Source of the DNA: Piscinibacter aquaticus
Lineage (GTDB): Bacteria; Pseudomonadota; Gammaproteobacteria; Burkholderiales; Burkholderiaceae_C
Reading direction: 5' to 3'
DNA length: 64,000 bases
Assembly: GCA_007994965.1 (NCBI GenBank)
Contig: VOPW01000001.1
Location: forward strand, 744,001 to 808,000
Within the stretch, counting starts at the first letter, position 1, and each line of letters starts with the position of its first letter. Positions 1-64,000 of the stretch are shown here, piece after piece. The notes below the pieces were generated by a model that was not told the DNA's origin, made no database searches, and saw only the letters and a program-made list of their open reading frames with translations. The translations under genes and the position numbers were made by a program.

Positions 1-594
1 GCGTCGCTGGCCGCCGTGATGCTGGGTCTCAACCTCGTCTGGCTGGTGTTCTCGCGGCTGAATACGCAGCTGGCCGAACTCGCCTCGCGTGACCCGCTGA
101 CCCGGCTGCTCAACCGCAACGGCCTCGACGAGGTGGTGGCGCGCCACTTCGCCGCGCGCGAGACGCGGCCGGTGACGCTGCTGCAGATCGACATCGACCA
201 CTTCAAGCGCATCAACGACAGCCTCGGCCATGCCGCCGGCGACCGGGTGCTGCGCGAGGTGGCGGCGGCGCTGGCGAGCAGCGTGCGCGCCAGCGATTTC
301 ATCGCCCGCACCGGCGGCGAGGAGTTTCTCGTCGGCTGCGTGGCCGCCGACGACGGCGTGGCCTGGGCGCTGGCCGAGCGGCTGCTCGGCGCGGTGCGCC
401 GACTCGACATCAAGGTGCCCGGTGCGAAGGTGCCGGTGCACTGCACGGTGAGCGTCGGCATCTCGGGCCGTTGCGGCCAGAAGGGCGACTGGGAGCGCTG
501 CTGGGCCGATGCCGACCGCGCGCTCTACGCCGCCAAGGCGGCCGGGCGCGATCGCATCGTCGCCGCGTCGGCGCTGCGCGCGGATCTGCGCTGA
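1..594 (+). CDS. Diguanylate cyclase, C-terminal part (GGDEF domain)
   Basis: The frame is open from the first base, so the start lies upstream of the window. A hydrophobic segment at the beginning looks like the last membrane helix of a sensor region. A complete GGDEF domain follows, with active-site motif GGEEF and, five residues before it, an RxxD inhibitory site (RASD). Both features predict an active, product-inhibited cyclic-di-GMP synthase facing the cytoplasm. The sensor input cannot be seen. The frame is unbroken to the stop. Confidence 0.9.
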   Translation, partial: ASLAAVMLGLNLVWLVFSRLNTQLAELASRDPLTRLLNRNGLDEVVARHFAARETRPVTLLQIDIDHFKRINDSLGHAAGDRVLREVAAALASSVRASDFIARTGGEEFLVGCVAADDGVAWALAERLLGAVRRLDIKVPGAKVPVHCTVSVGISGRCGQKGDWERCWADADRALYAAKAAGRDRIVAASALRADLR

Positions 595-675
595 TTGAAC
601 GGTCGGCCAGCCCTTGTCGCCAACCTGCAGTTGTCGTACAACCGCTGCCGACGATCGTCTCCTGCCGAGTGACCC

Positions 676-1401
676 TTGCTGACTGATTCCCTCACCGCGC
701 GCCGTCCCCGCAGCCTCGCCCTCGGCGTCGTCGAGGCGCTGTCCGATCGCATCCGCGACGGCCGGCTCGCGCCGGTGCCAAGCTGCCCACCGAAGCGGAG
801 GTGATGAGCGAATTCGGCGTCAGCCGCACGGTGGTGCGCGAGGCGCTGTCGAAGCTGCAGGCTGCCGGCATGGTCGAAACCCGCCATGGCGTCGGCACCT
901 TCGTCGTCGGCCCGGGCGATGCCTCGGCGTTCCGCATCGAGCCGCAGCAGCTCGCCACGCTGCGCGACGTGATCGCCGTGCTCGAGTTGCGCATCGGCAT
1001 CGAGACCGAAGCCGCCGGCCGGCCGCACAGCGGCGCAGCGACACCAATCTCGCGGCGATGCGCCGCGCCATCGCCGAATTCGCTGCGGCGGCGGAGGAGG
1101 GGGCGCGATGCCGTCGCGGCTGATTTCCAGCTGCACACCGAGATCGCCCGGGCCACGCAGAACGAGCATTTCGCCGGGCTGATGGCCACGCTGGGGGCGC
1201 AGATCATTCCCCGGGCCCGGCTCGAGCCTGCGGCGGCCATCGATCCGCAGCGCCGGGCCTACCTGCGCCGGGTGAACGCCGAGCACGAAAGCATCGTCGA
1301 CGCCATTGCGGCGCAGGATGCGGAGGCCGCGCGCGCGGCCATGCGCACCCACGGCCAACAGCCGCGAGCGGCGGCGGCGGGCGGTGGTGGATCCGCAGTA
1401 A
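676..1401 (+). CDS. GntR/FadR-family regulator (FCD ligand domain), frame-broken
   Basis: The N-terminal winged helix is clear (PTEAEVMSEFGVSRTVVREA, recognition helix then wing VETRHGVGTFVV). A helical FCD ligand-binding domain follows, with conserved stretches DFQLHTEIA and HESIVDAI. The probable start is TTG at 676. Reading the whole protein needs about four frame corrections (near 772, 1019, 1120 and 1357); at 1019 and 1357 the expected protein predicts a CCTGG site in the DNA. It precedes the glucarate operon in the same direction and an inverted repeat lies just downstream, so it is probably the local repressor of sugar-acid catabolism. The ligand is inferred, not seen. Confidence 0.8.
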
Positions 1402-1418
1402 CCACTAGTCCCTGTGGC

Positions 1419-1460
1419 TTGAAAGACTGCCACCTAAGTTGTACGATGACTGACAACTTA
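1419..1460 (+). promoter_or_regulatory. Sigma-70 promoter overlapped by GntR-type operator
   Basis: TTGAAA at 1419-1424 and TACGAT at 1442-1447 are separated by exactly 17 bases, close to the sigma-70 consensus. An inverted repeat, TAAGTTGT (1435-1442) and ACAACTTA (1453-1460) with a 10-base spacer, straddles the -10 box. A dimeric repressor bound there would block polymerase. The site sits between the GntR gene and the first glucarate-operon gene. Confidence 0.75.
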
Positions 1461-1493
1461 AGTCGCTGTTCCACTCCACCGCCGATGCCCGCC

Positions 1494-2458
1494 ATGAAGA
1501 CACTGTTCTCCTCTGCCGCCGTCGCCCTGGCCCTCGTGATGGGCCTGCCCACTCCGGCCCAGGCCGGCCGGACAAGCCTGTCACGCTCGTCGTGCCCTTC
1601 CCGCCGGGCGGCTCGACCGACACGCTGGCGCGCACGCTCGGTGCAAGCATGCAGGCGAAGCTGGGACAGACGGTGATCATCGAGAACAAGGCCGGTGCCA
1701 CCGGCACCATCGGCACCGCGCAGGTGGCGCGCGCGCCGGCCGACGGCCACACGGTGCTGGTGTCCTCGCTCGGCCCCCTCGTGATCGCGCCGCACCTGCT
1801 GAAGAACGTGCCTTATGACGCTGGCAAGGATCTCGATCTGCTCACCGTCGCCGTGCAGGCGCCCAACGTGCTGGTGGTGCCGGCCGCTTCGCCCTACAAG
1901 ACCGTGGCCGACGTGATCGCCGCGGCGAAGAAGTCGCCCGACAAGCTGACCTTCGCTTCGTCGGGCAACGGTTCGTCCGACCATCTCACCGCCGAGCTGT
2001 TCTGGCTGCAGACCGGCACCAGCGGCGTTCACGTGCCCTACAAGGGCGGCGCTCCGGCGGTCAGCGACCTGCTCGGCGGCGGTGGAAGCCTCGTTCCAGA
2101 ACATCAATGCGATCGTGCAGCACGTCAACGCCGGCAAGCTGCGCGCGCTGGCCGTCACCGGCTCAAGCGCTCGGCGCTGATGCCTGCGGTGCCGACGCTG
2201 GCCGAATCCGGCGTGAAGGATGCCGACGTCTACTCCTGGCAGGGCATCGCAGCGCCCAAGGGGTTGCCGGCTGACGTGAAGGCCAAGCTGCACGCCGCAC
2301 TGATCGCGGCGCTGAACGACCCGGCCGTCAAGCCGAAGCTGCTCGAGGTCGGCTTCGAGATCGTGGGCAACACGCCGGCCGAGTTCGCTGCCTTCCAGGC
2401 CGCTGAATCGGCGCGCTGGAAGAAGCTGATCGAGGCCCGCAAGATCACTGCGGATTGA
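1494..2458 (+). CDS. Bug/TctC-family periplasmic solute-binding protein 1
   Basis: The signal peptide starts [17 protein letters not shown] and ends in a PAQA-type cleavage site. The mature protein has Bug landmarks: [11 protein letters not shown] near the N-terminus, [29 protein letters not shown] and [13 protein letters not shown] 1494 is preferred; ATG 1485 is in frame. Frame corrections are needed near 1565, 2083 and 2165. Bug proteins bind small carboxylates in the periplasm, usually for TctAB transporters, but no TctA or TctB gene is in the window. As the first gene after the operator, a glucarate or galactarate ligand is plausible but inferred. Confidence 0.85.
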
Positions 2459-3797
2459 TGGTCCGACCGAGCATGAGCCCACCCGTCATCCGCTCGCTGC
2501 AGGCGATCCCGGTCGCCGGCCGCGACAGCATGCTGCTCAACCTGAGCGGCGCGCACGGCCCGTTCTTCACGCGCAACCTGCTGATCCTCACCGACAGCGC
2601 CGGCCGCACCGGCGTGGGTGAAGTGCCCGGCGGCGAGAAGATCCGCCAGACGCTCGACGATGCGCGCGAGCTCGTGGTCGGCCAGCCGGTGGCCGCCGTG
2701 CAGGCGGTGATGCAGCGCATGCAGCAGGCCTTCGCCGACCGCGATGCCGGCGGCCGCGGGCTGCAGACCTTCGACCTGCGCACCGCCATCCACGCGGTCA
2801 CCGCGGTGGAGTCGGCGATGCTCGACCTGCTCGGCCAGCATCTCGAACTGCCGGTGGCCTCACTGCTCGGCGAAGGCCAGCAGCGCGACGCGGTGGAGAT
2901 GCTCGGCTATCTCTTCTTCGTCGGCGACCGTACGAAGACCGATCTGCCCTATTCGAGCGAACCCGGCGCCGACAACGCCTGGTTCCGGGCGCGCCACGAA
3001 GTGGCGACGACGCCCAGGCGGTGGTGCGCCTGGCCGAGGCGGCACGCGAGCGCTATGGCTTCAACGACTTCAAGCTCAAGGGCGGTGTGCTGGCCGGCGA
3101 TGCCGAGGTGGATGCGGTGATCGCGCTGCACGAACGCTTTCCCGAGGCGCGAGTGACGCTCGACCCCAACGGCGGCTGGCTGCTGAAGGACGCCATCCGC
3201 CTCGGCCAGCGCATGCGCGGCGTGGTGGCCTATGCGGAAGACCCCTGCGGCGCCGAGCAGGGCTTCAGCGGCCGCGAGGTGATGGCCGAGTTCCGCCGCG
3301 CCACCGGGCTGCCCACGGCCACCAACATGGTCGCCACCGACTGGCGGCAGCTGGCGCATGCGCTGGCGCTGCAGTCGGTCGACATCCCGCTCGCCGATCC
3401 GCATTTCTGGACCATGGCCGGTTCGGTGCGCGTGGCGCAGACCTGCCGCGACTGGGGCCTGACCTGGGGCTCGCACTCGAACAACCACTTCGATGTCTCG
3501 CTGGCGATGTTCACCCATGTCGGCGCCGCCGCGCCGGGGAAGGTGACGGCCATCGACACGCACTGGATCTGGCAGGACGGCCAGCGCCTGACGAAGGAGC
3601 CGCTGCAGATCGTCGGCGGCCACGTGCAGGTGCCGAAGAAGCCGGGCCTGGGCATCGAACTCGACATGGGCGAGGTCGAGAAGGCTCACCAGCTCTATCG
3701 CCAGCACGGGCTGGGTGCCCGCGACGATGCGGTGGCGATGCAGTACCTGATCCCGAACTGGACCTTCGACCCGAAGCGGCCCTGCATGGTCCGCTGA
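2458..3797 (+). CDS. gudD: Glucarate dehydratase (enolase superfamily)
   Basis: This enzyme dehydrates D-glucarate to 5-keto-4-deoxy-D-glucarate in the cytoplasm. Family landmarks are [13 protein letters not shown] and GVGEVPGG near the N-terminus, the barrel segment DFKLKGGV carrying the catalytic KxK-type lysine, metal-ligand regions LDPNGGW and AEDPCG, and [14 protein letters not shown] with the catalytic histidine. Length, about 445 residues, is normal. One frame break lies near 3005. The ATG overlaps the stop of the preceding Bug gene (TGATG), indicating translational coupling. Confidence 0.92.
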
Positions 3798-3822
3798 GCC
3801 CCAACGACCATCAGGAGACACG

Positions 3823-4771
3823 ATGAAGAAGCTGCTCGTCGCCACGCTGGCGACCGTTGCGCTGCACGCCTCGGCCCAGCAGTGGCCCAGCAAGCCGATC
3901 CGCATCGTCGTGCCGTACCCGCCGGGCGGCTCGTCGGACATCATCGCACGCGCCATCTCGCAGCCGCTGTCCGAGGCGCTGAAGCAGACGGTGATCGTCG
4001 AGAACAAGCCCGGCGCCAATGGCAACACCGGCACCGATGCCGTCGCCAAGAGCAACGACGGCCACACGCTGCTGCTGTGCGACACCGGCGCGCTGGCGAT
4101 CACGCCCTCGGTCTACAAGCAGCTGCCGTTCGATCCGAGCAAGGATCTGCGCGGCGTGACCATGCTGGCCTACTCGCCGCACCTGCTGGTGGTGCACCCG
4201 TCGGTGAAGGCAAACAGCCTGCAGGAACTGGTGGCGCTGTCGAAGAAGGAGCCTCTGAACTTCGCCGTCACCGCGATCGGCAGTGCGCCGCACCTCGCCG
4301 GCGTCGCGGTGGAGAAGGCGACGCAGGCGCAGTGGACCTACATCCCCTACAAGGGCGGCTCGCAGGCGATCGGCGACACCGTCGCCGGCCAGACCCAGGT
4401 GCTGATGAACGGCATGCTGGCCACGCTGCCGCAGGTGCAGGCGGGCAAGCTCAAGGTGCTGGGCGTCTCCAAGGCCACGCGCGTGCCGCTGCTGGCCAGC
4501 GTGCCGACCATCGCCGAGCAGGGCGTGAAGGGCTTCGAATCGGGCACCGGGCAGGGGCGTGCTGGTGCCGGCTGCCACGCCGCCGGCGGTGGTGAACCGC
4601 CTCGCGGCCGAGCTCACCCGAATCATCCGCTCGCCCGAGGTGCGCGAGCGCCTCGTGTCGCAGGGCGCCGAGGTGTACACGATGACGCCCGCCGAGTTCG
4701 GCGGCTTCTTCGAGCGTGAGCGCAAGCACTGGGCCGGCGTGGTGGCGCAGGGCGGCGTCAAAATCGATTGA
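3823..4771 (+). CDS. Bug/TctC-family periplasmic solute-binding protein 2
   Basis: An AGGAGA ribosome site precedes the ATG. The signal peptide MKKLLVATLATVALHASAQQ leads into IVVPYPPGGSSDI, VENKPGANGNTGTD and WTYIPYKGGSQAIGD, all standard Bug motifs. One frame break lies near 4555, where the family expects GTWQGVLVPA and the DNA appears altered at a CCTGG site. It is similar to, but clearly distinct from, the first Bug protein. Again no membrane TctAB partner is visible. The stop overlaps the next start. Confidence 0.88.
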
Positions 4772-5727
4772 TGAAGAAGCGCCGCATCCTGCAGGCCGGC
4801 CGCCTGCTGCCCTCGCTCGAAGCGCGGCTGGCCGCCGAGTTCGACACCACGCTGCTCGCGGACCAGCCCGATCCGGCGTCTTTCCTCGCCGCGCACGGCG
4901 GCGAGTTCGAGGGCTTTGTCACCTCGGCAGGCGTGGGCTACACGGCCGGGACGCTCGCGACGCTGACGAAGCTGCGCGTGATCTCCAGCTTCGGCGTCGG
5001 CCTGGACAAGCTCGACCTCGCCGCCGCGAAGGCGCGCGGCATCGCGGTGGGCTACACGCCCGATGTGCTCAACGACTGCGTGGCCGATCTGGCGATGGCG
5101 TTGATGCTCGACATCGGCCGGCGCGTCAGCGAGGCGGATCGTTTCGTGCGCCGCGGCGGCTGGACCACGCCCGGTGCGAAGAGCTTTCCGCTGGCGCGCA
5201 AGGTCAGCGGTGCCAAGCTCGGCATCGTCGGCCTCGGCCGCATCGGCCAGACGATCGCCAAGCGCGCCACCGGCTTCGAGATGGACATCCGCTACCACAG
5301 CCGCCGGCCGGTCGAAGGCGTGGTTTGGCGGCACGAAGCTTCGCTGGTCGAGCTCGCCCGCTGGTGCGACTACCTCGTGGTCATCACTGCCGGCGGCGCG
5401 GGCACGCGTCACCTCGTCAACGCCGAGGTGCTGGACGCGCTCGGCCCGCGCGGCTTCCTCGTCAACGTGGCGCGCGGTTCGGTGATCGACGAGGTCGCGC
5501 TGGTGCGCGCGCTGGCCGAGCGGCGCATCGCCGGCGCGGGGCTGGACGTCTTCGAGAACGAGCCGAACGTGCCGCGCGAGCTGTTCGAGCTCGACAACGT
5601 GGTGCTGCTGCCGCACATCGCCAGCGGCACCGAGGAAACGCGTCAGGCCATGGCCGACCGCGTCTTCGACAACCTGCAAGGCTTCTTCCGCGACGGCCGC
5701 ATGGTCTCGCCCGCTCCGTTTCCCTGA
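4771..5727 (+). CDS. D-isomer-specific 2-hydroxyacid dehydrogenase
   Basis: A 2-hydroxyacid dehydrogenase of about 318 residues. The Rossmann motif GLGRIGQ lies near residue 155. The catalytic set is present: Arg in NVARGSVIDE, Glu in FENEPNVP and His in LLPHIASGTEETR. The family reduces 2-oxoacids such as glyoxylate and hydroxypyruvate with NAD(P)H. In this operon it may interconvert glycerate and hydroxypyruvate or remove glyoxylate, but the substrate is inferred. ATG 4771 overlaps the preceding TGA. The frame is intact. Confidence 0.88.
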   Translation: MKKRRILQAGRLLPSLEARLAAEFDTTLLADQPDPASFLAAHGGEFEGFVTSAGVGYTAGTLATLTKLRVISSFGVGLDKLDLAAAKARGIAVGYTPDVLNDCVADLAMALMLDIGRRVSEADRFVRRGGWTTPGAKSFPLARKVSGAKLGIVGLGRIGQTIAKRATGFEMDIRYHSRRPVEGVVWRHEASLVELARWCDYLVVITAGGAGTRHLVNAEVLDALGPRGFLVNVARGSVIDEVALVRALAERRIAGAGLDVFENEPNVPRELFELDNVVLLPHIASGTEETRQAMADRVFDNLQGFFRDGRMVSPAPFP

Positions 5728-5737
5728 AGGACTTCCG

Positions 5738-6499
5738 ATGAGAGAGAACAAGCTGCGCACGCTGTGGGCCCACGATCAGGCGGCCGTCAACGGCTGGCTG
5801 GCCATCGCCAACAGCTTCTCGGCCGAGACCATGGCCCACCAGGGCTGGGACACGCTGACCATCGACCTGCAGCACGGCGTGGTCGACTACCCCGCGATGG
5901 TCGGCATGCTGCAGGCCATCTCGACCACGGCCACCGTGCCGATCGTGCGCGTGCCCTGGCTGGAGCCGGGCATCCTGATGAAGACGCTGGATGCCGGCGC
6001 CTACGGCGTGATCTGCCCGATGGTCAACACCCGCGAGGAGGCGCAGCGCTTCGTCGCCTACACCAGCTATGCACCGAAGGGCACGCGCAGCTTCGGCCCG
6101 GTGCGCGCGCTGCTGTACGGCGGTGCCGACTACCCGACGCATGCCAACGACACCATCGTGCGCTTCGCGATGATCGAGACGGCGCAGGCGCTGGACAACC
6201 TCGACGCCATCCTGTCGGTGGAGGGGCTGGACGCGATCTACATCGGCCCCTCGGATCTCTCGCTCGCCTTGGGTTGCAAGCCGACCTTCGACGACGTGGA
6301 GCCGAAGGTGGCGCAGGCCATCGACCACATCCTCGCGCGGGCGCAGGCCCATGGCGTGAAGGCCGGCATCCACAACGGCCGGCCCGACGTGGCGCGGGCG
6401 CGCATCGCCAAGGGCTTCCGCTTCGTCACGGTCGGTTCGGACGCCCGGCTGCTCGCGGCCGGATCACAGCAAATCCTCGCGGACATGCGCCGCAACTAA
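5738..6499 (+). CDS. garL: 2-dehydro-3-deoxyglucarate aldolase family (HpcH/HpaI)
   Basis: A class II pyruvate aldolase of 253 residues. It shows the expected substrate loop (WDTLTIDLQHGVVDY), metal ligands in FAMIET and the C-terminal IGPSDLSLALG signature. In the glucarate route it would cleave 5-keto-4-deoxy-D-glucarate to pyruvate and tartronate semialdehyde. Related family members cleave other 2-keto acids, so the assignment rests on its place between gudD and the GarR-like reductase. The frame is intact and only ten bases separate it from the upstream stop. Confidence 0.82.
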   Translation: MRENKLRTLWAHDQAAVNGWLAIANSFSAETMAHQGWDTLTIDLQHGVVDYPAMVGMLQAISTTATVPIVRVPWLEPGILMKTLDAGAYGVICPMVNTREEAQRFVAYTSYAPKGTRSFGPVRALLYGGADYPTHANDTIVRFAMIETAQALDNLDAILSVEGLDAIYIGPSDLSLALGCKPTFDDVEPKVAQAIDHILARAQAHGVKAGIHNGRPDVARARIAKGFRFVTVGSDARLLAAGSQQILADMRRN

Positions 6500-6511
6500 G
6501 GCACAAGACGC

Positions 6512-7390
6512 ATGAAGATCGGATTCATCGGCCTGGGCATCATGGGCGCGCCGATGGCGGGCCACCTGCGCGCTGCCGGCCACGAGCTGTTCGTCGCCAC
6601 GCGCAGCAAGCTGCCGCAGGCGTTGCTCGACGCCGGCGCGGTCGCCTGCGCTTCACCGAAGGACGTGGCCGAGCGCGCCGACGTGATCATCACGATGGTG
6701 CCGGACACGCCGGACGTCGAGCGCGTGCTGTTCGCCGAGAACGGCGTGGCGGCAGGTCTCTCCAAGGGCAAGGTGGTGGTCGACATGAGCTCGATCTCGC
6801 CGATCGAGACCAAGGCGTTTGCCAAGCGCATCAACGAACTCGGCTGCGACTACCTCGATGCGCCGGTCAGTGGTGGTGAAGTCGGTGCCAAGGCGGCGAG
6901 CCTGACCATCATGGTCGGCGGGCCCGAGCAGGCCTTCGAGCGCGTGCTGCCGCTGTTCCAGCTGATGGGCAAGAACATCACGCGGGTGGGCGACAACGGC
7001 GACGGGCAGACCACCAAGGTGGCCAACCAGATCATCGTGGCGCTGAACATCGCGGCGGTGGGCGAGGCGCTGGTGTTTGCCAGCAAGGCCGGCGCCGACC
7101 CCGCCAAGGTGCGCCAGGCGCTGATGGGCGGCTTCGCGGCCAGCCGCATCCTGGAAGTGCACGGCGAGCGCATGATCAAGCGCACCTTCAACCCGGGTTT
7201 CCGCATCGGGCTGCACCAGAAGGACCTGAACCTCGCGCTGCAAGGCGCCCGGGCCCTCGGCGTGAGCCTGCCGGGCACGGCCCACGCGGCGCAGCTGATG
7301 CAGGCCTGCGCGGCGCACGGCTTCGGCGAGAGCGACCACTCGGCGCTGGTGCGCGCGCTGGAGATCCTCGCGAAGCACGAGGTGGCCTGA
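6512..7390 (+). CDS. garR: Tartronate semialdehyde reductase / 2-hydroxy-3-oxopropionate reductase
   Basis: A beta-hydroxyacid dehydrogenase of 292 residues. It has the N-terminal nucleotide-binding motif GFIGLGIMGAPMA, the substrate motif DAPVSGGEVGA and the catalytic lysine in GQTTKVANQI. It reduces tartronate semialdehyde to D-glycerate, completing glucarate breakdown to pyruvate and glycerate. The frame is intact. It is the last gene of the run; a glycerate kinase is not in the window. Confidence 0.9.
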   Translation: MKIGFIGLGIMGAPMAGHLRAAGHELFVATRSKLPQALLDAGAVACASPKDVAERADVIITMVPDTPDVERVLFAENGVAAGLSKGKVVVDMSSISPIETKAFAKRINELGCDYLDAPVSGGEVGAKAASLTIMVGGPEQAFERVLPLFQLMGKNITRVGDNGDGQTTKVANQIIVALNIAAVGEALVFASKAGADPAKVRQALMGGFAASRILEVHGERMIKRTFNPGFRIGLHQKDLNLALQGARALGVSLPGTAHAAQLMQACAAHGFGESDHSALVRALEILAKHEVA

Positions 7391-7511
7391 GTTGCCTCAA
7401 TTCCGGTCGCTGCACGCGGCCGGCCCCGGAGACCCTTTGATCCACCGCAAGACGGTTGTCAAGGGGCAGGACACATTCCGCTCCATCGAGGGACACTTCC
7501 GGGGACGACGA

Positions 7512-8285
7512 TTGGACACCCACACCATCCTCAGCGGCGTTGCAGCACGGCCGATGCGTCCGCTGCGGCCGCGGCGTGTCGTGCCGGGTTCCGACCCGGC
7601 GCCGGCGGCAGGCGGTGCCGCGTTCTGGACGGCCTTGTTCGGCACGCCGGCGCTGGCCATCGACATCGTTGCGGGCCTGCAGGAGATCAGCCAGTGCGCG
7701 AGCTTCCGGCGGGCAGCCTGCTCGTGTCGAGCCGCGAGCCGGCACGTGAGCTGTGCCTGATCGCCCGTGGCGATGCGGCGCTGGGCAGCGCTCCGGCCGA
7801 CGGCAGCTTCCACCCCGAGCGCAGCGTGCAAGGCCCGAGTTGGCTCGATGCGAGCAGTGCCCGGCTGGGCGGCATGCCGGCGCAGGATGCGGTGGCGCTC
7901 TCCGACGTGGTGCTGGTCAGCGTGCCGCGCAGCGATCTGCAGGCGCTGATGCTGCGCCACCCGGAATTGGCGCGGCGGCTGGTGGTCACGCTGGCGGGCG
8001 GGTGCATTCGCTGACCGTGGCCACGCACGACCTGATGCACAAGGATGCCGAAGGGCGCTTCGCGGCCGGTTGCTGCAGCGCTGCGCCGGCAGCGCACAGA
8101 GCGACGGCAGCGTCACCGTCTCGCTCAACGAGCGCAAGCGCGACATCGCGTCGCAACTGGCGATCACGCCCGAGACGCTGTCGCGCCTCTTGCGCCAGCT
8201 CAGCCGCAAGGGGCTGATCTACGTGACCGGCTACACCGTGAAGGTGCTCGACCTCGCCGCGCTGCGCGCACTGGCCGGCACCTGA
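7512..8285 (+). CDS. Crp/Fnr-family transcriptional regulator, frame-broken
   Basis: An effector-like N-terminal half is followed by the segment DVVLVSVPRSDLQALMLRHP and a C-terminal winged helix (RDIASQLAITPETLSRLLRQ, then GLIYVTG). Three frame corrections are needed near 7694, 8002 and 8068; those at 7694 and 8068 restore CCAGG and CCTGG sites. No cysteine cluster typical of FNR oxygen sensing is visible, and the probable TTG start at 7512 is uncertain. The gene converges on xdhC and overlaps its 3' end. Its targets are unknown. Confidence 0.7.
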
Positions 8286-9091
8286 TCTTCGGTGCGGCTG
8301 CTGGCCAAGAGCAGCTGCGCCACCACCGACGCCGCGATCACCTCGGGCTCCTTGCCCGAGACGCCCAGCACGCCGATCGGGCAGTGCATGCGCGCGATCG
8401 CCTCGGGCGCGATCCCCATCGCCTCGAAACGATGCACGAAGCGAGCACGCTTGGTCTGCGAGCCGATCAGCCCGAAGAAGCCGAAGTCGCCGCGTCTCAG
8501 GATGGCCGTGGCGATGCGCAGATCGAGATCGTGCCGGTGCGTGAGCACGAGGAAGTAGGCGCCGCGCGGGGCGTCGCGCACCTCGGCTTCGGGCAGGTCG
8601 GTTGCGATCTTGCGGGTGTGGGCGGGCAGGGCGGCATCGGGCGGGAACTCGTCGTCGCGCTCGTCGATCCAGTCGACCTTCACGTTCAGCGGTGCCAGCG
8701 CGGTGACGATCGCGCGGCCCACGTGTCCGGCGCCGTGGAGCTGCAGTTCGAAGCGCGGCGCGGCCAGCGGCCATGCGGCGAGGGTTCTCGCGTTAAGCCG
8801 GCCGAAGGCCAGCGTGACGGCCCCGCCGCAGCACTGGCCCAGCGCGGGCCCCAACGGATAGTGTGCCGACTGCGGGGTGTGGTCGCCGGTGGCGAGCATG
8901 CGCCGCGCGCGTTCGATGGCCTTGAGCTCGAGGTGGCCACCGCCGATGGTGCCAGCGCACTGCGCGGCGCCGACCAGCATGCGCGTGCCGGCCTCGCGCG
9001 GGGCCGAACCCAGGGCTTCGGTCACTTCGACCACGATCGCCAGCGTGCCGTCGGCCAGCCAGCGTGCGGCGGTGTCGCGAAGCGAGTGCAT
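8231..9091 (-). CDS. xdhC: Xanthine dehydrogenase accessory protein XdhC
   Basis: XdhC-type molybdenum cofactor chaperone of 286 residues. The N-terminal motif GSAPREAGTRMLVG and the paired cysteine segment LGQCCGGAVTLAFG are diagnostic; a Rossmann-like domain follows (LHGAGHVGRAIV). It sulfurates or inserts the cofactor into xanthine dehydrogenase. It lies one base after xdhB and is the last gene of the operon. Its last ~18 residues overlap the convergent Crp-like gene, and this tail is longer than usual, so the true stop may be earlier. Confidence 0.9.
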   Translation of the reverse strand: MHSLRDTAARWLADGTLAIVVEVTEALGSAPREAGTRMLVGAAQCAGTIGGGHLELKAIERARRMLATGDHTPQSAHYPLGPALGQCCGGAVTLAFGRLNARTLAAWPLAAPRFELQLHGAGHVGRAIVTALAPLNVKVDWIDERDDEFPPDAALPAHTRKIATDLPEAEVRDAPRGAYFLVLTHRHDLDLRIATAILRRGDFGFFGLIGSQTKRARFVHRFEAMGIAPEAIARMHCPIGVLGVSGKEPEVIAASVVAQLLLASSRTEDQVPASARSAARSSTFTV

Positions 9092-9092
9092 G

Positions 9093-11421
9093 TCAGGCGC
9101 CCCCTCGCACCGCCTCGATCGCCCGCAGCAGCGCCTCGCCGGTGGCGGGGGCGCTCAGCGGCGGGTCGATGCGGTGGCCACCCACCGCCGACACCGCATC
9201 GCGCAGCGCATAGAACACCGAGAAGGGCAGCAGCAGCGGCGGCTCGCCCACCGCCTTGCTGCGATGGATGCTGTCTTCGGCATTGGCGTTGTCGAACAGG
9301 CGTACGCGGAAGTCGGCCGGGCAATCGTTGGCGGTCGGGATCTTGTAGGTGCTCGGCGCGTGCGTGAGCAACAGTCCCGTCTGCGGATGCCAGACCAGTT
9401 CTTCCATCGTCAGCCAGCCCATGCCCTGGATGAAGGCGCCTTCGACCGGCCGATGTCGATGGCCGGATTGAGCGAACGGCCGACGTCGTGCAGCACGTCG
9501 GCGCGCAACAGCCGCCATTCGCCGGTGAGCGTGTCCAGAAGCACCTCGCTGACCGCCGCGCCGTAGGCGAAGTAGTAGAAGGGCCGGCCCTGCAGCGTCT
9601 CGCGGTTCCAGCTCAGGCCCGGCGTGGCGTAGAAGCCGTCGGACCAGAGCTGCACGCGCTCCTGCCGGGCCTTCGTCGCCAGTTCGGCAAAGGGCAGGCT
9701 GCGGCCCGCCACGCTGACCACGCCGCCGGCGAAGCGCACGGCCGACGTCTCGCCGCCGAACAGCGCTGCCGCGCAGGCCGCGAGCCGCTCACGGATCTGA
9801 CGTGCGGCATCCTGTGCCGCCTTGCCGTTGAGATCGCTGCCGGTAGAGGCGGCGGTGGCCGAGGTGTTGGCGATCTTGTGGGTGTCGGTGGCGGTGACGC
9901 GCACGCTCTCGAAGGGCACGCCGAGTTCATGTGCCACCACCTGCGCCACCTTGGTATTCAGCCCCTGGCCCATCTCGGTGCCGCCGTGGTTCACCAGGAT
10001 GGAGCCATCGGTATAGACGTGCACCAGCGCGCCGGCCTGGTTGAAATGCTTGACGTTGAACGAGATGCCGAACTTCACCGGTGTCAGCGCGAGGCCGCGC
10101 TTGAGCACGGGGCTGCTGGCGTTGAACGCGTTCACGGCCTTGCGGCGCGCACGGTAGTCGCTGGTCGCTTCGAGCTCGGCCACCAGTTCGCGGATGACGT
10201 TGTCGTCCACCGCCTGTCCATAAGGCGTGCTCTGCCCCTGGTCGTAGAAGTTGAGCCGCCGCACGTCCAGCGCATCCTTGCCCAGCGCCCGCGCGATCGA
10301 ATCGAGGATGTTCTCGATCGCGATCGCCCCCTGCGGCCCGCCGAAGCCGCGGAAGGCGGTGTTGCTCTGCGTATTCGTCTTCGCGCAGTAGCCGTGCATC
10401 GCCACGTCGGGCAGCCAGTAGGCATTGTCGAAGTGGCACAGCGCGCGGGTCATTACCGGGCCCGACAGATCCGCCGAATGGCCGGCCCGCGAGACCATCG
10501 TGATCTCGGCACCGAGCACGCGGCCTTCGTCGTCGTAGCCCACCTCGTAGGCATAGCGGAAGCAGTGGCGCCGGCCGGTGATCAGGAAGTCGTCGTCGCG
10601 ATCCAGCCGCAGCTTGACCGGTCGGCCAAGCTTCTTCGCGGCCACCGCGGCCACGCAGGCGAACAGAGCCGACTGCGATTCCTTGCCGCCGAAGCCGCCG
10701 CCCATGCGCCGGCATTCCACCTGAACGTGGTGCGCATGCAGGCCGAGCGCATGCGCCACCGGTGCTGCATCTCGCTCGGATGCTGGGTGGAGCAGTGCAC
10801 CAGCATGCCGTCGTTCTCGCGCGGGATGGCGTAGCTGATCTGGCCTTCGAGATAGAACTGCTCTTGCCCGCCGACCTCGAACGTGCCCCGCAGCCGCCGC
10901 GGCGCGGTGTCGATGGCCGAGCGTGCCTCGCCGCGCTGCAGATGCATCGGCGGCAGCACGTACTGGCCCTTCGCGTGCGCGTCGAGCGGGTCGATCACCG
11001 CCGGCAGCGGCTCGATCTGAAGTGCCTGCTTCGCACGTGCCGCCACGCGCCGCGCGACCTCGCGCGTGCGCGCGATCACCGCGAAGACCGGCTGGCCGAG
11101 GTAACGGACCTCGCCGCGAGCGAGGATCGGATCGTCCTTGACGATGGAGCCGCAGTCGTTGACGCCCGGAATGTCGTCGGCGGTGAGGATCGCGACCACG
11201 CCGGGCTCGGCGCGCAGCGCGTCGAGCGTGATGCCCTTGAGCACGCCATGCGCCACCGGCGAGAGGCCCAGCGCACAGTGCAGCGTGCCGGCGAGCTCGG
11301 GCAGATCGTCCACGTAGGGCGCCGCGCCGGCCACGTGCAGGTGCGCCGATTCGTGCGGGCGGCCGATACCCACCTGCGCGGTGCTGGCGGCGATCACGTC
11401 GGAATCGATGGGCTTGTTCAT
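9093..11421 (-). CDS. xdhB: Xanthine dehydrogenase molybdenum-binding subunit
   Basis: Large subunit of about 776 residues binding the molybdopterin cofactor that hydroxylates hypoxanthine and xanthine to urate. Visible landmarks are MGGGFGGKE, the active-site arginine segment TAFRGFGGPQG, GTEMGQGLNTKV, and the catalytic glutamate in KAVGEPPLLL near the C-terminus. Two frame breaks, near 10755 and 9453, each restore with one A, giving CCAGG (HQVAHA and GQVEGA). It follows xdhA by one base. Confidence 0.93.
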
Positions 11422-11422
11422 C

Positions 11423-12925
11423 TCAGGCCGCCTCGTGGGCGAGGGAGGCGAAGACGTTGAGCGCTTCGGCCGGCAACGGATCGTGCAGCCGCGTCTCCAG
11501 CCAGAAGCGGCGCAGCAGGTTGGCCGCCACGCGCATGCGGTGCTCGGCGCTTGCGCGCAGGTCGGTCAGCGGCTTGAAGTCCTGCGCCAATGCGGCCTGC
11601 GCGGCACGGAGGCTGGCTTCGTTCCACGGCTGGCCGAGCAACGCCGCTTCCGCATGCGCGGCGCGTTTCACGATCGCCGCCATGCCGCCGAAGGCGAGGT
11701 GCACGCTGCGCACCACTTCGCCGTCGAGTTCGATCGCGAAGCCGGCGCAGATCGCCGAGATGTCGCAGTCGAAGCGCTTGCTGATCTTGTAGCCACGCAC
11801 CTGCCGCTCCGCCGATGCCAGCGGCACCACGATCGCCTTCACGAATTCGCCGGGTTCGAGCCGGTTCTTCATGTAGTCGACGTAGAAGTCGGGCAGCGGC
11901 ATGCAGCGGATGTGGTGGCCGCGGCGCAGTTCGATCTGCGCATCCAGCGCCATCAGGATCGGCGCGCTGTCGCCGATCGGCGAGCCGTTGGCGAGGTTGC
12001 CGCCCATCGTGCCGGCATGGCGCACCGGCGGCGACGCGAAGCGCAGCCATACGTCGGTCAGCGACGGCCAGCGCTGCACCAGCACGCGCCAGGCGTCTTC
12101 CAGCGACGCGCCGGCGCCGATGCGCAAGCTGCCGTCGCGCTCCTCGATCGTGCGCAGTTCCGCCACGCCGCCGAGGTAGAGGATCTCGCCCAGATCGCGG
12201 AACTGCTTGTTCACCCACAGGCCGATGTCGGTGGCGCCGGCCAGCAGCCGGGCGTCGGGCACGGCGAGCCGCAGTGCCGCGAGGTCTTCCAGCGTGCGCG
12301 GCGCGAAGAAGCGATCGCCGTACTGGAAGGTGTCGCCCGAGGCGATCGTCTTCAGCGCCGCCACCACCGGCGTGGTGTCCAGGGCCACCGCCGGCAACTC
12401 GAACATGCGCTGGCCGGCATCGAGGATGGGCCGGTAGCCGGTGCAGCGGCAGAGGTTGCCGGAGAGATCGTCGGCCAGCGCACGGCGCGTCGGCGTGCTG
12501 CCGCACGCCCGGTGGCGCTCGTAGCCGGCCCACAGGCTCATCACGAAGCCCGGCGTGCAGAAGCCGCATTGCGAGCCGTGGCACTCCACCATCGCCTGCT
12601 GCACCGGGTGCAGCGCCGCGTCCGGCGTCATCGCTTTCAGGTCTTCCACGGTGAACAGCGCCTTGCCGTCCAGCGTCGGCATGAATTGCAGGCAGGCGTT
12701 CACCGTCTCCAGCTTCAGGCCGCGAATCGCGTTCGTCTCGCCGGGCGCGGCCAGCGTGCCCAGCACCACCGTGCAGGCGCCGCAATCGCCCTCGTTGCAG
12801 CCTTCCTTGGTGCCGGTGCAGCGGGCGTCCTCGCGCAGCCAGTCGAGCACGCTGCGTGTCGGTGCGGCGTCGTCGACCTCGACGATCTGGCCGCGGTGGA
12901 AGAAGCGGATCGGACGGATGGTCAT
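11423..12925 (-). CDS. xdhA: Xanthine dehydrogenase iron-sulfur/FAD subunit
   Basis: Small subunit of 500 residues with an unbroken frame. The N-terminal ferredoxin-like domain carries GCNEGDCGAC, and the second [2Fe-2S] domain carries CGFCTPGF and GNLCRCTGYRPI. The FAD-binding domain follows (AGATDIGLWVNKQ, TMGGNLANGSPIGD). It passes electrons from the molybdenum site to NAD+. First gene of xdhABC, divergent from a LysR regulator across a 95-base gap. Confidence 0.95.
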   Translation of the reverse strand: MTIRPIRFFHRGQIVEVDDAAPTRSVLDWLREDARCTGTKEGCNEGDCGACTVVLGTLAAPGETNAIRGLKLETVNACLQFMPTLDGKALFTVEDLKAMTPDAALHPVQQAMVECHGSQCGFCTPGFVMSLWAGYERHRACGSTPTRRALADDLSGNLCRCTGYRPILDAGQRMFELPAVALDTTPVVAALKTIASGDTFQYGDRFFAPRTLEDLAALRLAVPDARLLAGATDIGLWVNKQFRDLGEILYLGGVAELRTIEERDGSLRIGAGASLEDAWRVLVQRWPSLTDVWLRFASPPVRHAGTMGGNLANGSPIGDSAPILMALDAQIELRRGHHIRCMPLPDFYVDYMKNRLEPGEFVKAIVVPLASAERQVRGYKISKRFDCDISAICAGFAIELDGEVVRSVHLAFGGMAAIVKRAAHAEAALLGQPWNEASLRAAQAALAQDFKPLTDLRASAEHRMRVAANLLRRFWLETRLHDPLPAEALNVFASLAHEAA

Positions 12926-13020
12926 CGTGGGGGAGCCGGGCGGGTGCGTCAGCGCGAAGGTACGCCGATCCGGCCCGCCGCGTATGTCGTCGCGTGGATA
13001 ACACCTATCATCGCAGCGCT

Positions 13021-13994
13021 ATGACGCAGCGCGCCGAAACCGACAAGATCGAGCTCCATCTCATCCGGGTGTTGCAGACCTTGATCACCGAACGCAGCGT
13101 CTCCCGTGCCGCGATGCGGCTGCGCAGCACCCAGCCGGCGGTGAGTGCGCAGCTCAAGCGGCTGCGCGCCCTCACCGGGGATCCGCTGCTGGTGCGCTCG
13201 GGCAACGGCATGACGCCCACCGACACCGCCTTGCAACTCCTGGACCCGGCCAGCCGCCTGCTGCAGGATGCCGACCGCCTCTTCAGCCCGCGCGCCCGCG
13301 CCCAGGGTTTCGATCCGGCGCAGAGCACGCTGACCTTCCGCATCGCCGCGAGCGACTACCTCGATCCGCTGTTCCTGCCCGAACTGGTGGCGCACCTGCA
13401 GCGCCAGGCGCCGAATGCGCGGCTGGAGCTGCTGCCTCTCTCTGGCGCCTTCGACTACCGCCGCAGCCTCGCGCAGGGGCAGGTCGATCTGGTGATCGGC
13501 AACTGGCTGGAGCCGCCGGGCGAACTGCACCTGGGCCGGCTGATGTCCGACGAGATCGTCTGCCCGGTGGCCGAGGATCACCCCGCCGCGCGGCTGAACG
13601 CCCGCACCTGGACGGCCGAGCGCTACCTCGGCTGCCAGCACGTGGCACCGACCCCGCTGCATGGCACCACGCCCGGCGTGATCGACGACCACCTCGCTTC
13701 GCTGGGCCTGAAGCGCGACGTGGTGGTCAAGAGCGCGCACTTCAGCCTGATCCCGCTGATGGTGGCGCAGAGCCTCTTGGTGCTGACCACCGGGCGCCTC
13801 TTCTGCACGCGCTACATCGACAGCCTGCCGGTGCGCATCGTGCGCTGCCCGGTGGCCTTCCGCCGCTGACCTATTACCAGCTCTGGCACGAGCTGACGCA
13901 CGCCTCCGCCGCCAACCGCTGGCTGCGCGAGCAGGTGCGCGAGGTGGCGCGCAACGTGGCGGCGCATGGCCTGCCCGCACGGGGCCGCGCATGA
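13021..13994 (+). CDS. LysR-family regulator, probable xdh/purine regulator
   Basis: An N-terminal LysR helix-turn-helix (ERSVSRAAMRLRSTQPAVSA) is followed by a periplasmic-binding-like effector domain. The frame breaks near 13862: one extra C restores VAFPPLTYYQLWHE and runs to a stop overlapping guaD. It is divergent from xdhABC and translationally coupled to guanine deaminase, so a purine-linked effector is likely but inferred. The 95-base divergent gap carries TATCAT ten bases before the ATG but no convincing -35. Confidence 0.88.
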
Positions 13995-15280
13995 CGAAGC
14001 GAATCGCGCTTCGCGGCGACCTGCTCGACTTCACGGCCGAGCCGGACTGGGGCGTGACGGAGTCGCCCGCGGTGCGTTTTCGCCCCGACCACTGGCTGCT
14101 GATCGAAGACGGCCGCATCGCTGCGGTGCAGGCCGAGGCGCCGGGCGACGACTGGCCGCGCGAGGACCATGCCGGCCGGCTGATCCTGCCCGGCTTCATC
14201 GACACCCACGTGCACAGCCCGCAGCTCGACGTGATCGGAAGCTACGGCAGCGAACTGCTCGACTGGCTGAACACCTACACGTTCCCGGCCGAGCGGCGCT
14301 ACGCCGACCCCGAGTTGGCGGCCAGCGGCGCGGCGCTGTTCCTCGCTGCGCTGCTGGCGCACGGCACCACGGCGGCGGTGGTGTTCCCGACGGTGCACAA
14401 GGTCTCGGCCGATGCGCTCTTTGCCGGCGCGGCCGAGCGCGGCATGCGCCTGATCGCCGGCAAGGTGCTGATGGACCGCCACGCCCCCGATGGCCTGCGC
14501 GACGACGTGGTGCAGGCCGAGGCCGATTGCCGCGAGCTGATCGCACGCTGGCACGGCCGCGACCGCCTCGCCTATGCGGTGACGGTGCGCTTCGCGCCGA
14601 CCAGCACGCCGGCGCAGCTGGCGATGGCCGGCCGGCTGTGCGCCGAAGACCCGACGCTGTACCTGCAGACCCACGTCGCCGAGAACCGCGACGAGGTGCG
14701 CTGGGTGCGCGAGCTGTTCCCCGAGGCGCGCAGCTACCTCGACGTCTATGCCCGCGCCGGGCTGCTGCATGCGCGCAGCGTGCTCGCCCACGGCATCTGG
14801 CTCGACGATGCCGACCGCGCGGCGCTGCGCGAATCGGGCGCGCAGATCGCGCACAGCCCGTCGTCCAACCTCTTTCTCGGCAGCGGCCTGTTCGACTGGC
14901 GCGCCGCCGAAGCTGCCGGCGCCGCGGTGACGCTGGCCAGCGACGTCGGTGGCGGCACCAGCCTGTCGATGCTGCGCACCATGGCCGATGCCTACAAGGT
15001 GCAGGCGATGGCGCACCAGCGGCTGACCGCCTGGAAGGCCTTGCACGCCTCCACGCGCGGTGCAGCGCAGGCGCTGTCGTTGGGCCACGAGATCGGCTCG
15101 CTGGAGCCGGGCCATGCCGCCGACCTGTGCGTGTGGGACTGGGCCGCCGGCCCGGTCGCGCAGCAGCGCATGGCGGTGGCGCGCGGTTTGCATGAGAAGG
15201 TGTTCGCATGGCTGACGCTCGGCGACGAGCGCTGCCTGGTGACGAGCATCGTGAACGGCGCGGTGCGATACCAGCGCTGA
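13991..15280 (+). CDS. guaD: Guanine deaminase
   Basis: An amidohydrolase of 429 residues with intact frame that deaminates guanine to xanthine. Zinc and substrate motifs are FIDTHVHSPQ, LQTHVAENRDEV, LAHGIWLDD and LASDVGGGTSLSML; PFAM-like motif order matches GuaD rather than cytosine or atrazine hydrolases. The start ATG overlaps the stop of the lysR gene. Xanthine produced here would feed XdhABC encoded on the opposite strand nearby. Confidence 0.93.
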   Translation: MTKRIALRGDLLDFTAEPDWGVTESPAVRFRPDHWLLIEDGRIAAVQAEAPGDDWPREDHAGRLILPGFIDTHVHSPQLDVIGSYGSELLDWLNTYTFPAERRYADPELAASGAALFLAALLAHGTTAAVVFPTVHKVSADALFAGAAERGMRLIAGKVLMDRHAPDGLRDDVVQAEADCRELIARWHGRDRLAYAVTVRFAPTSTPAQLAMAGRLCAEDPTLYLQTHVAENRDEVRWVRELFPEARSYLDVYARAGLLHARSVLAHGIWLDDADRAALRESGAQIAHSPSSNLFLGSGLFDWRAAEAAGAAVTLASDVGGGTSLSMLRTMADAYKVQAMAHQRLTAWKALHASTRGAAQALSLGHEIGSLEPGHAADLCVWDWAAGPVAQQRMAVARGLHEKVFAWLTLGDERCLVTSIVNGAVRYQR

Positions 15281-15294
15281 ACGAGGAGACGAGC

Positions 15295-16810
15295 ATGCTG
15301 CGACTGGAGCTGATCGACATCAGCAAGCAGTACCCGGCCGTGAAGGCCAACGACCGCGTCAACCTGCGCGTCAAGCCCGGCGAGATCCATGCCGTGCTCG
15401 GCGAGAACGGGGCCGGCAAGTCGACGATGATGAAGATGATCTACGGCGCGGTCCGCCCCGACGAGGGCGAGATCCGCTGGAACGGCCAGCCTGTGCAGAT
15501 CGCATCGCCGGCGCAGGCGCGCCAGCTCGGCATCAGCATGGTCTACCAGCACTTCAGCCTGTTCGACACGCTGACCGCGGCCGAGAACGTCTGGCTCGGG
15601 CTGGGCAGGAGCCTCTCGCTCGCGCAGGTGATCGAGCGCATCAACGAGGTCGCGGCGAGCTATGGCCTGGATGTCGACCCGCTGCGGCCGGTGCACACGC
15701 TCTCGGTGGGCGAGCGCCAGCGCGTGGAGATCGTGCGGGCGCTGCTGACCAAGCCGAAGCTGCTGATCCTCGACGAACCCACCTCGGTGCTGACGCCGCA
15801 GGCGGTCGACAAGCTCTTCGTCACGCTGCGCCAGCTTGCCAACGAGGGCTGCTCGATCCTCTACATCAGCCACAAGCTCGACGAGATCCGCGCGCTGTGC
15901 CACCACTGCACGGTGCTGCGCGGCGGCAAGGTCACCGGCGAGGTCGACCCGACGCAGGAGACCAACGCCAGTCTCTCGCGCCTGATGATCGGCGCCGAGC
16001 CGCCGCAGCTGCAGCACATCCAGGCGAAGCTGGGCAGCACGGTGCTGGAGGTCAGGGGCCTGTCGGTCCCCAAGGCCGATCCGTTCTCCACCGCCTTGAG
16101 CGACATCGGCTTCACCGTGCGCGCCGGCGAGATCGTCGGCATCGCCGGCGTCTCCGGCAATGGCCAGCAGGAGCTGATGGCCGCGCTCTCCGGCGAAGAC
16201 CTGCGCGCGCCCTCGGGCTCGATCCAGCTCTTCGGCCGGGACATCGCCCATGACTCGCCGCGCAAGCGCCGCAAAGGAAGGCCTGCACTTCGTGCCGGAA
16301 GAGCGCCTCGGCCGCGGCGCGGTGCCGACGCTGTCGCTGGCGCAGAACACGCTGCTCACGCGCACCGGCACGGTGAATCGCTCCGGCTGGATCCGCACCG
16401 GCGAGGTGAAGGCGCTGGCCGAGGCGCTGATCAAGCGCTTCAACGTCAAGGCCGGCGGGCCGCAGGCGGCGGCCAAGAGCCTGTCGGGCGGCAACCTGCA
16501 GAAGTTCATCGTCGGCCGCGAGATCGATGCCGATCCGAAGCTGCTGATCGTCTCGCAGCCCACCTGGGGCGTGGACGTGGGTGCGGCGGCGCAGATCCGC
16601 GGCGAGCTGCTGGCGCTGCGCGACAAGGGCTGTGCGCTGCTCGTCGTGAGCGAGGAGCTCGACGAGCTGTTCGAGATCTGCGACCGGCTGGTGGTGATCG
16701 CGCAGGGCCGCGTCTCGCCCAGCGTGGACACCTCGAAGGCGACGATCGAAATGATCGGCGAGTGGATGTCGGGGCTGTGGAACAAGGAGGCCGTCCATGC
16801 TGAAGCTTGA
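15295..16810 (+). CDS. BMP-type purine/nucleoside ABC importer ATPase (two ABC domains)
   Basis: Two fused nucleotide-binding domains of the sugar/nucleoside family. The first has Walker A GENGAGKST, signature LSVGERQ and Walker B LLILDEPTS. The second has a degenerate Walker A (GVSGNGQQ) and signature LSGGNLQ, with HFVPEERLGRGAVP in between. ATG 15295 has a GAGGAG-type ribosome site. One frame break lies near 16265 in an A run. It heads an operon with two permeases and a BMP lipoprotein and probably energises uptake of nucleobases or nucleosides, judged by neighbouring deaminases. Confidence 0.92.
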
Positions 16811-17901
16811 AGCCCGGCCCGAGCCGTCGAAGCTGATGTCGATCGCCTCGCCGCTGCTGGCGCTGGCGATCACGGTGGTGATCGGCACCCTGCTGTTCAT
16901 CGCGCTGGGCAAGGATCCGGTGCGCGGCCTGCAGGTGTTCTTCGTCGAGCCGGTGAAGAGCGCCTATGCGCTGTCGGAGCTGGCGATGAAGGCCACGCCG
17001 CTGCTGCTGATCGCGCTCGGCCTCGCGGTGTGCTTCCGCCCAATGTGTGGAACATCGGCGCCGAAGGCCAGTTCGTGATCGGCGCGATCTTCGCCGGCGG
17101 CATGGCGATGCAGGCCGGGCCCGACACCGGCCGCTGGTTCGTCATCGCGGTGCTGCTGGCCGGCGTGGTGGGCGGCATGGTCTGGGCCGGCATCGTCGCG
17201 CTGCTGCGCGACCGCTTCAACGCCAGCGAGATCCTCGTCAGCCTGATGATGGTCTACATCGCCGACATGGTGCTGGGCTACCTCGTCTACGGGCCGTGGA
17301 AGGACCCGGCCGGCTACAACTTCCCGCAGACCATCACCTTCCTGAAGAGCACGCAGGTGCCGCGGCTGGTGGATGGCTTTCGCGTCAACATCGGCCTGCT
17401 GATCGCGCTGTTCGCCGTGCTGGCGTTCTGGGTGCTGCTGTTTCGCACCTACGCCGGCTTCCAGCTGCAGGTGGGCGGCCTCGCGCCGCATGCCGCGCGT
17501 TATGCCGGCTTCTCGTCGCGCAAGGCGCTGTGGACGGCGCTGCTGCTGTCGGGTGGCATGGCGGGCTGGCCGGAGCACTGGAAGTGGCCGGGCCGCTGGC
17601 GCAACTCACGCCGCACGTGCCGGCCGGCTACGGCTTCGCGGCCATCATCGTCGCCTTCGTCGGCCGGCTGCATCCGGTGGGGGCGATCTTCGCGGCCATC
17701 CTGATGAGCATGTTCTACATCGGCGGCGAGCTGGCGCAATCGCGCCTGGGCCTGCCCAAGTCGCTGACCGGCGTGTTCCAGGGGCTGCTGCTCTTCACGC
17801 TGCTGGCGTGCGACACGCTGATCGCCTACCGGCTGCGCTGGAAGCCGGCGCAGCCGAAGGTGGCGAAGCTCGCCGCTGCCAGCACCCCGAAGGAGGCCTG
17901 A
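16797..17901 (+). CDS. BMP-type ABC importer permease 1
   Basis: Multi-spanning permease of about 368 residues. The conserved NVWNIGAEGQFVIGAI motif is present, as are about eight hydrophobic segments. Two frame breaks, near 17040 and 17566, are seen; the second restores a CCTGG site. Its start overlaps the ATPase gene by 14 bases. It pairs with the next permease to form the membrane channel. Confidence 0.9.
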
Positions 17902-17902
17902 G

Positions 17903-18819
17903 ATGGACGCTTTCGCACTCCTGCTCGCCGCCACCTTCAATGCCGGCACCGTGCTGGCGATCGCCGCACTCGGCCTGCTGATCAACGAACGCGCCGGCAT
18001 CGTCAACCTCGGTGCCGAGGGCATGATGCTGGTCGCGGCCATCGCCGGCTTCGCCACCGCGGTGCACACCGGCAACGACTGGCTGGCCTTCGGCGCCGGG
18101 GCGCTGGCAGGCGCGTTGCTGGCCGCTGCCTTCGGCGTGCTGGTGATCTGGCTGAATACCAACCAGTACGCCACCGGCACGGCGCTGAGCCTGTTCGGCG
18201 CCGGCTTCTCGGCCTTCGCCGGCATCCTGTACACGCAGGAGAAGCTTTCCGAGCGGCCGCACTTCCAGATCCCCGGCGGCCGACATCCCGTTCTTCGGCC
18301 CGGCGATGTTCAAGCAGCATCCGATGGTCTACCTCGCGGTGCTGCTGACGATCGCCATCGCACGGTTCCTCTACCGCTCGCGCGCCGGTCTGGTGCTGCG
18401 CGCGATCGGCGAATCGCCCGAATCGGCGCATGCGCTGGGTTATCCGGTGCGGCGCATCCGGCTGCTGGCGGTGGTGGTGGGCGGTGCGCTGTGCGGCGTG
18501 GCGGGCGCCTACATCTCGGTGATCTACACGCCGCTGTGGGTGGAAGGGATGATCGCCGGCAAGGGCTGGATCGCGCTGGCGCTGACCACCTTCGCGACGG
18601 CGGCCGGCACGCGTCCTGCTTGGTGCCTATCTGTTCGGCGGGGTGACCATGCTGCAGTTCCACCTGCAAGGCGAGGGCGTGCAGATCGCCAGCCAGTTCC
18701 TGACGATGCTGCCCTACGTGGCCACCATCGTGGTGCTGGTGCTGATCTCTCGCAACGCGAACTTCATCAAGGTCAACATGCCGGCATCGATCGGCAAGCC
18801 CTTCTTCCCCGGTTCGTGA
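17903..18819 (+). CDS. BMP-type ABC importer permease 2
   Basis: Second permease, about 305 residues, with the family motif INERAGIVNLGAEGMML near the N-terminus and VRRIRLLAVVVGGALCGVAG in the coupling region. Two breaks, near 18284 and 18605, both restore with CT, giving CCTGG sites and the expected residues (PGLADIPFFG and TWRPAR). It starts one base after the previous stop. Confidence 0.9.
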
Positions 18820-18873
18820 CGGGCCCATAATTTCGCGCTTTCCCGCTCCCTCGCATCTCAACCTGGAGTCGAC

Positions 18874-20039
18874 ATGACGTTTCACAGCAAGCGTTCCCTG
18901 ATCAAGCTGGCCGGCTGGAGCACGCTCGCCGCCACCGCCGCCCTGGTGGGCTGCGGCAAGAAGGAAGAGCCGGCGCCGCAGGCCGCGGCGCCCGCCGCCT
19001 CGCCGGTGGCCGCCGCCCCGGCCAAGCCCGAGCCGCTGAAGATCGCCTTCGCCTACGTCGGCCCGGTGGGCGACGGCGGCTGGACCTTCGCCCACGACAA
19101 CGGCCGCAAGGCGGTGGAGAAGGAGTTCGGCGATAAGGTCGTGACGACCTTCGTCGAGAAGGTGCCCGAGGCCGCCGACGCCGAGCGCGTGTTCCGCGAC
19201 ATGGTCGGCCAGGGCAACAAGCTGATCTTCGGCACCACCTTCGGCTACATGGAGCCGATGCTCAAGGTCGCCGCCGACGCCAAGGACGTGAAGTTCGAGC
19301 ATGCCACCGGCTACAAGCAGGCCGAGAACATGCGCACCTACGACAGCCGCACCTACGAGGGCGCGTACATGGCCGGCATCATCGCCGGCGCGATGACCAA
19401 GTCGAACACGCTGGGCGTGGTCGGCTCGATCCCCATCCCCGAGGTGATCCGCAACATCAACAGCTTCACGATGGGCGCGCAGTCGGTCAACCCGAAGATC
19501 AAGACCAAGGTGGTCTGGGTCAACGAGTGGTTCAACCCGCCCAAGGAAACCGAGGCCGCGCAATCGCTGCTCAACGGCGGCGCCGACGTGCTGTTCCAGA
19601 ACACCGACTCGTCGGCCGTGCTGCAGACCGCCGGCAAGGCCAAGAAGTACGCCTTCGGCTGGGACAGCGACATGAGCGCCTACTCGCCCGAGGCGCACCT
19701 CGCCTCGGCGGTGATCAACTGGGGCCCGTACTACATCAAGGCCACGAAGGACGCGCTGGAAGGCACCTGGAAGGGCAACGAGGCCTCGTGGTGGGGCGTC
19801 AAGGAAGGCACGATCGACATCGTGTCGATCTCCGACAAGGTGCCCGCCGACATCAAGGCCAAGGTCGAGACCGTCAAGGCCGGCCTGAAGGACGGCAGCT
19901 TCGCGATCTGGAAGGGCCCGATCGTCGGCCAGGACGGCAAGGAGATCCTCGCCAAGGACGTGGTCGCCGACGACAAGTTCCTCGGCGGCATCAAGTTCTA
20001 CGTCAAGGGCGTCGAGGGCAAGGTCCCCGGCGACAAGTG

Positions 20040-20040
<1 letters not shown>
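18874..20040 (+). CDS. BMP-family (basic membrane protein) substrate-binding lipoprotein 1
   Basis: A lipoprotein signal with lipobox LVGC (Cys near residue 27) is followed by an Ala/Pro-rich linker and a BMP/Med domain. Motifs are FAYVGPVGDGGWTFAHDNGR, KLIFGTTFGYMEP, EGAYMAGIIAGAM and GWDSDMSAYSP. Length is 388 residues and the frame is intact. It would deliver nucleobases or nucleosides to the adjacent ABC importer. The stop overlaps the Rieske gene start. Confidence 0.93.
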
Positions 20041-22387
<2,347 letters not shown>

Positions 22388-22402
22388 TGAGAACCATTCG
22401 CA
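22388..22402 (-). promoter_or_regulatory. Fur-like operator
   Basis: TGAGAAC, a single C, then ATTCGCA form a 7-1-7 imperfect palindrome (five of seven pairs) embedded in GCAAATGAGAACCATTCGCA, close to Fur boxes of the TGAGAAT-N-ATTCTCA type. It precedes the small minus-strand gene and could also affect the divergent BMP gene at 22524. Confidence 0.55.
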
Positions 22403-22462
22403 AGTAGACCGCATCCTGACCACGGAATTGGCCGGCCGCCGCCTCGGCGACAATCAGGCCTG

Positions 22463-22490
22463 CAAAGCGGCAGTGCTCCCTGCCGCTTTG
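22463..22490 (+). terminator. Perfect 11-bp hairpin, terminator or 5'-leader element
   Basis: CAAAGCGGCAG and CTGCCGCTTTG pair perfectly around the loop TGCTCC, followed on the plus strand by TGCTTTTC. It resembles a rho-independent terminator for plus-strand readthrough from the purine operon. It also lies only 33 bases before the ATG of the second BMP gene, so a regulatory leader role is possible. Confidence 0.55.
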
Positions 22491-22523
22491 TGCTTTTCAT
22501 CCGGAGCCATGTAGAGGACCACC

Positions 22524-23608
22524 ATGTACAAAAACCTCGCCCGCGCGGCTGCGCTTGCCGCTGCGTTGCTGAGTCCCTTCCACACCCCTGCCCAGACGAA
22601 GCCGCCGCTCAAGGTGGGCTTCGTCTACGTCAGCCCGGTCGGCGAGGCCGGCTGGAGCTTCCAGCACGATCTCGGCCGCCGCGAGATGGAGCGCGTGCTC
22701 GGCGCGAAGGTGAAGACCACCGTCGTCGAGGCCGTGGCCGAAGGCGCCGATTCCGAGCGCGTGATGCGCGATCTGGCCGCGCAAGGCCACCAGCTGATCT
22801 TCGCGACCAGCTTCGGCTATCTGGAGCCGGCACTGCGCGTGGCCGCCGAGTTTCCGCAGGTGAAGTTCGAGCACGCCGGCGGCTACAAGACCGCGGCCAA
22901 CCTGAACACCTACAACGCGCGCTACTACGAGGCGCGTTATCTCGCCGGCTGGCTGGCCGGCAAGGCGAGCAAATCGGGCATCGCCGGTTACGTGGCCGGC
23001 TTTCCGGTGCCGGAGGTGGTGCAGGGGATCAACGCCTTCGCGATCGGCATGCGCGAGGGCCAACCCGAAGGCGCAGGTGCGCGTGCTGTGGCTCAACGCC
23101 TGGTTCGACCCGGCGCGCGAGCGCGAGGCGGCACAGGCGCTGATCAACCAGGGGGCCGACGTGCTCACCAACCACAGCGGCTCGCCCGCCGTGCCGCTGG
23201 CCGCGCAGGCCGCCTTCAGGACAAGGGCGTGCGCGTGATCGCCTACCAGAGCGACATGCGCGCCTTCGCACCCGATGCGCAGCTGGCCGCCGTGACCCAC
23301 CACTGGGGCGGCTACTACACGCAGGTGGCGCAGTCGGCGATCGACGGCCGTTGGCAGCCGAAGCCGGTGTGGGCCGGCATGAAGGACGGCCTGGTGCAGC
23401 TCAGCGCGATCGATCCTTCGTTGCCGAAGGAGTTGCGCACCCAGCTGGAGGCGCGCCGCAAGGCGGTGGTCGCCGGCAAGCTGCAGCCCTTCTCAGGCCG
23501 GCTGCTCGACAGCGTCGGCCGCGAGCGCCAGCCGGCGGCACGATGGACGATGCGGCCATCGCGACGATGAACTGGCTCGCCGCCGGCGTGGTCGGCACGC
23601 TGCCCTGA
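22524..23608 (+). CDS. BMP-family substrate-binding protein 2
   Basis: A cleavable signal peptide (MYKNLARAAALAAALLSPFH, then PAQ) with no lipobox cysteine, unlike the first BMP protein. BMP motifs include GFVYVSPVGEAGWSFQHDLG, FATSFGYLEPALRVA, EARYLAGWLAG and YQSDMRAFAP. Frame breaks near 23065, 23215 and 23540 are present; the one at 23215 restores a CCAGG site. It may provide a second substrate specificity to the upstream ABC importer. Confidence 0.88.
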
Positions 23609-24443
23609 TCAGGCGGCGAGGCGTGCGGCGTTGGCGCCGAAGGCGTAGGCATCCATCCCCAGGCAGCCGTAGGTGACGCTCTCGTGCAGCCGCCGCGGCG
23701 CCGCCTCGCGCCCGCCGGCGCCCGCCGCCACGTACCAGGGCAGCAGGTGCTCGTCGGTCGGGTGCATGTCCACCGCGTGCGGCGCACGGCTGCGGTAGGC
23801 GAAGAGGGCGTCCCAGTCGCGCTCGGCACCGCGCGCGGCCATCCAGTCGCGGAAGGCCCGGCTCTCGGCGATCTCCGGCGCGTCGACCGGCCCGCGCATG
23901 CCGGTGCCGAACACGCGGCGCAGGTTGTGCGTGATGCTGCCGCTGGCGAGGATCAGCACGCCGTCATCGGCCAGCGGCGCGAGCGCCTGGCCGAGCGCGA
24001 ACTGCTGCGCCGGTGTCTGCGTCGGCACGAAGGCCAGCGGCAGCACCGGGATGTCGGCGTCGGGGAAGAGGTAGCGCAGCGGCGTCCAGTTGCCGTGGTC
24101 CAGCCCGCCTTGAGGGCTGACGTGCACCGGCAATCCAGCCGCGTCCATCAAGGCGACCACACGCTCGGCCAGCGCCGGTGCGCCGGGCGCGTCGTAGCGC
24201 AGCGTGTAGAGCGCCGGATCGAAGCCGCCGAAGTCGTACACCGCCTCGTGGCGCTCGGCGGCCAGCAGCACCGGCGCACGCGCCGCGGTGTGCGCCGAGA
24301 TGGCGACGATGGCCTTCGGGCGTCCGAAGGCCGCCGCCGCGCGGCCCCAGTGCCTGCATGAAGGCACCGGCGGCGCCCGGCTCCAACGCCGTCATCGGCG
24401 AGCCGTGAGAGACGAAGAGAGCGGGCAGGCGGTTCGAGTCCAT
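23609..24443 (-). CDS. Class III extradiol dioxygenase family (DODA/YgiD-like)
   Basis: About 277 residues with LigB/DODA-family landmarks: LFVSHGSPMTALEPG, AISAHT, GLDHGNWTPLRYLFP (metal histidine), SGSITHNLR and DEHLLPWYVA. YgiD-type enzymes open catechol rings such as DOPA using Zn or Fe. A frame break near 24345 lies in a G run. It converges directly on the BMP gene, with stops back to back. Physiological substrate unknown. Confidence 0.87.
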
Positions 24444-24501
24444 GACCCGGATTTGACGCCCGCACCGCCGGGCGCAAGCTCAGCGCGTTTGCACGCAGCG
24501 T

Positions 24502-24933
24502 TCAGCGCGCCTGCCAGTGGGCACTGCCGGCGGCCAGCCGGTGCAGCAGCGTGATCGCCTGCTTCACCGTGGCCTCGGTGGGTTGCGCCTGCAGCTGGTC
24601 GAGGAAGGCCGAGACTGCGCGGTCGGCCGGGCCGCTGCTGCTCACGTAGCGCATCGACCACTCGGGAAATCGCGCCACCTCGATCGGCGCGCGGTACAGC
24701 GGCGTGATCCGCTCGTGGCGGCGGTCGCCCTGGATGCGCTCGAAGCACTGGTCGATGGCTTCCGGCTCGCCTTCGAGCACCTGCAGGAAGCGGCCGTCGT
24801 AATGCAGCAGCGCGCCGGTGACGCCGCGGCTGCGGTTGCGCTGGCGGGCGCCCTCCAGCAGCCGGTCGATATCGGCCGGCGCCATCTCGCCGGTCGCCCG
24901 GCTCATGTACAGCAGGCACTGCAGACCGCTCAT
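24502..24933 (-). CDS. Short BLUF-domain blue-light photoreceptor
   Basis: A 143-residue protein that is essentially one BLUF domain. The flavin-contacting residues are in place: Tyr9 in LLYMSRA, Asn33 in RQRNRSRGVTGAL and Gln51 in GRFLQVLEGE; the end of the domain shows DRRHERITPLY and the SMRYVS strand. The 35-residue helical tail carries no output domain. Such short BLUF proteins signal through partner proteins. It is divergent from the FtsX-like permease across 110 bases. The frame is intact. Confidence 0.88.
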   Translation of the reverse strand: MSGLQCLLYMSRATGEMAPADIDRLLEGARQRNRSRGVTGALLHYDGRFLQVLEGEPEAIDQCFERIQGDRRHERITPLYRAPIEVARFPEWSMRYVSSSGPADRAVSAFLDQLQAQPTEATVKQAITLLHRLAAGSAHWQAR

Positions 24934-25043
24934 GGATGGCACTGTAGAACGCGCCGCGTCACCGCGGTCATCCCCTGATGGCGTCACGCTGAGCATTCCC
25001 TCACGTTCCCGTGGTGCCCACGGCTCGTGGCACAGTCGCGCGC

Positions 25044-27603
25044 ATGTCATCTTCCGCCACCCCGCCCTCCGCCTCGCTCGCCACGCTCGCACGGCGCCAG
25101 ATGGCGCGCGACTTCCGCGCCGGCGAACTGCGCCTGCTGGTGGTGGCGGTGATGCTGGCGGTGGCCGCGCTGACTGCGGTGGCCTTCTTCGCCGACCGCA
25201 TCAACAGCGGCCCGGCCCGCGACGCCCGGCAGATCCTCGGCGGCGACGCGATCGTGGCCAGCGACCAGCCGCCGCCAGCCGGCTTTGCCGACAAGGCCGC
25301 GGCGCTCGGCCTGAAGCATGCGCTGACGACCACCTTCCCGACCATGGGCCGCGCCGCCGATGCACAAGGCGGTGCCACGCGGCTGATCACCGCCAAGGCG
25401 GTGTCGGAGGCCTACCCGCTGCGCGGCAAGCTGCGCCCGGCCGATGCGCCCGGCGGCGAAGACCGCGAAGTGGCTGCGGCGCCCGAGGCCGGCACGGTGT
25501 GGGTGGATGCGGCCATCCTCAGCTCGCTCGGCCTGAAGATCGGTGACCCGCTGCTGCTCGGCGATGCCAGCCTGCGCATCGCCCGCATCATCGTCATCGA
25601 GCCCGACCGCGGCGCCGGCTTCCTCGGCTTCGCGCCGCGGGTGATGCTGAACCAGGCCGACCTGCCGGCCACCGGGCTGATCCAGCCGGCCAGCCGCGTG
25701 ACCTACCGCTTCGCCGTGGCCGCGCCCGGCGCCAGCGAGACGCCGGTGCGCGCCTTCGTGCAGTGGGCCGAGGACGAGATCAGGCAGCGCGACCTGCGCG
25801 GCATCCGCCTCGAATCGGTGGCCACCGGCCGGCCGGAGATGCGCCAGACGCTCGACCGCGCCGAGAAGTTCCTCAACCTCGTCGCGCTGCTCGCCGCGCT
25901 GCTGGCCGCGGTGGCGGTGGGCATCGCCGCGCGCGACTTCGCCAGCCGCCATCTCGACGACTGCGCGATGCTGCGCGTGCTCGGCCAGCCGCAGCGGCGC
26001 ATCGCGCTGCTGTATCTGATCGAGTTCGTCGGCGTGGGGCTGGTGGCCAGCGTGCTCGGTGTGGCGCTGGGCTTCGTCGTGCACCATGTGTTCGTCTGGT
26101 TGCTGGCCGGGCTGGTCGATGGGGCCCTGCCGGCGGTGGGCTGGTGGCCGGCGGCCTTCGGCCTCGGCGTGGGCATGACGCTGCTGCTCGGCTTCGGCCT
26201 GCCGCCGGTGCTGCAACTCGCCCGCGTGCCGCCGCTGCGCGTGATCCGCCGCGATGTCGGCGCGCTGAAGCCGGCTTCGCTGGCGGTGCTGGCCGCGGGT
26301 GCGGCGGGCTTCGTCGCGCTGCTGATGGCGGTGTCCAGCGATCTCAAGCTCGGCCTGATCGCGGTGGGCGGCTTCGCCGCCGCGGTGGCGCTGTTCGCGC
26401 TGCTGTCGTGGCTCGCGGTGCAGGCCCTGCGCCGTGCCGTGCCGGAGTCGCGCGCGCCGCGCTGGCTGGTGCTCGCCACGCGCCAGATCGCCGCGCGGCC
26501 GGCCTTCGCGGTGCTGCAGGTGTCGGCGCTGTCGGTGGGCCTGCTCGCGCTGGTGCTGCTGGTGCTGCTGCGCACCGACCTGATCGGCAGCTGGCGCGAG
26601 GCCACGCCGCCGGATGCGCCCAACCGCTTCGTCATCAACATCCAGCCGGAGCAGGGCGAGGCCTTCCAGCAGAAGTTGAAGGACGCCGGCATCGCGCGCT
26701 ACGACTGGTACCCGATGATCCGCGGCCGGCTGGTGGCGATCAACGGTCAGAGCGTGCGCCCGGAAGACATGGCCGAGGAGCGCGCCAAGCGCCTGGTGGA
26801 CCGTGAGTTCAACCTCAGCCACACCGCCACGCTGCCGCCGCACAACCAGCTCGATGGCGGCCGCTGGACGCCGAACGAGAAGGACGGCCTGAGCGTGGAG
26901 GAGGGCGGCGAAATCGCTTGGCGTGAAGCTCGGCGACACGCTGCGCTTCGACATCGCCGGCATGCCGGCCGAAGGCCGCATCACCAGCCTGCGCAAGGTC
27001 GACTGGGGTTCGATGCGGGTCAACTTCTTCGTGATCTTCCCGAGCGACGTGCTCGACGACCTGCCGGCGAGCTACATCGCCGCCTTCCGCGCGCCGGACG
27101 GCCGCGAGGCTGGGGCGGCCTTCGACAACGCGCTCAGCCGCGATTTCCCGAACATCACCAACGTCGACGTGACGGCGTCGATCGCCCAGGTGCAGCGCGT
27201 GCTCGACCCGGTGATCCGCGCGGTGGAGTTCCTGTTCGGCTTCACGCTGGCGGCCGGCCTCGTCGTGCTGTTCGCGGCCGTGACGGCCACGCGCGAGGCG
27301 CGTGCCAAGGAATATGCGGTGATGCGAGCGATGGGTGCCGGCGCGCGCCTGCTCGGCCAGGTGCAGCGTGCCGAGCTGCTCGGTGTGGGTGCGCTGGCCG
27401 GCCTGCTCGCCTCGCTGGCGGCGGTGGCGGTGGGCTGGGCGCTGGCGCGCTACGCCTTCGAGTTCAGCTGGAACCCGTCGCCGTGGGTGCCGCTGGCCGG
27501 TGGTGCGGCGGGCGCGCTGCTCGCGCTGGCCGCCGGGTGGTGGGGCCTGCGCGAGGTGCTGCGCAGGCCGGTCGTCGAGACACTCCGCCGCGCGGCGGAG
27601 TAG
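25044..27603 (+). CDS. FtsX-like ABC transporter permease (YbbP type)
   Basis: About 850 residues. An N-terminal membrane anchor is followed by a large periplasmic domain, a first FtsX unit with four helices ([20 protein letters not shown]), a second periplasmic domain and a C-terminal FtsX unit ([26 protein letters not shown]). This two-unit layout is that of YbbP, which works with ATPase YbbA in lipid or lipoprotein export. No adjacent ATPase is visible. One frame break lies near 26920. Confidence 0.87.
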
Positions 27604-27615
27604 CGCGCCCGGCGA

Positions 27616-29041
27616 TCAGGCCGCCGCGAGGCGGAACCCGGCCAGCGCCGCGGCCAGCCGCTGCGCCTGCTGGCGCAGGCTCGGCGGCAGCGGTCGACTG
27701 CTCCACCAGCGCGGCGTTCTGCTGCGTCATCTGGTCGAGCTGGGTGACGGCGGTGTTGACCTGGCCGATGCCGTTGCTCTGCTCGCTGGAGGCGGTGCTG
27801 ATCTCGCCGATCACGTCGGACACGCGCTTCACCGAGGCGACGATCTCGTCCATGGTGGCGCCGGCATCCGACACCAGCCGCGAGCCGGTCTCGACCTTGT
27901 CGACGCTGGCGCCGATCAGGCCCTTGATCTCCTTGGCGGCTTCGGCGCTGCGCTGGGCCAGCGATCGCACTTCCGAGGCGACGACCGCGAAGCCGCGGCC
28001 CTGTTCGCCGGCACGGGCGGCTTCCACCGCGGCGTTGAGCGCCAGGATGTTGGTCTGGAAGGCGATGCCGTCGATCACGCCGATGATGTCGGCAATCTTC
28101 TTCGAGCTGGCGTTGATCTCGTCCATGGTCGAGACCACCTGCGAGACGACGCTGCCGCCGCGCTGCGCCACCTCGGCGGCGCTGGCCGCGAGCTGGTTGG
28201 CCTGCGTGGCCGAGTCGGCGCTGTTGCGCACGGTGGCGGTCAGCTCCTCCATCGCGCTGGCGGTCTGCTGCAGGTTGCTCGCGGCCTGCTCGGTGCGGGC
28301 GGAGAGGTCGTGGTTGCCGGTGGCGATCTCGTCGCTGGCGGTCGTCACGCTGCCGGCCGATTCGCGCACCTGCAGCAGCGTCTGCTGCACGCGGCCCAGG
28401 GCCTGCTTGAGCGCGATGGCGCGGCCGGTGGTGGCCGGCACATGCGCGAGGTCCAGCGAGATCTGGCCGTCGGCTTCCACTTCCTGCACCAGCGCCGTCA
28501 GCTCGTCACCCTGCTTGGCCAGCGCGGCCATGCGGATGGCGATCCACACTTCCAGCGAGGTCTGCAGCACCACGTAGGCCGCGTGCATCACGATCTTCAG
28601 GAAATTGGGCTCCGGCGTGCAGTAGACGCCCAGGCCGGCCGCCTGCAGGCGATCGAAGGCGACGTGGTGCACGGCGAAGAAGGCCGCCGTGGCCACGATG
28701 GGCCGCCAGTCGCGGTAGACCAGCAGCAGCGCCAGCGTGACGAACACGCCGAAGTGGAACTCCAGCGTGCCGCGCCCGAGGTGGATGTGCAGCGCCACCG
28801 ACGAGGCCACGCACAGGCCGAGCACCAGGCGCGAGGCCAGCGAGCCGGCGGCGCTGGCGTAGCTGAAGCCACCGAGCGCCAGCAGCGCCAGCGAGACGCC
28901 GGCCGCCAGGCCGAGCGAGCCGTAGTACTGGCCGATCGCCAGTGCGGCCGCCGAGAACGCGCCGAGCGTGATCAGCATGATCAGGTCGGCGGTGCGACCC
29001 AGGCTGGTGGTGCTGTCGATCGCGGTGTGGGATGTCGTCAT
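27616..29041 (-). CDS. Methyl-accepting chemotaxis protein 1 (multi-helix membrane sensor)
   Basis: The N-terminus has about five or six membrane helices with a His-rich sequence ([32 protein letters not shown]) and no large periplasmic domain. The signalling tip [20 protein letters not shown] is intact. One frame break near 27690 (a missing dinucleotide) restores [22 protein letters not shown]. No C-terminal CheR pentapeptide. It follows cheW copy 1 in the che operon. Confidence 0.92.
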
Positions 29042-29066
29042 TCAGGATCTCCGGAGGGGGCGGCGT

Positions 29067-29603
29067 TCAGTGCATTTCGTTGATCAGCCCCATGTCGGCC
29101 GAGGCCATGAGGGCCTCGATGTCCATGAGGATGAGCATGCGCTCGGAGGCGTCGTCGCCGGAGCCGTTCCTGATGGCGCCGATGCCGGTGATGTAGCTGG
29201 CGTCGATGGCGCTGGACATCTCCGGCGCGGGCTTGATGGAGGCGGCGCCGAGCTCGAGCACGTCGGAGACCGAGTCGACGACGGCGCCGACCACGCGGCC
29301 CTTGACGTTGAGCACGATGACGACGGTGAAGGCGTTGTACTCGGCGGATTCGCAGCCGAGCTTCATGCGCAGGTCGACGATCGGGACGATGACGCCGCGC
29401 AGGTTGACCACGCCCTTGATGAAGTGCGGGGCGTTGGCGATGCGGGTGGGCTGCTCGTAGGAGCGGATCTCCTGCACGCGCAGGATGTCGATGCCGTACT
29501 CCTCGGCGCCGAGGCGGAAGGTGAGGAACTCGCCGCCGGCATGCGTCTGGGCGCGGACGGCCTCGTGCTGGGCCACGTGCTGGGCGTCGGTGATCATGTC
29601 CAT
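29067..29603 (-). CDS. cheW: Chemotaxis coupling protein CheW, copy 1
   Basis: 178 residues with a CheW fold: [20 protein letters not shown], the receptor/CheA contact [20 protein letters not shown] and [13 protein letters not shown]. It links receptors to CheA. It differs from copy 2 by one amino acid (Arg for Lys in GAIRNG). The frame is intact. Confidence 0.95.
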
Positions 29604-29637
29604 TCGTCGGTCTCTCGAAAGTGATTTCCTTCGCGAG

Positions 29638-29664
29638 ATATCGGCGAGCCGCGGGACAAATGGA
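29638..29664 (-). promoter_or_regulatory. Possible sigma-28 promoter for cheW copy 1 and receptor 1
   Basis: On the minus strand GCCGATAT (29638-29645) matches seven of eight bases of the FliA -10 element GCCGATAA, 35 bases before the cheW ATG. Eleven bases upstream lies TCCATTTG, a weak -35 (four of eight). It lies downstream of a hairpin that follows cheW copy 2. Confidence 0.4.
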
Positions 29665-29713
29665 GGCCGCCACGGTCCGCTTCGTGACGCGGTTGGCGTT
29701 CCAGCAACGACGA

Positions 29714-29733
29714 AGGCCGCCCGCAGGCGGCCT
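29714..29733 (-). terminator. Hairpin after cheW copy 2
   Basis: AGGCCGCC-CGCA-GGCGGCCT forms a perfect 8-bp stem 24 bases past the cheW copy 2 stop. The following minus-strand bases are only moderately T-rich, so termination may be partial. Confidence 0.5.
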
Positions 29734-29757
29734 CCTTGAGCCAGATCAAACGCCGGC

Positions 29758-30294
29758 TCAGTGCATCTCGTTGATCAGTCCCATGTCGGCCGAGGCCATG
29801 AGGGCCTCGATGTCCATGAGGATGAGCATGCGCTCGGAGGCGTCGTCGCCGGAGCCGTTCTTGATCGCGCCGATGCCGGTGATGTAGCTGGCGTCGATGG
29901 CGCTGGACATCTCCGGCGCGGGCTTGATGGAGGCGGCGCCGAGCTCGAGCACGTCGGAGACCGAGTCGACGACGGCGCCGACCACGCGGCCCTTGACGTT
30001 GAGCACGATGACGACGGTGAAGGCGTTGTACTCGGCGGATTCGCAGCCGAGCTTCATGCGCAGGTCGACGATCGGGACGATGACGCCGCGCAGGTTGACC
30101 ACGCCCTTGATGAAGTGCGGGGCGTTGGCGATGCGGGTGGGCTGCTCGTAGGAGCGGATCTCCTGCACGCGCAGGATGTCGATGCCGTACTCCTCGGCGC
30201 CGAGGCGGAAGGTGAGGAACTCGCCGCCGGCATGCGTCTGAGCGCGGACGGCCTCGTGCTGGGCCACGTGCTGGGCGTCGGTGATCATGTCCAT
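29758..30294 (-). CDS. cheW: Chemotaxis coupling protein CheW, copy 2
   Basis: 178 residues, the same protein as copy 1 except Lys in GAIKNG. All CheW motifs are as in the other copy and the frame is intact. It follows receptor 2 by 38 bases on the minus strand. Two copies could set CheW dosage relative to the four receptors. Confidence 0.95.
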
Positions 30295-30332
30295 GGTGCT
30301 TCTCGCGGGCTGGTGGGTGATGGGGGAAGAAT

Positions 30333-31906
30333 TCAGGCGTGCGCCGCCTCGACGCGGAAGGTGCCGACCACTGGTTCAGGCGCTGCGCCTGTTCCTTGAG
30401 GCTCTCGGCGGCGGCGGCGGATTCTTCGACCAGCGCGGCGTTCTGCTGCGTCATCTGGTCGAGCTGGGTGACGGCGGTATTGACCTGGCCGATGCCGTCG
30501 CTCTGCTCGGCGGCGGCGGCGGTGATCTCGCCGATGATGTCGGAGACACGCTGCACCGAGGCGACGATCTCGTTCATCGTCGAGCCGGCGTCGGACACCG
30601 GGCGCGAGCCGGTCTCGACCTTGTCGACCGATGCGCCGATCAGGCCCTTGATTTCCTTGGCGGCTTCGGCACTGCGCTGGGCGAGGCTGCGCACCTCGGA
30701 AGCCACCACCGCGAAGCCGCGGCCTTGTTCGCCGGCCCGCGCGGCTTCCACCGCGGCGTTGAGCGCCAGGATGTTGGTCTGGAAGGCGATGCCGTCGATC
30801 ACGCCGATGATGTCGGAGATCTTCTTCGAGCTGGCGTTGATCTCGTCCATGGTCGAGACCACCTGCGAGACCACCGAGCCGCCGCGCTGCGCCACCTCGG
30901 CGGCCGACGCCGCGAGCTGGTTGGCCTGGCGGGCCGAATCGGCGCTCTGCTTGACGGTGCCGGTCAGCTGCGTCATCGAGGACGCCGTCTGCTGCAGGCT
31001 GCTGGCCGCGTTCTCGGTGCGGGCGCTGAGGTCCTGGTTGCCGCTGGCGATCTCGGCGCTGGCATTGCCGATGTTCTCGCCGCTGGCGCGCACACGGCCG
31101 ACCCGGTCGCGCAGGAAATCCTGCATGCGCGACAGCGCGGTCAGCAGGTCACTGGCCTCGTCCTTGCCCTCGATGCTGATCTTGCGTGTCAGGTCGCCGC
31201 CGGCGATGGCCTGGGCGATCTGCTGCGCATGGCGCACCGGCTGCACGATGGAGCGAGAGTTCAGCAGCGTCAGCGGCACCACCACCACCAGCGACAGCGC
31301 CAGCAGCACCACGAAGGCATAGAGCGTGTTCTGCATCGAGGCGGCGAACTCGGCCTTGCGCGACTGCACCTCGCCGTTGACGATGGCGGCGATCTTGTCG
31401 ATGTGCTGCTCGACCTCGCGCACATGGCTCTTGGCCTTCTCCAGCCGCCGGTCGGCGACCTTGGCGGTGTCGAAGGCGCCGTTCTGCACGGCATCGAGCA
31501 CCGGCCTGGACTCGCTCACGTAGGCGTCCAGGCTCTTCAGCGCCTCGCGCACGACGACGTTGTCCTCGTCTTCCTCGCCTTCGAGCATCGCGGCGAAGGC
31601 CTTGCGCAGCTTGTCCGCGGTGGCGACCCAGGCCTCGCGATGCTTGAGCACGGCCACGCCGTTCTCGTAGTCGATCACCATGTTCTTCTCGTGATGACGC
31701 AGTTCGCCGAGGCCGTTGCGCAGTTCGCCGACCGTGGTGATCTCGTGCACCGAGTGCGACATGAACTCCTCGTTCAGGCCCTTCAGGTGCGCACCGCCGA
31801 CCAGTGCGGCCGAACCGACCAGCAGGAAGAGGGCGATCACCATCCAGATCGCGCCAATCATGCGCAGCCGGATGGTGAAGCGGCGAAGTGCGGCCTGCAG
31901 GTTCAT
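30333..31906 (-). CDS. Methyl-accepting chemotaxis protein 2
   Basis: A membrane helix near residues 15-40 is followed by a helical periplasmic sensor of about 150 residues ([20 protein letters not shown]), a second helix ([20 protein letters not shown]), a HAMP domain and the signalling domain with the conserved tip. A frame break near 30379 restores a CCAGG site and the end [12 protein letters not shown]. No pentapeptide tether. The acidic four-helix-like sensor has no ligand I can assign. Confidence 0.92.
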
Positions 31907-32773
31907 GGCGTCCGTCCTCGAAACGGGGTACTGCAGATCAGAAGGTTTCCCACTCGCCGTCGGCCGGGGCCGAGATCACCCGCTGCGCCACCGGCGCCGG
32001 TGCGGCAGCCGGCTTCGGCTCGCTGCGCGGCAGCGGCTTGGGTTCGACGCGGGCGGCGGGCTTCGGTGCGGCCAGCGCCTTGGAGGCGCTCACCGGCGGG
32101 GCCGGCTTGCGTGCCGGCTCCAGGGCACGCGGCGCGGCGCTGAAGCCGCCGCCATCGGCCGGCGGAAGGTGGCGACCACTTGCGCAAGGCGCTGCGCCTG
32201 TTCCTTGAGCGATTCGGCGGCGGCGGCGGATTCTTCGACCAGCGCGGCGTTCTGCTGCGTCATCTGGTCGAGCTGGGTGACGGCGGTATTGACTGGCCGA
32301 TGCCGTCGCTCTGCTCGGCGGCGGCGGCGGTGATCTCGCCGATGATGTCGGAGACACGCTGCACCGAGGCGACGATCTCGTTCATCGTCGAGCCGGCGTC
32401 GGACACCGGGCGCGAGCCGGTCTCGACCTTGTCGACCGATGCGCCGATCAGGCCCTTGATTTCCTTGGCGGCTTCGGCACTGCGCTGGGCGAGGCTGCGC
32501 ACCTCGGAAGCCACCACCGCGAAGCCGCGGCCTTGTTCGCCGGCCCGCGCGGCTTCCACCGCGGCGTTGAGCGCCAGGATGTTGGTCTGGAAGGCGATGC
32601 CGTCGATCACGCCGATGATGTCGGAGATCTTCTTCGAGCTGGCGTTGATCTCGTCCATGGTCGAGACCACCTGCGAGACCACCGAGCCGCCGCGCTGCGC
32701 CACCTCGGCGGCCGACGCCGCGAGCTGGTTGGCCTGGCGGGCCGAGTCGGCGCTCTGCTTGACGGTGCCAGTG
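30410..32773. repeat. Near-identical receptor signalling-domain segments
   Basis: About 555 bases of receptor 2 (30410-30965) and receptor 3 (32219-32773) are almost identical; the differences I can see are one base near 30955 and one missing base near 32294. The same region of receptor 4 (33790-34300) is similar but more divergent. The sensor domains are unrelated, pointing to recent copying or gene conversion of the signalling module. Confidence 0.85.
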
Positions 32774-33694
32774 AGCTGCTCCATCGAGCTGGCCGTCTGC
32801 TGGAGGTTGCTGGCGGTCTGCTCGGTGCGCGAGCTCAGATCCTGGTTGCCGGTGGCGATCTGCACGCTGGCGGTGCCGATGCTGTCGGTGCTGGCGCGCA
32901 CCGCCGACCAGGTTGCGCAGCGCCTCCTGCATGCGGCCGATGGTGCGCAGCAGGTCGCCGAGTTCGTCGCGGCGCTGGGAATCGACGCGGTGGGTCAGGT
33001 CGCCGCCGGCAATCACCTCGGCGGCATGCACCGCCTCCTGCACCGGTACCGTCACCGAGCGGGCGATCGACCGTGCCATCAGCACGCCGATCACGAGGCC
33101 GGCGACCAGCAGGACGCCGAGGATCATCTTGGCCTGGGCCAGCGACTTGGCCACTTCCTCGTTGTTCTCGGCCGCGAGGCTGTTCTGGAAGTCGAGGATC
33201 TGCTGCTGCGAGGCCAGATAGGCCTGTGCGGCCGGCAGCATCTTGGCGTCGAGCAGGGCCTCGGCGGCCAGCGGGTCGCCGTTCTTCAGCTTGGCGATCA
33301 GTTCCTTGCGGATGTCGAGGTAGGCCTTGCGCTTCTCGGCCACGTCGGCCAGCAGCGCCTTGCCCTTCTCGGAGGCGATCGACTCCTCGAGGTTCTTCTG
33401 CAGCTCGGAGATCCTGGCCGAGGTGTCCTTCATCAGCGGGGCGTAGTACTCCTCGAGCTGGGACAGGCCGGATGACTTGGCGATCGCCACCGCGCGCGTG
33501 ACGTTGAGCTCGGTCAGCGCTCGCCATTCGCGGGTGATGTTGGCGCGACGGTCGTATTCGTCGGCCTTCATCAGCTGGCCGGAGGTGGTGGCGAACTGCC
33601 ACATGGCCACGCCGAACAGCACCAGCATCAGCGCCAAGAGCGCACCAAAGCCCAGCGCGAGGCGCCGGCCGATCTTGAGGTGGTTGAGGTTCAT
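31938..33694 (-). CDS. Methyl-accepting chemotaxis protein 3 with CheR-docking tail
   Basis: Tar-like layout: N-terminal helix, a four-helix-bundle periplasmic sensor ([20 protein letters not shown]), a second helix, HAMP and signalling domain. A Pro/Ala-rich linker of about 60 residues ends in EWETF at the stop, matching the NWETF pentapeptide that tethers CheR and CheB on major receptors. Breaks near 32908, 32294 and 32165 each restore CCAGG or CCTGG sites. It is the only receptor of the four with this tail. Confidence 0.9.
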
Positions 33695-33722
33695 GAGTGC
33701 TCTTATCGGAAGGATGGAGGGC

Positions 33723-35000
33723 TCACTGAAGCCGGAAAGTGCCGACCACCGGGTTCAAACGCACGGCCCGGTCCTTCAGGCTCTCGGCGGCGGCGGCGGA
33801 TTGTTCGACCAGCGCGGCGTTCTGCTGCGTCATCTGGTCGAGCTGGGTGACGGCGGTATTGACTGGCCGATGCCGTCGCTCTGCTCGGCGGCGGCGGCGG
33901 TGATCTCGCCGATCACGTCCGACACGCGTCGAACGGAGGCGACGATCTCGTCCATCGTGGCGCCGGCGTCGGACACCGGGCGCGAACCGGCTTCCACCTT
34001 GTCGACGCTGGTGCCGATCAGGCCCTTGATCTCCTTGGCGGCCTCGGCGCTGCGCTGGGCGAGCGAGCGCACCTCGGAAGCCACCACCGCGAAGCCGCGG
34101 CCCTGCTCGCCGGCGCGGGCGGCTTCCACCGCGGCGTTGAGCGCCAGGATGTTGGTCTGGAAGGCGATGCCGTCGATCACGCCGATGATGTCGGAGATCT
34201 TCTTCGAGCTGGCGTTGATCTGCTCCATGGTGGAGACCACCTGCGAGACGACCGAGCCGCCACGCTGGGCCACTTCGGCCGCCGATGCGGCGAGCTGATT
34301 CGCCCTGGCGCGCGGAGTCGGCGCTGTTGCGCACGGTGGCGGTCAGCTGCTCCATCGCGCTGGCCGTCTGCTGCAGGTTGCTGGCGGTCTGCTCGGTGCG
34401 CGAGCTCAGGTCCTGGTTGCCCGTGGCGATCTCGGTGCTGGCGGTGCCGATGCTGTCGGAGCTGGAGCGGACCTGGCCGACCAGTCCGCGCAGCGATTCC
34501 TGCATGGCTTCGAGCGAACGCAGCAGCTCGGCGGTCTCGTCGCGGCCGTCGATGGCCAGGCGGTGGCTGAGATCGTGCTGCTCGATGCGGTGGGCCAGCC
34601 GCTTGGCGGCCTCGATCGGCTCGCGCACCGAGCGGTAGGTGAGCCACATCACGCCGGCGAGCAGCCCCATGATGGCCGCGCCGCCGAGGATGCCGCCCAA
34701 TCCGATCTGCCGATCCATCGCGCGGGCATGCGCACGGGCCGCTTCCAGCCGCGTGCGCGCCTCGGCGGTCAGCCGAAGCTGTTCCGCCTGGGCCTGCGCA
34801 TCGAGCGAGCCGCCGGCACGCAGCTCGTCGGCACGCGCCATGACCGCGAGTTCGCGGTTGACCGTCGCTTCGAGCTCCTGGTTGACACGGTCACGCGCGA
34901 CACGCGTGACCCCGAGGAAGACCGTGGTCAGCAACGCCAGCATCACCGTGACGGCGATGAAGCGAGTTCGGATGCTGAGCTGGCGCAGGAGGGAAGACAT
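33723..35000 (-). CDS. Methyl-accepting chemotaxis protein 4 (short periplasmic domain)
   Basis: An N-terminal helix, a periplasmic segment of only about 65 helical residues, a second helix ([20 protein letters not shown]), HAMP and a signalling domain. Frame breaks near 34304 (an inserted G in CCAGG) and 33864 (a missing C in CCTGG) are seen. It ends VVGTFRLQ without a pentapeptide. The small sensor suggests indirect sensing or a binding-protein partner. It directly follows cheA. Confidence 0.9.
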
Positions 35001-35033
35001 CTCGGAACGGCGCCGGCAGCGGACGCGGGAGAA

Positions 35034-37165
35034 TCAGTGACGGGATCGACGCACCGGGCTGCCGACATCGAGGATCAGCGCGACGCGGCCGTCGCCCATG
35101 ATCGTGGCGCCCGAGACGTCGTCGACGCGGCGGTAGTTGGCCTCGAGGTTCTTCACGACCACCTGCTGCTGGCCGAGCAGTTCGTCGACCAGCAGGGCGA
35201 CGCGGCCGCCCTCGGCCTCGACCACCACCATGATCGCGCTGACGTTCTCGAAGTCGAAGCGCGGCACGTTGAACACCTGCTCGAGCTCGAGCACGGGCAT
35301 GTATTCGTCGCGCACTTCCACCACGCGGCCGCTGTTGCCGATCGTGCGGATCATGCCCGGCTGCACCTGGAACGACTCGACCACGCTGGACAGCGGCAGG
35401 ATGTAGCACTCCTCGCCGACGCCCACGCTCATGCCGTCCATGATGGCCAGCGTCAGCGGCAGGCGCACCTTGACGCTCATGCCGTAGCCTTCGGCGGAGT
35501 CGATCTCCACCGTGCCGCCCAGCGAGGTGATGTTCTTCTTCACCACGTCCATGCCGACGCCGCGGCCGGAGACATCGGTGACCACCTCGGCGGTGGAGAA
35601 GCCGGGCGCAAAGATCAGGCCCCAGACTTCCTGGTCGGTCATCGAGTCCGGTGCGTCGATGCCCTTCTCGCGGGCCTTCTTCAGCAGCTTCTCGCGCGAC
35701 AAGCCCTTGCCGTCGTCGCGCACCTCGATGACGATCGAGCCGCCCTGGTGCGAGGCACTCAGCGTGATCGTGCCGTGCTCCGGCTTGCCCTTGGCCGGGC
35801 GCTCGGCGGGCAGCTCGATGCCGTGGTCGCAGCTGTTGCGCACGGGTGCGTCAGCGGATCGGTGATCTTCTCGACCGGGCCCTTGTCGAGCTCGGTGGCC
35901 TCGCCGTGCGTCACGAACTCGACCTTCTTGCCGAGCTTGCCGGCCAGGTCGCGCAGCATGCGCGGGAAGCGGTTGAAGACGATCGACATCGGAATCATGC
36001 GGATCGACATCACCGATTCCTGCAGATCCCGCGTGTTGCGCTCGAGGTCGGCCAGGCCGGCGGCGAGCTGCTGGTACAGCGCGGTGTCGACGTTCTTGCT
36101 GTTCTGCGCCAGCATGGCCTGCGTGATGACGAGTTCGCCGACGAGGTTGATCAGCTGGTCGACCTTCTCCACCGACACGCGCAGCGTCGACGATTCGAGC
36201 GTGGCGGCGGCCGACTTCTCGGCCTTCGGCGCAGTGCGCGCAGCCGGCTTCGGCGCGGCCGGCGCGGCAGCGGCAGCCGGCGCGGCGGGCGTGTCGGCGC
36301 TCGCATGGGCGGCGCCGGGTGAACCGGGGGCGTCGTCGAAGAAACCGTAGCCCGGGTCGGACACCGCCTCTTCGGCCGGCGCGCCGGGGTTGCCGGCGTG
36401 GAAGCCGAAGCCGGGGCCCAGCGGCAGCAGGGCCACTGCCTCGCGCGGCACGTGGAAGGTGAACAGGTCCAGCAGGTCGCCGTCGCTGCTGGTGGTGGTG
36501 ATCTTGAAGCGGCGCATGCCGTCGCTCGGCTGGCCGCCGTCGATCGGCTCGATCGTGCCGAGATCGGTGATCTCCTTGAACAGCTCGATCAGGTTGTCGG
36601 CCATCTCCGGATGGTCCAGCGGGCCGACGCGCAGCTCCAGCGCACGCGCGCCGGTGGGCGCTGCGGCAGCAGCAGGCGCAGCCGCGGGGGCGGGCGTCGC
36701 GGCCGGCGCGGGGGCGGCGGCCTGCAGCGGTGCCGGCGGCGCTTCGCCGGCGACCAGCGCGCGGATGTTGAACAGCAGCTCGGTGGTGTCGATCGCGTCG
36801 CCGCCGGCGCCCTGGTGGCGGGCCAGCTGCGCACGCAGCGCATCGCCGGAGGCCAGCAGCACGTCGACCATCGCGGCCGTGGGTGCCAGTTCATGGCGGC
36901 GCAGCTTGTCCAGCAGCGTCTCCATCTGGTGCGTCAGCTCGGCCACGTCGTTGAAGCCGAAAGTCGCCGCGCCGCCCTTGACCGAGTGCGCGCAGCGGAA
37001 GATCGAATTGAGTTCCTCGTCGTCGGCGGCCTCGATGTCGATCTCGAGCAGCAGCTGCTCCATGCGATCGAGGTTCTCGCCGGCTTCCTCGAAGAAGACC
37101 TGGTAGAACTGGCTCAGGTCGATGCCGGCGCCGACGTTCGCGCCTTCCGAAGTCATCTCGCCCAT
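35034..37165 (-). CDS. cheA: Chemotaxis histidine kinase CheA
   Basis: The HPt domain carries the phosphorylated His60 in CAHSVKGGAATFGF. An Ala/Pro-rich linker and CheY-binding region follow, then the dimerisation domain, the kinase domain with N-box HLVRNSCDHGIE, G1 box VRDDGKGLS and G2 box GRGVGMDVV, and a CheW-like regulatory domain. Length is about 710 residues. One break near 35847 inside the N-box restores a CCTGG site. Transcribed between cheY and receptor 4. Confidence 0.95.
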
Positions 37166-37205
37166 GGCGTCGTGCTCCCGTGATTCCTGTCGTGTCGGCC
37201 GGTGT

Positions 37206-37568
37206 TCAGCGGATGACCTTCTTGATGACCTCGAGCAGCTTGGTCGGGTCGAAGGGCTTGACCAGCCAGCCGGTGGCGCCGGCGTTGCGACCGGCCTGCT
37301 TCATCTGGTCGCTCGACTCGGTGGTCAGGATCAGGATCGGCGTGGCCTTGAACTTCGGGTTGTCGCGCAGCTTCTTGGTCAGCCCGATGCCGTCCAGGCG
37401 CGGCATGTTCTGGTCGGTCAGCACGAGGTCGAAGTCGCGCGAGCCGGCCTTCTCCCAGGCGTCCTGGCCGTCCACCGCCTCCACGACGTTGTAGCCGGCG
37501 CTCTTGAGCGTGAAAGAGACCATCTGGCGCATCGAGGCCGAGTCGTCCACAGCGAGGATTGAATGCAT
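37206..37568 (-). CDS. cheY: Chemotaxis response regulator CheY
   Basis: A single receiver domain of 120 residues. Acidic pocket Asp8-Asp9, phospho-acceptor Asp52 in LVLTDQNMP, the Thr in ILILTTES and Lys in LVKPFDP are all present. Phosphorylated by CheA, it would bind the flagellar switch. Just upstream of cheA and downstream of the CheZ-like gene; the frame is intact. Confidence 0.95.
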   Translation of the reverse strand: MHSILAVDDSASMRQMVSFTLKSAGYNVVEAVDGQDAWEKAGSRDFDLVLTDQNMPRLDGIGLTKKLRDNPKFKATPILILTTESSDQMKQAGRNAGATGWLVKPFDPTKLLEVIKKVIR

Positions 37569-37628
37569 GTCGGGCTCCAGGTAACGAGTGGATTTCGGGA
37601 AGGTTTCGGTTTTCTTGAATGCCAGGGG

Positions 37629-38089
37629 TCAGAACAGCTCGATGGAACCGGCGTCCATCTCGTCCTGCGTGACAGGGTTGGGGCGCAGCGGGGCCGATTC
37701 GACGACGGCCGTGCCGTCCTCGTCGTCGCCCATGGCCTCGGCGGCCGGGCGGTCGGCGCAACTGCGCAGCCGGGTGTTCGTGTGATGGATCAGCTGCGAG
37801 GCCATGTCCTGGAACTGCATCGCCGTGATGGCGCCGGCCATGTGCTGCATCGCGTCGTGCAGTTGCCGCACGTCGACGTCGGGGTGCTGCGCCATCGTGT
37901 GCAGCAGGTGGTTGAGCTGGCCCGAGGCGCCGTAGAAGTGGCCCAGCAGCGCGTCGCTCGCGTCGCTGAGCAGGCGCTGCAGGCGTTCCAGGTCGTTGCT
38001 GGCCGTCATCAGGTTGTCCTGGATGTCGGCGGCAGCCATCAAGGGCAGGGGGCTTCCCCACCGGGGTCCATCTCGAGGCGGTCAGGCAT
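37629..38089 (-). CDS. Short CheZ-like putative CheY-P phosphatase
   Basis: About 150 residues, helical. The segment AITAMQFQDMASQLI matches the CheZ active-site pattern FQDLTGQVI, keeping the Asp-x3-Gln pair (D78 and Q82 counted from ATG 38039). The protein ends in an acidic tail, DAGSIELF, where CheZ has its CheY-binding peptide. It is much shorter than classical CheZ (about 210 residues). ATG 38089 is preferred, because adding one C to a C run near 38055 joins MPDRLEMDPGGEAP to the rest; otherwise it starts at 38039. Phosphatase role inferred. Confidence 0.65.
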
Positions 38090-38144
38090 CGTTGCTCCGC
38101 TAGTAAGGCTCAGGCGCCGGCCCGCGGGCTGGCGACTCAGACCA

Positions 38145-38171
38145 TTTTCGGCAGCCGCCCGTGAATCATTA
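38145..38171 (-). promoter_or_regulatory. Sigma-28 (FliA) promoter of the che operon
   Basis: On the minus strand TAATGATT (38164-38171), eleven bases, then GCCGAAAA (38145-38152). The FliA consensus is TAAAGTTT-N11-GCCGATAA, giving six of eight and seven of eight matches with exact spacing. It lies 55 bases before ATG 38089. Confidence 0.7.
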
Positions 38172-38232
38172 GGGTGATGACGGTGCGAATTTCCCGCCAG
38201 ATCCGCAGGCTCATGCGCGGCATACTTCACGC

Positions 38233-39376
38233 ATGGCGGCCCCGCTTCTCGACCATGCGCTGCGCGTGCTCCACCTGGAGGACTCGGAGCTCGACCACGA
38301 GTTGATGCTCACCCACCTGCGCCGGGGCGGGCTGGAAGTGCGTTCGCTGCGCGTGGATTCGAGTCGGCCTTCCTGGCCGCGCTCGAGCAGCCCTGGGACG
38401 TGGTGATCTCCGACTTCAACCTGCCGGGCTTCTCGGGCCCTGGTCGCGCTGGACCTGCTCAAGGCCAGCGGCCGCGACATCCCTTCATCCTGGTCTCCGG
38501 CGAGATCGGCGAGGACACCGCGGTGGAGGCGATGCGCAACGGCGCCTCCGACTATCTCTTGAAGAACAACCTGGCCCGGCTGGTGCCCGCGCTGCTGCAT
38601 GCGGTGGAAGCCACCGAGACGCGCCACGCCCGCGAGCACGCCGACCGCGAGCTGAACAAGTCCAAGCAGCGGCTGCGCGAGCTCGCCCAGCACCTGCAGA
38701 CCAGCATCGAGCAGGAGCGCGCGGCGATCGCCCGCGAGATCCACGACGACGTCGGCGGTTCGCTGACCGCGCTGAAGTTCGACTGGCCTGGATCGCCCGC
38801 CACACCACTGATGAGGGCGTGCGGCTGCGCGTGCAGTCGGCGCTCGAGACCGTGACGCTGGCGATCGAATCGAGCAAGCGCATCATGCACAACCTGCGCC
38901 CGGCCATTCTGGAGCAGGGCTGGTGGCAGCGCTGCAGTGGATCGCCTCGCGCTTCGAAAAGCGCACTGGCATCCCCTGCGAGCTGCGCATTCCGTCACAC
39001 GCGCCGGAATGGCCGCCGGGCGTGCCACTGGTGGCCTACCGCACCGCCCAGGAGGCGCTGACCAACATCACCAAGCACGCCCACGCCACCCGCGTGCAGA
39101 TCGATCTCTCGCTGGCCGGTGCGGCGTGATGTCGCTGGAGATCAGCGACAACGGCCGCGGCCTGTCGCAGCAGGACCGGCCAAGGCGCGCTCGTTCGGCA
39201 TCCGCGGCCTGCACGAGCGCGCCGGCACGGTGGGCGGCTGGGTCGACCTCTCCAGCGGCCCGGGCGGCACGACGCTGATACTCTCGGTGCCGTTGAACGC
39301 GCTGGGCGAGACCGCGCCGATGCCGGAAGGCCCGACGACGGAACCCGACGATCCTTCGCAGTGGGGCACTCTGTGA
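38233..39376 (+). CDS. NarL-type histidine kinase with N-terminal receiver
   Basis: An N-terminal receiver (LHLEDSELDHELM, phospho-acceptor Asp in VVISDFNLPGFSG) is followed by a coiled linker and a HisKA_3 kinase: H-box REIHDDVGGSLTALK, N-box YRTAQEALTNITKHAHA, G-box ISDNGRGL. At least six frame corrections are needed, three of which (near 38441, 38785 and 38922) restore CCTGG sites. No membrane segment, so it is cytoplasmic. It overlaps the response regulator and diverges from the che operon. Confidence 0.88.
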
Positions 39377-40011
39377 TCAAAGTCATGCTTTGCGACGACC
39401 ACGCGCTGATCCGGCGCGGCATCCGCGACACGCTGTCCGATGCGCCGGACATCGAGGTCGTCGGCGAGGCGGGCGACTACGGCGAGCTGCGCACGCTGCT
39501 GCGCCAGCACAGCTGCGACGTGCTGGTGCTCGACATCAACCTGCCCGGCGGGCGCAGCGGCCTGGACGTGCTGCACGTGCTGAAGGACGAGGGCCTGCCG
39601 ATGCGCGTGCTGGTGGTCTCGATGTACCCGGAAGACCAGTATGCGATCCGCGCGCTGCGCGCCGGCGCCTTCGGCTACGTCAACAAGGGCGGCGATCCGG
39701 CCCAGCTGGTGGCGGCGGTGCGCACGGTGTCGCAGGGCCGCAAGTACGTCACGCCGGAGATCGCCCAGATGCTGGTGGAGAGCCTGACCGCTCCGGTGGT
39801 CGAGAACTCGCACGAGAAGCTGTCCGACCGCGAGCTGCAGACGCTGGTGATGATCGCCTCGGGCAAGCGGCTGTCGGACATCGCCGAGGAGCTCAAGCTC
39901 AGCCCGAAGACGGTGAGCGTCTACCGGGCGCGCGTGCTGGAGAAGCTGTCGCTCGCCAACAACTCCGAGATGACCGTCTACGCGATCCGCCATGGCCTCG
40001 TCGGCCAATGA
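39373..40011 (+). CDS. NarL/FixJ-type response regulator
   Basis: Receiver domain (MLCDDHALIRRG, phospho-acceptor Asp in VLVLDINLPGG, Lys in VNKGG) and C-terminal LuxR helix-turn-helix (LSDRELQTLVMIASGKRLSD, KLSPKTVSVYRARVLEKL). GTG 39373 overlaps the kinase stop (GTGA), favouring it over GTG 39361. Cognate partner of the preceding kinase. Its regulon is unknown; nearness to che suggests motility or surface behaviour. Confidence 0.92.
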   Translation: MIKVMLCDDHALIRRGIRDTLSDAPDIEVVGEAGDYGELRTLLRQHSCDVLVLDINLPGGRSGLDVLHVLKDEGLPMRVLVVSMYPEDQYAIRALRAGAFGYVNKGGDPAQLVAAVRTVSQGRKYVTPEIAQMLVESLTAPVVENSHEKLSDRELQTLVMIASGKRLSDIAEELKLSPKTVSVYRARVLEKLSLANNSEMTVYAIRHGLVGQ

Positions 40012-40070
40012 ACGTGGGGGCCCGCGCGGCCAGTTGAGGCGTGCATCACGGTCGGCGCGCCTTGTGCCGC

Positions 40071-40097
40071 TCAAGCCCGCGAAGCCCGCGCCGAAAG
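40071..40097 (+). promoter_or_regulatory. Possible sigma-28 promoter for the GGDEF-EAL gene
   Basis: TCAAGCCC (40071-40078), eleven bases, then GCCGAAAG (40090-40097). The spacing is exact; the -10 matches six of eight bases of GCCGATAA and the -35 four of eight. It lies 55 bases upstream of the ATG. Confidence 0.4.
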
Positions 40098-40152
40098 GAC
40101 TGAAGATCGGGGGCGTTCGTCACTCGATGATCCCTCCCCAATTCCCTGAACG

Positions 40153-42202
40153 ATGCTCGTCGCTGCCTGCTTCGTCGTGACCGCCTTGCTGCTCTGGCTG
40201 GCCGCCGGCGTGGGCGCGGCGGCCGATCAGCGCGGCACGCCGATGGCACGCGTCATCCGGCTCGGTGCCGCCGCGCTGGTCGCCTGCGGGCTGTGGTGGC
40301 CCGCGCACACGCTGCAGGTCGAGGGCACGCTGGTGGCGAGCTCGGGCATCCGCTCGATGCTGGCTTGGCTGCCGGCGCTGGCCCGGCGCTGCTGGCGCTG
40401 GCCACCGGCCGGGCCTGGGCGATGCGTTCGGTGGCCGGAGTGCTGGCCGCAGCGTCCGCCACGCTGGTGGGTGCCTACGGCTACGCGATGCTGCTGCTGC
40501 CCGGTCTGTTCCGCACCGCGCCGGTGGACATTCCGGTCGGCGAAGGCGTGGCGATCGCCTTGCTGGCGGTCGGCGTGACCGGCCTGTTCGTGCCGCTGCG
40601 TTCCGCCCGCGCCGCCACCGTGGGCCACGCGGTCGCGGCCGTTCTGGTGGCCAGCATCGTCGCGCTGGCGCTCGGCCGCTTCCTGGCCACCGATGCGGCC
40701 GTGCCGCTGACCTCGTGGCACGAAGTCGCGATGCTGGCGGTGATGGCCGCCCTGGCGGCGGCGCTGTGGGCGGCGCTGCGCCTCGGCAACGCGCCGGCGG
40801 AGGCGGCACCGCGCGCCGCGCGCCCGGCCGGTGATCTGCTCACCGGCCTGCCCACGCGGCAGTTCTTCGAGGAGCGTCTGGCCTCGGCCGCCCGGCGCTG
40901 CGATGCCAAGCGCGGCAAGCTGGCCGTGCTGTTCATCGACCTCGATGGCTTCAAGCCCGTCAACGACACCTATGGCCACGCCTGCGGCGACCGCGTGCTC
41001 GAGCAGGTGGGCCAGCGGCTGCGCTCGATCACCCGCGGTGCCGACGTGGCCGCGCGCGTCGGCGGCGACGAATTCCTGCTGCTGATGCCCGCCATCAGCT
41101 CGCAGGACTCGGTCACCCGCGTGGCCAAGGCGATGATCGAACTGCTCAGCCGGCCCTACAAGGTCGACGAGCGCGAGATCAGCATCTCGTGCTCGGTGGG
41201 CATCGCGCTCTATCCGGACGGCTGCAAGGCCAACAAGCTGATCGCGCGCGCCGACGCCGCGATGTATGCCGCCAAGCGCGCCGGCGGCACGCGCCACGCC
41301 TACTTCTCGCCGGAGATGGACCACGCCGCGAAGCAGGACTTCGAGATGGTGCGCGACCTGCGCCGCGCCATCGCCGGCAACGAGCTCGAGCTCTACTTCC
41401 AGCCCAAGATCGATGCGCGCAGCGGCCGGTCACCGCGGCCGAGGCACTGCTGCGCTGGAACCATCCCAAGCTCGGCATGGTGATGCCGGGCAGCTTCATC
41501 GAGCTGGCCGAGCGCACCGGGCTGATCGGCGCCCTGGGCGACTGGGTGATCGAGGACGCCTGCCGCCAGGCCCGCGCCTGGCGCGACAAGGGTCTGCGCA
41601 TGCGCGTGGCGATCAACCTCTCGACCTACCAGATGCGCCAGGACGACATCGTCGACCGCATCACCGAGGCGCTCAAGCGCCACAAGATCCGCCCCTCGCT
41701 GCTGACCTGCGAGATCACCGAGACGGCGGCGATGGAAGACACCAAGGCGACGCAGGAGACCTTCCGCCGCCTCGGCGAACTCGGCGTGCACCTGTCGATC
41801 GACGACTTCGGCACCGGCCACTCGAGCCTCGCGTACCTGCGCAAGCTGCCGGCCGAGGAGCTGAAGATCGACCGCATGTTCGTGCAGGATCTCGAGCACA
41901 GCGCCGATGCGCGCGCGGTGGTCGATGCGGTGGTCAAGCTCGCGCACGCGCTCGGCCTGAAGGTGGTGGCCGAGGGCGTGGAGAACCCGCGCCAGCACCA
42001 GATCCTGGCCGAGATGGGCTGCGACGAACTGCAGGGCTACCTGTTCGCCCGGCCGATGACGGCGCGCGCGCTGCTGCTGTGGGCGCTGGGCGACCGCGGC
42101 GATTCCTCGGTGTTCCGGAACTCGCTGTTCGGCGAGACGCGGCAGACCTCGCGTCTGGCGACCAAGCCGCTGGCCGACGATCAGCTCTCGAAGGCGGCGT
42201 GA
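40153..42202 (+). CDS. Membrane GGDEF-EAL cyclic-di-GMP enzyme
   Basis: Five to seven N-terminal helices (about 220 residues) precede a GGDEF domain with canonical ARVGGDEF and I-site RGAD, then an EAL domain with AEALLRW, ETAAMED, DDFGTG and EGVE. Both domains keep their catalytic residues, so it could make and degrade cyclic-di-GMP. Breaks near 40385 (C run) and 41429 (CCAGG site). The stop overlaps the convergent DUF1841 gene by 22 bases. Confidence 0.92.
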
Positions 42203-42642
42203 GCGGGAGTCAGCCCCGTCGCGCGGCGCCGCACGCACTCCAGGTAGCGCTCGCCGTCCGGCGGCAGGCCGCTTCGCTGCGAAGCCCAGATCATTTCGCC
42301 GAGGCACTCCATGATCTCGTGGTGCGCCTCGTGCGCCGAGCCGCGCTTGGCGGCCAGCAGCTCGTAGGCCTGCTTGATGCCGCGCGGCTGGTCGATCGCC
42401 ACCTGCTCGGTGATCGTCAGGTGCATCGACAGGTGCAGGAACGGGTTCGTGCGCCCCGCCTCCACGTCGTAGACCGCCGCCAGCGCGGCCTCCACATCGG
42501 CGAGCTCGGCGTGGTACTCCGGGTGCTCGGCGATCCAGTCGGCGGCCAGCGCCTCCATCGGCGTCAGTGGCGAGCCCTCGCGGTGCTTGGCATGCGTGGC
42601 GCAGAAGAAGCGGCGCACGTCGTTCTGGGAAGGAGCAAACAT
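42181..42642 (-). CDS. DUF1841 family protein
   Basis: 153 residues with the family pattern MFAPSQNDVRRFFCATHAKH, then NPFLHLSMHLTITEQVAIDQ and HHEIMECLGEMIWASQR. Soluble and helical; function unknown. Common in betaproteobacteria. It converges on the GGDEF-EAL gene and diverges from the TauE gene. The frame is intact. Confidence 0.88.
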   Translation of the reverse strand: MFAPSQNDVRRFFCATHAKHREGSPLTPMEALAADWIAEHPEYHAELADVEAALAAVYDVEAGRTNPFLHLSMHLTITEQVAIDQPRGIKQAYELLAAKRGSAHEAHHEIMECLGEMIWASQRSGLPPDGERYLECVRRRATGLTPAHAAFES

Positions 42643-42659
42643 CGGACAATTGTCGCCCT

Positions 42660-43425
42660 ATGACGGCATGGAGTGACTGGCCGCTGATCCACGACGCGGC
42701 TTTCTATGCCGTGGCGGTGCCGGCGGTGCTGATGATGGGCTTGTCGAAGAGCGGCTTCCTCGGCGGCTTCGGCTCGCTGGCAGTGCCGCTGATGGCGCTG
42801 GTGATCCCGGTGCCGCAGGCGGCCGCGATCATGCTGCCGCTGCTGCTGGTGATGGATGCCACCGGGCTGCAACAGCTGTGGCGGCACTGCGATCGAGGCC
42901 TGCTGCGCTGGCTGCTGCCGGCCGGTCTGCTCGGCACGGTGGTCGGCACGCTGCTCTTCGGCGTGCTCAGCGCCGCCACGGTGGCCGGCGTGGTGGGCGC
43001 GCTGACGCTGCTCTTCCTCGCGCAGAGGCTGGTCTTCCCGCCGCGCGCCGACCATCCGCCGCCGCCGAAGCCGCTGGGCTTTGCACTCGGCATCGCCTCG
43101 GGCTTCACCAGCTTCGTGGCCCATGCCGGCAGCCCGCCGTTCAATGCCTACGTGCTGCCGCTGCGTCTGCAGCCGCTGACCTACGCCGCCACGGCTTCCG
43201 TGTTCTTCGCCGCGGTGAACTTGTCGAAGTGGATTCCGTACGCCTGGCTCGGCCTGATCGACGTGACCAACATGGCCACCGCGCTGGTACTGATGCCGCT
43301 GGCGCCGGTCGGCGTGTGGCTGGGCGTGTGGGCCACGAAGCGCATCGATCCCTCGTGGTTCTATCGCGGCCTACACCGGCATGGCGCTGACCGGTGCGAA
43401 ACTGCTCTACGACGGGCTGAAGTAG
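42660..43425 (+). CDS. TauE/SafE family membrane transporter
   Basis: About 255 residues and eight hydrophobic segments. Family motifs include the N-terminal GLSKSGFLGGFGSLAVP and GFTSFVAHAGSPPFNAYVLP. Relatives export sulfite, sulfoacetate or related anions. A break near 43367 is compatible with a lost CT in a CCTGG site and restores AYTGMALTGAKLLYDGLK. It stands alone between two minus-strand genes; substrate unknown. Confidence 0.85.
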
Positions 43426-43432
43426 CGCGGGT

Positions 43433-43981
43433 CTACTTCGCCGGCTTCTCGACGTAGCGCTCCACGCCCACCGCCTCCATGCGGTAGCTGCTGACGCCCA
43501 TGAAGGTGTCGGAGCGCAGCGTGCGCAGGGTGCCGTCGATCCACACCGTGTCCATCGACTTGAAGCCCTTGGTCGGCGTCTTCGGCTTGACGTGGATGAT
43601 CTGGTTGGCCGGCGGCGGCGGCGAGTGGATGCAGGCGCCGAAGTAGGGCACGAGCAGGAACTCGGTCATGCCGTTCTTGCCTTCCTCCAGCGGCACGATG
43701 TAGCCGGGGATGCGGATCGCGCGGCCGTCCATCTTGTTGTTGACCGGCGCGTTGTCCCAGACCTCGCGCATCTTCTTCAGCATGGCCGCGGCCTTCGGGT
43801 CGGCATCGCTGAGCACGCCGAAGTTCATGTCCTTGAACTGCTTCAGCGGATCCCAGTCGGCCGGCACCAGCTCGTCCCAGCTGATCTCGGTGTGGCCGGC
43901 GCGAGGGGCCGGCTTGTCCTGGGCCTGCGCGAGTGGCGCCATCAGCGCAAGCGCCAGCAATCCGGTGAGCCATGTCTTCAT
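43433..43981 (-). CDS. DUF3299 periplasmic protein of the zinc operon
   Basis: The signal peptide MKTWLTGLLALALMAPLAQA precedes a family domain with ISWDELVPADWDP, IRIPGYIVPLE, FLLVPYFGACIHSPPPPANQ and DTFMGVSSYRM. A conserved Cys-x-His (CIH) could bind metal. AGGAAGG lies about seven bases before this ATG. It is the last gene of the zinc operon, next to a MacB-like ABC pair. A similar gene accompanies the Vibrio Zrg zinc system as I recall. Role unknown. Confidence 0.85.
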   Translation of the reverse strand: MKTWLTGLLALALMAPLAQAQDKPAPRAGHTEISWDELVPADWDPLKQFKDMNFGVLSDADPKAAAMLKKMREVWDNAPVNNKMDGRAIRIPGYIVPLEEGKNGMTEFLLVPYFGACIHSPPPPANQIIHVKPKTPTKGFKSMDTVWIDGTLRTLRSDTFMGVSSYRMEAVGVERYVEKPAK

Positions 43982-43994
43982 CGCCATTCCTTCC

Positions 43995-45270
43995 TCAGCT
44001 TCGCGGCGCCAGCCCGTCGGCCAGCGAGAGTCGATAGGCGCGCACGCCCGGCACCGGAGCTGGCCAGCACGCCCGCGGCCAGCACGCCGGCCAGCAGCGC
44101 CCATTGCGTCGGGCTCGGTGCGGCCAGCGTCAGCGCCACGCCATAGTTCGTCTGCACCCAGGGGCCGGCGCCGCCGATCAGCGCAGCACTGGCGATCACG
44201 CCCAGCACCACGCCGGCCAGCGTGACCAGCAGCCCTTCGAGCGCCAGCAGCAGCAGCACATGGCGCGGCCCGGCGCCCACCGCGCGCAGCACCGCCAGCT
44301 CGCGGCGGCGTTCGTTGAGGCCGGCGAGCACCGTGGCCACCAGGCCGGCCAGGCTGACCAGCGCGACCAGGCCCGACAGCGCCAGCAGCAGCTTCTCGCC
44401 GACGCCGACCACCGTCCAGAGTTCGTCGAGTGCGACGCCCGGCAGCACCGCCATCAGCGGCTCGCCCTCGTACTCGTTGACGAAGCGCTGCACGTTGAAC
44501 ACCGCCGCGCGCCCCTTCAGGCCGACCAGCGCGGCCGTCACCTGCTTCGGTTCGAGATCGAACTTGCGCGCCTGCTCGGCCGGGATGGCGATGCCCTTCA
44601 TCGGCACGCCCGCCGACCAGTCGAGGTGGATCGCCTCCAGCGCCTGCAGGCTGATGTGCACCGTGCGGTCCACCGGCGTGCCGGTGGGCGCGAGGATGCC
44701 GACCACGGTGAACGGCTTGTCGGCATGTTCGCTGCCGGGCAGCGTGCCGCTGCCGTGCGCGAGCACGATGCGGCTGCCGATCGTGTAGTTCAGGCGCTGC
44801 GCCACCTCGGCGCCGAGCACCGCGCCGTACAGGCCGTCGAGATCGCCCGTGAAGGGCGTGCCCTGCGCCAGCGTCAGCGGCTGCTGCTCGCCGTAGCGGA
44901 AGCGCTCGAAGTAGGCCGGCGTCGTGCCCAGCACCGGAAAGCCGCGGTGCGAATCGCCCAGCGACAACGGCACCACCCACGCCACCGCGCGGTGCTGCTC
45001 GATGGCGCGCAGGCTGTCCATGCGGATGCTGTTGGTCGCGCCGCCGAGGCGGAAGACCGCATAGAGCATCAGCTGGATCGGGCCGGTGCGCGCGCCGACG
45101 ACGAGATCGGTGCCGCTGACCGCGCTGGTGAAGTTGTCGCGTACGTCCAGGCGCACGCGCTCGAAGCTCAGCAGCAGCAGCGTGGCCAGCGCGATCGACA
45201 GCGCCACCAGCGACAGCGTGCCGCGCCGGTTCCAGGCGCTGGCGGCTGCGAGGGCCGGCAGGCTCGTCAT
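43995..45270 (-). CDS. FtsX/MacB-type ABC permease (Zrg-like)
   Basis: About 425 residues: one N-terminal helix, a large periplasmic domain (residues about 45-265) and three C-terminal helices (LLLALSGLVALVSLAGLVATVL), the MacB-type layout. NERRRELAVLRAVGA is the coupling motif. A break near 44058 restores PGVRAYRLSLADGLAPRS. ATGA overlap with the ATPase. In this operon it probably belongs to a zinc-linked transport or metalloprotein-handling system. Confidence 0.88.
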
Positions 45271-45962
45271 GCGGCAGCCCCGTGCGTGGCGCGGTTGAGC
45301 TCGGGCAGCGAGAGCGCGCGGTCGAAGCGGCCGGCGAGGCGCTCGTCGTGGCTGACGAAGACCAGCGTGCTGCCGCCGGCGCGGCACTCGCCGAGCAGGA
45401 CTTCCATGAAGCCGTCGCGCAACGCGGCATCGAGCGCCGAGGTCGGCTCGTCGGCGATCACCACCTCCGGGGCGCCGATCAGCGCGCGCGCCGCGGCCAC
45501 GCGCTGCTGCTGGCCGACCGAAAGTTCGCTGGCCCGCCGCGCCCAGGCGTCCTGCGGCAGGCCGATGCGCTGCAGCAGCGTGCGCGCCTGCGCCGTCGGC
45601 GAGCCGCTGCGCTGCGTGGCACTCGCGCTGCGGGCCGGCGAGAAGCGGCAGCCGAGCAGCACGTTGTCGATCACCGGCAGCCAGGGCAGCAGGTTGAACT
45701 GCTGGAACAGGTAGCCCGTGCTCGGCGCGATGGCGATCGCGCGCGGCGGCGGGCAGTTCGGCCCAGTCGAGGCCAGCCAGCGCCACGCGGCCCTCGCGTG
45801 GCAGCAGCACGCCGGCCAGCAGCGACAGCAGCGTGCTCTGCCGCAGCCGCTCGGGCCGTGCAGGAAGACGGTCTCGCCGGCGGCGACGTCGAGCGCATCG
45901 ATGGCCAGCACGTCGCGCGTGGCGCGCGGCCAGGCATAGCGGACGTCGCGCAGCGAGATCAC
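45267..45962 (-). CDS. ABC ATPase of the Zrg-like system (LolD/MacB type)
   Basis: About 230 residues: Walker A HGPSGCGKST (after a correction near 45849), Q-loop FQQFNLLPWLPV, signature ELSVGQQQRVAAARAL and Walker B VVIADEPTSALD. The GTG start overlaps the ZrgA stop (GTGA), and the end overlaps the permease start. Another break lies near 45760. Confidence 0.88.
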   Translation of the reverse strand: MISLRDVRYAWPRATRDVLAIDALDVAAGETVFLHGPSGCGRARCCRCWPACCCHARAAWRWLASTGPNCPPPRAIAIAPSTGYLFQQFNLLPWLPVIDNVLLGCRFSPARSASATQRSGSPTAQARTLLQRIGLPQDAWARRASELSVGQQQRVAAARALIGAPEVVIADEPTSALDAALRDGFMEVLLGECRAGGSTLVFVSHDERLAGRFDRALSLPELNRATHGAAA

Positions 45963-46469
45963 CGCGGCAGGTCGATGCGTTGCGCCGGCCGCTTCAGCAC
46001 GATCTTGCGCTGGCCTTGGGCGCGGCCACCTGCACGTCGAGGCGCGACAGGCGCGCGAAGGCCTTGAACAGGCCGGCATCGACGAAGGCAGGCGCGGCTG
46101 GCAGCGGAAGACGAACTCGCCTTCGAGATCGCCGTGGCCATCGTCCTTGGCGGCCGGCGCGCTGCCGAGCTTCAGCGGGGCGGATTCGAGCGTCACCGAG
46201 GACAGCACGCAGCCCGCGGCCGGGTCGATGGTGAACAACTGATCGGCGGCACGTAGCGTGGCCACGGCCTTCTCGGCGGCGCGTTTCTCGGCATCGCTGC
46301 GCGGTGCGCGCTCGAAGCCGAGCAGGCCATCGAGCGGCGTGTCGAGCGCGATCGTCAGCGTCGAGCCTTCCAGCGCGACATCGAGTCGCGCGGCGCCGTG
46401 TTCGTGAGCCTTGCCGGCCCAGGCGGGCGCCGTGGCGACGAGGGCGAGCATCAGGAGCGTCTTCTTCAT
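45959..46469 (-). CDS. zrgA: ZrgA-like DUF2796 periplasmic zinc protein
   Basis: Signal peptide MKKTLLMLALVATAPAWAG, then KAHEHGAARLDVALEGSTLT and DTPLDGLLGFERAP, the DUF2796 hallmark, with a His-rich N-terminus suited to zinc. An internal acidic/His stretch (DDGHGD) follows. Breaks lie near 46090 and 46010. ZrgA in Vibrio cholerae belongs to a zinc-induced uptake system; the link is by family and context. ATGA overlap with znuA. Confidence 0.82.
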
Positions 46470-47362
46470 GGTCTGGCCTTGATCGAATCACGCAGCGCAC
46501 CGGCGATCGCGTCGACGTTGTGCGCCATCAGCTCGAGGTAGGTGGCGGCGCCCTTGCCGGGCGCCGAGAGCGCATCCGAATACAGCGTGCCGCCGACCTG
46601 CGCGCCGGTTTCCTGCGCGATGCGCTCGATGCTGCGCCGGTCGGTGATGTTCTCGACGAACAGCGCGCGCCCGGTGCAGCCGCACCTGGCGGATCACCGC
46701 GGCGACGCCGGCGGCCGAGGCCTCGCTCTCGGTATTCCAACTGCGCGGCGCAATGAAGGTGATGCCGTAGGCGTCGCCGAGGTAGCCGAAGGCGTCGTGC
46801 GTGGTGACCACGCGGCGCTGCTCGCGCGGGATGGCGTCGAGGGCGGCGCGCGAGCGGGCATCGAGCTCGGCCGGGCGCGCGGTGTAGGCCTTCGCCCGTG
46901 CATCGATGGCCACCGCCTGCGCCGGGGCCAGCGCCACCAGTGCAGCGCGGATGTTCTCCACGTAGCGCTGCGCATGCACGAGGCTCTGCCAGCATGCGGA
47001 TCGACGCTGCGGCCCGCACGCCGCGGCACGATGCCCTGCGTCGCCTCGACCACCTTGCCGCGGTAGCCGGAGGCGCGCACGAGGCGATCGATCCAGCCTT
47101 CGAAGTGCAGGCCGTTGACGATCACCAGGTCGGCCTTCGCGAGCCGCTGCGCATCGGCCGGCGTCGGCTCGAACACATGCGCATCGGCATTCGGGCCGAC
47201 CAGCGCGTGCACCTGCGCCGCATCGCCGGCCACCTCGCGCGCGATGTCGGCGAGGATGGAGAAGCTCGCCACGACCTGCAGCGGCTTCGTCGTCTGCGCG
47301 TGCAGCGGCAAGGCCGCGGCCATCAGGGCCAGGGCGATCGAGAAAAAACGAAGGCGGTTCAT
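46466..47362 (-). CDS. znuA: Zinc ABC transporter substrate-binding protein
   Basis: The signal peptide ends LPLHA. The cluster A-I fold carries metal ligands in VGPNADAHVFEP, DPHAWQSL, TTHDAFGYL and near SDALSAPG. A break near 46994 restores a CCTGG site (DPHAWQ); another is near 46683. There is no long His-rich loop as in E. coli ZnuA. Binds zinc in the periplasm for ZnuBC. Confidence 0.9.
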
Positions 47363-47370
47363 CGGAAGAC

Positions 47371-48247
47371 TCAGGCGATGCGGTGCGCGCGCAGCGCGAT
47401 GCGGCGGGCGAGCAGGCTGTCGTGCCGGCCGGTGGCCAGCGACACGAGGTAGGCGGCACCCGCCAGCAGCACGATCGCCGGGCCCGAGGGCAACTGCAGG
47501 TGGTAGCTCAGCAGCAACCCGCCGGTGGCGCTGAGCAGCGCGATCAGCGTGGCCACGGCCGCCGGGCTCCACACCTCGCGCGCCCAGAAGCGCGCCGCGG
47601 TGGCCGGCAGCATCATCAGGCCCACCGCCATCAGGGTGCCCAGCGCCTGGAAGCCGGCGACGAGGTTGAGCACGACGAGGCCGAGAAAGACGAAGTGCAG
47701 CGTGCGTTCGGCTCCGCCGACCGAGCGCAGGAAGCCGGGGTCGACGCTGGCCACCAGCAGCGGCCGGTAGGCTGCTGCCACCACCAGCAGCGTCACGCTC
47801 GCCACGCCGGCCACCGTGACCAGCGCGGCATCGTCGACGGCCAGGATGCTGCCGAACAGCACGTGCATCAGGTCGACCGGGCTGCCGTGCGTGGAGACGA
47901 TCAGCACGCCGGCGGCCAGCGCGATCAGGTAGAAGGCGGCAAAGCTGGCGTCCTCGCGCTGCGTGGTGACCTGCGCCACCCAGCCCGCGAGCACCGCCAC
48001 CAGCAGCGCGGCGGCGAGGCCGCCGGCGCCCATCGCCGGCAGCGAGAAGCCGGCGATCGCGAAGCCGATCGCGGCGCCGGGCAGCACGGCGTGCGCCATC
48101 GCATCGCCCATCAGGCTCATGCGGCGCAGCACCAGCAGCGTGCCCATCGGCGCGCTGCCGAGTGCGAGCGCCAGGGCAGGCCACCAGCGCGCGGCGCATG
48201 AAGCCGAATTCGGCGAACGGCTGGATGATGAGTTCGTAGAGGCCCAT
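47371..48247 (-). CDS. znuB: Zinc ABC transporter permease
   Basis: About 290 residues with seven to eight helices. Family motifs: RRMSLMGDAMAHAVLPGAAI and GFQALGTLMAVGLMMLPA. A break near 48175 is an extra C within a CCTGG site. It lies eight bases after the ATPase gene and eight before znuA on the minus strand. Confidence 0.92.
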
Positions 48248-48254
48248 GTGCGCG

Positions 48255-48998
48255 CCTCAGGCCTTCTCGCAGACGGGCGCGGATTCGTCCCAGCGTTCGG
48301 CCATCTGCCGCGCGCGGAACAGGTTCTCGGCGCGCAGCACCTGCGCGGTCGGGCCCAAGCCACCGGCTCGCGGGCCAGCAGCAGCGCCTGCGGAAAGTGC
48401 TCACGCACCAGCTCCATGTCGTGCAGCACCGCCACCACGGTACGTGCCTCGCCATGCCAGCGGCGCACCACCGCCAGCAGGTCGGCGCTGGTGCGGGCGT
48501 CGATCGCGTTGAAGGGCTCGTCGAGCAGGATCAGCTGGGCGTCCTGCAGCAGCACCCGCGCGAACAGCACGCGCTGGAACTGGCCCACCGAGAGTTCGCC
48601 GATGCGCCGCTGCTCGAAGCCGCCCAGCCCGACCGAGGCCAGCGCCTCGCGGGCGCGCTCGCGCGCAGCGGCGCGTCGATCGCACCGAAGGCACCGCGGC
48701 GCGGCCAGTGGCCGAGCGAGACGAGGTCGAGCACGCCGAGCGGAAAGCTGCGGTCGATCTGCGATTGCTGCGGCAGGTAGGCGACGCGGCCGACGAGTTC
48801 CGGCGCGATCTCGATGCGGCCCGAGCTCAGCGGCAGGCGGCCGGCCAGTGCGTCCAGCAGGCTGCTCTTGCCGGCGCCGTTGGGGCCGATCACGGCGGTG
48901 AGCGAGCCCATCGCCAGCTCGCCGCTGAGGTGGTGCACCGCCGGGTGGCGCTGGTGCGTCACCGTCAGGTCGATCACGCGGACGGCGCTGGCGCTCAT
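48255..48998 (-). CDS. znuC: Zinc ABC transporter ATPase
   Basis: About 247 residues: Walker A GPNGAGKSSLL, signature ELSVGQFQRVLFARVLLQD, Walker B LILLDEPFNAID and H-loop VLHDMELV. Breaks near 48665 and 48358. The ATG overlaps the stop of the His-rich peptide gene (ATGA), so the two are translationally coupled. Confidence 0.92.
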
Positions 48999-49210
48999 GC
49001 GGCGAGGTCCGTCAACGCCCAGGCCACGGCGCCCCACAGCAGGGCCAGCGCCGCCAGCGCCGCGGCGACGCGGGTGGCGGCCCCGCTCATCAGCACGCTG
49101 GGCAGCACGGCTTCGCGCGGGGCCGGCACGGACGCGTGTCCATGCCCGTGGCCGTGCCCGTGCCCGTGGTGGTGCGCGTGGCCGTGGTCGTGCGCGTGAT
49201 CGTGCTTCAT
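48995..49210 (-). CDS. His-rich small membrane protein of the zinc operon
   Basis: 71 residues. The first 25 are almost only His, Gly, Asp and Ala (about 12 histidines), an evident metal-binding tail. One predicted helix near the C-terminus (VAAALAALALLWGAVAWAL) would anchor it. ATGA overlaps join it to zur upstream and znuC downstream, leaving little room for doubt that it is translated. It may buffer zinc or donate it at the membrane. I know no named family. Confidence 0.8.
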   Translation of the reverse strand: MKHDHAHDHGHAHHHGHGHGHGHGHASVPAPREAVLPSVLMSGAATRVAAALAALALLWGAVAWALTDLAA

Positions 49211-49627
49211 GCCGCCGCTCCCGCGCACTCGGCGCAGCGCCCGCGCAGCGTCAGCTCGTGCTGCTCGACGCGAAATCCGGCGGGCGCCGGGCGCTCGATG
49301 CCGCCCGGGCAGCCGTGGATCGGGAAGACCCGGTCGCAGGCGGTGCAGTGGAAATGATGGTGGTGGTGCGCATGGCCCCGCGCCGGGGCGTGGCTGCACG
49401 GCGCCTCGAAGCGCGCCGCCGCCCTGGCCCGGCAGGTCGACGCGCACCACCTGCGACTCCTCGTGCAGCGCACGCAGCTGCCGGTAGACGGTGGAGAGGT
49501 TCAGCGTCGGCACCTCGGCACGCGCCAGCTCGAGGATCTCGGCGGGCGCCAGAGAGCGGCCGCTGTCGACCAGCGAGCGCAGCACGGCCTCTTTCTGGCG
49601 GGTCTGGCGGGAGGGGCGGGTTTCCAT
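49207..49627 (-). CDS. zur: Fur-family zinc uptake regulator Zur
   Basis: About 139 residues. The winged helix reads RQKEAVLRSLVDSGRSLAPA and NLSTVYRQLRAL. The dimerisation domain has a His stretch (GHAHHHHHFHC) and two CxxC zinc sites (CTAC and CAEC). One break lies near 49425. First gene of the operon, 18 bases downstream of a palindrome, so self-repression with zinc is expected. Confidence 0.9.
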
Positions 49628-49645
49628 GCAGGTCGGCATCTTATT

Positions 49646-49665
49646 GCAAATGCACTTGCATTTGC
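49646..49665 (-). promoter_or_regulatory. Zur operator
   Basis: GCAAATGCACTTGCATTTGC is a 20-base palindrome, perfect except for the two central bases. It lies 18 bases before the zur ATG and just after the kefC-like stop. Base content (A/T-rich in GC-rich DNA) and position fit a Zur box controlling the whole zinc operon. Confidence 0.82.
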
Positions 49666-49693
49666 CGTGCGAGCCCGGAACCCGAGCGCGGGG

Positions 49694-51498
49694 TCAGGAC
49701 AAGCCGCGGTGCTGGCGCGCCTCCTCGCGCTCGCGGGCGAACTGCTCCTCGAGCTGCTGGCGGCCCTGCTTGGCGATGGCGATCAGCTGGTCGGGGTCGC
49801 CCGAGTGCGGGCGCATCTGCTCGACCAGCTCGATGTTGTGGCGGCGAAAGCGCATTGCCAGCGTGCGCGCCTGGTGGCGCTCGAAGCCCAGCGCCTCGAG
49901 CGCGCTGCGGCCGCTCATCAGCGCCGAATCGAGGGTCTCGCGCTCGACCGCCTCGATGCCGAGCGCGCGCAGCTGGTAGTAGTGCGCCACGTTGCGGGCG
50001 CGGGCCACGATGGTCAGCCGCGGGAAGTGCTCGCGCACCAGCTTGGCCACCGCCACGCTCTGCGCCACGTCGTCGATGGCGAGCACGAACAGGCGTGCCT
50101 TGTCGGCGCCGGCGCTGCGCAGCAGGTCCAGCCGCGAGGCGTCGCCGTAGTACACCGGCCAGCCGAAGCGGCGCACCGCCTCCACCTGCTCGGCGTCGTG
50201 CTCCAGCACGGTGGCCGAGAAGCCGCTGGCGAACAGCAGCCGGCCGACGATCTGCCCGTAGCGCCCGAAGCCGGCGATGATCACCGGCGCCGCATGGGCG
50301 GTGTCGATGGTGTCGTAGGCCGCCTCGCCCGCCGCGGCCGCATGCCGTCGCGACCAGAAGCGGTCGGACAGCAGCAGCACCAGCGGCGTCAGCAGCATCG
50401 ACAGTGCCACCGCCGCCACCAGCAGCGAGGACGTCGGCGCGTCGATCACGTTCGCGCCGGCGGCGGTCTGGAACACCACGAAGCCGAACTCGCCGCCTTG
50501 CGCGAGCAGGATCACGAAGGGCGGGCGCTCGCCGGCCGGGATCGGCATCGTGCGGCCCATCGCCCACAGCACCGCGGCCTTGACGATCAGGAAGCCGGCG
50601 ACGATCGCCGCCACGAGCAGCGGCTGCGCCAGCACCACCGCGAAGTCGATGCTCATGCCGACCGCAATGAAGAACAGGCCGAGCAGCAGGCCCTTGAAGG
50701 GCTCGATGTCGGTTTCCAGCTCGCGGCGGTACTCGCTCTCGGCCAGCAGCACGCCGGCGAGGAAGGCGCCCAGCGCCATCGACAGGCCGACCGACTGCAT
50801 CAGCGCGGCGGTGGCCACCACCAGCAGCAGCGAGGCGGCGGTGAAGATCTCCGGCGTGCGGCTGCGCGCGATCCAGCGCAGCGCCGGGCGCAGCAGCAGC
50901 CGACCGCCGAGCACGATGATCGCGATCACGCCGGCGGCCTTGGCGGCGCCCCACCAGCCGTGGCCCGCCTCCTGCGCACCGGCGGCGGCCAGCAGCGGCA
51001 CGAAGGCGAGGATGGGGATGGCCGCCACGTCCTGCAGCAGCATCACGCTGAGCACGCCCTGGCCGGAGGTGGTGGCCATCAGGTTGCGCTCGGCGAGCAC
51101 GCCCAGGCCGATCGCGGTGGAGCTCATCGCGAGGCCCAGCGCCGCCACCAGCGCGATGTGCCAGTCGATGCCGAAGGCCACGGCCACGCCCGTCATCAGC
51201 GCCGCCGAGCCGAACAGCTGCACGCTGCCCCAGCCGAAGATCGGCCGGCGCAGCGCCCACAGCCGCCGCGGCTCGAGCTCCAGGCCGACGAGGAAGAGCA
51301 TCAGCACCACGCCGAACTCGGCGAAGTGCAGCATGTCCTGCGGATCCGACACCAGCTTCAGGCCCCAGGGCCCGATGACGATGCCGGCGGCCAGATACCC
51401 GATGATCGAGCCCAGTCCCAGCGCCTTGGCCAGCGGCACCGCGAGCACGGCGGCGGCGAGGTAGACCAGCTGCCGGTCAGCCAGTTGCCGTGGTCCAT
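49694..51498 (-). CDS. CPA2 cation/proton antiporter, KefB/KefC type
   Basis: About 600 residues. Twelve or more helices form a Na/H exchanger domain (GYLAAGIVIGPWGL, FGVVLMLFLVGLELEP, LAQGGEFGFVVFQ). A TrkA-N domain follows (VIIAGFGRYGQIVGRLL), then a charged tail. This is a glutathione-gated K+ efflux layout. One break near 51475. The ATG overlaps the KefF-like stop (ATGA). Confidence 0.9.
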
Positions 51499-52115
51499 CA
51501 GGGCGCCTCCGTGGCCGCCGGGCGCGCGCTGGCGGGCACCTCGCAGGCCACGCACTCGGGCAGGTCGTCGATTTCGGGCCGAGGCCGGATAACTCGCCAG
51601 CCGTTCGGCGTAGAGCCTCGCGTGCTCGGTGATCGCCGCATCGTCCGCATGGTGCGCACCGTGCAGCACCAGCGGCGGCAGGAAGCGCATGCCGCACAGC
51701 GCGGCAGTCTGCTCCACCGGCGGCAGGAAGGCGTCGAAGAAGTAGCGGTTGTAGCCGTCGGGCCGGTAGGCCTGCGGGTCGCCGCCGGTGGAGACGGCCA
51801 GCCACAGGTCCTGCCGCGCAGCGCATCGCCGCCCGGGCCGTAGGCCCAGCCGAAGGCCAGCACCTCGTCGAGCCAGAGCTTCATCAGCGGCGGCATCGCA
51901 TACCAGTGCAGCGGGTGCTGCCAGACCACCAGCTTCGCCGCCGCCAGCCGCGCCCGTTCGGCGGCCGTGTCGATGTCGTAGTCGGGGTAGAGCGCATAGA
52001 GGTCTCGCACCTCGATGCGCCCGGGCGCCTGCGCGGCCAGCGCACCGGCGGCACGCATCATCGTGCGATTGACGCGCGACTGCTCCATCTGCGGGTGGGC
52101 GACGAGCACGAGCAC
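51498..52115 (-). CDS. KefF/KefG-like quinone oxidoreductase (antiporter ancillary)
   Basis: Flavodoxin-like protein of about 205 residues: VLVLVAHPQMEQSRVNRTM, VVWQHPLHWYAMPPLMKLWL and the FMN loop AVSTGGDPQAY. Breaks near 51815 (CCAGG site) and 51580. No ATG is in range; GTG 52115 (before LVLVAHPQ) is the likely start. Such proteins activate the adjacent Kef antiporter; translational coupling supports this. Confidence 0.82.
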   Translation of the reverse strand: MLVLVAHPQMEQSRVNRTMMRAAGALAAQAPGRIEVRDLYALYPDYDIDTAAERARLAAAKLVVWQHPLHWYAMPPLMKLWLDEVLAFGWAYGPGGDALRGRTCGWPSPPAATRRPTGPTATTATSSTPSCRRWSRLPRCAACASCRRWCCTVRTMRTMRRSPSTRGSTPNGWRVIRPRPEIDDLPECVACEVPASARPAATEAP

Positions 52116-52249
52116 TTCGGCGCCGGCGGCAGCCTCTCGTCGGAATCGGCGTGGGGTTGCAAGGGATGGGGAGGGGGTCGAGGTGCCGCTACCATACCCG
52201 CAAAGCTGTAAACAACGCCCGACAAACAACGACGAGGACGGAGGTCCGC

Positions 52250-52863
52250 ATGCCGGTGATCGTGGTGGCCAATCCCAAGGGAGGCGTTGGCAAGAGCACG
52301 CTGTCGACCAATCTCGCGGGCTATTTCGCCTCGCGCGGGCATGCGGTGATGCTCGGCGATGTGGACCGCCAGCAGTCGGCACTCACGTGGCTCGCGCTGC
52401 GCCCGCCGCAGCTGCCGGCCATCGGCGGCTGGGACACCCACGGCGAGGTGGTGCGCCCGCCCAAGGGCACGACGCATGTGGTGCTGGACACCCCGGCCGG
52501 CCTGCACGGCAAGCGGCTCGACGAAGTGATGAAGCTCGCCGACAAGGTGATCGTGCCGATCCAGCCCAGCATCTTCGACATCCACGCCACGCATGCCTTC
52601 GTCAACGAGCTGCTGGCGCACCGGCGCAGCGACAAGGTGAAGTTCGGCATCGTCTGCATGCGCGTGCGCGAGGGCACGCTGTCGGCCGATCACCTGCGTG
52701 CCTTCGTCGAGAAGCTGAAGGTGCCGCTGATCGGCCAGCTGCGCGACACGCAGAACTACGTGCACTGGCCGCGCGCGGCCTGACGCTGTGGGACGTGGCG
52801 CCCTCGCGCTTCGAGCGCGATCTGGCGCAATGGCAACCGATCATCGACTGGATCAACGCATGA
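52250..52863 (+). CDS. Orphan ParA/MinD-family ATPase
   Basis: About 205 residues. The deviant Walker A is NPKGGVGKST, with the signature lysine of the family; VVLDTPAGL is Walker B-like and VIVPIQPSIFDIHA a later family motif. A break near 52778 (G run) restores AARGLTLWDVAPSRFERDLA. No ParB partner is visible. It is coupled by ATGA to a MaoC hydratase. Confidence 0.88.
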
Positions 52864-53312
52864 GGGCCTTCGATTCGCTGGAAGCGCTCGCCGCCTGCCT
52901 CGGGCAGGAGGTCGGCACGAGCGACTGGATCACCATCACCCAGCGGCACATCGACGAGTTCGCCGAAGCGACCGGCGACCGGCAGTGGATCCACGTCGAT
53001 CCGGTGCGCGCAGCGGCCGGGCCCTTCGGCACGACCATTGCCCACGGCTTCCTCACGCTCTCGCTGCTGCCGCAGATGGCCGATTCGGCGATCGAGCTCG
53101 GCGGCGTGCGCATGGGCGTCAACTACGGGCTGAACAAGGTGCGCTTTCCCGCGCCGGTGCCGGTGGGCAGCCGGCTGCGCGGACACTTCAAGCTGACCGC
53201 CTTCGAGCCCATCGAAGGCGGCGCGCAGATCACGATGGAAGTCACGATGGAGCGCGAGGGTTCGGCCAAGCCGGTGTGCGTGGCCGAATCGCTGTCGCGC
53301 CGCTACGTCTGA
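52860..53312 (+). CDS. MaoC-like (R)-specific enoyl-CoA hydratase
   Basis: 150 residues with intact frame. The hydratase-2 motif reads FAEATGDRQWIHVDPVRA then GTTIAHGFLTLSLLP, containing the catalytic Asp and His. It hydrates trans-enoyl-CoA, often for polyhydroxyalkanoate or fatty-acid metabolism. The start overlaps the ParA-like stop; a functional link is unclear. Confidence 0.9.
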   Translation: MRAFDSLEALAACLGQEVGTSDWITITQRHIDEFAEATGDRQWIHVDPVRAAAGPFGTTIAHGFLTLSLLPQMADSAIELGGVRMGVNYGLNKVRFPAPVPVGSRLRGHFKLTAFEPIEGGAQITMEVTMEREGSAKPVCVAESLSRRYV

Positions 53313-53322
53313 GGAGCCGGCG

Positions 53323-54090
53323 ATGAAGGTGCTGCTGGTCGACGATCACCCGCTGATCCTCTCGGCGCTGAAGAGCGTCATCGAAGGCATGGGCGACGGC
53401 GCCACCGTCGTCGGCGCGGCCAGCGCCAAGGAGGCCCGGCAGACCCTGGCCGCCGACCCCGACTTCGACCTCGTGCTGCTCGACCTGTCTCTCGGCGATG
53501 CGCACGGCTTCGACGTGCTGGTGGAGTTCCGCGCGCAGTACCCGGCGGTGCCGGTGGTGGTGGTGTCGGCCTCCGACCGCAGCAGCGACGTGATCCACGC
53601 CGTCGATCTCGGCGCGATGGGCTTCGTGCCCAAGCGGGCGAGCAACGACACGCTGTTCGAGGCGCTGCGCACCGTGATGTCCGGCGGCATCTACGTGCCG
53701 CCGATGACACTGCGCTCGTTCGACAACGACGGGCCCTCGGGCACGGCTGCCGCAGGCGCGGTACCCGCCGCGCTGAATACCGTGCGCGAGCAGGCCGAGG
53801 CCGGCGCCGTGCAGAAGGCGCCGCCGCTGGCCTCGCTGGGCCTGACACCGCGGCAGACCGACGTGCTCGCGCTGCTGCTGCAGGGCAAGCCGAACAAGCT
53901 GATCGCGCGGGATCTCAACCTCTCGGTCGAGACGGTGAAGGACCACGTCGCCGCGGTGCTGCGCGCGCTGAACGTCAACTCGCGCACGCAGGCGGTGCTG
54001 GCCGTCAGCCAGATGACGCAGCAAGGCGGCATCAACGCATGGCGCACGCCCCGCGCTGAGCACGCCGCCGCAGCCGTCGCCTCCGCCTGA
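53323..54090 (+). CDS. LuxR-type response regulator
   Basis: Receiver (LLVDDHPLILSA, phospho-acceptor Asp in LVLLDLSLGD, Lys in VPKRAS), a flexible Ala/Gly linker, and a LuxR domain (LTPRQTDVLALLLQGKPNKL, NLSVETVKDHVAAVLRAL). The apparent end overlaps the kinase by about 50 bases; one extra base near 54056 would end it at about 54057 (TPRA) and also extend the kinase. Partner of the following hybrid kinase. Confidence 0.92.
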   Translation: MKVLLVDDHPLILSALKSVIEGMGDGATVVGAASAKEARQTLAADPDFDLVLLDLSLGDAHGFDVLVEFRAQYPAVPVVVVSASDRSSDVIHAVDLGAMGFVPKRASNDTLFEALRTVMSGGIYVPPMTLRSFDNDGPSGTAAAGAVPAALNTVREQAEAGAVQKAPPLASLGLTPRQTDVLALLLQGKPNKLIARDLNLSVETVKDHVAAVLRALNVNSRTQAVLAVSQMTQQGGINAWRTPRAEHAAAAVASA

Positions 54091-55886
54091 GCCGGCCGCG
54101 GCGGCGCAGCGGCATTCCGCCCTCGGCGAGGAGGTGCTGGCCGTCTATGCCTACGCACCGGCCACGCTGGCTGGCCTGGCGGCCGGCTTCGGCATGCTGC
54201 TGCTGCTGTTCTGGAACAGCGCACCGCTGGCGGTGCTGCTGCCCTGGGCGGCACTCTTCATCGGCCTGTGGGGGGTGCGCATCTGGCTGGCCCAGGCCTT
54301 CCGTGCCACCTTGCGCCGCGAGGGCATCAACGACTGGAACGTCTGGCGCCTGCGCTGGAACATCCTGACCATCGCCTCAGCCGGGGCCTGGGGCCTGTCG
54401 GGCTGGCTGTTCTACACGCGCGGGCTGGGCATCCAGCAGACCGGGCTGATCCTCGTCATCTACACCTTCTGCATCGCGGCGGTGCCGGTGCTGGCCAACC
54501 AGCCGCGCATGTTCCTCGCCTACGTGGCGATCTGCTTCGGCCCGCTGGTCGCGCGCATCGCCACCGGCGGCGAGGCGCACAGCCTGAGGCTGGCCGGCAT
54601 GCTGGTGATCATCATCACGCTGACCACCGTGCTGGCGCGCAACTACCGCCAGGCGCTGCAGCGGGTGATCGAGCTGAAGCTGCGGGCCGACGGGCTGCTG
54701 GAAGAGCTGCGCATCGAGAAGCAGGCCGCCGAGGCGGCGCGCTACGAGGCCGAGGTGGCCAACCGCGCGAAGACGCAGTTCTTCACCGCCGCCAGCCACG
54801 ACCTGCGCCAGCCGCTGCATGCGATGGGCCTGTTCGCGGAGGCGCTGCGCCAGCGCACGCACGAGCCGGAAGTGGCGAACCTGGTGAACAGCATCAATGC
54901 CTCGGTGGATGCGCTGGAGGGCCTGTTCTCCGAACTGCTCGACATCACCCGCATCGATGCCGGCGGCGTGGAGGTGCGGCCGCAGCACTTCGAACTCGAC
55001 GACATCCTTCGCAAGCTGCGCCTGCATTTCGAGCCGACGGCCTTCGAGAAGGGCCCGGCGCTGGTGCTGCGCGGCGGCCAGCGCGTGGTGCATGCCGATC
55101 CGCTGCTGGTCGAGCGCATCCTGCGCAACCCGGTCAGCAACGCGATCCGCTACACGAACGACGGCGGCGTGCTGGTCGGCGCGCGGCAGCGCGGCGACAC
55201 CGTGCTGGTGCAGGTGTGGGACTCGGGCCTGGGCATCCGCGAGGAGGAGCAGGCCAAGGTCTTCGAGGAGTTCTACCGGTGCCCAATACGCCGGCGGTGG
55301 CGCCGCACCAGCGCAAGGGCCTCGGGCTCGGGCTGGCGATCGTCAAACGCCCGGCCGACCTGATGGGCGCGCCGATCACGCTGCGCTCGCGCGCCGGGCG
55401 CGGAACGGTCTTCACGCTGGAACTGCCGGTCGGCACCAAGCCCCGGGCGCAACCAAGTTCGCTGTCGTCCAAGGCGATGGCGGGCCTGACGCTGGGCGGC
55501 CGCCTGATCGTGGTGGTGGAAGACGAGCCGGCCGTGCGCAGCGGCCTGGAGGTGCTGCTGCAGGGCTGGGGGCGAAGCTGGTCTCGTTCGACAGCGTGGC
55601 CGATTGCGCCGCCTGGGCCGAGGCGGCCGACCCGGCCTCGGTGCAGCCCGACCTGTGCATCGTCGACTACCGGCTGGAAAGCGGTCGCAACGGCGTGGAA
55701 GCCATCGCCGCGCTGCGCCAGCGCTTCGGCGCGCGGCTGCCGGCCATCGTGGTCACCGGCAGCACGATGAGCACGCTCGACAAGGAGGCGCAGGAGAAGG
55801 ATTTCCACCTGCTGCTCAAGCCGGTGGTGCCCAACAAGCTGCGAGCGATGATCGCCTTCAAGCTGGGCGTGAAGCCGGCGCGCTGA
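54039..55886 (+). CDS. Hybrid sensor histidine kinase with C-terminal receiver
   Basis: Six or so N-terminal helices, a coiled linker, H-box FFTAASHDLRQPLHAMGLF, G boxes DSGLGIREEE and KGLGLGLAIV, and a receiver with Asp in LCIVDYRLESG. ATG 54039 is used assuming the frame slip near 54056; otherwise the start is GTG 54134. Other breaks: near 55279 (CCAGG site) and 55575. No periplasmic domain, so the membrane itself or an internal signal is sensed. Confidence 0.87.
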
Positions 55887-55922
55887 CCGACCGGCCGCCG
55901 CGGGCGAAGGCCCGCATCGGCG

Positions 55923-56788
55923 TCAGGCCGGCTCGTAGGCCAGGCGCACGTAGATCGGCGCGAAGGCCTCGGCCTGGGTGATCTCGAGCAGGCGCTCCCG
56001 CGCCAGCTCGAGCATCGCGATGAAGGTGACCACCATCACCTGCGGGCCGCGCGAGGTGTCGAACAGATCCTCGAACATTGCGAAGCGGCGGCCCTGCAGG
56101 CGGCGCAGCACGATGCTCATGTGCTCGCGCACGCTGAGCTGCTCGCGCGTGATCGTGTGGTGCTGATTCAGCTTGGCGCGGCGCAGGATGTCGGCCCAGG
56201 CGGCGCGCAGGTCGTCGGCGTCGACGTCGGGGAAGCGCGGTGCGAGCGACTGCTCGATCGTTACCTGGGCGCGCAGGAAATCACGGCCCAGCAGCGGCAG
56301 TGCGTCGAGCTTGGCCGCCGCGAGCTTGATCTGCTCGTACTCGATCAGCCGGCGCACCAGCTCGGCGCGCGGATCCTCGGGCTCCTTGCCGTCTTCCGTC
56401 TTCTTCGGCGGCAGCAGCATGCGCGACTTGATCTCGATCAGCATCGCTGCCATCAGCAGGTACTCGCTGGCCAGCTCGAGATTGGTCTTGCGGATCTGGT
56501 CGACGTAGGCGAGGTACTGGCGCGTCACGTCGGCCAGCGGGATGTCGAGGATGTTGAAGTTCTGCTTGCGGATCAGGTAGAGCAGCAGGTCCAGCGGGCC
56601 CTCGAAGGCCTCGAGAAAGACCTCCAGCGCATCCGGCGGGATGTACAGATCCTGCGGCATGGCGAACAGCGGTTCGCCATACAGCCGCGCCACGGCGACG
56701 CTGTCCACCACCGCCGGCGGCAGGGCCTGCACGTCGGGCGTGGGGGCGGCATGTCGGGCACCTCGGGTGCCGCGGCGTCGTGGCTCAT
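55923..56788 (-). CDS. scpA: Segregation and condensation protein A
   Basis: The SMC-partner kleisin: N-terminal FEGPLDLLLYLIRKQNFNIL, the helical middle EYLLMAAMLIEIKSRMLLPP and C-terminal winged helix MVVTFIAMLELARERL. It bridges SMC heads in chromosome condensation. A C-run slip near 56747 separates the true start MSHDAAAPEV at 56788 from the body. The DUF3460 gene precedes it in the same direction. Confidence 0.93.
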
Positions 56789-56801
56789 CGACCGTGGGGG
56801 C

Positions 56802-57003
56802 TCAGTGGCCTTTGGTCTGGTACACAGGGCTGCTGCGGAACGCGGGCCTCGCGGTATTCGGCCTGGGCGTCTCGGTCGACGGGCTTGTCCCAGAGCAGGG
56901 CACGGCCGGCCTGCTGTTCCTGCTCCAGCGTCGGGCGGGCGGCCTTCAGCTGGTCGAGGAAGCTGGTGACGTCGGACTTGTAGGGTTTCCAGAAGAGCGG
57001 CAT
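56802..57003 (-). CDS. DUF3460 family small protein
   Basis: About 66 residues: MPLFWKPYKSDVTSFLDQLK, then PTLEEEQ-like and GRALLWDKPVD, the family signature. A break near 56825 restores the ending TKGH; the unbroken frame would run into scpA. Usually found beside scpA in betaproteobacteria. Function unknown. Confidence 0.8.
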
Positions 57004-57013
57004 GGCGGCGATT

Positions 57014-57172
57014 TTATCCGCCGGCCCCGGACGGCCGGCTGACGCCGCTTGTCGGGCAGGAAATCCTTCGTGGAGGCAACACGCTGGCCCGTTGCGCGGC
57101 TTCCGACAGGTCGACCGTCTGGCCCGCCTTGGTGACTTCAGCCGACCGCTTGAGCTCGTCGAGGAGACTCAC
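57014..57172 (-). CDS. Uncertain small ORF upstream of DUF3460
   Basis: GTG at 57172 opens 52 codons reading SLLDELKRSAEVTKAGQTVD at the start, a charged, gene-like amphipathic sequence. The second half is Pro/Arg-rich and looks out of frame. It could be a real small gene with a slip or chance. This is the only content seen in the 266 bases between DUF3460 and the CYTH gene. Confidence 0.25.
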   Translation of the reverse strand: MSLLDELKRSAEVTKAGQTVDLSEAAQRASVLPPRRISCPTSGVSRPSGAGG

Positions 57173-57269
57173 GGTCTTGTTGTTCGGCCGTGATGACGGG
57201 CAAAGGCATGTCGCAGCATCGCGACGGTGCTTTCATCAAGCCCGGGGTGGCTTCTGCGAGGATCGCCGC

Positions 57270-58755
57270 ATGACCGAGATCGAGCTCAAGTTCCAGGTGC
57301 CGCACGAGCGCCGCGAGACGGTGCGTGCCGCCGTGGCCGGCCGCGGCGCCTCTGCCATGCCGCTGCGCCTGCAGGCCGCCTACTTCGACACCGACGACGG
57401 CCTGCTGGCCGGTGCCGGCGTGGCGCTGCGCCTGCGCCGCGAGGGCCCTCGCTGGGTGCAGACGCTCAAGGCCACCGGCGCCGATGCGATGACGCGGCTG
57501 GAGCACAACGCGCCGCGCCGCGAACGCGGCGCGGCGGTGCCGGCGCTCGATCTTGCGCTGCACACGGGCACGCCGGCCGGCGACCGGCTCGCTGCGTTGC
57601 TGGCATCGCGGCCCGATGCCACGCTGGTGTGCCGCTACCGCACCGACATTCGCCGCACGGCCCGCCTGCTGCGCCGGCACGGCGCGACGCTGGAGCTGGC
57701 GTTCGACGAGGGCGTGATCGTCGCCGGCGAGGCTGCCGTGGCGGTCTGTGAACTGGAGATCGAGCTGGTTGCGGGCTCGCCGGCCGGATTGCTCGCCGTG
57801 GCCGGCGAGTGGGTCGCCCGCCACGGCCTCTGGCTCGATACCCGCAGCAAGGCCGAGCGCGGCACGATGCTCGCGCAAGGCCGCGCGCACTCGCCGCCCC
57901 GCAAGGCTGTCGACGTGCGCCTCGATCGTGCGGCCGACGCCGCGAGCGCGCGCCGCATCGTGCTGGCCGAATGCCTGCAGCAGGTGACGGCCAATGCCAG
58001 CACGGTGGCCAGCGGCGACTTCGCCGAAGAGCATGTGCACCAGCTGCGCGTGGGCTGGCGGCGCCTGCGCACGGCGCTGCAGTTGTTCGCGGCCGATGCG
58101 CAGGGCGATGCGATGGAGGCCGCCGCCGCCGACGCATTCCGGGCCTTGTCCGCAGCCCGCGACGCGGCGGCGATTGCCGGGCCGCTGGGGGGATCAGATC
58201 GACGCCGCGATGTCGGCCAACGCGCCGCAGCTCGTGCCGCCGCGCCTGCAACTCGGCGACCCCGCCGACCCGGCGCTCGCCGTGCGCGACGCTGCGACCC
58301 AGCGCCTGCTGCTCGATCTGATGGGCGCTGCGCTGCTGCCGACAGCGCCGCAGCCCGATTCGCCGGCGGCCGCAGCGGTGATGGTGCCGGCGCTCGACCA
58401 CTGGCATCGCGCGCTGCGCCGCGAGGTCAAGCGCTTCGCATCGCTCGACGATGCCGCGCGCCATCGGCTCCGCAGGCGCGTCAAGCGCCTGCGTTACGGC
58501 GTGGCGTTCGCGCGAGGCCTGTTCGGCCGCAAGGCCACGGACCGCTACCTGCGCGCCCTGGCGGCCTTGCAACAGGAGCTCGGCGCGCTCAACGATGCGG
58601 CCGTGGCCCTCGCGGCCTGGCGGAGCATCCCCGAGCCCGATCCATCGACGGCCTTCGCGCTCGGCTGGCTCTCGGCGCGCCGGGAGGCCCTGGCCGCCGC
58701 CTGCGAGCCGGCGCTGGCGGCCTTCGCCGCCGCGAAGAAGCCCTGGCCGCGCTGA
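57270..58755 (+). CDS. CYTH-CHAD domain protein (inorganic triphosphatase type)
   Basis: The CYTH domain begins MTEIELKFQVP, the ExExK signature, with further tunnel residues in AYFDTDD, LRLRREG and ELEIEL. The CHAD helical domain follows (EEHVHQLRVGWRRLRTALQL, histidine and arginine pattern). Relatives such as E. coli YgiF hydrolyse triphosphate; CHAD binds polyphosphate. Break near 58190 in a G run. About 500 residues. Confidence 0.9.
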
Positions 58756-58767
58756 GCGGCAACGGGC

Positions 58768-60423
58768 TCAGAGACGGCAGCGCTGCAGCGCCTCGGCCAG
58801 TGTCGGCGCGAAGGCGGCTTCGCCGAGTTGCGCGGCGAAGCCGGCACGCCGCATCAGCGACAGTGGCTGCTCGTTGAGTTCGGCCAGCCACAGCGTGATG
58901 CCGCGCCGGCCGAGCGCGCGATGCAACTGCTCCAGCGCATCGAGCCCCGAGGTGTCCATCGCGATCAGCCGGTGCGTGTCGAGCACGAGCGCGTGCGTGC
59001 CCTCGGGCAGCTGCGCCGGCAGCGCTTCGAGCTTGCCGACGGCGCCGAAGAAGAGCGCGCCGTACATCTCGCGAACCTGCACGCCCTGCGCCGCATCGGT
59101 GCGGGCGTGCGGCTCGATGCGGAACAGCGTGCTCATGCGGTAGATGAAGAACACGCAAGCCAGCACCAGACCGACCTCCACCGCGACGGTGAGATCGAAC
59201 ACCACCGTCAGCACGAAGGTGCCGACGAGGATCGTGCGGTAGGGCACGCTGAACTGCCGCAGCCGCGCGAACTCGCGCCACTCGCCCATGTTCCAGGCGA
59301 CGAAGAGCAGGATGCCCGCCAGCGCGGCCAGCGGCACGTGCAGCGCCAGCGGCGCCGCGACCAGCACCACCGCCAGCAGCGTCAGCGCATGCACGATGCC
59401 GGCGATCGGGCTGGTGGCGCCGGAGCGCACGTTGGTGACGGTGCGCGCGATCGTGCCGGTGGCCGGAATGCCGCCGAAGGCCGGCACGACCATGTTGGCC
59501 ACGCCCTGCGCCATCAGCTCCTGGTTCGGGTCGTGGCGCGGCGCATCGATCAGGTTGTCGGCGACTCGCGCGCACAGCAGCGATTCGATCGCGCCGAGCA
59601 TCGCCAGCGTCAGCGTCGGGATCACCAGCTGCTTGGCACTGTCCCAGCTGAAGGGCGGCAGCTGCAGGTCGGGCAGGGCCTGCGGGATGCCGCCGAAGCG
59701 GCTGCCGATGGTCTCCACCGGCAGGCCCAGCATCGCGGTGGCCAGCGTGGCCAGCACCAGCGCGACGATGGTGCCGGGCACGTGTGCCGCCGAGCGGTAC
59801 AGGCGGTGGCGCCAGCCGATGTTGTCCCGCGGCACCGCGTATGACTTCGGCCACAGCACCACCAGCGCCGCAGGCGAGGCCGATGGCGAGTGCCAGCGGG
59901 TTGAGCGTGTGCAGCTGCCGTGCCAGCACGCCGATCTGGGTGAAGAAGTCGGCCGGCATCTTCTCGATGCTCAGGCCGAGCAGGTCCTTCAGCTGCGACA
60001 GCCCGATCAGCACCGCGATGCCGTTGGTGAAGCCGATGATGATCGTCACCGGGATGTAGCGCACCAGCGCGCCGAGGCGCAACAGCCCCATCACGAACAG
60101 CAGCACGCCCGACAGCGAGGTGGCGATCAGCAGGTTGGTCAGGCCGTAGCGCTCGACGATGCCGTAGACGATCACGATGAAGGCGCCGGCCGGCCGCCGA
60201 TCTGCACCGGCGAACCGCCGAGTGCCGAGATCAGCAGCCCGGCCACGATCGCGGTGACCAGCCCCTGCTCCGGCTTGACGCCCGAGGCGATCGCGAAGGC
60301 CATCGCCAGCGGCAACGCCACCACGCCCACCGTCACGCCCGCGGCGACGTCGGCACGCAGCCGCGTCGCGTCGTAGCCGCGCAAGGCGGTCAGCAGTCGC
60401 GGCCGGAAGGGGTGGAGCTGCAT
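58768..60423 (-). CDS. SulP-family anion transporter with STAS domain
   Basis: About 550 residues. N-terminal VAAGVTVGVVALPLAMAFAI and the signature region GGSPVQIGGPAGAF are followed by about twelve helices, with IPATGTIARTVTNVRSGATS in the core. The C-terminal STAS domain has LDTHRLIAMDTSGLDALE. Likely sulfate, bicarbonate or dicarboxylate uptake. Breaks near 60190 and 59872. ATG 60423 preferred; ATG 60468 would overlap the operator. Confidence 0.9.
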
Positions 60424-60469
60424 CGCCGCCTGAGTATGCCTTGCGGATATGGTTGGCACATCATTCACA

Positions 60470-60490
60470 TATGATGTGCATCAGATGCAC
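60470..60490 (+). promoter_or_regulatory. Palindromic operator and -10 before the RHH gene
   Basis: TATGAT (60470-60475) is directly followed by GTGCATC-A-GATGCAC (60476-60490), a perfect 7-1-7 palindrome ending 14 bases before ATG 60505. The gap lies between the divergent SulP and RHH genes. The size suits a dimeric ribbon-helix-helix repressor. Confidence 0.55.
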
Positions 60491-60504
60491 TCGACCGCAC
60501 GGCC

Positions 60505-60704
60505 ATGGAAAGCAAGACCGCCCGACTCACGCTGCTGATCGATCCGGCCAAGAAGGCTGCCTTCGAGTCGCTGTGCGCAGCGCAGGACCTCACGCGCCCT
60601 CGCAGGTGGTGCGGCAGCTGATCCGCGAGTACCTCGACCGCCACGGCGTGGCCTACCCGACACGCAGCAAGGTGGTCGCGCGCAAGCCGGCGGCGCGCCG
60701 CTAG
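60505..60704 (+). CDS. CopG-like ribbon-helix-helix regulator
   Basis: About 66 residues: the strand MESKTARLTLLIDPAKKAAF, helix FESLCAAQDLT and, after a C-run slip near 60597, SQVVRQLIREYLDRHG, the RHH fold. A basic tail follows. No toxin gene is adjacent. Probably represses its own promoter and perhaps sulP. Confidence 0.78.
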
Positions 60705-60718
60705 GCCGCACGGCGCAC

Positions 60719-61485
60719 ATGCCCGCCGAATTCCTCCACGGCCTGACGCGGCGCACCCGCACGCGGCGCAGCAACCGCCAGCTCGGTGCGGTGCTGGCCT
60801 TCGTCGCCGGTGCGATCAACGCCGGCGGCTTCCTCGCCGTGCAGCGCTACACCTCGCACATGACCGGCGTGGTCTCCGCCATCGCCGACGATCTGGTGCT
60901 CGGCCAGTTCGCGCTGGCCATGGCCGGTGTCTCGGCGCTGCTGGCCTTCGTCAGCGGCGCGGCGCTGACCGCGGTGCTGATCAACTGGGCACGCCGGCGC
61001 GAGCTGCAGGGCGAGTACGCGCTCTCGCTGATGCTCGAGGCGACTCTGCTGCTGGCCTTCGGGCTGCTCGGCGCCAACCTGGAGCTGTTCGTCGATGTGT
61101 TCCTGCCGTCGACCGTGCTGCTGCTGTGCTTCATCATGGGCCTGCAGAACGCCATCGTCACCAAGATCTCGCAAGCGGAAATCCGCACCACGCACATGAC
61201 CGGCGTGATCACCGACCTCGGCATCGAGCTCGGCCGGCTGCTCTACTGGAACCGCTCCACGGTTGCCAACGAGCGGCACTTCGTGCGCGCCAACCGAGAC
61301 AAGCTCGCCATCCACGCCACCATCCTGGGCCTGTTCTTCGGCGGCGGCATCGTCGGCGCGCTCGCCTTCAAGCACGCCGGCTTCGTGGCCACCGTGCCGA
61401 TCGCCGCCTTGCTCATGGCCATGGCCGCGCCGCCTTGCTCGCCGATCTGCGCACCCACATTCTTCGCGCCGGTGACGATCGGTGA
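60719..61485 (+). CDS. DUF1275 (YoaK-like) membrane protein
   Basis: About 255 residues, six helices. Family motifs: AFVAGAINAGGFLAVQRYTS-HMTGVVS and GLQNAIVTKISQAEIRTTHM. A slip near 61432 restores LADLRTHILRAGDDR. Function of the family is unknown. It follows the RHH gene by 14 bases. Confidence 0.88.
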
Positions 61486-61565
61486 TGGCCGGGGCGTCGT
61501 TCCGACCCTCAGCGAGGGATGCGCGGCACGCCGTTCGCCGATACGATGGCGGATTGGTGGCGCCC

Positions 61566-61952
61566 ATGCTCGATCGCATCCTTCTCATCGACGACAGCGA
61601 GCCCGATCTCATCTATACGCGCATCGTGCTCGAGCGCGCGAAGGTGGTGCGCGAGATCGTCCACTTCGAGTCGGCCCGTGACGCGCTGGCACGGCTCGAC
61701 CGCCCCGATTGCCCGGGTGCCGACCTGATCCTGCTGGACATCAACATGCCGGGCATGAACGGCTTCGATTTCCTTCGCGCGTACGAGACCGCCGCCCGCA
61801 GGCCGCACACGCCATCGGTGGTGATGCTCAGTTCGTCGGCCGACCCGACCGATCGGCGAAGCGCCGAGAGCTTCGGCAGTGTGCGCGGCTTCGTCACCAA
61901 GCCGCTGGCCTCGGGCCAGGCCCAGGGGCTGCTGGACCTGCTGCGGGCGTGA
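61566..61952 (+). CDS. Single-domain response regulator (Rcp1-like)
   Basis: 128 residues, receiver only: ILLIDDSEPDLIYTRIVLER, phospho-acceptor Asp in LILLDINMPGMNG, Ser in VMLSSSADPTD and Lys in FVTKPL. The pattern is that of receivers paired with phytochrome-type or MASE kinases. Its stop overlaps the next GTG. Likely target of the kinase two genes downstream. Confidence 0.9.
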   Translation: MLDRILLIDDSEPDLIYTRIVLERAKVVREIVHFESARDALARLDRPDCPGADLILLDINMPGMNGFDFLRAYETAARRPHTPSVVMLSSSADPTDRRSAESFGSVRGFVTKPLASGQAQGLLDLLRA

Positions 61953-62819
61953 AGCGCTGCCTGTCGCCGTAGGTCGCGGCCCTGTGTGCCGCCCTGGCCA
62001 CGGCGGCGCAGGCGCAGTGGCCCGGCCCGTCGCAACCGGTTCGAGTTGCGCCCGAGCGCGATTACGGCCCGTTCGTCTTCCAGCGCGACGACGGCGCCAT
62101 CGACGGGCTGTCGATCGAGATGCTGAGGCTGCTCCAGCAGCGCATCGGCCTGACGCTGCAGATGCTGCCCGCGCGCCCGCTCAACGATCAGCTGCAGGCG
62201 CTGCGGCAGCGTGACGCCGACCTGGTGTCGTCACTGCGTGCCACGCCGGAACGCGGCGCATACGCCCTGTTCACGCTGCCCTACGTGTCGGTGCCGGCCG
62301 TGCTGGTGATGCGCACCGGCGAGGCCGAGCGCAGCCTGGCCGCCATGTCCGGGGAGGCCATCGCCGTGGGCCAGGGCTTTGCGGTGGAGCCGGTGATGCG
62401 CCAGCGCTACCCGCGCGTGCCTGGCAGGGCGTGAGCGACGATGCCGTGGCGCTGCGTGGCCTCGCGCAGCGCCGCTATGCAGCCGCGGTGGTGGATGCGG
62501 CCAGCTTTGCCCACGTCAGCCGCGTACAGCGGCTGGAGGGGCTGGAGGTCGTCGGGCCGGTGGACTTCAGTACACGCTGTCCTTCGCCGTGCGCAGCGAC
62601 TGGCCCGAACTGCGCGATGCACTCGACGCCGCGATCCGCGCGCTGCCGCGCGAGCAGCGCCGGGCGGTGCTGCGCCAGTGGCTGGCCGAGCCCCGGGTGC
62701 CGCGGCGCACGCCGTGGGCCACCGCCGTCGGCTGGACGCTGCTGGCCACTGGCGTGCTGGTGGCTGGCGTTGCGGCAGCACGTGGCCTGTGGCGCCGCCG
62801 TCCGGAGCCGGGCCGATGA
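61949..62819 (+). CDS. Solute-binding-domain protein with C-terminal membrane anchor
   Basis: An SBP_bac_3-like domain: VRVAPERDYGPFVFQRDDGA, IDGLSIEMLRLLQQRIGL and DLVSSLRATPERGAYALFT. A C-terminal helix (AVGWTLLATGVLVAGVAAA) with an Arg-rich end anchors it in the membrane. The GTG start overlaps the receiver stop, but codon 8 (61970-61972) is TAG, perhaps a Trp codon miscalled. Slips near 62427 and 62570. Likely a sensor input for the adjacent kinase rather than a transporter. Confidence 0.72.
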
Positions 62820-64000
62820 CGCCGCGGCCGCCGCCCCATGCGCTGAAGGAAGCGCTGCTGCTCGCGCTGCTCTATGCCGCGGCGGCCGCCCTGTCGATCG
62901 CCCTGTCACGCCAGCCCGGCTCGGTGGCCAACCTGTGGTTCGCCAATGCGGTGGGCGTCGGATTCCTCGCCACCGCCTCGCGCCGCCGCTGGCCGGGCCT
63001 GATGCTGGCCGTCATCGCCGGCAACCTGCTGGCCAATCTGCTGCAGGGTTTGCCGCCGAGCCTGGCGCTGGCCTTCCTGCCGGCCAACGGCGCCGAGATG
63101 CTGCTGGCGGCCTGGGCGTTGCGCAAGGTGGGCTTCGGGCGCAGCGGCCTGCGCACGCCCGGCGCGATGCTGCAGCTGCTGGCCATCGGTGCGATCGGTG
63201 CACAGCTGGTCGGCGCCACGCTCGGCGCGGCCACGCTGCGTTCGCTCGGCGCCGGCGATTTCTGGTCGATGTGGCAGCGCTGGATGGAAGGCTCGACGAT
63301 CGGCTCGATCTCCCTGCTGGCGCTGGTGATCTGCCTGCGGCGGGACGACCCGGCGCTGATCCGCCGCGACCTGCTCGACTGGCGCGCGCTCGCGCTCGGC
63401 GCCGCGGCCGCCGGCGTCACGCTGCTGAGCCGGCGCACGTGCCGTTTCCGTTCGTCTACATCGCGATCCCGCTTCTCTTTGCCGCCATCGTGCTGGAGCT
63501 GAGTGCGGCCCTGGCGCTGGTGCTGCTGGTCTCGCTGGTCATCGCGGCGAGCACGGCGGTGGGCGTCTTCGTGCCGCCGCCCTTCGTGGCGCAATGGCAG
63601 GAGCTGTTCGTCTACACCGCCTATGCCGCGGCGCTGATCCCGGCCCAACTGCTGGCCGCGACGATGGCCGACCGGCGCGACAGCCACGAGCGGCTGGCCG
63701 CTGCCAGCGCCGAGCTGCAGCGCGCCAATGAGGGCCTCGAGCAGTTCGTGCGCATCGCCTCGCACGACCTGCGCGAACCGCTCAATACCATCGTGCAGTT
63801 CACCGGCCTGATCGAGAGCGACCACGGTGCGCAGTTGCCACCCGAGGCGCGCGCACCGGCTGGGCCTGGTCGGACGGGCCGGCACGCGCATGCGGCGGCT
63901 GCTCGACGACATGCTGCACTACGTGCGCGTGCAGCGCAGCGGTACCGATGCTGGCCATGCGGTCGAGCTCGACCGCGTGATGCAGGAGGTGCTGCAGTCG
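62816..64000 (+). CDS. MASE1-domain sensor histidine kinase, truncated by window end
   Basis: A MASE1-type membrane sensor of about eight helices (SVANLWFANAVGVGFLATAS, LPANGAEMLLAAWALRK) leads to a coiled linker and an H-box, FVRIASHDLREPLNTIVQF. Slips near 63435 and 63857. The ATPase part is beyond the window. ATGA overlap with the binding-protein gene and proximity to the single receiver suggest one signalling unit. Confidence 0.87.

Follow-up and report, generated by a model that had tools for sequence, protein, structure and literature searches.

A predicted Zur-controlled operon in Piscinibacter aquaticus joins an Azt/Znu-type zinc importer to a Zrg set that may serve it as an accessory

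Nine genes, all on the minus strand between positions 49639 and 43433, form one run in the window, the 64,000-nucleotide stretch of Piscinibacter aquaticus DNA analysed here. The order is zur, a gene for a His-rich peptide, the three genes of a zinc ABC importer, zrgA, zrgC, zrgB and zrgE. The features are the following:

49646..49665, no strand: predicted Zur-box-like palindrome of 20 bp in the kefB-zur gap (G000:C1:793646-793665)
49207..49639, minus strand: zur (start at 49639 or 49627), PF01475 in two fragments and two frames, intact in the relatives G001 and G003
48995..49210, minus strand: His-rich peptide of 71 aa, its single hydrophobic segment at the C-terminal end; overlaps zur and znuC by ATGA
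48257..48998, minus strand: znuC/aztA, zinc importer ATPase, frameshifted; Pfam ABC_tran, AztA the best NCBIfam model (G001 copy)
47371..48247, minus strand: znuB/aztB, permease of the zinc importer with a frameshift close to the start; PF00950 at 165 bits
46466..47362, minus strand: znuA/aztC, zinc-binding protein with internal frame changes; PF01297 in two fragments
45959..46469, minus strand: zrgA (DUF2796), periplasmic zinc-binding protein, frameshifted; PF10986 at E 2e-28, relatives PDB 7ahw and 8ezw
45267..45962, minus strand: zrgC, ABC ATPase with a GTG start; PF00005
43995..45270, minus strand: zrgB, MacB/LolCDE-type permease with a frameshift near its 3' end; PF12704 plus PF02687 and a fold match
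43433..43981 (alternative start 43987), minus strand: zrgE (DUF3299), secreted OB-fold protein; PF11736 at 154 bits, PDB 4hsp

From 5' to 3' the window genes match the Pfam families FUR, ABC_tran, ABC-3, ZnuA, ZrgA (PF10986), ABC_tran, MacB_PCD plus FtsX, and DUF3299. Reading the junctions bears out the original prediction of a nine-gene run with five four-base overlaps and no gap above 14 nt. The overlaps lie at zur/peptide, peptide/znuC, znuA/zrgA, zrgA/zrgC (GTGA) and zrgC/zrgB; znuC and znuB are 9 nt apart, znuB and znuA 8 nt, and zrgB and zrgE 7 or 13 nt depending on the zrgE start. That Zur, the importer and the Zrg set stand behind one box was likewise right, as the znuA/zrgA junction leaves no space for a second promoter. 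Upstream, kefB has the same orientation, and 54 nt separate its end from the earliest possible zur start, so that transcripts may read through from kefB into the operon. The same nine genes follow in identical order behind a perfect box in two genomes of the same genus (G001, a single contig and 100% complete, and G003), and the arrangement is therefore not due to chance.

In the window the coding sequences of at least five genes (zur, znuC, znuB, zrgA, zrgB) are each spread across two or more frames, and internal frame shifts are also apparent in znuA and in zrgC, for which tblastn gave one stretch (residues 1-231) at 68.5% to G001. The second FUR fragment of zur (PF01475) scores under the Pfam gathering score. 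Because the genes are intact in the two relatives and the assembly is 77% complete in 3 contigs, we take the frameshifts to be uncorrected assembly, and gene decay was rejected as their source.

The pattern GCAAATGN6CATTTGC, with at most one mismatch allowed, has a single site in this genome and a single site, before zur, in each of the other four genomes of the genus that have zur; with the pattern reversed, the control gave zero matches in the same-genus search, and the box is absent from G002 and G004, which carry only zrg genes. In the further genera that were read, a search for Zur-box-like palindromes near the zrg or znu genes led nowhere. From the box and the tight gene packing we infer that Zur controls all nine genes jointly.

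The importer half has the ABC-3 permease and the ZnuA-family binding protein typical of cluster A-I metal ABC importers. It had been described as a classical Znu importer; a three-part zinc ABC importer is indeed present, but the best NCBIfam scores are those of Azt and not of Znu. The G001 copies reach 212.5 bits with the AztA model (cut-off 220), 252.1 with AztB (cut-off 280) and 267.9 with AztC (cut-off 350), so that these nearest models all stay under their cut-offs and the half is not an AztABCD equivalog. The E. coli-type equivalogs are far off, with 87.2 against 284 bits for ZnuB and 62.5 against 268 for ZnuA. By sequence scores, the importer thus appears nearer to Azt than to E. coli Znu. 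ATPase, ABC-3 permease and ZnuA-family binding protein are common to AztABCD and ZnuABC alike, whereas AztD was not recognised among the nine genes.

We describe here as new a conserved, unnamed membrane micropeptide whose gene lies just before znuC/aztA and of which the His-rich peptide is the long form. This micropeptide is encoded directly ahead of znuC in 18 of 20 Burkholderiales loci; the HMM scores for it derive from small sets. The copies of two same-genus relatives gave zero Pfam matches, and no account of a micropeptide ahead of znuC turned up in the literature, as far as its accessible parts go. Co-translated before the ATPase, the micropeptide is probably a small partner of the importer, and it may represent a component so far overlooked in a well-studied importer family.

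The likeness of the distal four genes to Vibrio Zrg, also part of the original prediction, is supported by Pfam and by relatives of solved structure, which make them homologues of the Zrg/PA4063-PA4066 set. ZrgA of the window reaches 99.8 bits with PF10986 (cut-off 27.4) and zrgA adjoins genes for an ABC ATPase and a MacB-like/FtsX permease; ZrgE reaches 153.9 bits with PF11736 (cut-off 22). With the NCBIfam ZrgA equivalog the G001 copy scores 85.4 bits against a cut-off of 185, and we therefore file the protein as Zrg-type and not as Vibrio ZrgA. ZrgB has a type VII ABC fold: Z is 15-22 over 320-365 residues with 5xu1, LolCE, HrtB and MacB, in a list made by re-aligning the top Foldseek chains, from which other families may be missing. 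The best match is 5xu1_M (Z 21.6, rmsd 7.9, 358 aligned), followed by LolE 9rld (Z 19.8), HrtB 7w7a (Z 19.1) and MacB 5nik (Z 16.9), and the rmsd values of 6-13 reflect differing flexible parts. We know of no importer among proteins of this MacB/LolCDE/HrtB fold. Five residues, His172, His182, His215, Asp106 and Asp201, are invariant in 18 of 18 ZrgB sequences.

Eight genomes of the genus could be compared at the site that kefB and a DUF1841 gene flank. Both halves are found there in three (G000, the genome of the window, with G001 and G003), zrgACBE only in one and zrgCBE only in two (together the zrg-only branch of G002, G004 and G005), and zur-peptide-znuCBA without zrg in two (G006, G007). 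Since either half occurs alone at one site, the halves are separable. Both are monophyletic within the genus, and ZrgB of G000 groups with that of G001 and G003 (support 93/92). In the kefB tree the nine-gene state lies on either side of the zrg-only branch (86/88), which may have lost zur-znu or may never have had it; G006 and G007 nest with G000 in the kefB tree (100/99) and the ZnuB tree (99/96), and on this nesting the loss of zrgACBE in these two is the firmer conclusion. The three Zrg genomes that lack Znu all have a ZIP transporter, and the five genomes with Znu have none. The idea that Zrg alone replaces Znu in the genus was therefore rejected, and these three genomes give no evidence for Zrg as sole importer; for G002, 84% complete, the site itself is contiguous and absence elsewhere is weaker.

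This comparison bears on the proposal that the second unit completes zinc handling. A need of Zrg to complete the importer does not hold: two genomes of the genus have zur-peptide-znuCBA without Zrg, three have Zrg without the importer half, and Zrg also stands beside ZIP. What does fit the survey below is that Zrg adds to zinc handling and does not duplicate the importer.

The survey covers 399 genomes of Burkholderiales, all at least 95% complete except G000 (77%); ZnuB was called at E < 1e-30 and ZIP by any match at E <= 0.001, negatives being genomes missing from the full match list. ZnuB and ZIP are strongly anti-associated (odds ratio 0.034, p 3e-32), in counts that cover related genomes and not independent events, while ZrgA does not avoid ZnuB (odds ratio 1.16, p 0.74). 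ZIP occurs in 36 of 46 genomes with ZrgA and in 278 of 353 without, a table that is nearly unchanged once weak ZIP matches are removed. Neither ZnuB nor ZIP was called in 2 of 46 genomes with ZrgA and 10 of 353 without, and in 12 of 13 genera that mix the two kinds, no importer class of the ZrgA-negative genomes is missing from the ZrgA-bearing ones. The neighbours of Zrg vary with lineage, Znu in some and ZIP in others: of the 16 genomes having both zrgA and znuB, 8 have the two less than 2 kb apart, and at least six genomes have ZIP no more than about 2.5 kb from zrgA. No paper on Zrg with ZIP was found.

These numbers are at odds with the view that ZrgABC forms a complete second zinc importer in which ZrgA is the solute-binding protein, and that the operon doubles import under zinc shortage. 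ZrgA avoids neither ZnuB nor ZIP, whereas those two avoid each other; ZnuB or ZIP is retained in 44 of the 46 ZrgA genomes, and the fold of ZrgB also argues against it. Importers can coexist, however, as ZnuB and ZIP do in 54 of 399 genomes, and an additional importer used only under starvation would likewise leave the others in place. In genus g82 two genomes (G088, G168) have ZrgA over the cut-off without strong ZnuB or ZIP, while the ZrgA-negative member G131 has ZIP; ZrgA scores only 54-58 bits in this genus and the G088 copy lacks the HxHG motif, yet Zrg may still be an importer here. Reading the surroundings of the g82 zrg genes by eye for a further importer led nowhere. In G077 a weaker ABC-3 permease and a ZnuA-like protein lie next to zrgA, so that lack of a strong ZnuB does not equal lack of a zinc ABC importer. 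Genetics from Vibrio speaks for a second importer: a V. cholerae znuA zrgA double mutant fared worse than a znuA mutant, from which the authors infer import via Zrg (PMC9820375, accessible in part), and in V. parahaemolyticus zrgA deletion impaired growth at low zinc (PMC9817125, accessible in part). Taken together, we consider this reading quite possible, if short of even.

It could also be that the halves share a promoter only, Zur control gathering zinc-starvation genes that have no working contact. They are apart at the same site within the genus, they lie at separate loci in G012 and G018, and on a Phaeobacter plasmid zrgACBE occurs by itself, preceded by a Fur-family regulator of its own. 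Against this, a lone zrgA lies beside zur-znuCBA and away from zrgCBE in G012 and G263, and in G018 zrgA is divergent from znuCBA beside zur, but the argument is weak because such placement fits shared regulation too. We regard mere co-regulation as unlikely.

For PA4063-PA4066 it was proposed from P. aeruginosa genetics and metal contents (PMC11481552, accessible in part) that ZrgBC acts as a MacB-type machine exporting metal bound to a chelator, with pyochelin and cobalt, and the MacB-like fold of ZrgB would suit it. Nevertheless, no MacA-type adaptor was found by Pfam among the nine operon genes, and a pyochelin/yersiniabactin-type thiazolinyl imide reductase is over the cut-off in only 1 of 53 ZrgA genomes (G211) and in none of G000-G005, with six further matches under the cut-off in the survey. 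Pyochelin export was thus rejected as a general Zrg role; a chelator other than pyochelin may be exported, and for the operon described here we hold chelator export to be highly improbable.

We consider it about an even bet that the locus is a Zur-controlled zinc-starvation operon in which an Azt/Znu-type importer is accompanied by Zrg as an importer-feeding add-on. The comparison of relatives suggests that Zrg helps an importer instead of replacing one. Because ZrgA avoids neither ZnuB nor ZIP and Zrg stands beside one or the other by lineage, we infer an importer-independent accessory of type VII ABC fold (MacB/LolCDE) working on periplasmic zinc. When zinc is plentiful, Zur on the single palindrome would keep all nine genes off; when zinc is low they would be made together, as box and packing suggest. 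The binding protein would then take periplasmic zinc, and permease and ATPase would carry it inward. ZrgA would bind zinc in the periplasm, while ZrgB and ZrgC would form a type VII ABC machine in which cytoplasmic ATP moves the large periplasmic domain bearing the invariant histidines, presumably assisted by the OB-fold protein ZrgE. Zrg would probably strip or load periplasmic zinc and so feed the importer at hand: Azt/Znu in this operon, ZIP in other lineages.

A bolder version, which we offer as tentative and rather doubtful, makes Zrg an ATP-driven periplasmic zinc loader for Azt/Znu or ZIP and the His-rich peptide the long form of an unrecognised fourth Azt/Znu subunit. If true, Zrg would be the first type VII ABC metal-handling machine that feeds uptake and not export, and the micropeptide a one-helix fourth subunit translated just ahead of the importer ATPase. 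Should Zrg help any importer, an ABC class known for export and periplasmic work would gain a role in nutrient uptake.

Compared with MacB, LolCDE, HrtBA and FtsEX, ZrgB shares the four long helical stretches and the large periplasmic domain of type VII ABC proteins, but its invariant periplasmic histidines do not align with histidines of E. coli MacB, LolC and LolE in a gappy alignment. With ZrgABCDE of V. cholerae and V. parahaemolyticus, which is under Zur control, the operon has in common ZrgA (DUF2796), the ABC ATPase, the MacB-like permease and the DUF3299 protein (PMC9820375, PMC9817125, as far as accessible); the V. parahaemolyticus operon rises about 75- to 205-fold when zinc is limiting (PMC9817125). 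It differs in the order A-C-B-E behind zur and an importer, and in that no DUF2607 protein (ZrgD) was recognised in it; according to the same partly accessible paper, V. fischeri and Photobacterium profundum lack ZrgD as well. PA4063-PA4066, by the annotation of a P. aeruginosa plasmid, comprises the identical four genes in identical order, and PA4063 (7ahw) and PA4066 (4hsp) are the solved relatives of ZrgA and ZrgE, but neither zur nor an importer adjoins on that plasmid. The published readings of Zrg conflict, a zinc importer in Vibrio and a pyochelin-cobalt exporter in Pseudomonas, and a genus that has both halves or either one at a single site, with ZIP exactly where Znu is missing, opens this dispute to strain comparisons.

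The nine-gene operon runs on the minus strand and joins an importer (zur, a small peptide and znuCBA, the Znu half) to zrgACBE (the Zrg half: ZrgA/DUF2796, the ATPase ZrgC, the MacB-like permease ZrgB and the DUF3299 protein ZrgE):

49639 to 43433, minus: zur, small His-rich peptide, znuC, znuB, znuA, zrgA, zrgC, zrgB, zrgE, in this order
48995-49210, minus: conserved one-helix micropeptide, directly before znuC/aztA
49646-49665: palindrome GCAAATGCAAGTGCATTTGC (as on the operon's strand)

At least five of the nine genes (43433-49639 in the window) are frameshifted, which points to an uncorrected long-read assembly (4.57 Mb, 3 contigs, 77% complete); gene calls elsewhere in this genome therefore need care. 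The operon claimed in the original prediction is nonetheless real, judged from gene order: all nine genes are unbroken and identically ordered behind GCAAATGCAATTGCATTTGC in two genomes of the same genus, G001 (one contig, 100% complete) and G003. The junctions read from the sequence, with five four-base overlaps and remaining gaps of 7-13 nt, agree with the predicted five overlaps and absence of any gap above 14 bases. Each of the five genomes of the genus with a zur gene has the box pattern at a single place; the pattern is absent from G002 and G004, where it was also searched, and G005 has it once, at one mismatch, distant from the zur, znu and zrg genes.

By Pfam the importer consists of ABC-3 and ZnuA proteins. 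With NCBIfam the copies of G001 come closest to AztA, AztB and AztC, with scores that fall short of the curated cut-offs by a slight to a clear margin; ZnuB and ZnuA are distant, and the E. coli proteins do pass the Znu models. From these matches we read the importer as Azt-like and retain the znu names.

The operon sits between kefB and a DUF1841 gene, an interval that is found in four states within the genus:

All nine genes: G000 (the genome of the window), G001, G003
zrgACBE only: G002
zrgCBE only, with zrgA elsewhere in the genome: G004, G005
zur-peptide-znuCBA only: G006, G007

G002, G004 and G005 have neither an ABC-3 nor a Zur match. In G004 (L035 11155-11158) and G005 (L036 8435-8438) the kefB stop overlaps the zrgC start by four bases, and no zur, znu, zrgA or box was found near zrgC; by this layout Zrg has apparently been released from Zur control. 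In the kefB tree the eight genomes of the genus are joined at 100/99, with G006 and G007 nested with G000 at 100/99, and ZrgB and likewise ZnuB are monophyletic within the genus. From these topologies both halves were inherited vertically within the genus, and G006 and G007 lost the Zrg half. A scan of the named genomes anchored on kefB gave 80 loci, 58 of them extending 9.7 kb or more beyond kefB; by the thresholds used, 55 of these 58 carry none of the nine genes, and the other three are L120 (zur without znu), L137 (taken as G006) and L160 (taken as G002). L120 (14141-15252) is from Rhizobacter sp. Root404, where a Zur (50%-like) lies in the interval, followed by what resembles, by eye, a nickel/cobalt-type transporter and not znu.

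The original prediction was correct in tying the distal genes to Zrg. ZrgA has relatives of known structure, both zinc-binding, in PA4063 (7ahw) and V. cholerae ZrgA (8ezw), and His24, His26, His114, Cys89 and Cys125 are invariant in 16 sequences. ZrgE has an OB fold, as does PA4066 (4hsp), and its GACIH motif is invariant. By sequence ZrgB is closest, among solved proteins, to LolF and MacB, with the matches confined to the C-terminal helices; its predicted model (mean pLDDT 78.6, pTM 0.69) aligns with type VII ABC permeases along most of its length (5xu1_M, Z 21.6; LolE 9rld, Z 19.8; HrtB 7w7a, Z 19.1; MacB 5nik, Z 16.9). His172, His182, His215, Asp106 and Asp201, in the stretch between long helices one and two, are invariant in 18/18 sequences; in a gappy alignment no histidines of E. 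coli MacB, LolC or LolE are aligned with those of ZrgB there. This points to a putative metal site on the periplasmic face of ZrgB, within a machine whose work is periplasmic. In a sister system present in many relatives (L023-L030), a DUF3299-like protein (25-36 bits) comes after a ZrgB-like permease; all five residues, but not His108, are conserved in the five permeases analysed.

In the genus, none of the five genomes with Znu has ZIP (PF02535), whether or not Zrg is present, and all three genomes with Zrg but without Znu have it. The order sample gives the following counts.

Importer classes in 399 Burkholderiales genomes
With ZrgA (46): ZnuB and ZIP 8; ZnuB only 8; ZIP only 28; neither 2
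Without ZrgA (353): ZnuB and ZIP 46; ZnuB only 65; ZIP only 232; neither 10

The odds ratio is 0.034 for ZnuB against ZIP (p 3e-32), 1.16 for ZrgA against ZnuB (p 0.74) and 1.56 for ZrgA against neither importer (p 0.64), the p-values being descriptive because the genomes counted are related. ZIP is found in 36/46 genomes with ZrgA and 278/353 without. The mutually replaceable importers avoid each other strongly, and ZrgA shows no avoidance. ZrgA is spread over 27 genera; 13 genera were seen to include members with and without it, and in 12 of these the ZrgA genomes have all importer classes that occur in the members lacking ZrgA. Zrg could be a second zinc importer, as it is treated in V. cholerae, with ZrgA as binding protein (PMC9820375); we consider this possible but somewhat doubtful. 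Owing to the occurrence pattern and the indication of a periplasmic metal site in ZrgB we favour a zinc-loading accessory, a reading held with about even confidence. Its main exception is the genus g82: neither of the two ZrgA genomes has a strong ZnuB or a ZIP match, and the other member has ZIP. The g82 ZrgA copies (L107 7070-7585; G168:C28:28147-28545) are low-scoring, and the copy of G088 lacks the HxHG motif.

Of the 16 genomes with both zrgA and ZnuB, 8 have zrgA within 2 kb of the ZnuB match (G000, G001, G068, G185, G211, G263, G307, G328); zrgACBE and znuCBA are divergently arranged in G068, G185, G211, G307 and G328. G012 and G263 have zur-znuCBA-zrgA together, with zrgCBE not there, and G018 has zur-zrgA divergent from znuCBA; the nine-gene order equals the two clusters of G012 end to end, plus the micropeptide. 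In at least six genomes (G079, G084, G192, G300, G315, G430) a ZIP gene lies about 2.5 kb or less from zrgA, with a Zur-like gene nearby in five of the six. A third kind of importer neighbour is seen in G077 (L108 6298-8717), where zrgA is immediately preceded by a ZnuA-like protein and an ABC-3 permease with a weak match (59.8 bits). A Phaeobacter plasmid has a Fur-family gene, then zrgACBE, and no importer. In G020 (L039 11639-12728) two adjacent DUF3299 genes follow zrgACB.

The micropeptide, found also at L205-L209, L216-L218, L220-L222, L228-L236 and L260-L262, is mostly unannotated or termed hypothetical; Pfam gave no match and NCBIfam only weak ones far under the cut-offs. Its C-terminal hydrophobic segment, with the consensus R(L/V)...LLW..VAWAL, recurs immediately 5' of znuC. 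A profile built from nine copies scores at least 22.8 bits at 18/20 Burkholderiales znuC loci (10/12 among loci outside the profile; the misses are G149 with 12.0 and G438 with 0.6 bits), and the gene overlaps znuC by four bases at 11/20. Random positions gave 0/600 at 20 bits and 2/600 at 12 bits. In other families of the class with closely similar ZnuB, 5/9 loci reach 20 and 8/9 reach 13 bits; at 20 loci whose ABC-3 permeases are more distant, the maximum is 6.3 bits. Skermanella (26.0) and Azospirillum (23.3) have the micropeptide, and the Comamonas score is 17.1; no copy precedes znuC in E. coli. In Skermanella and Comamonas the annotation gives a hypothetical protein of 46 residues. Copies contain 0 to 13 histidines, the His-rich part being optional; therefore the helix is the conserved part. 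The literature searched yielded no description of a micropeptide before znuC, nor a link of Zrg with ZIP.

The published readings of Zrg differ between organisms. For V. cholerae the MacB-like nature of ZrgB and its possible contact with ZrgA were already noted (PMC9820375); in V. parahaemolyticus Zur control and a growth defect without zrgA were shown (PMC9817125). For PA4063 a role as zinc chaperone or sensor in the periplasm was proposed (PMC8561739), and for P. aeruginosa a MacB-type exporter of pyochelin-cobalt was argued (PMC11481552); the pyochelin marker TIGR01761 is above cut-off in 1/53 ZrgA genomes. The value of the operon is that the role of Zrg becomes testable, and lies also in the micropeptide. 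Compared with these systems, the nine-gene operon consists of known parts in a new arrangement.
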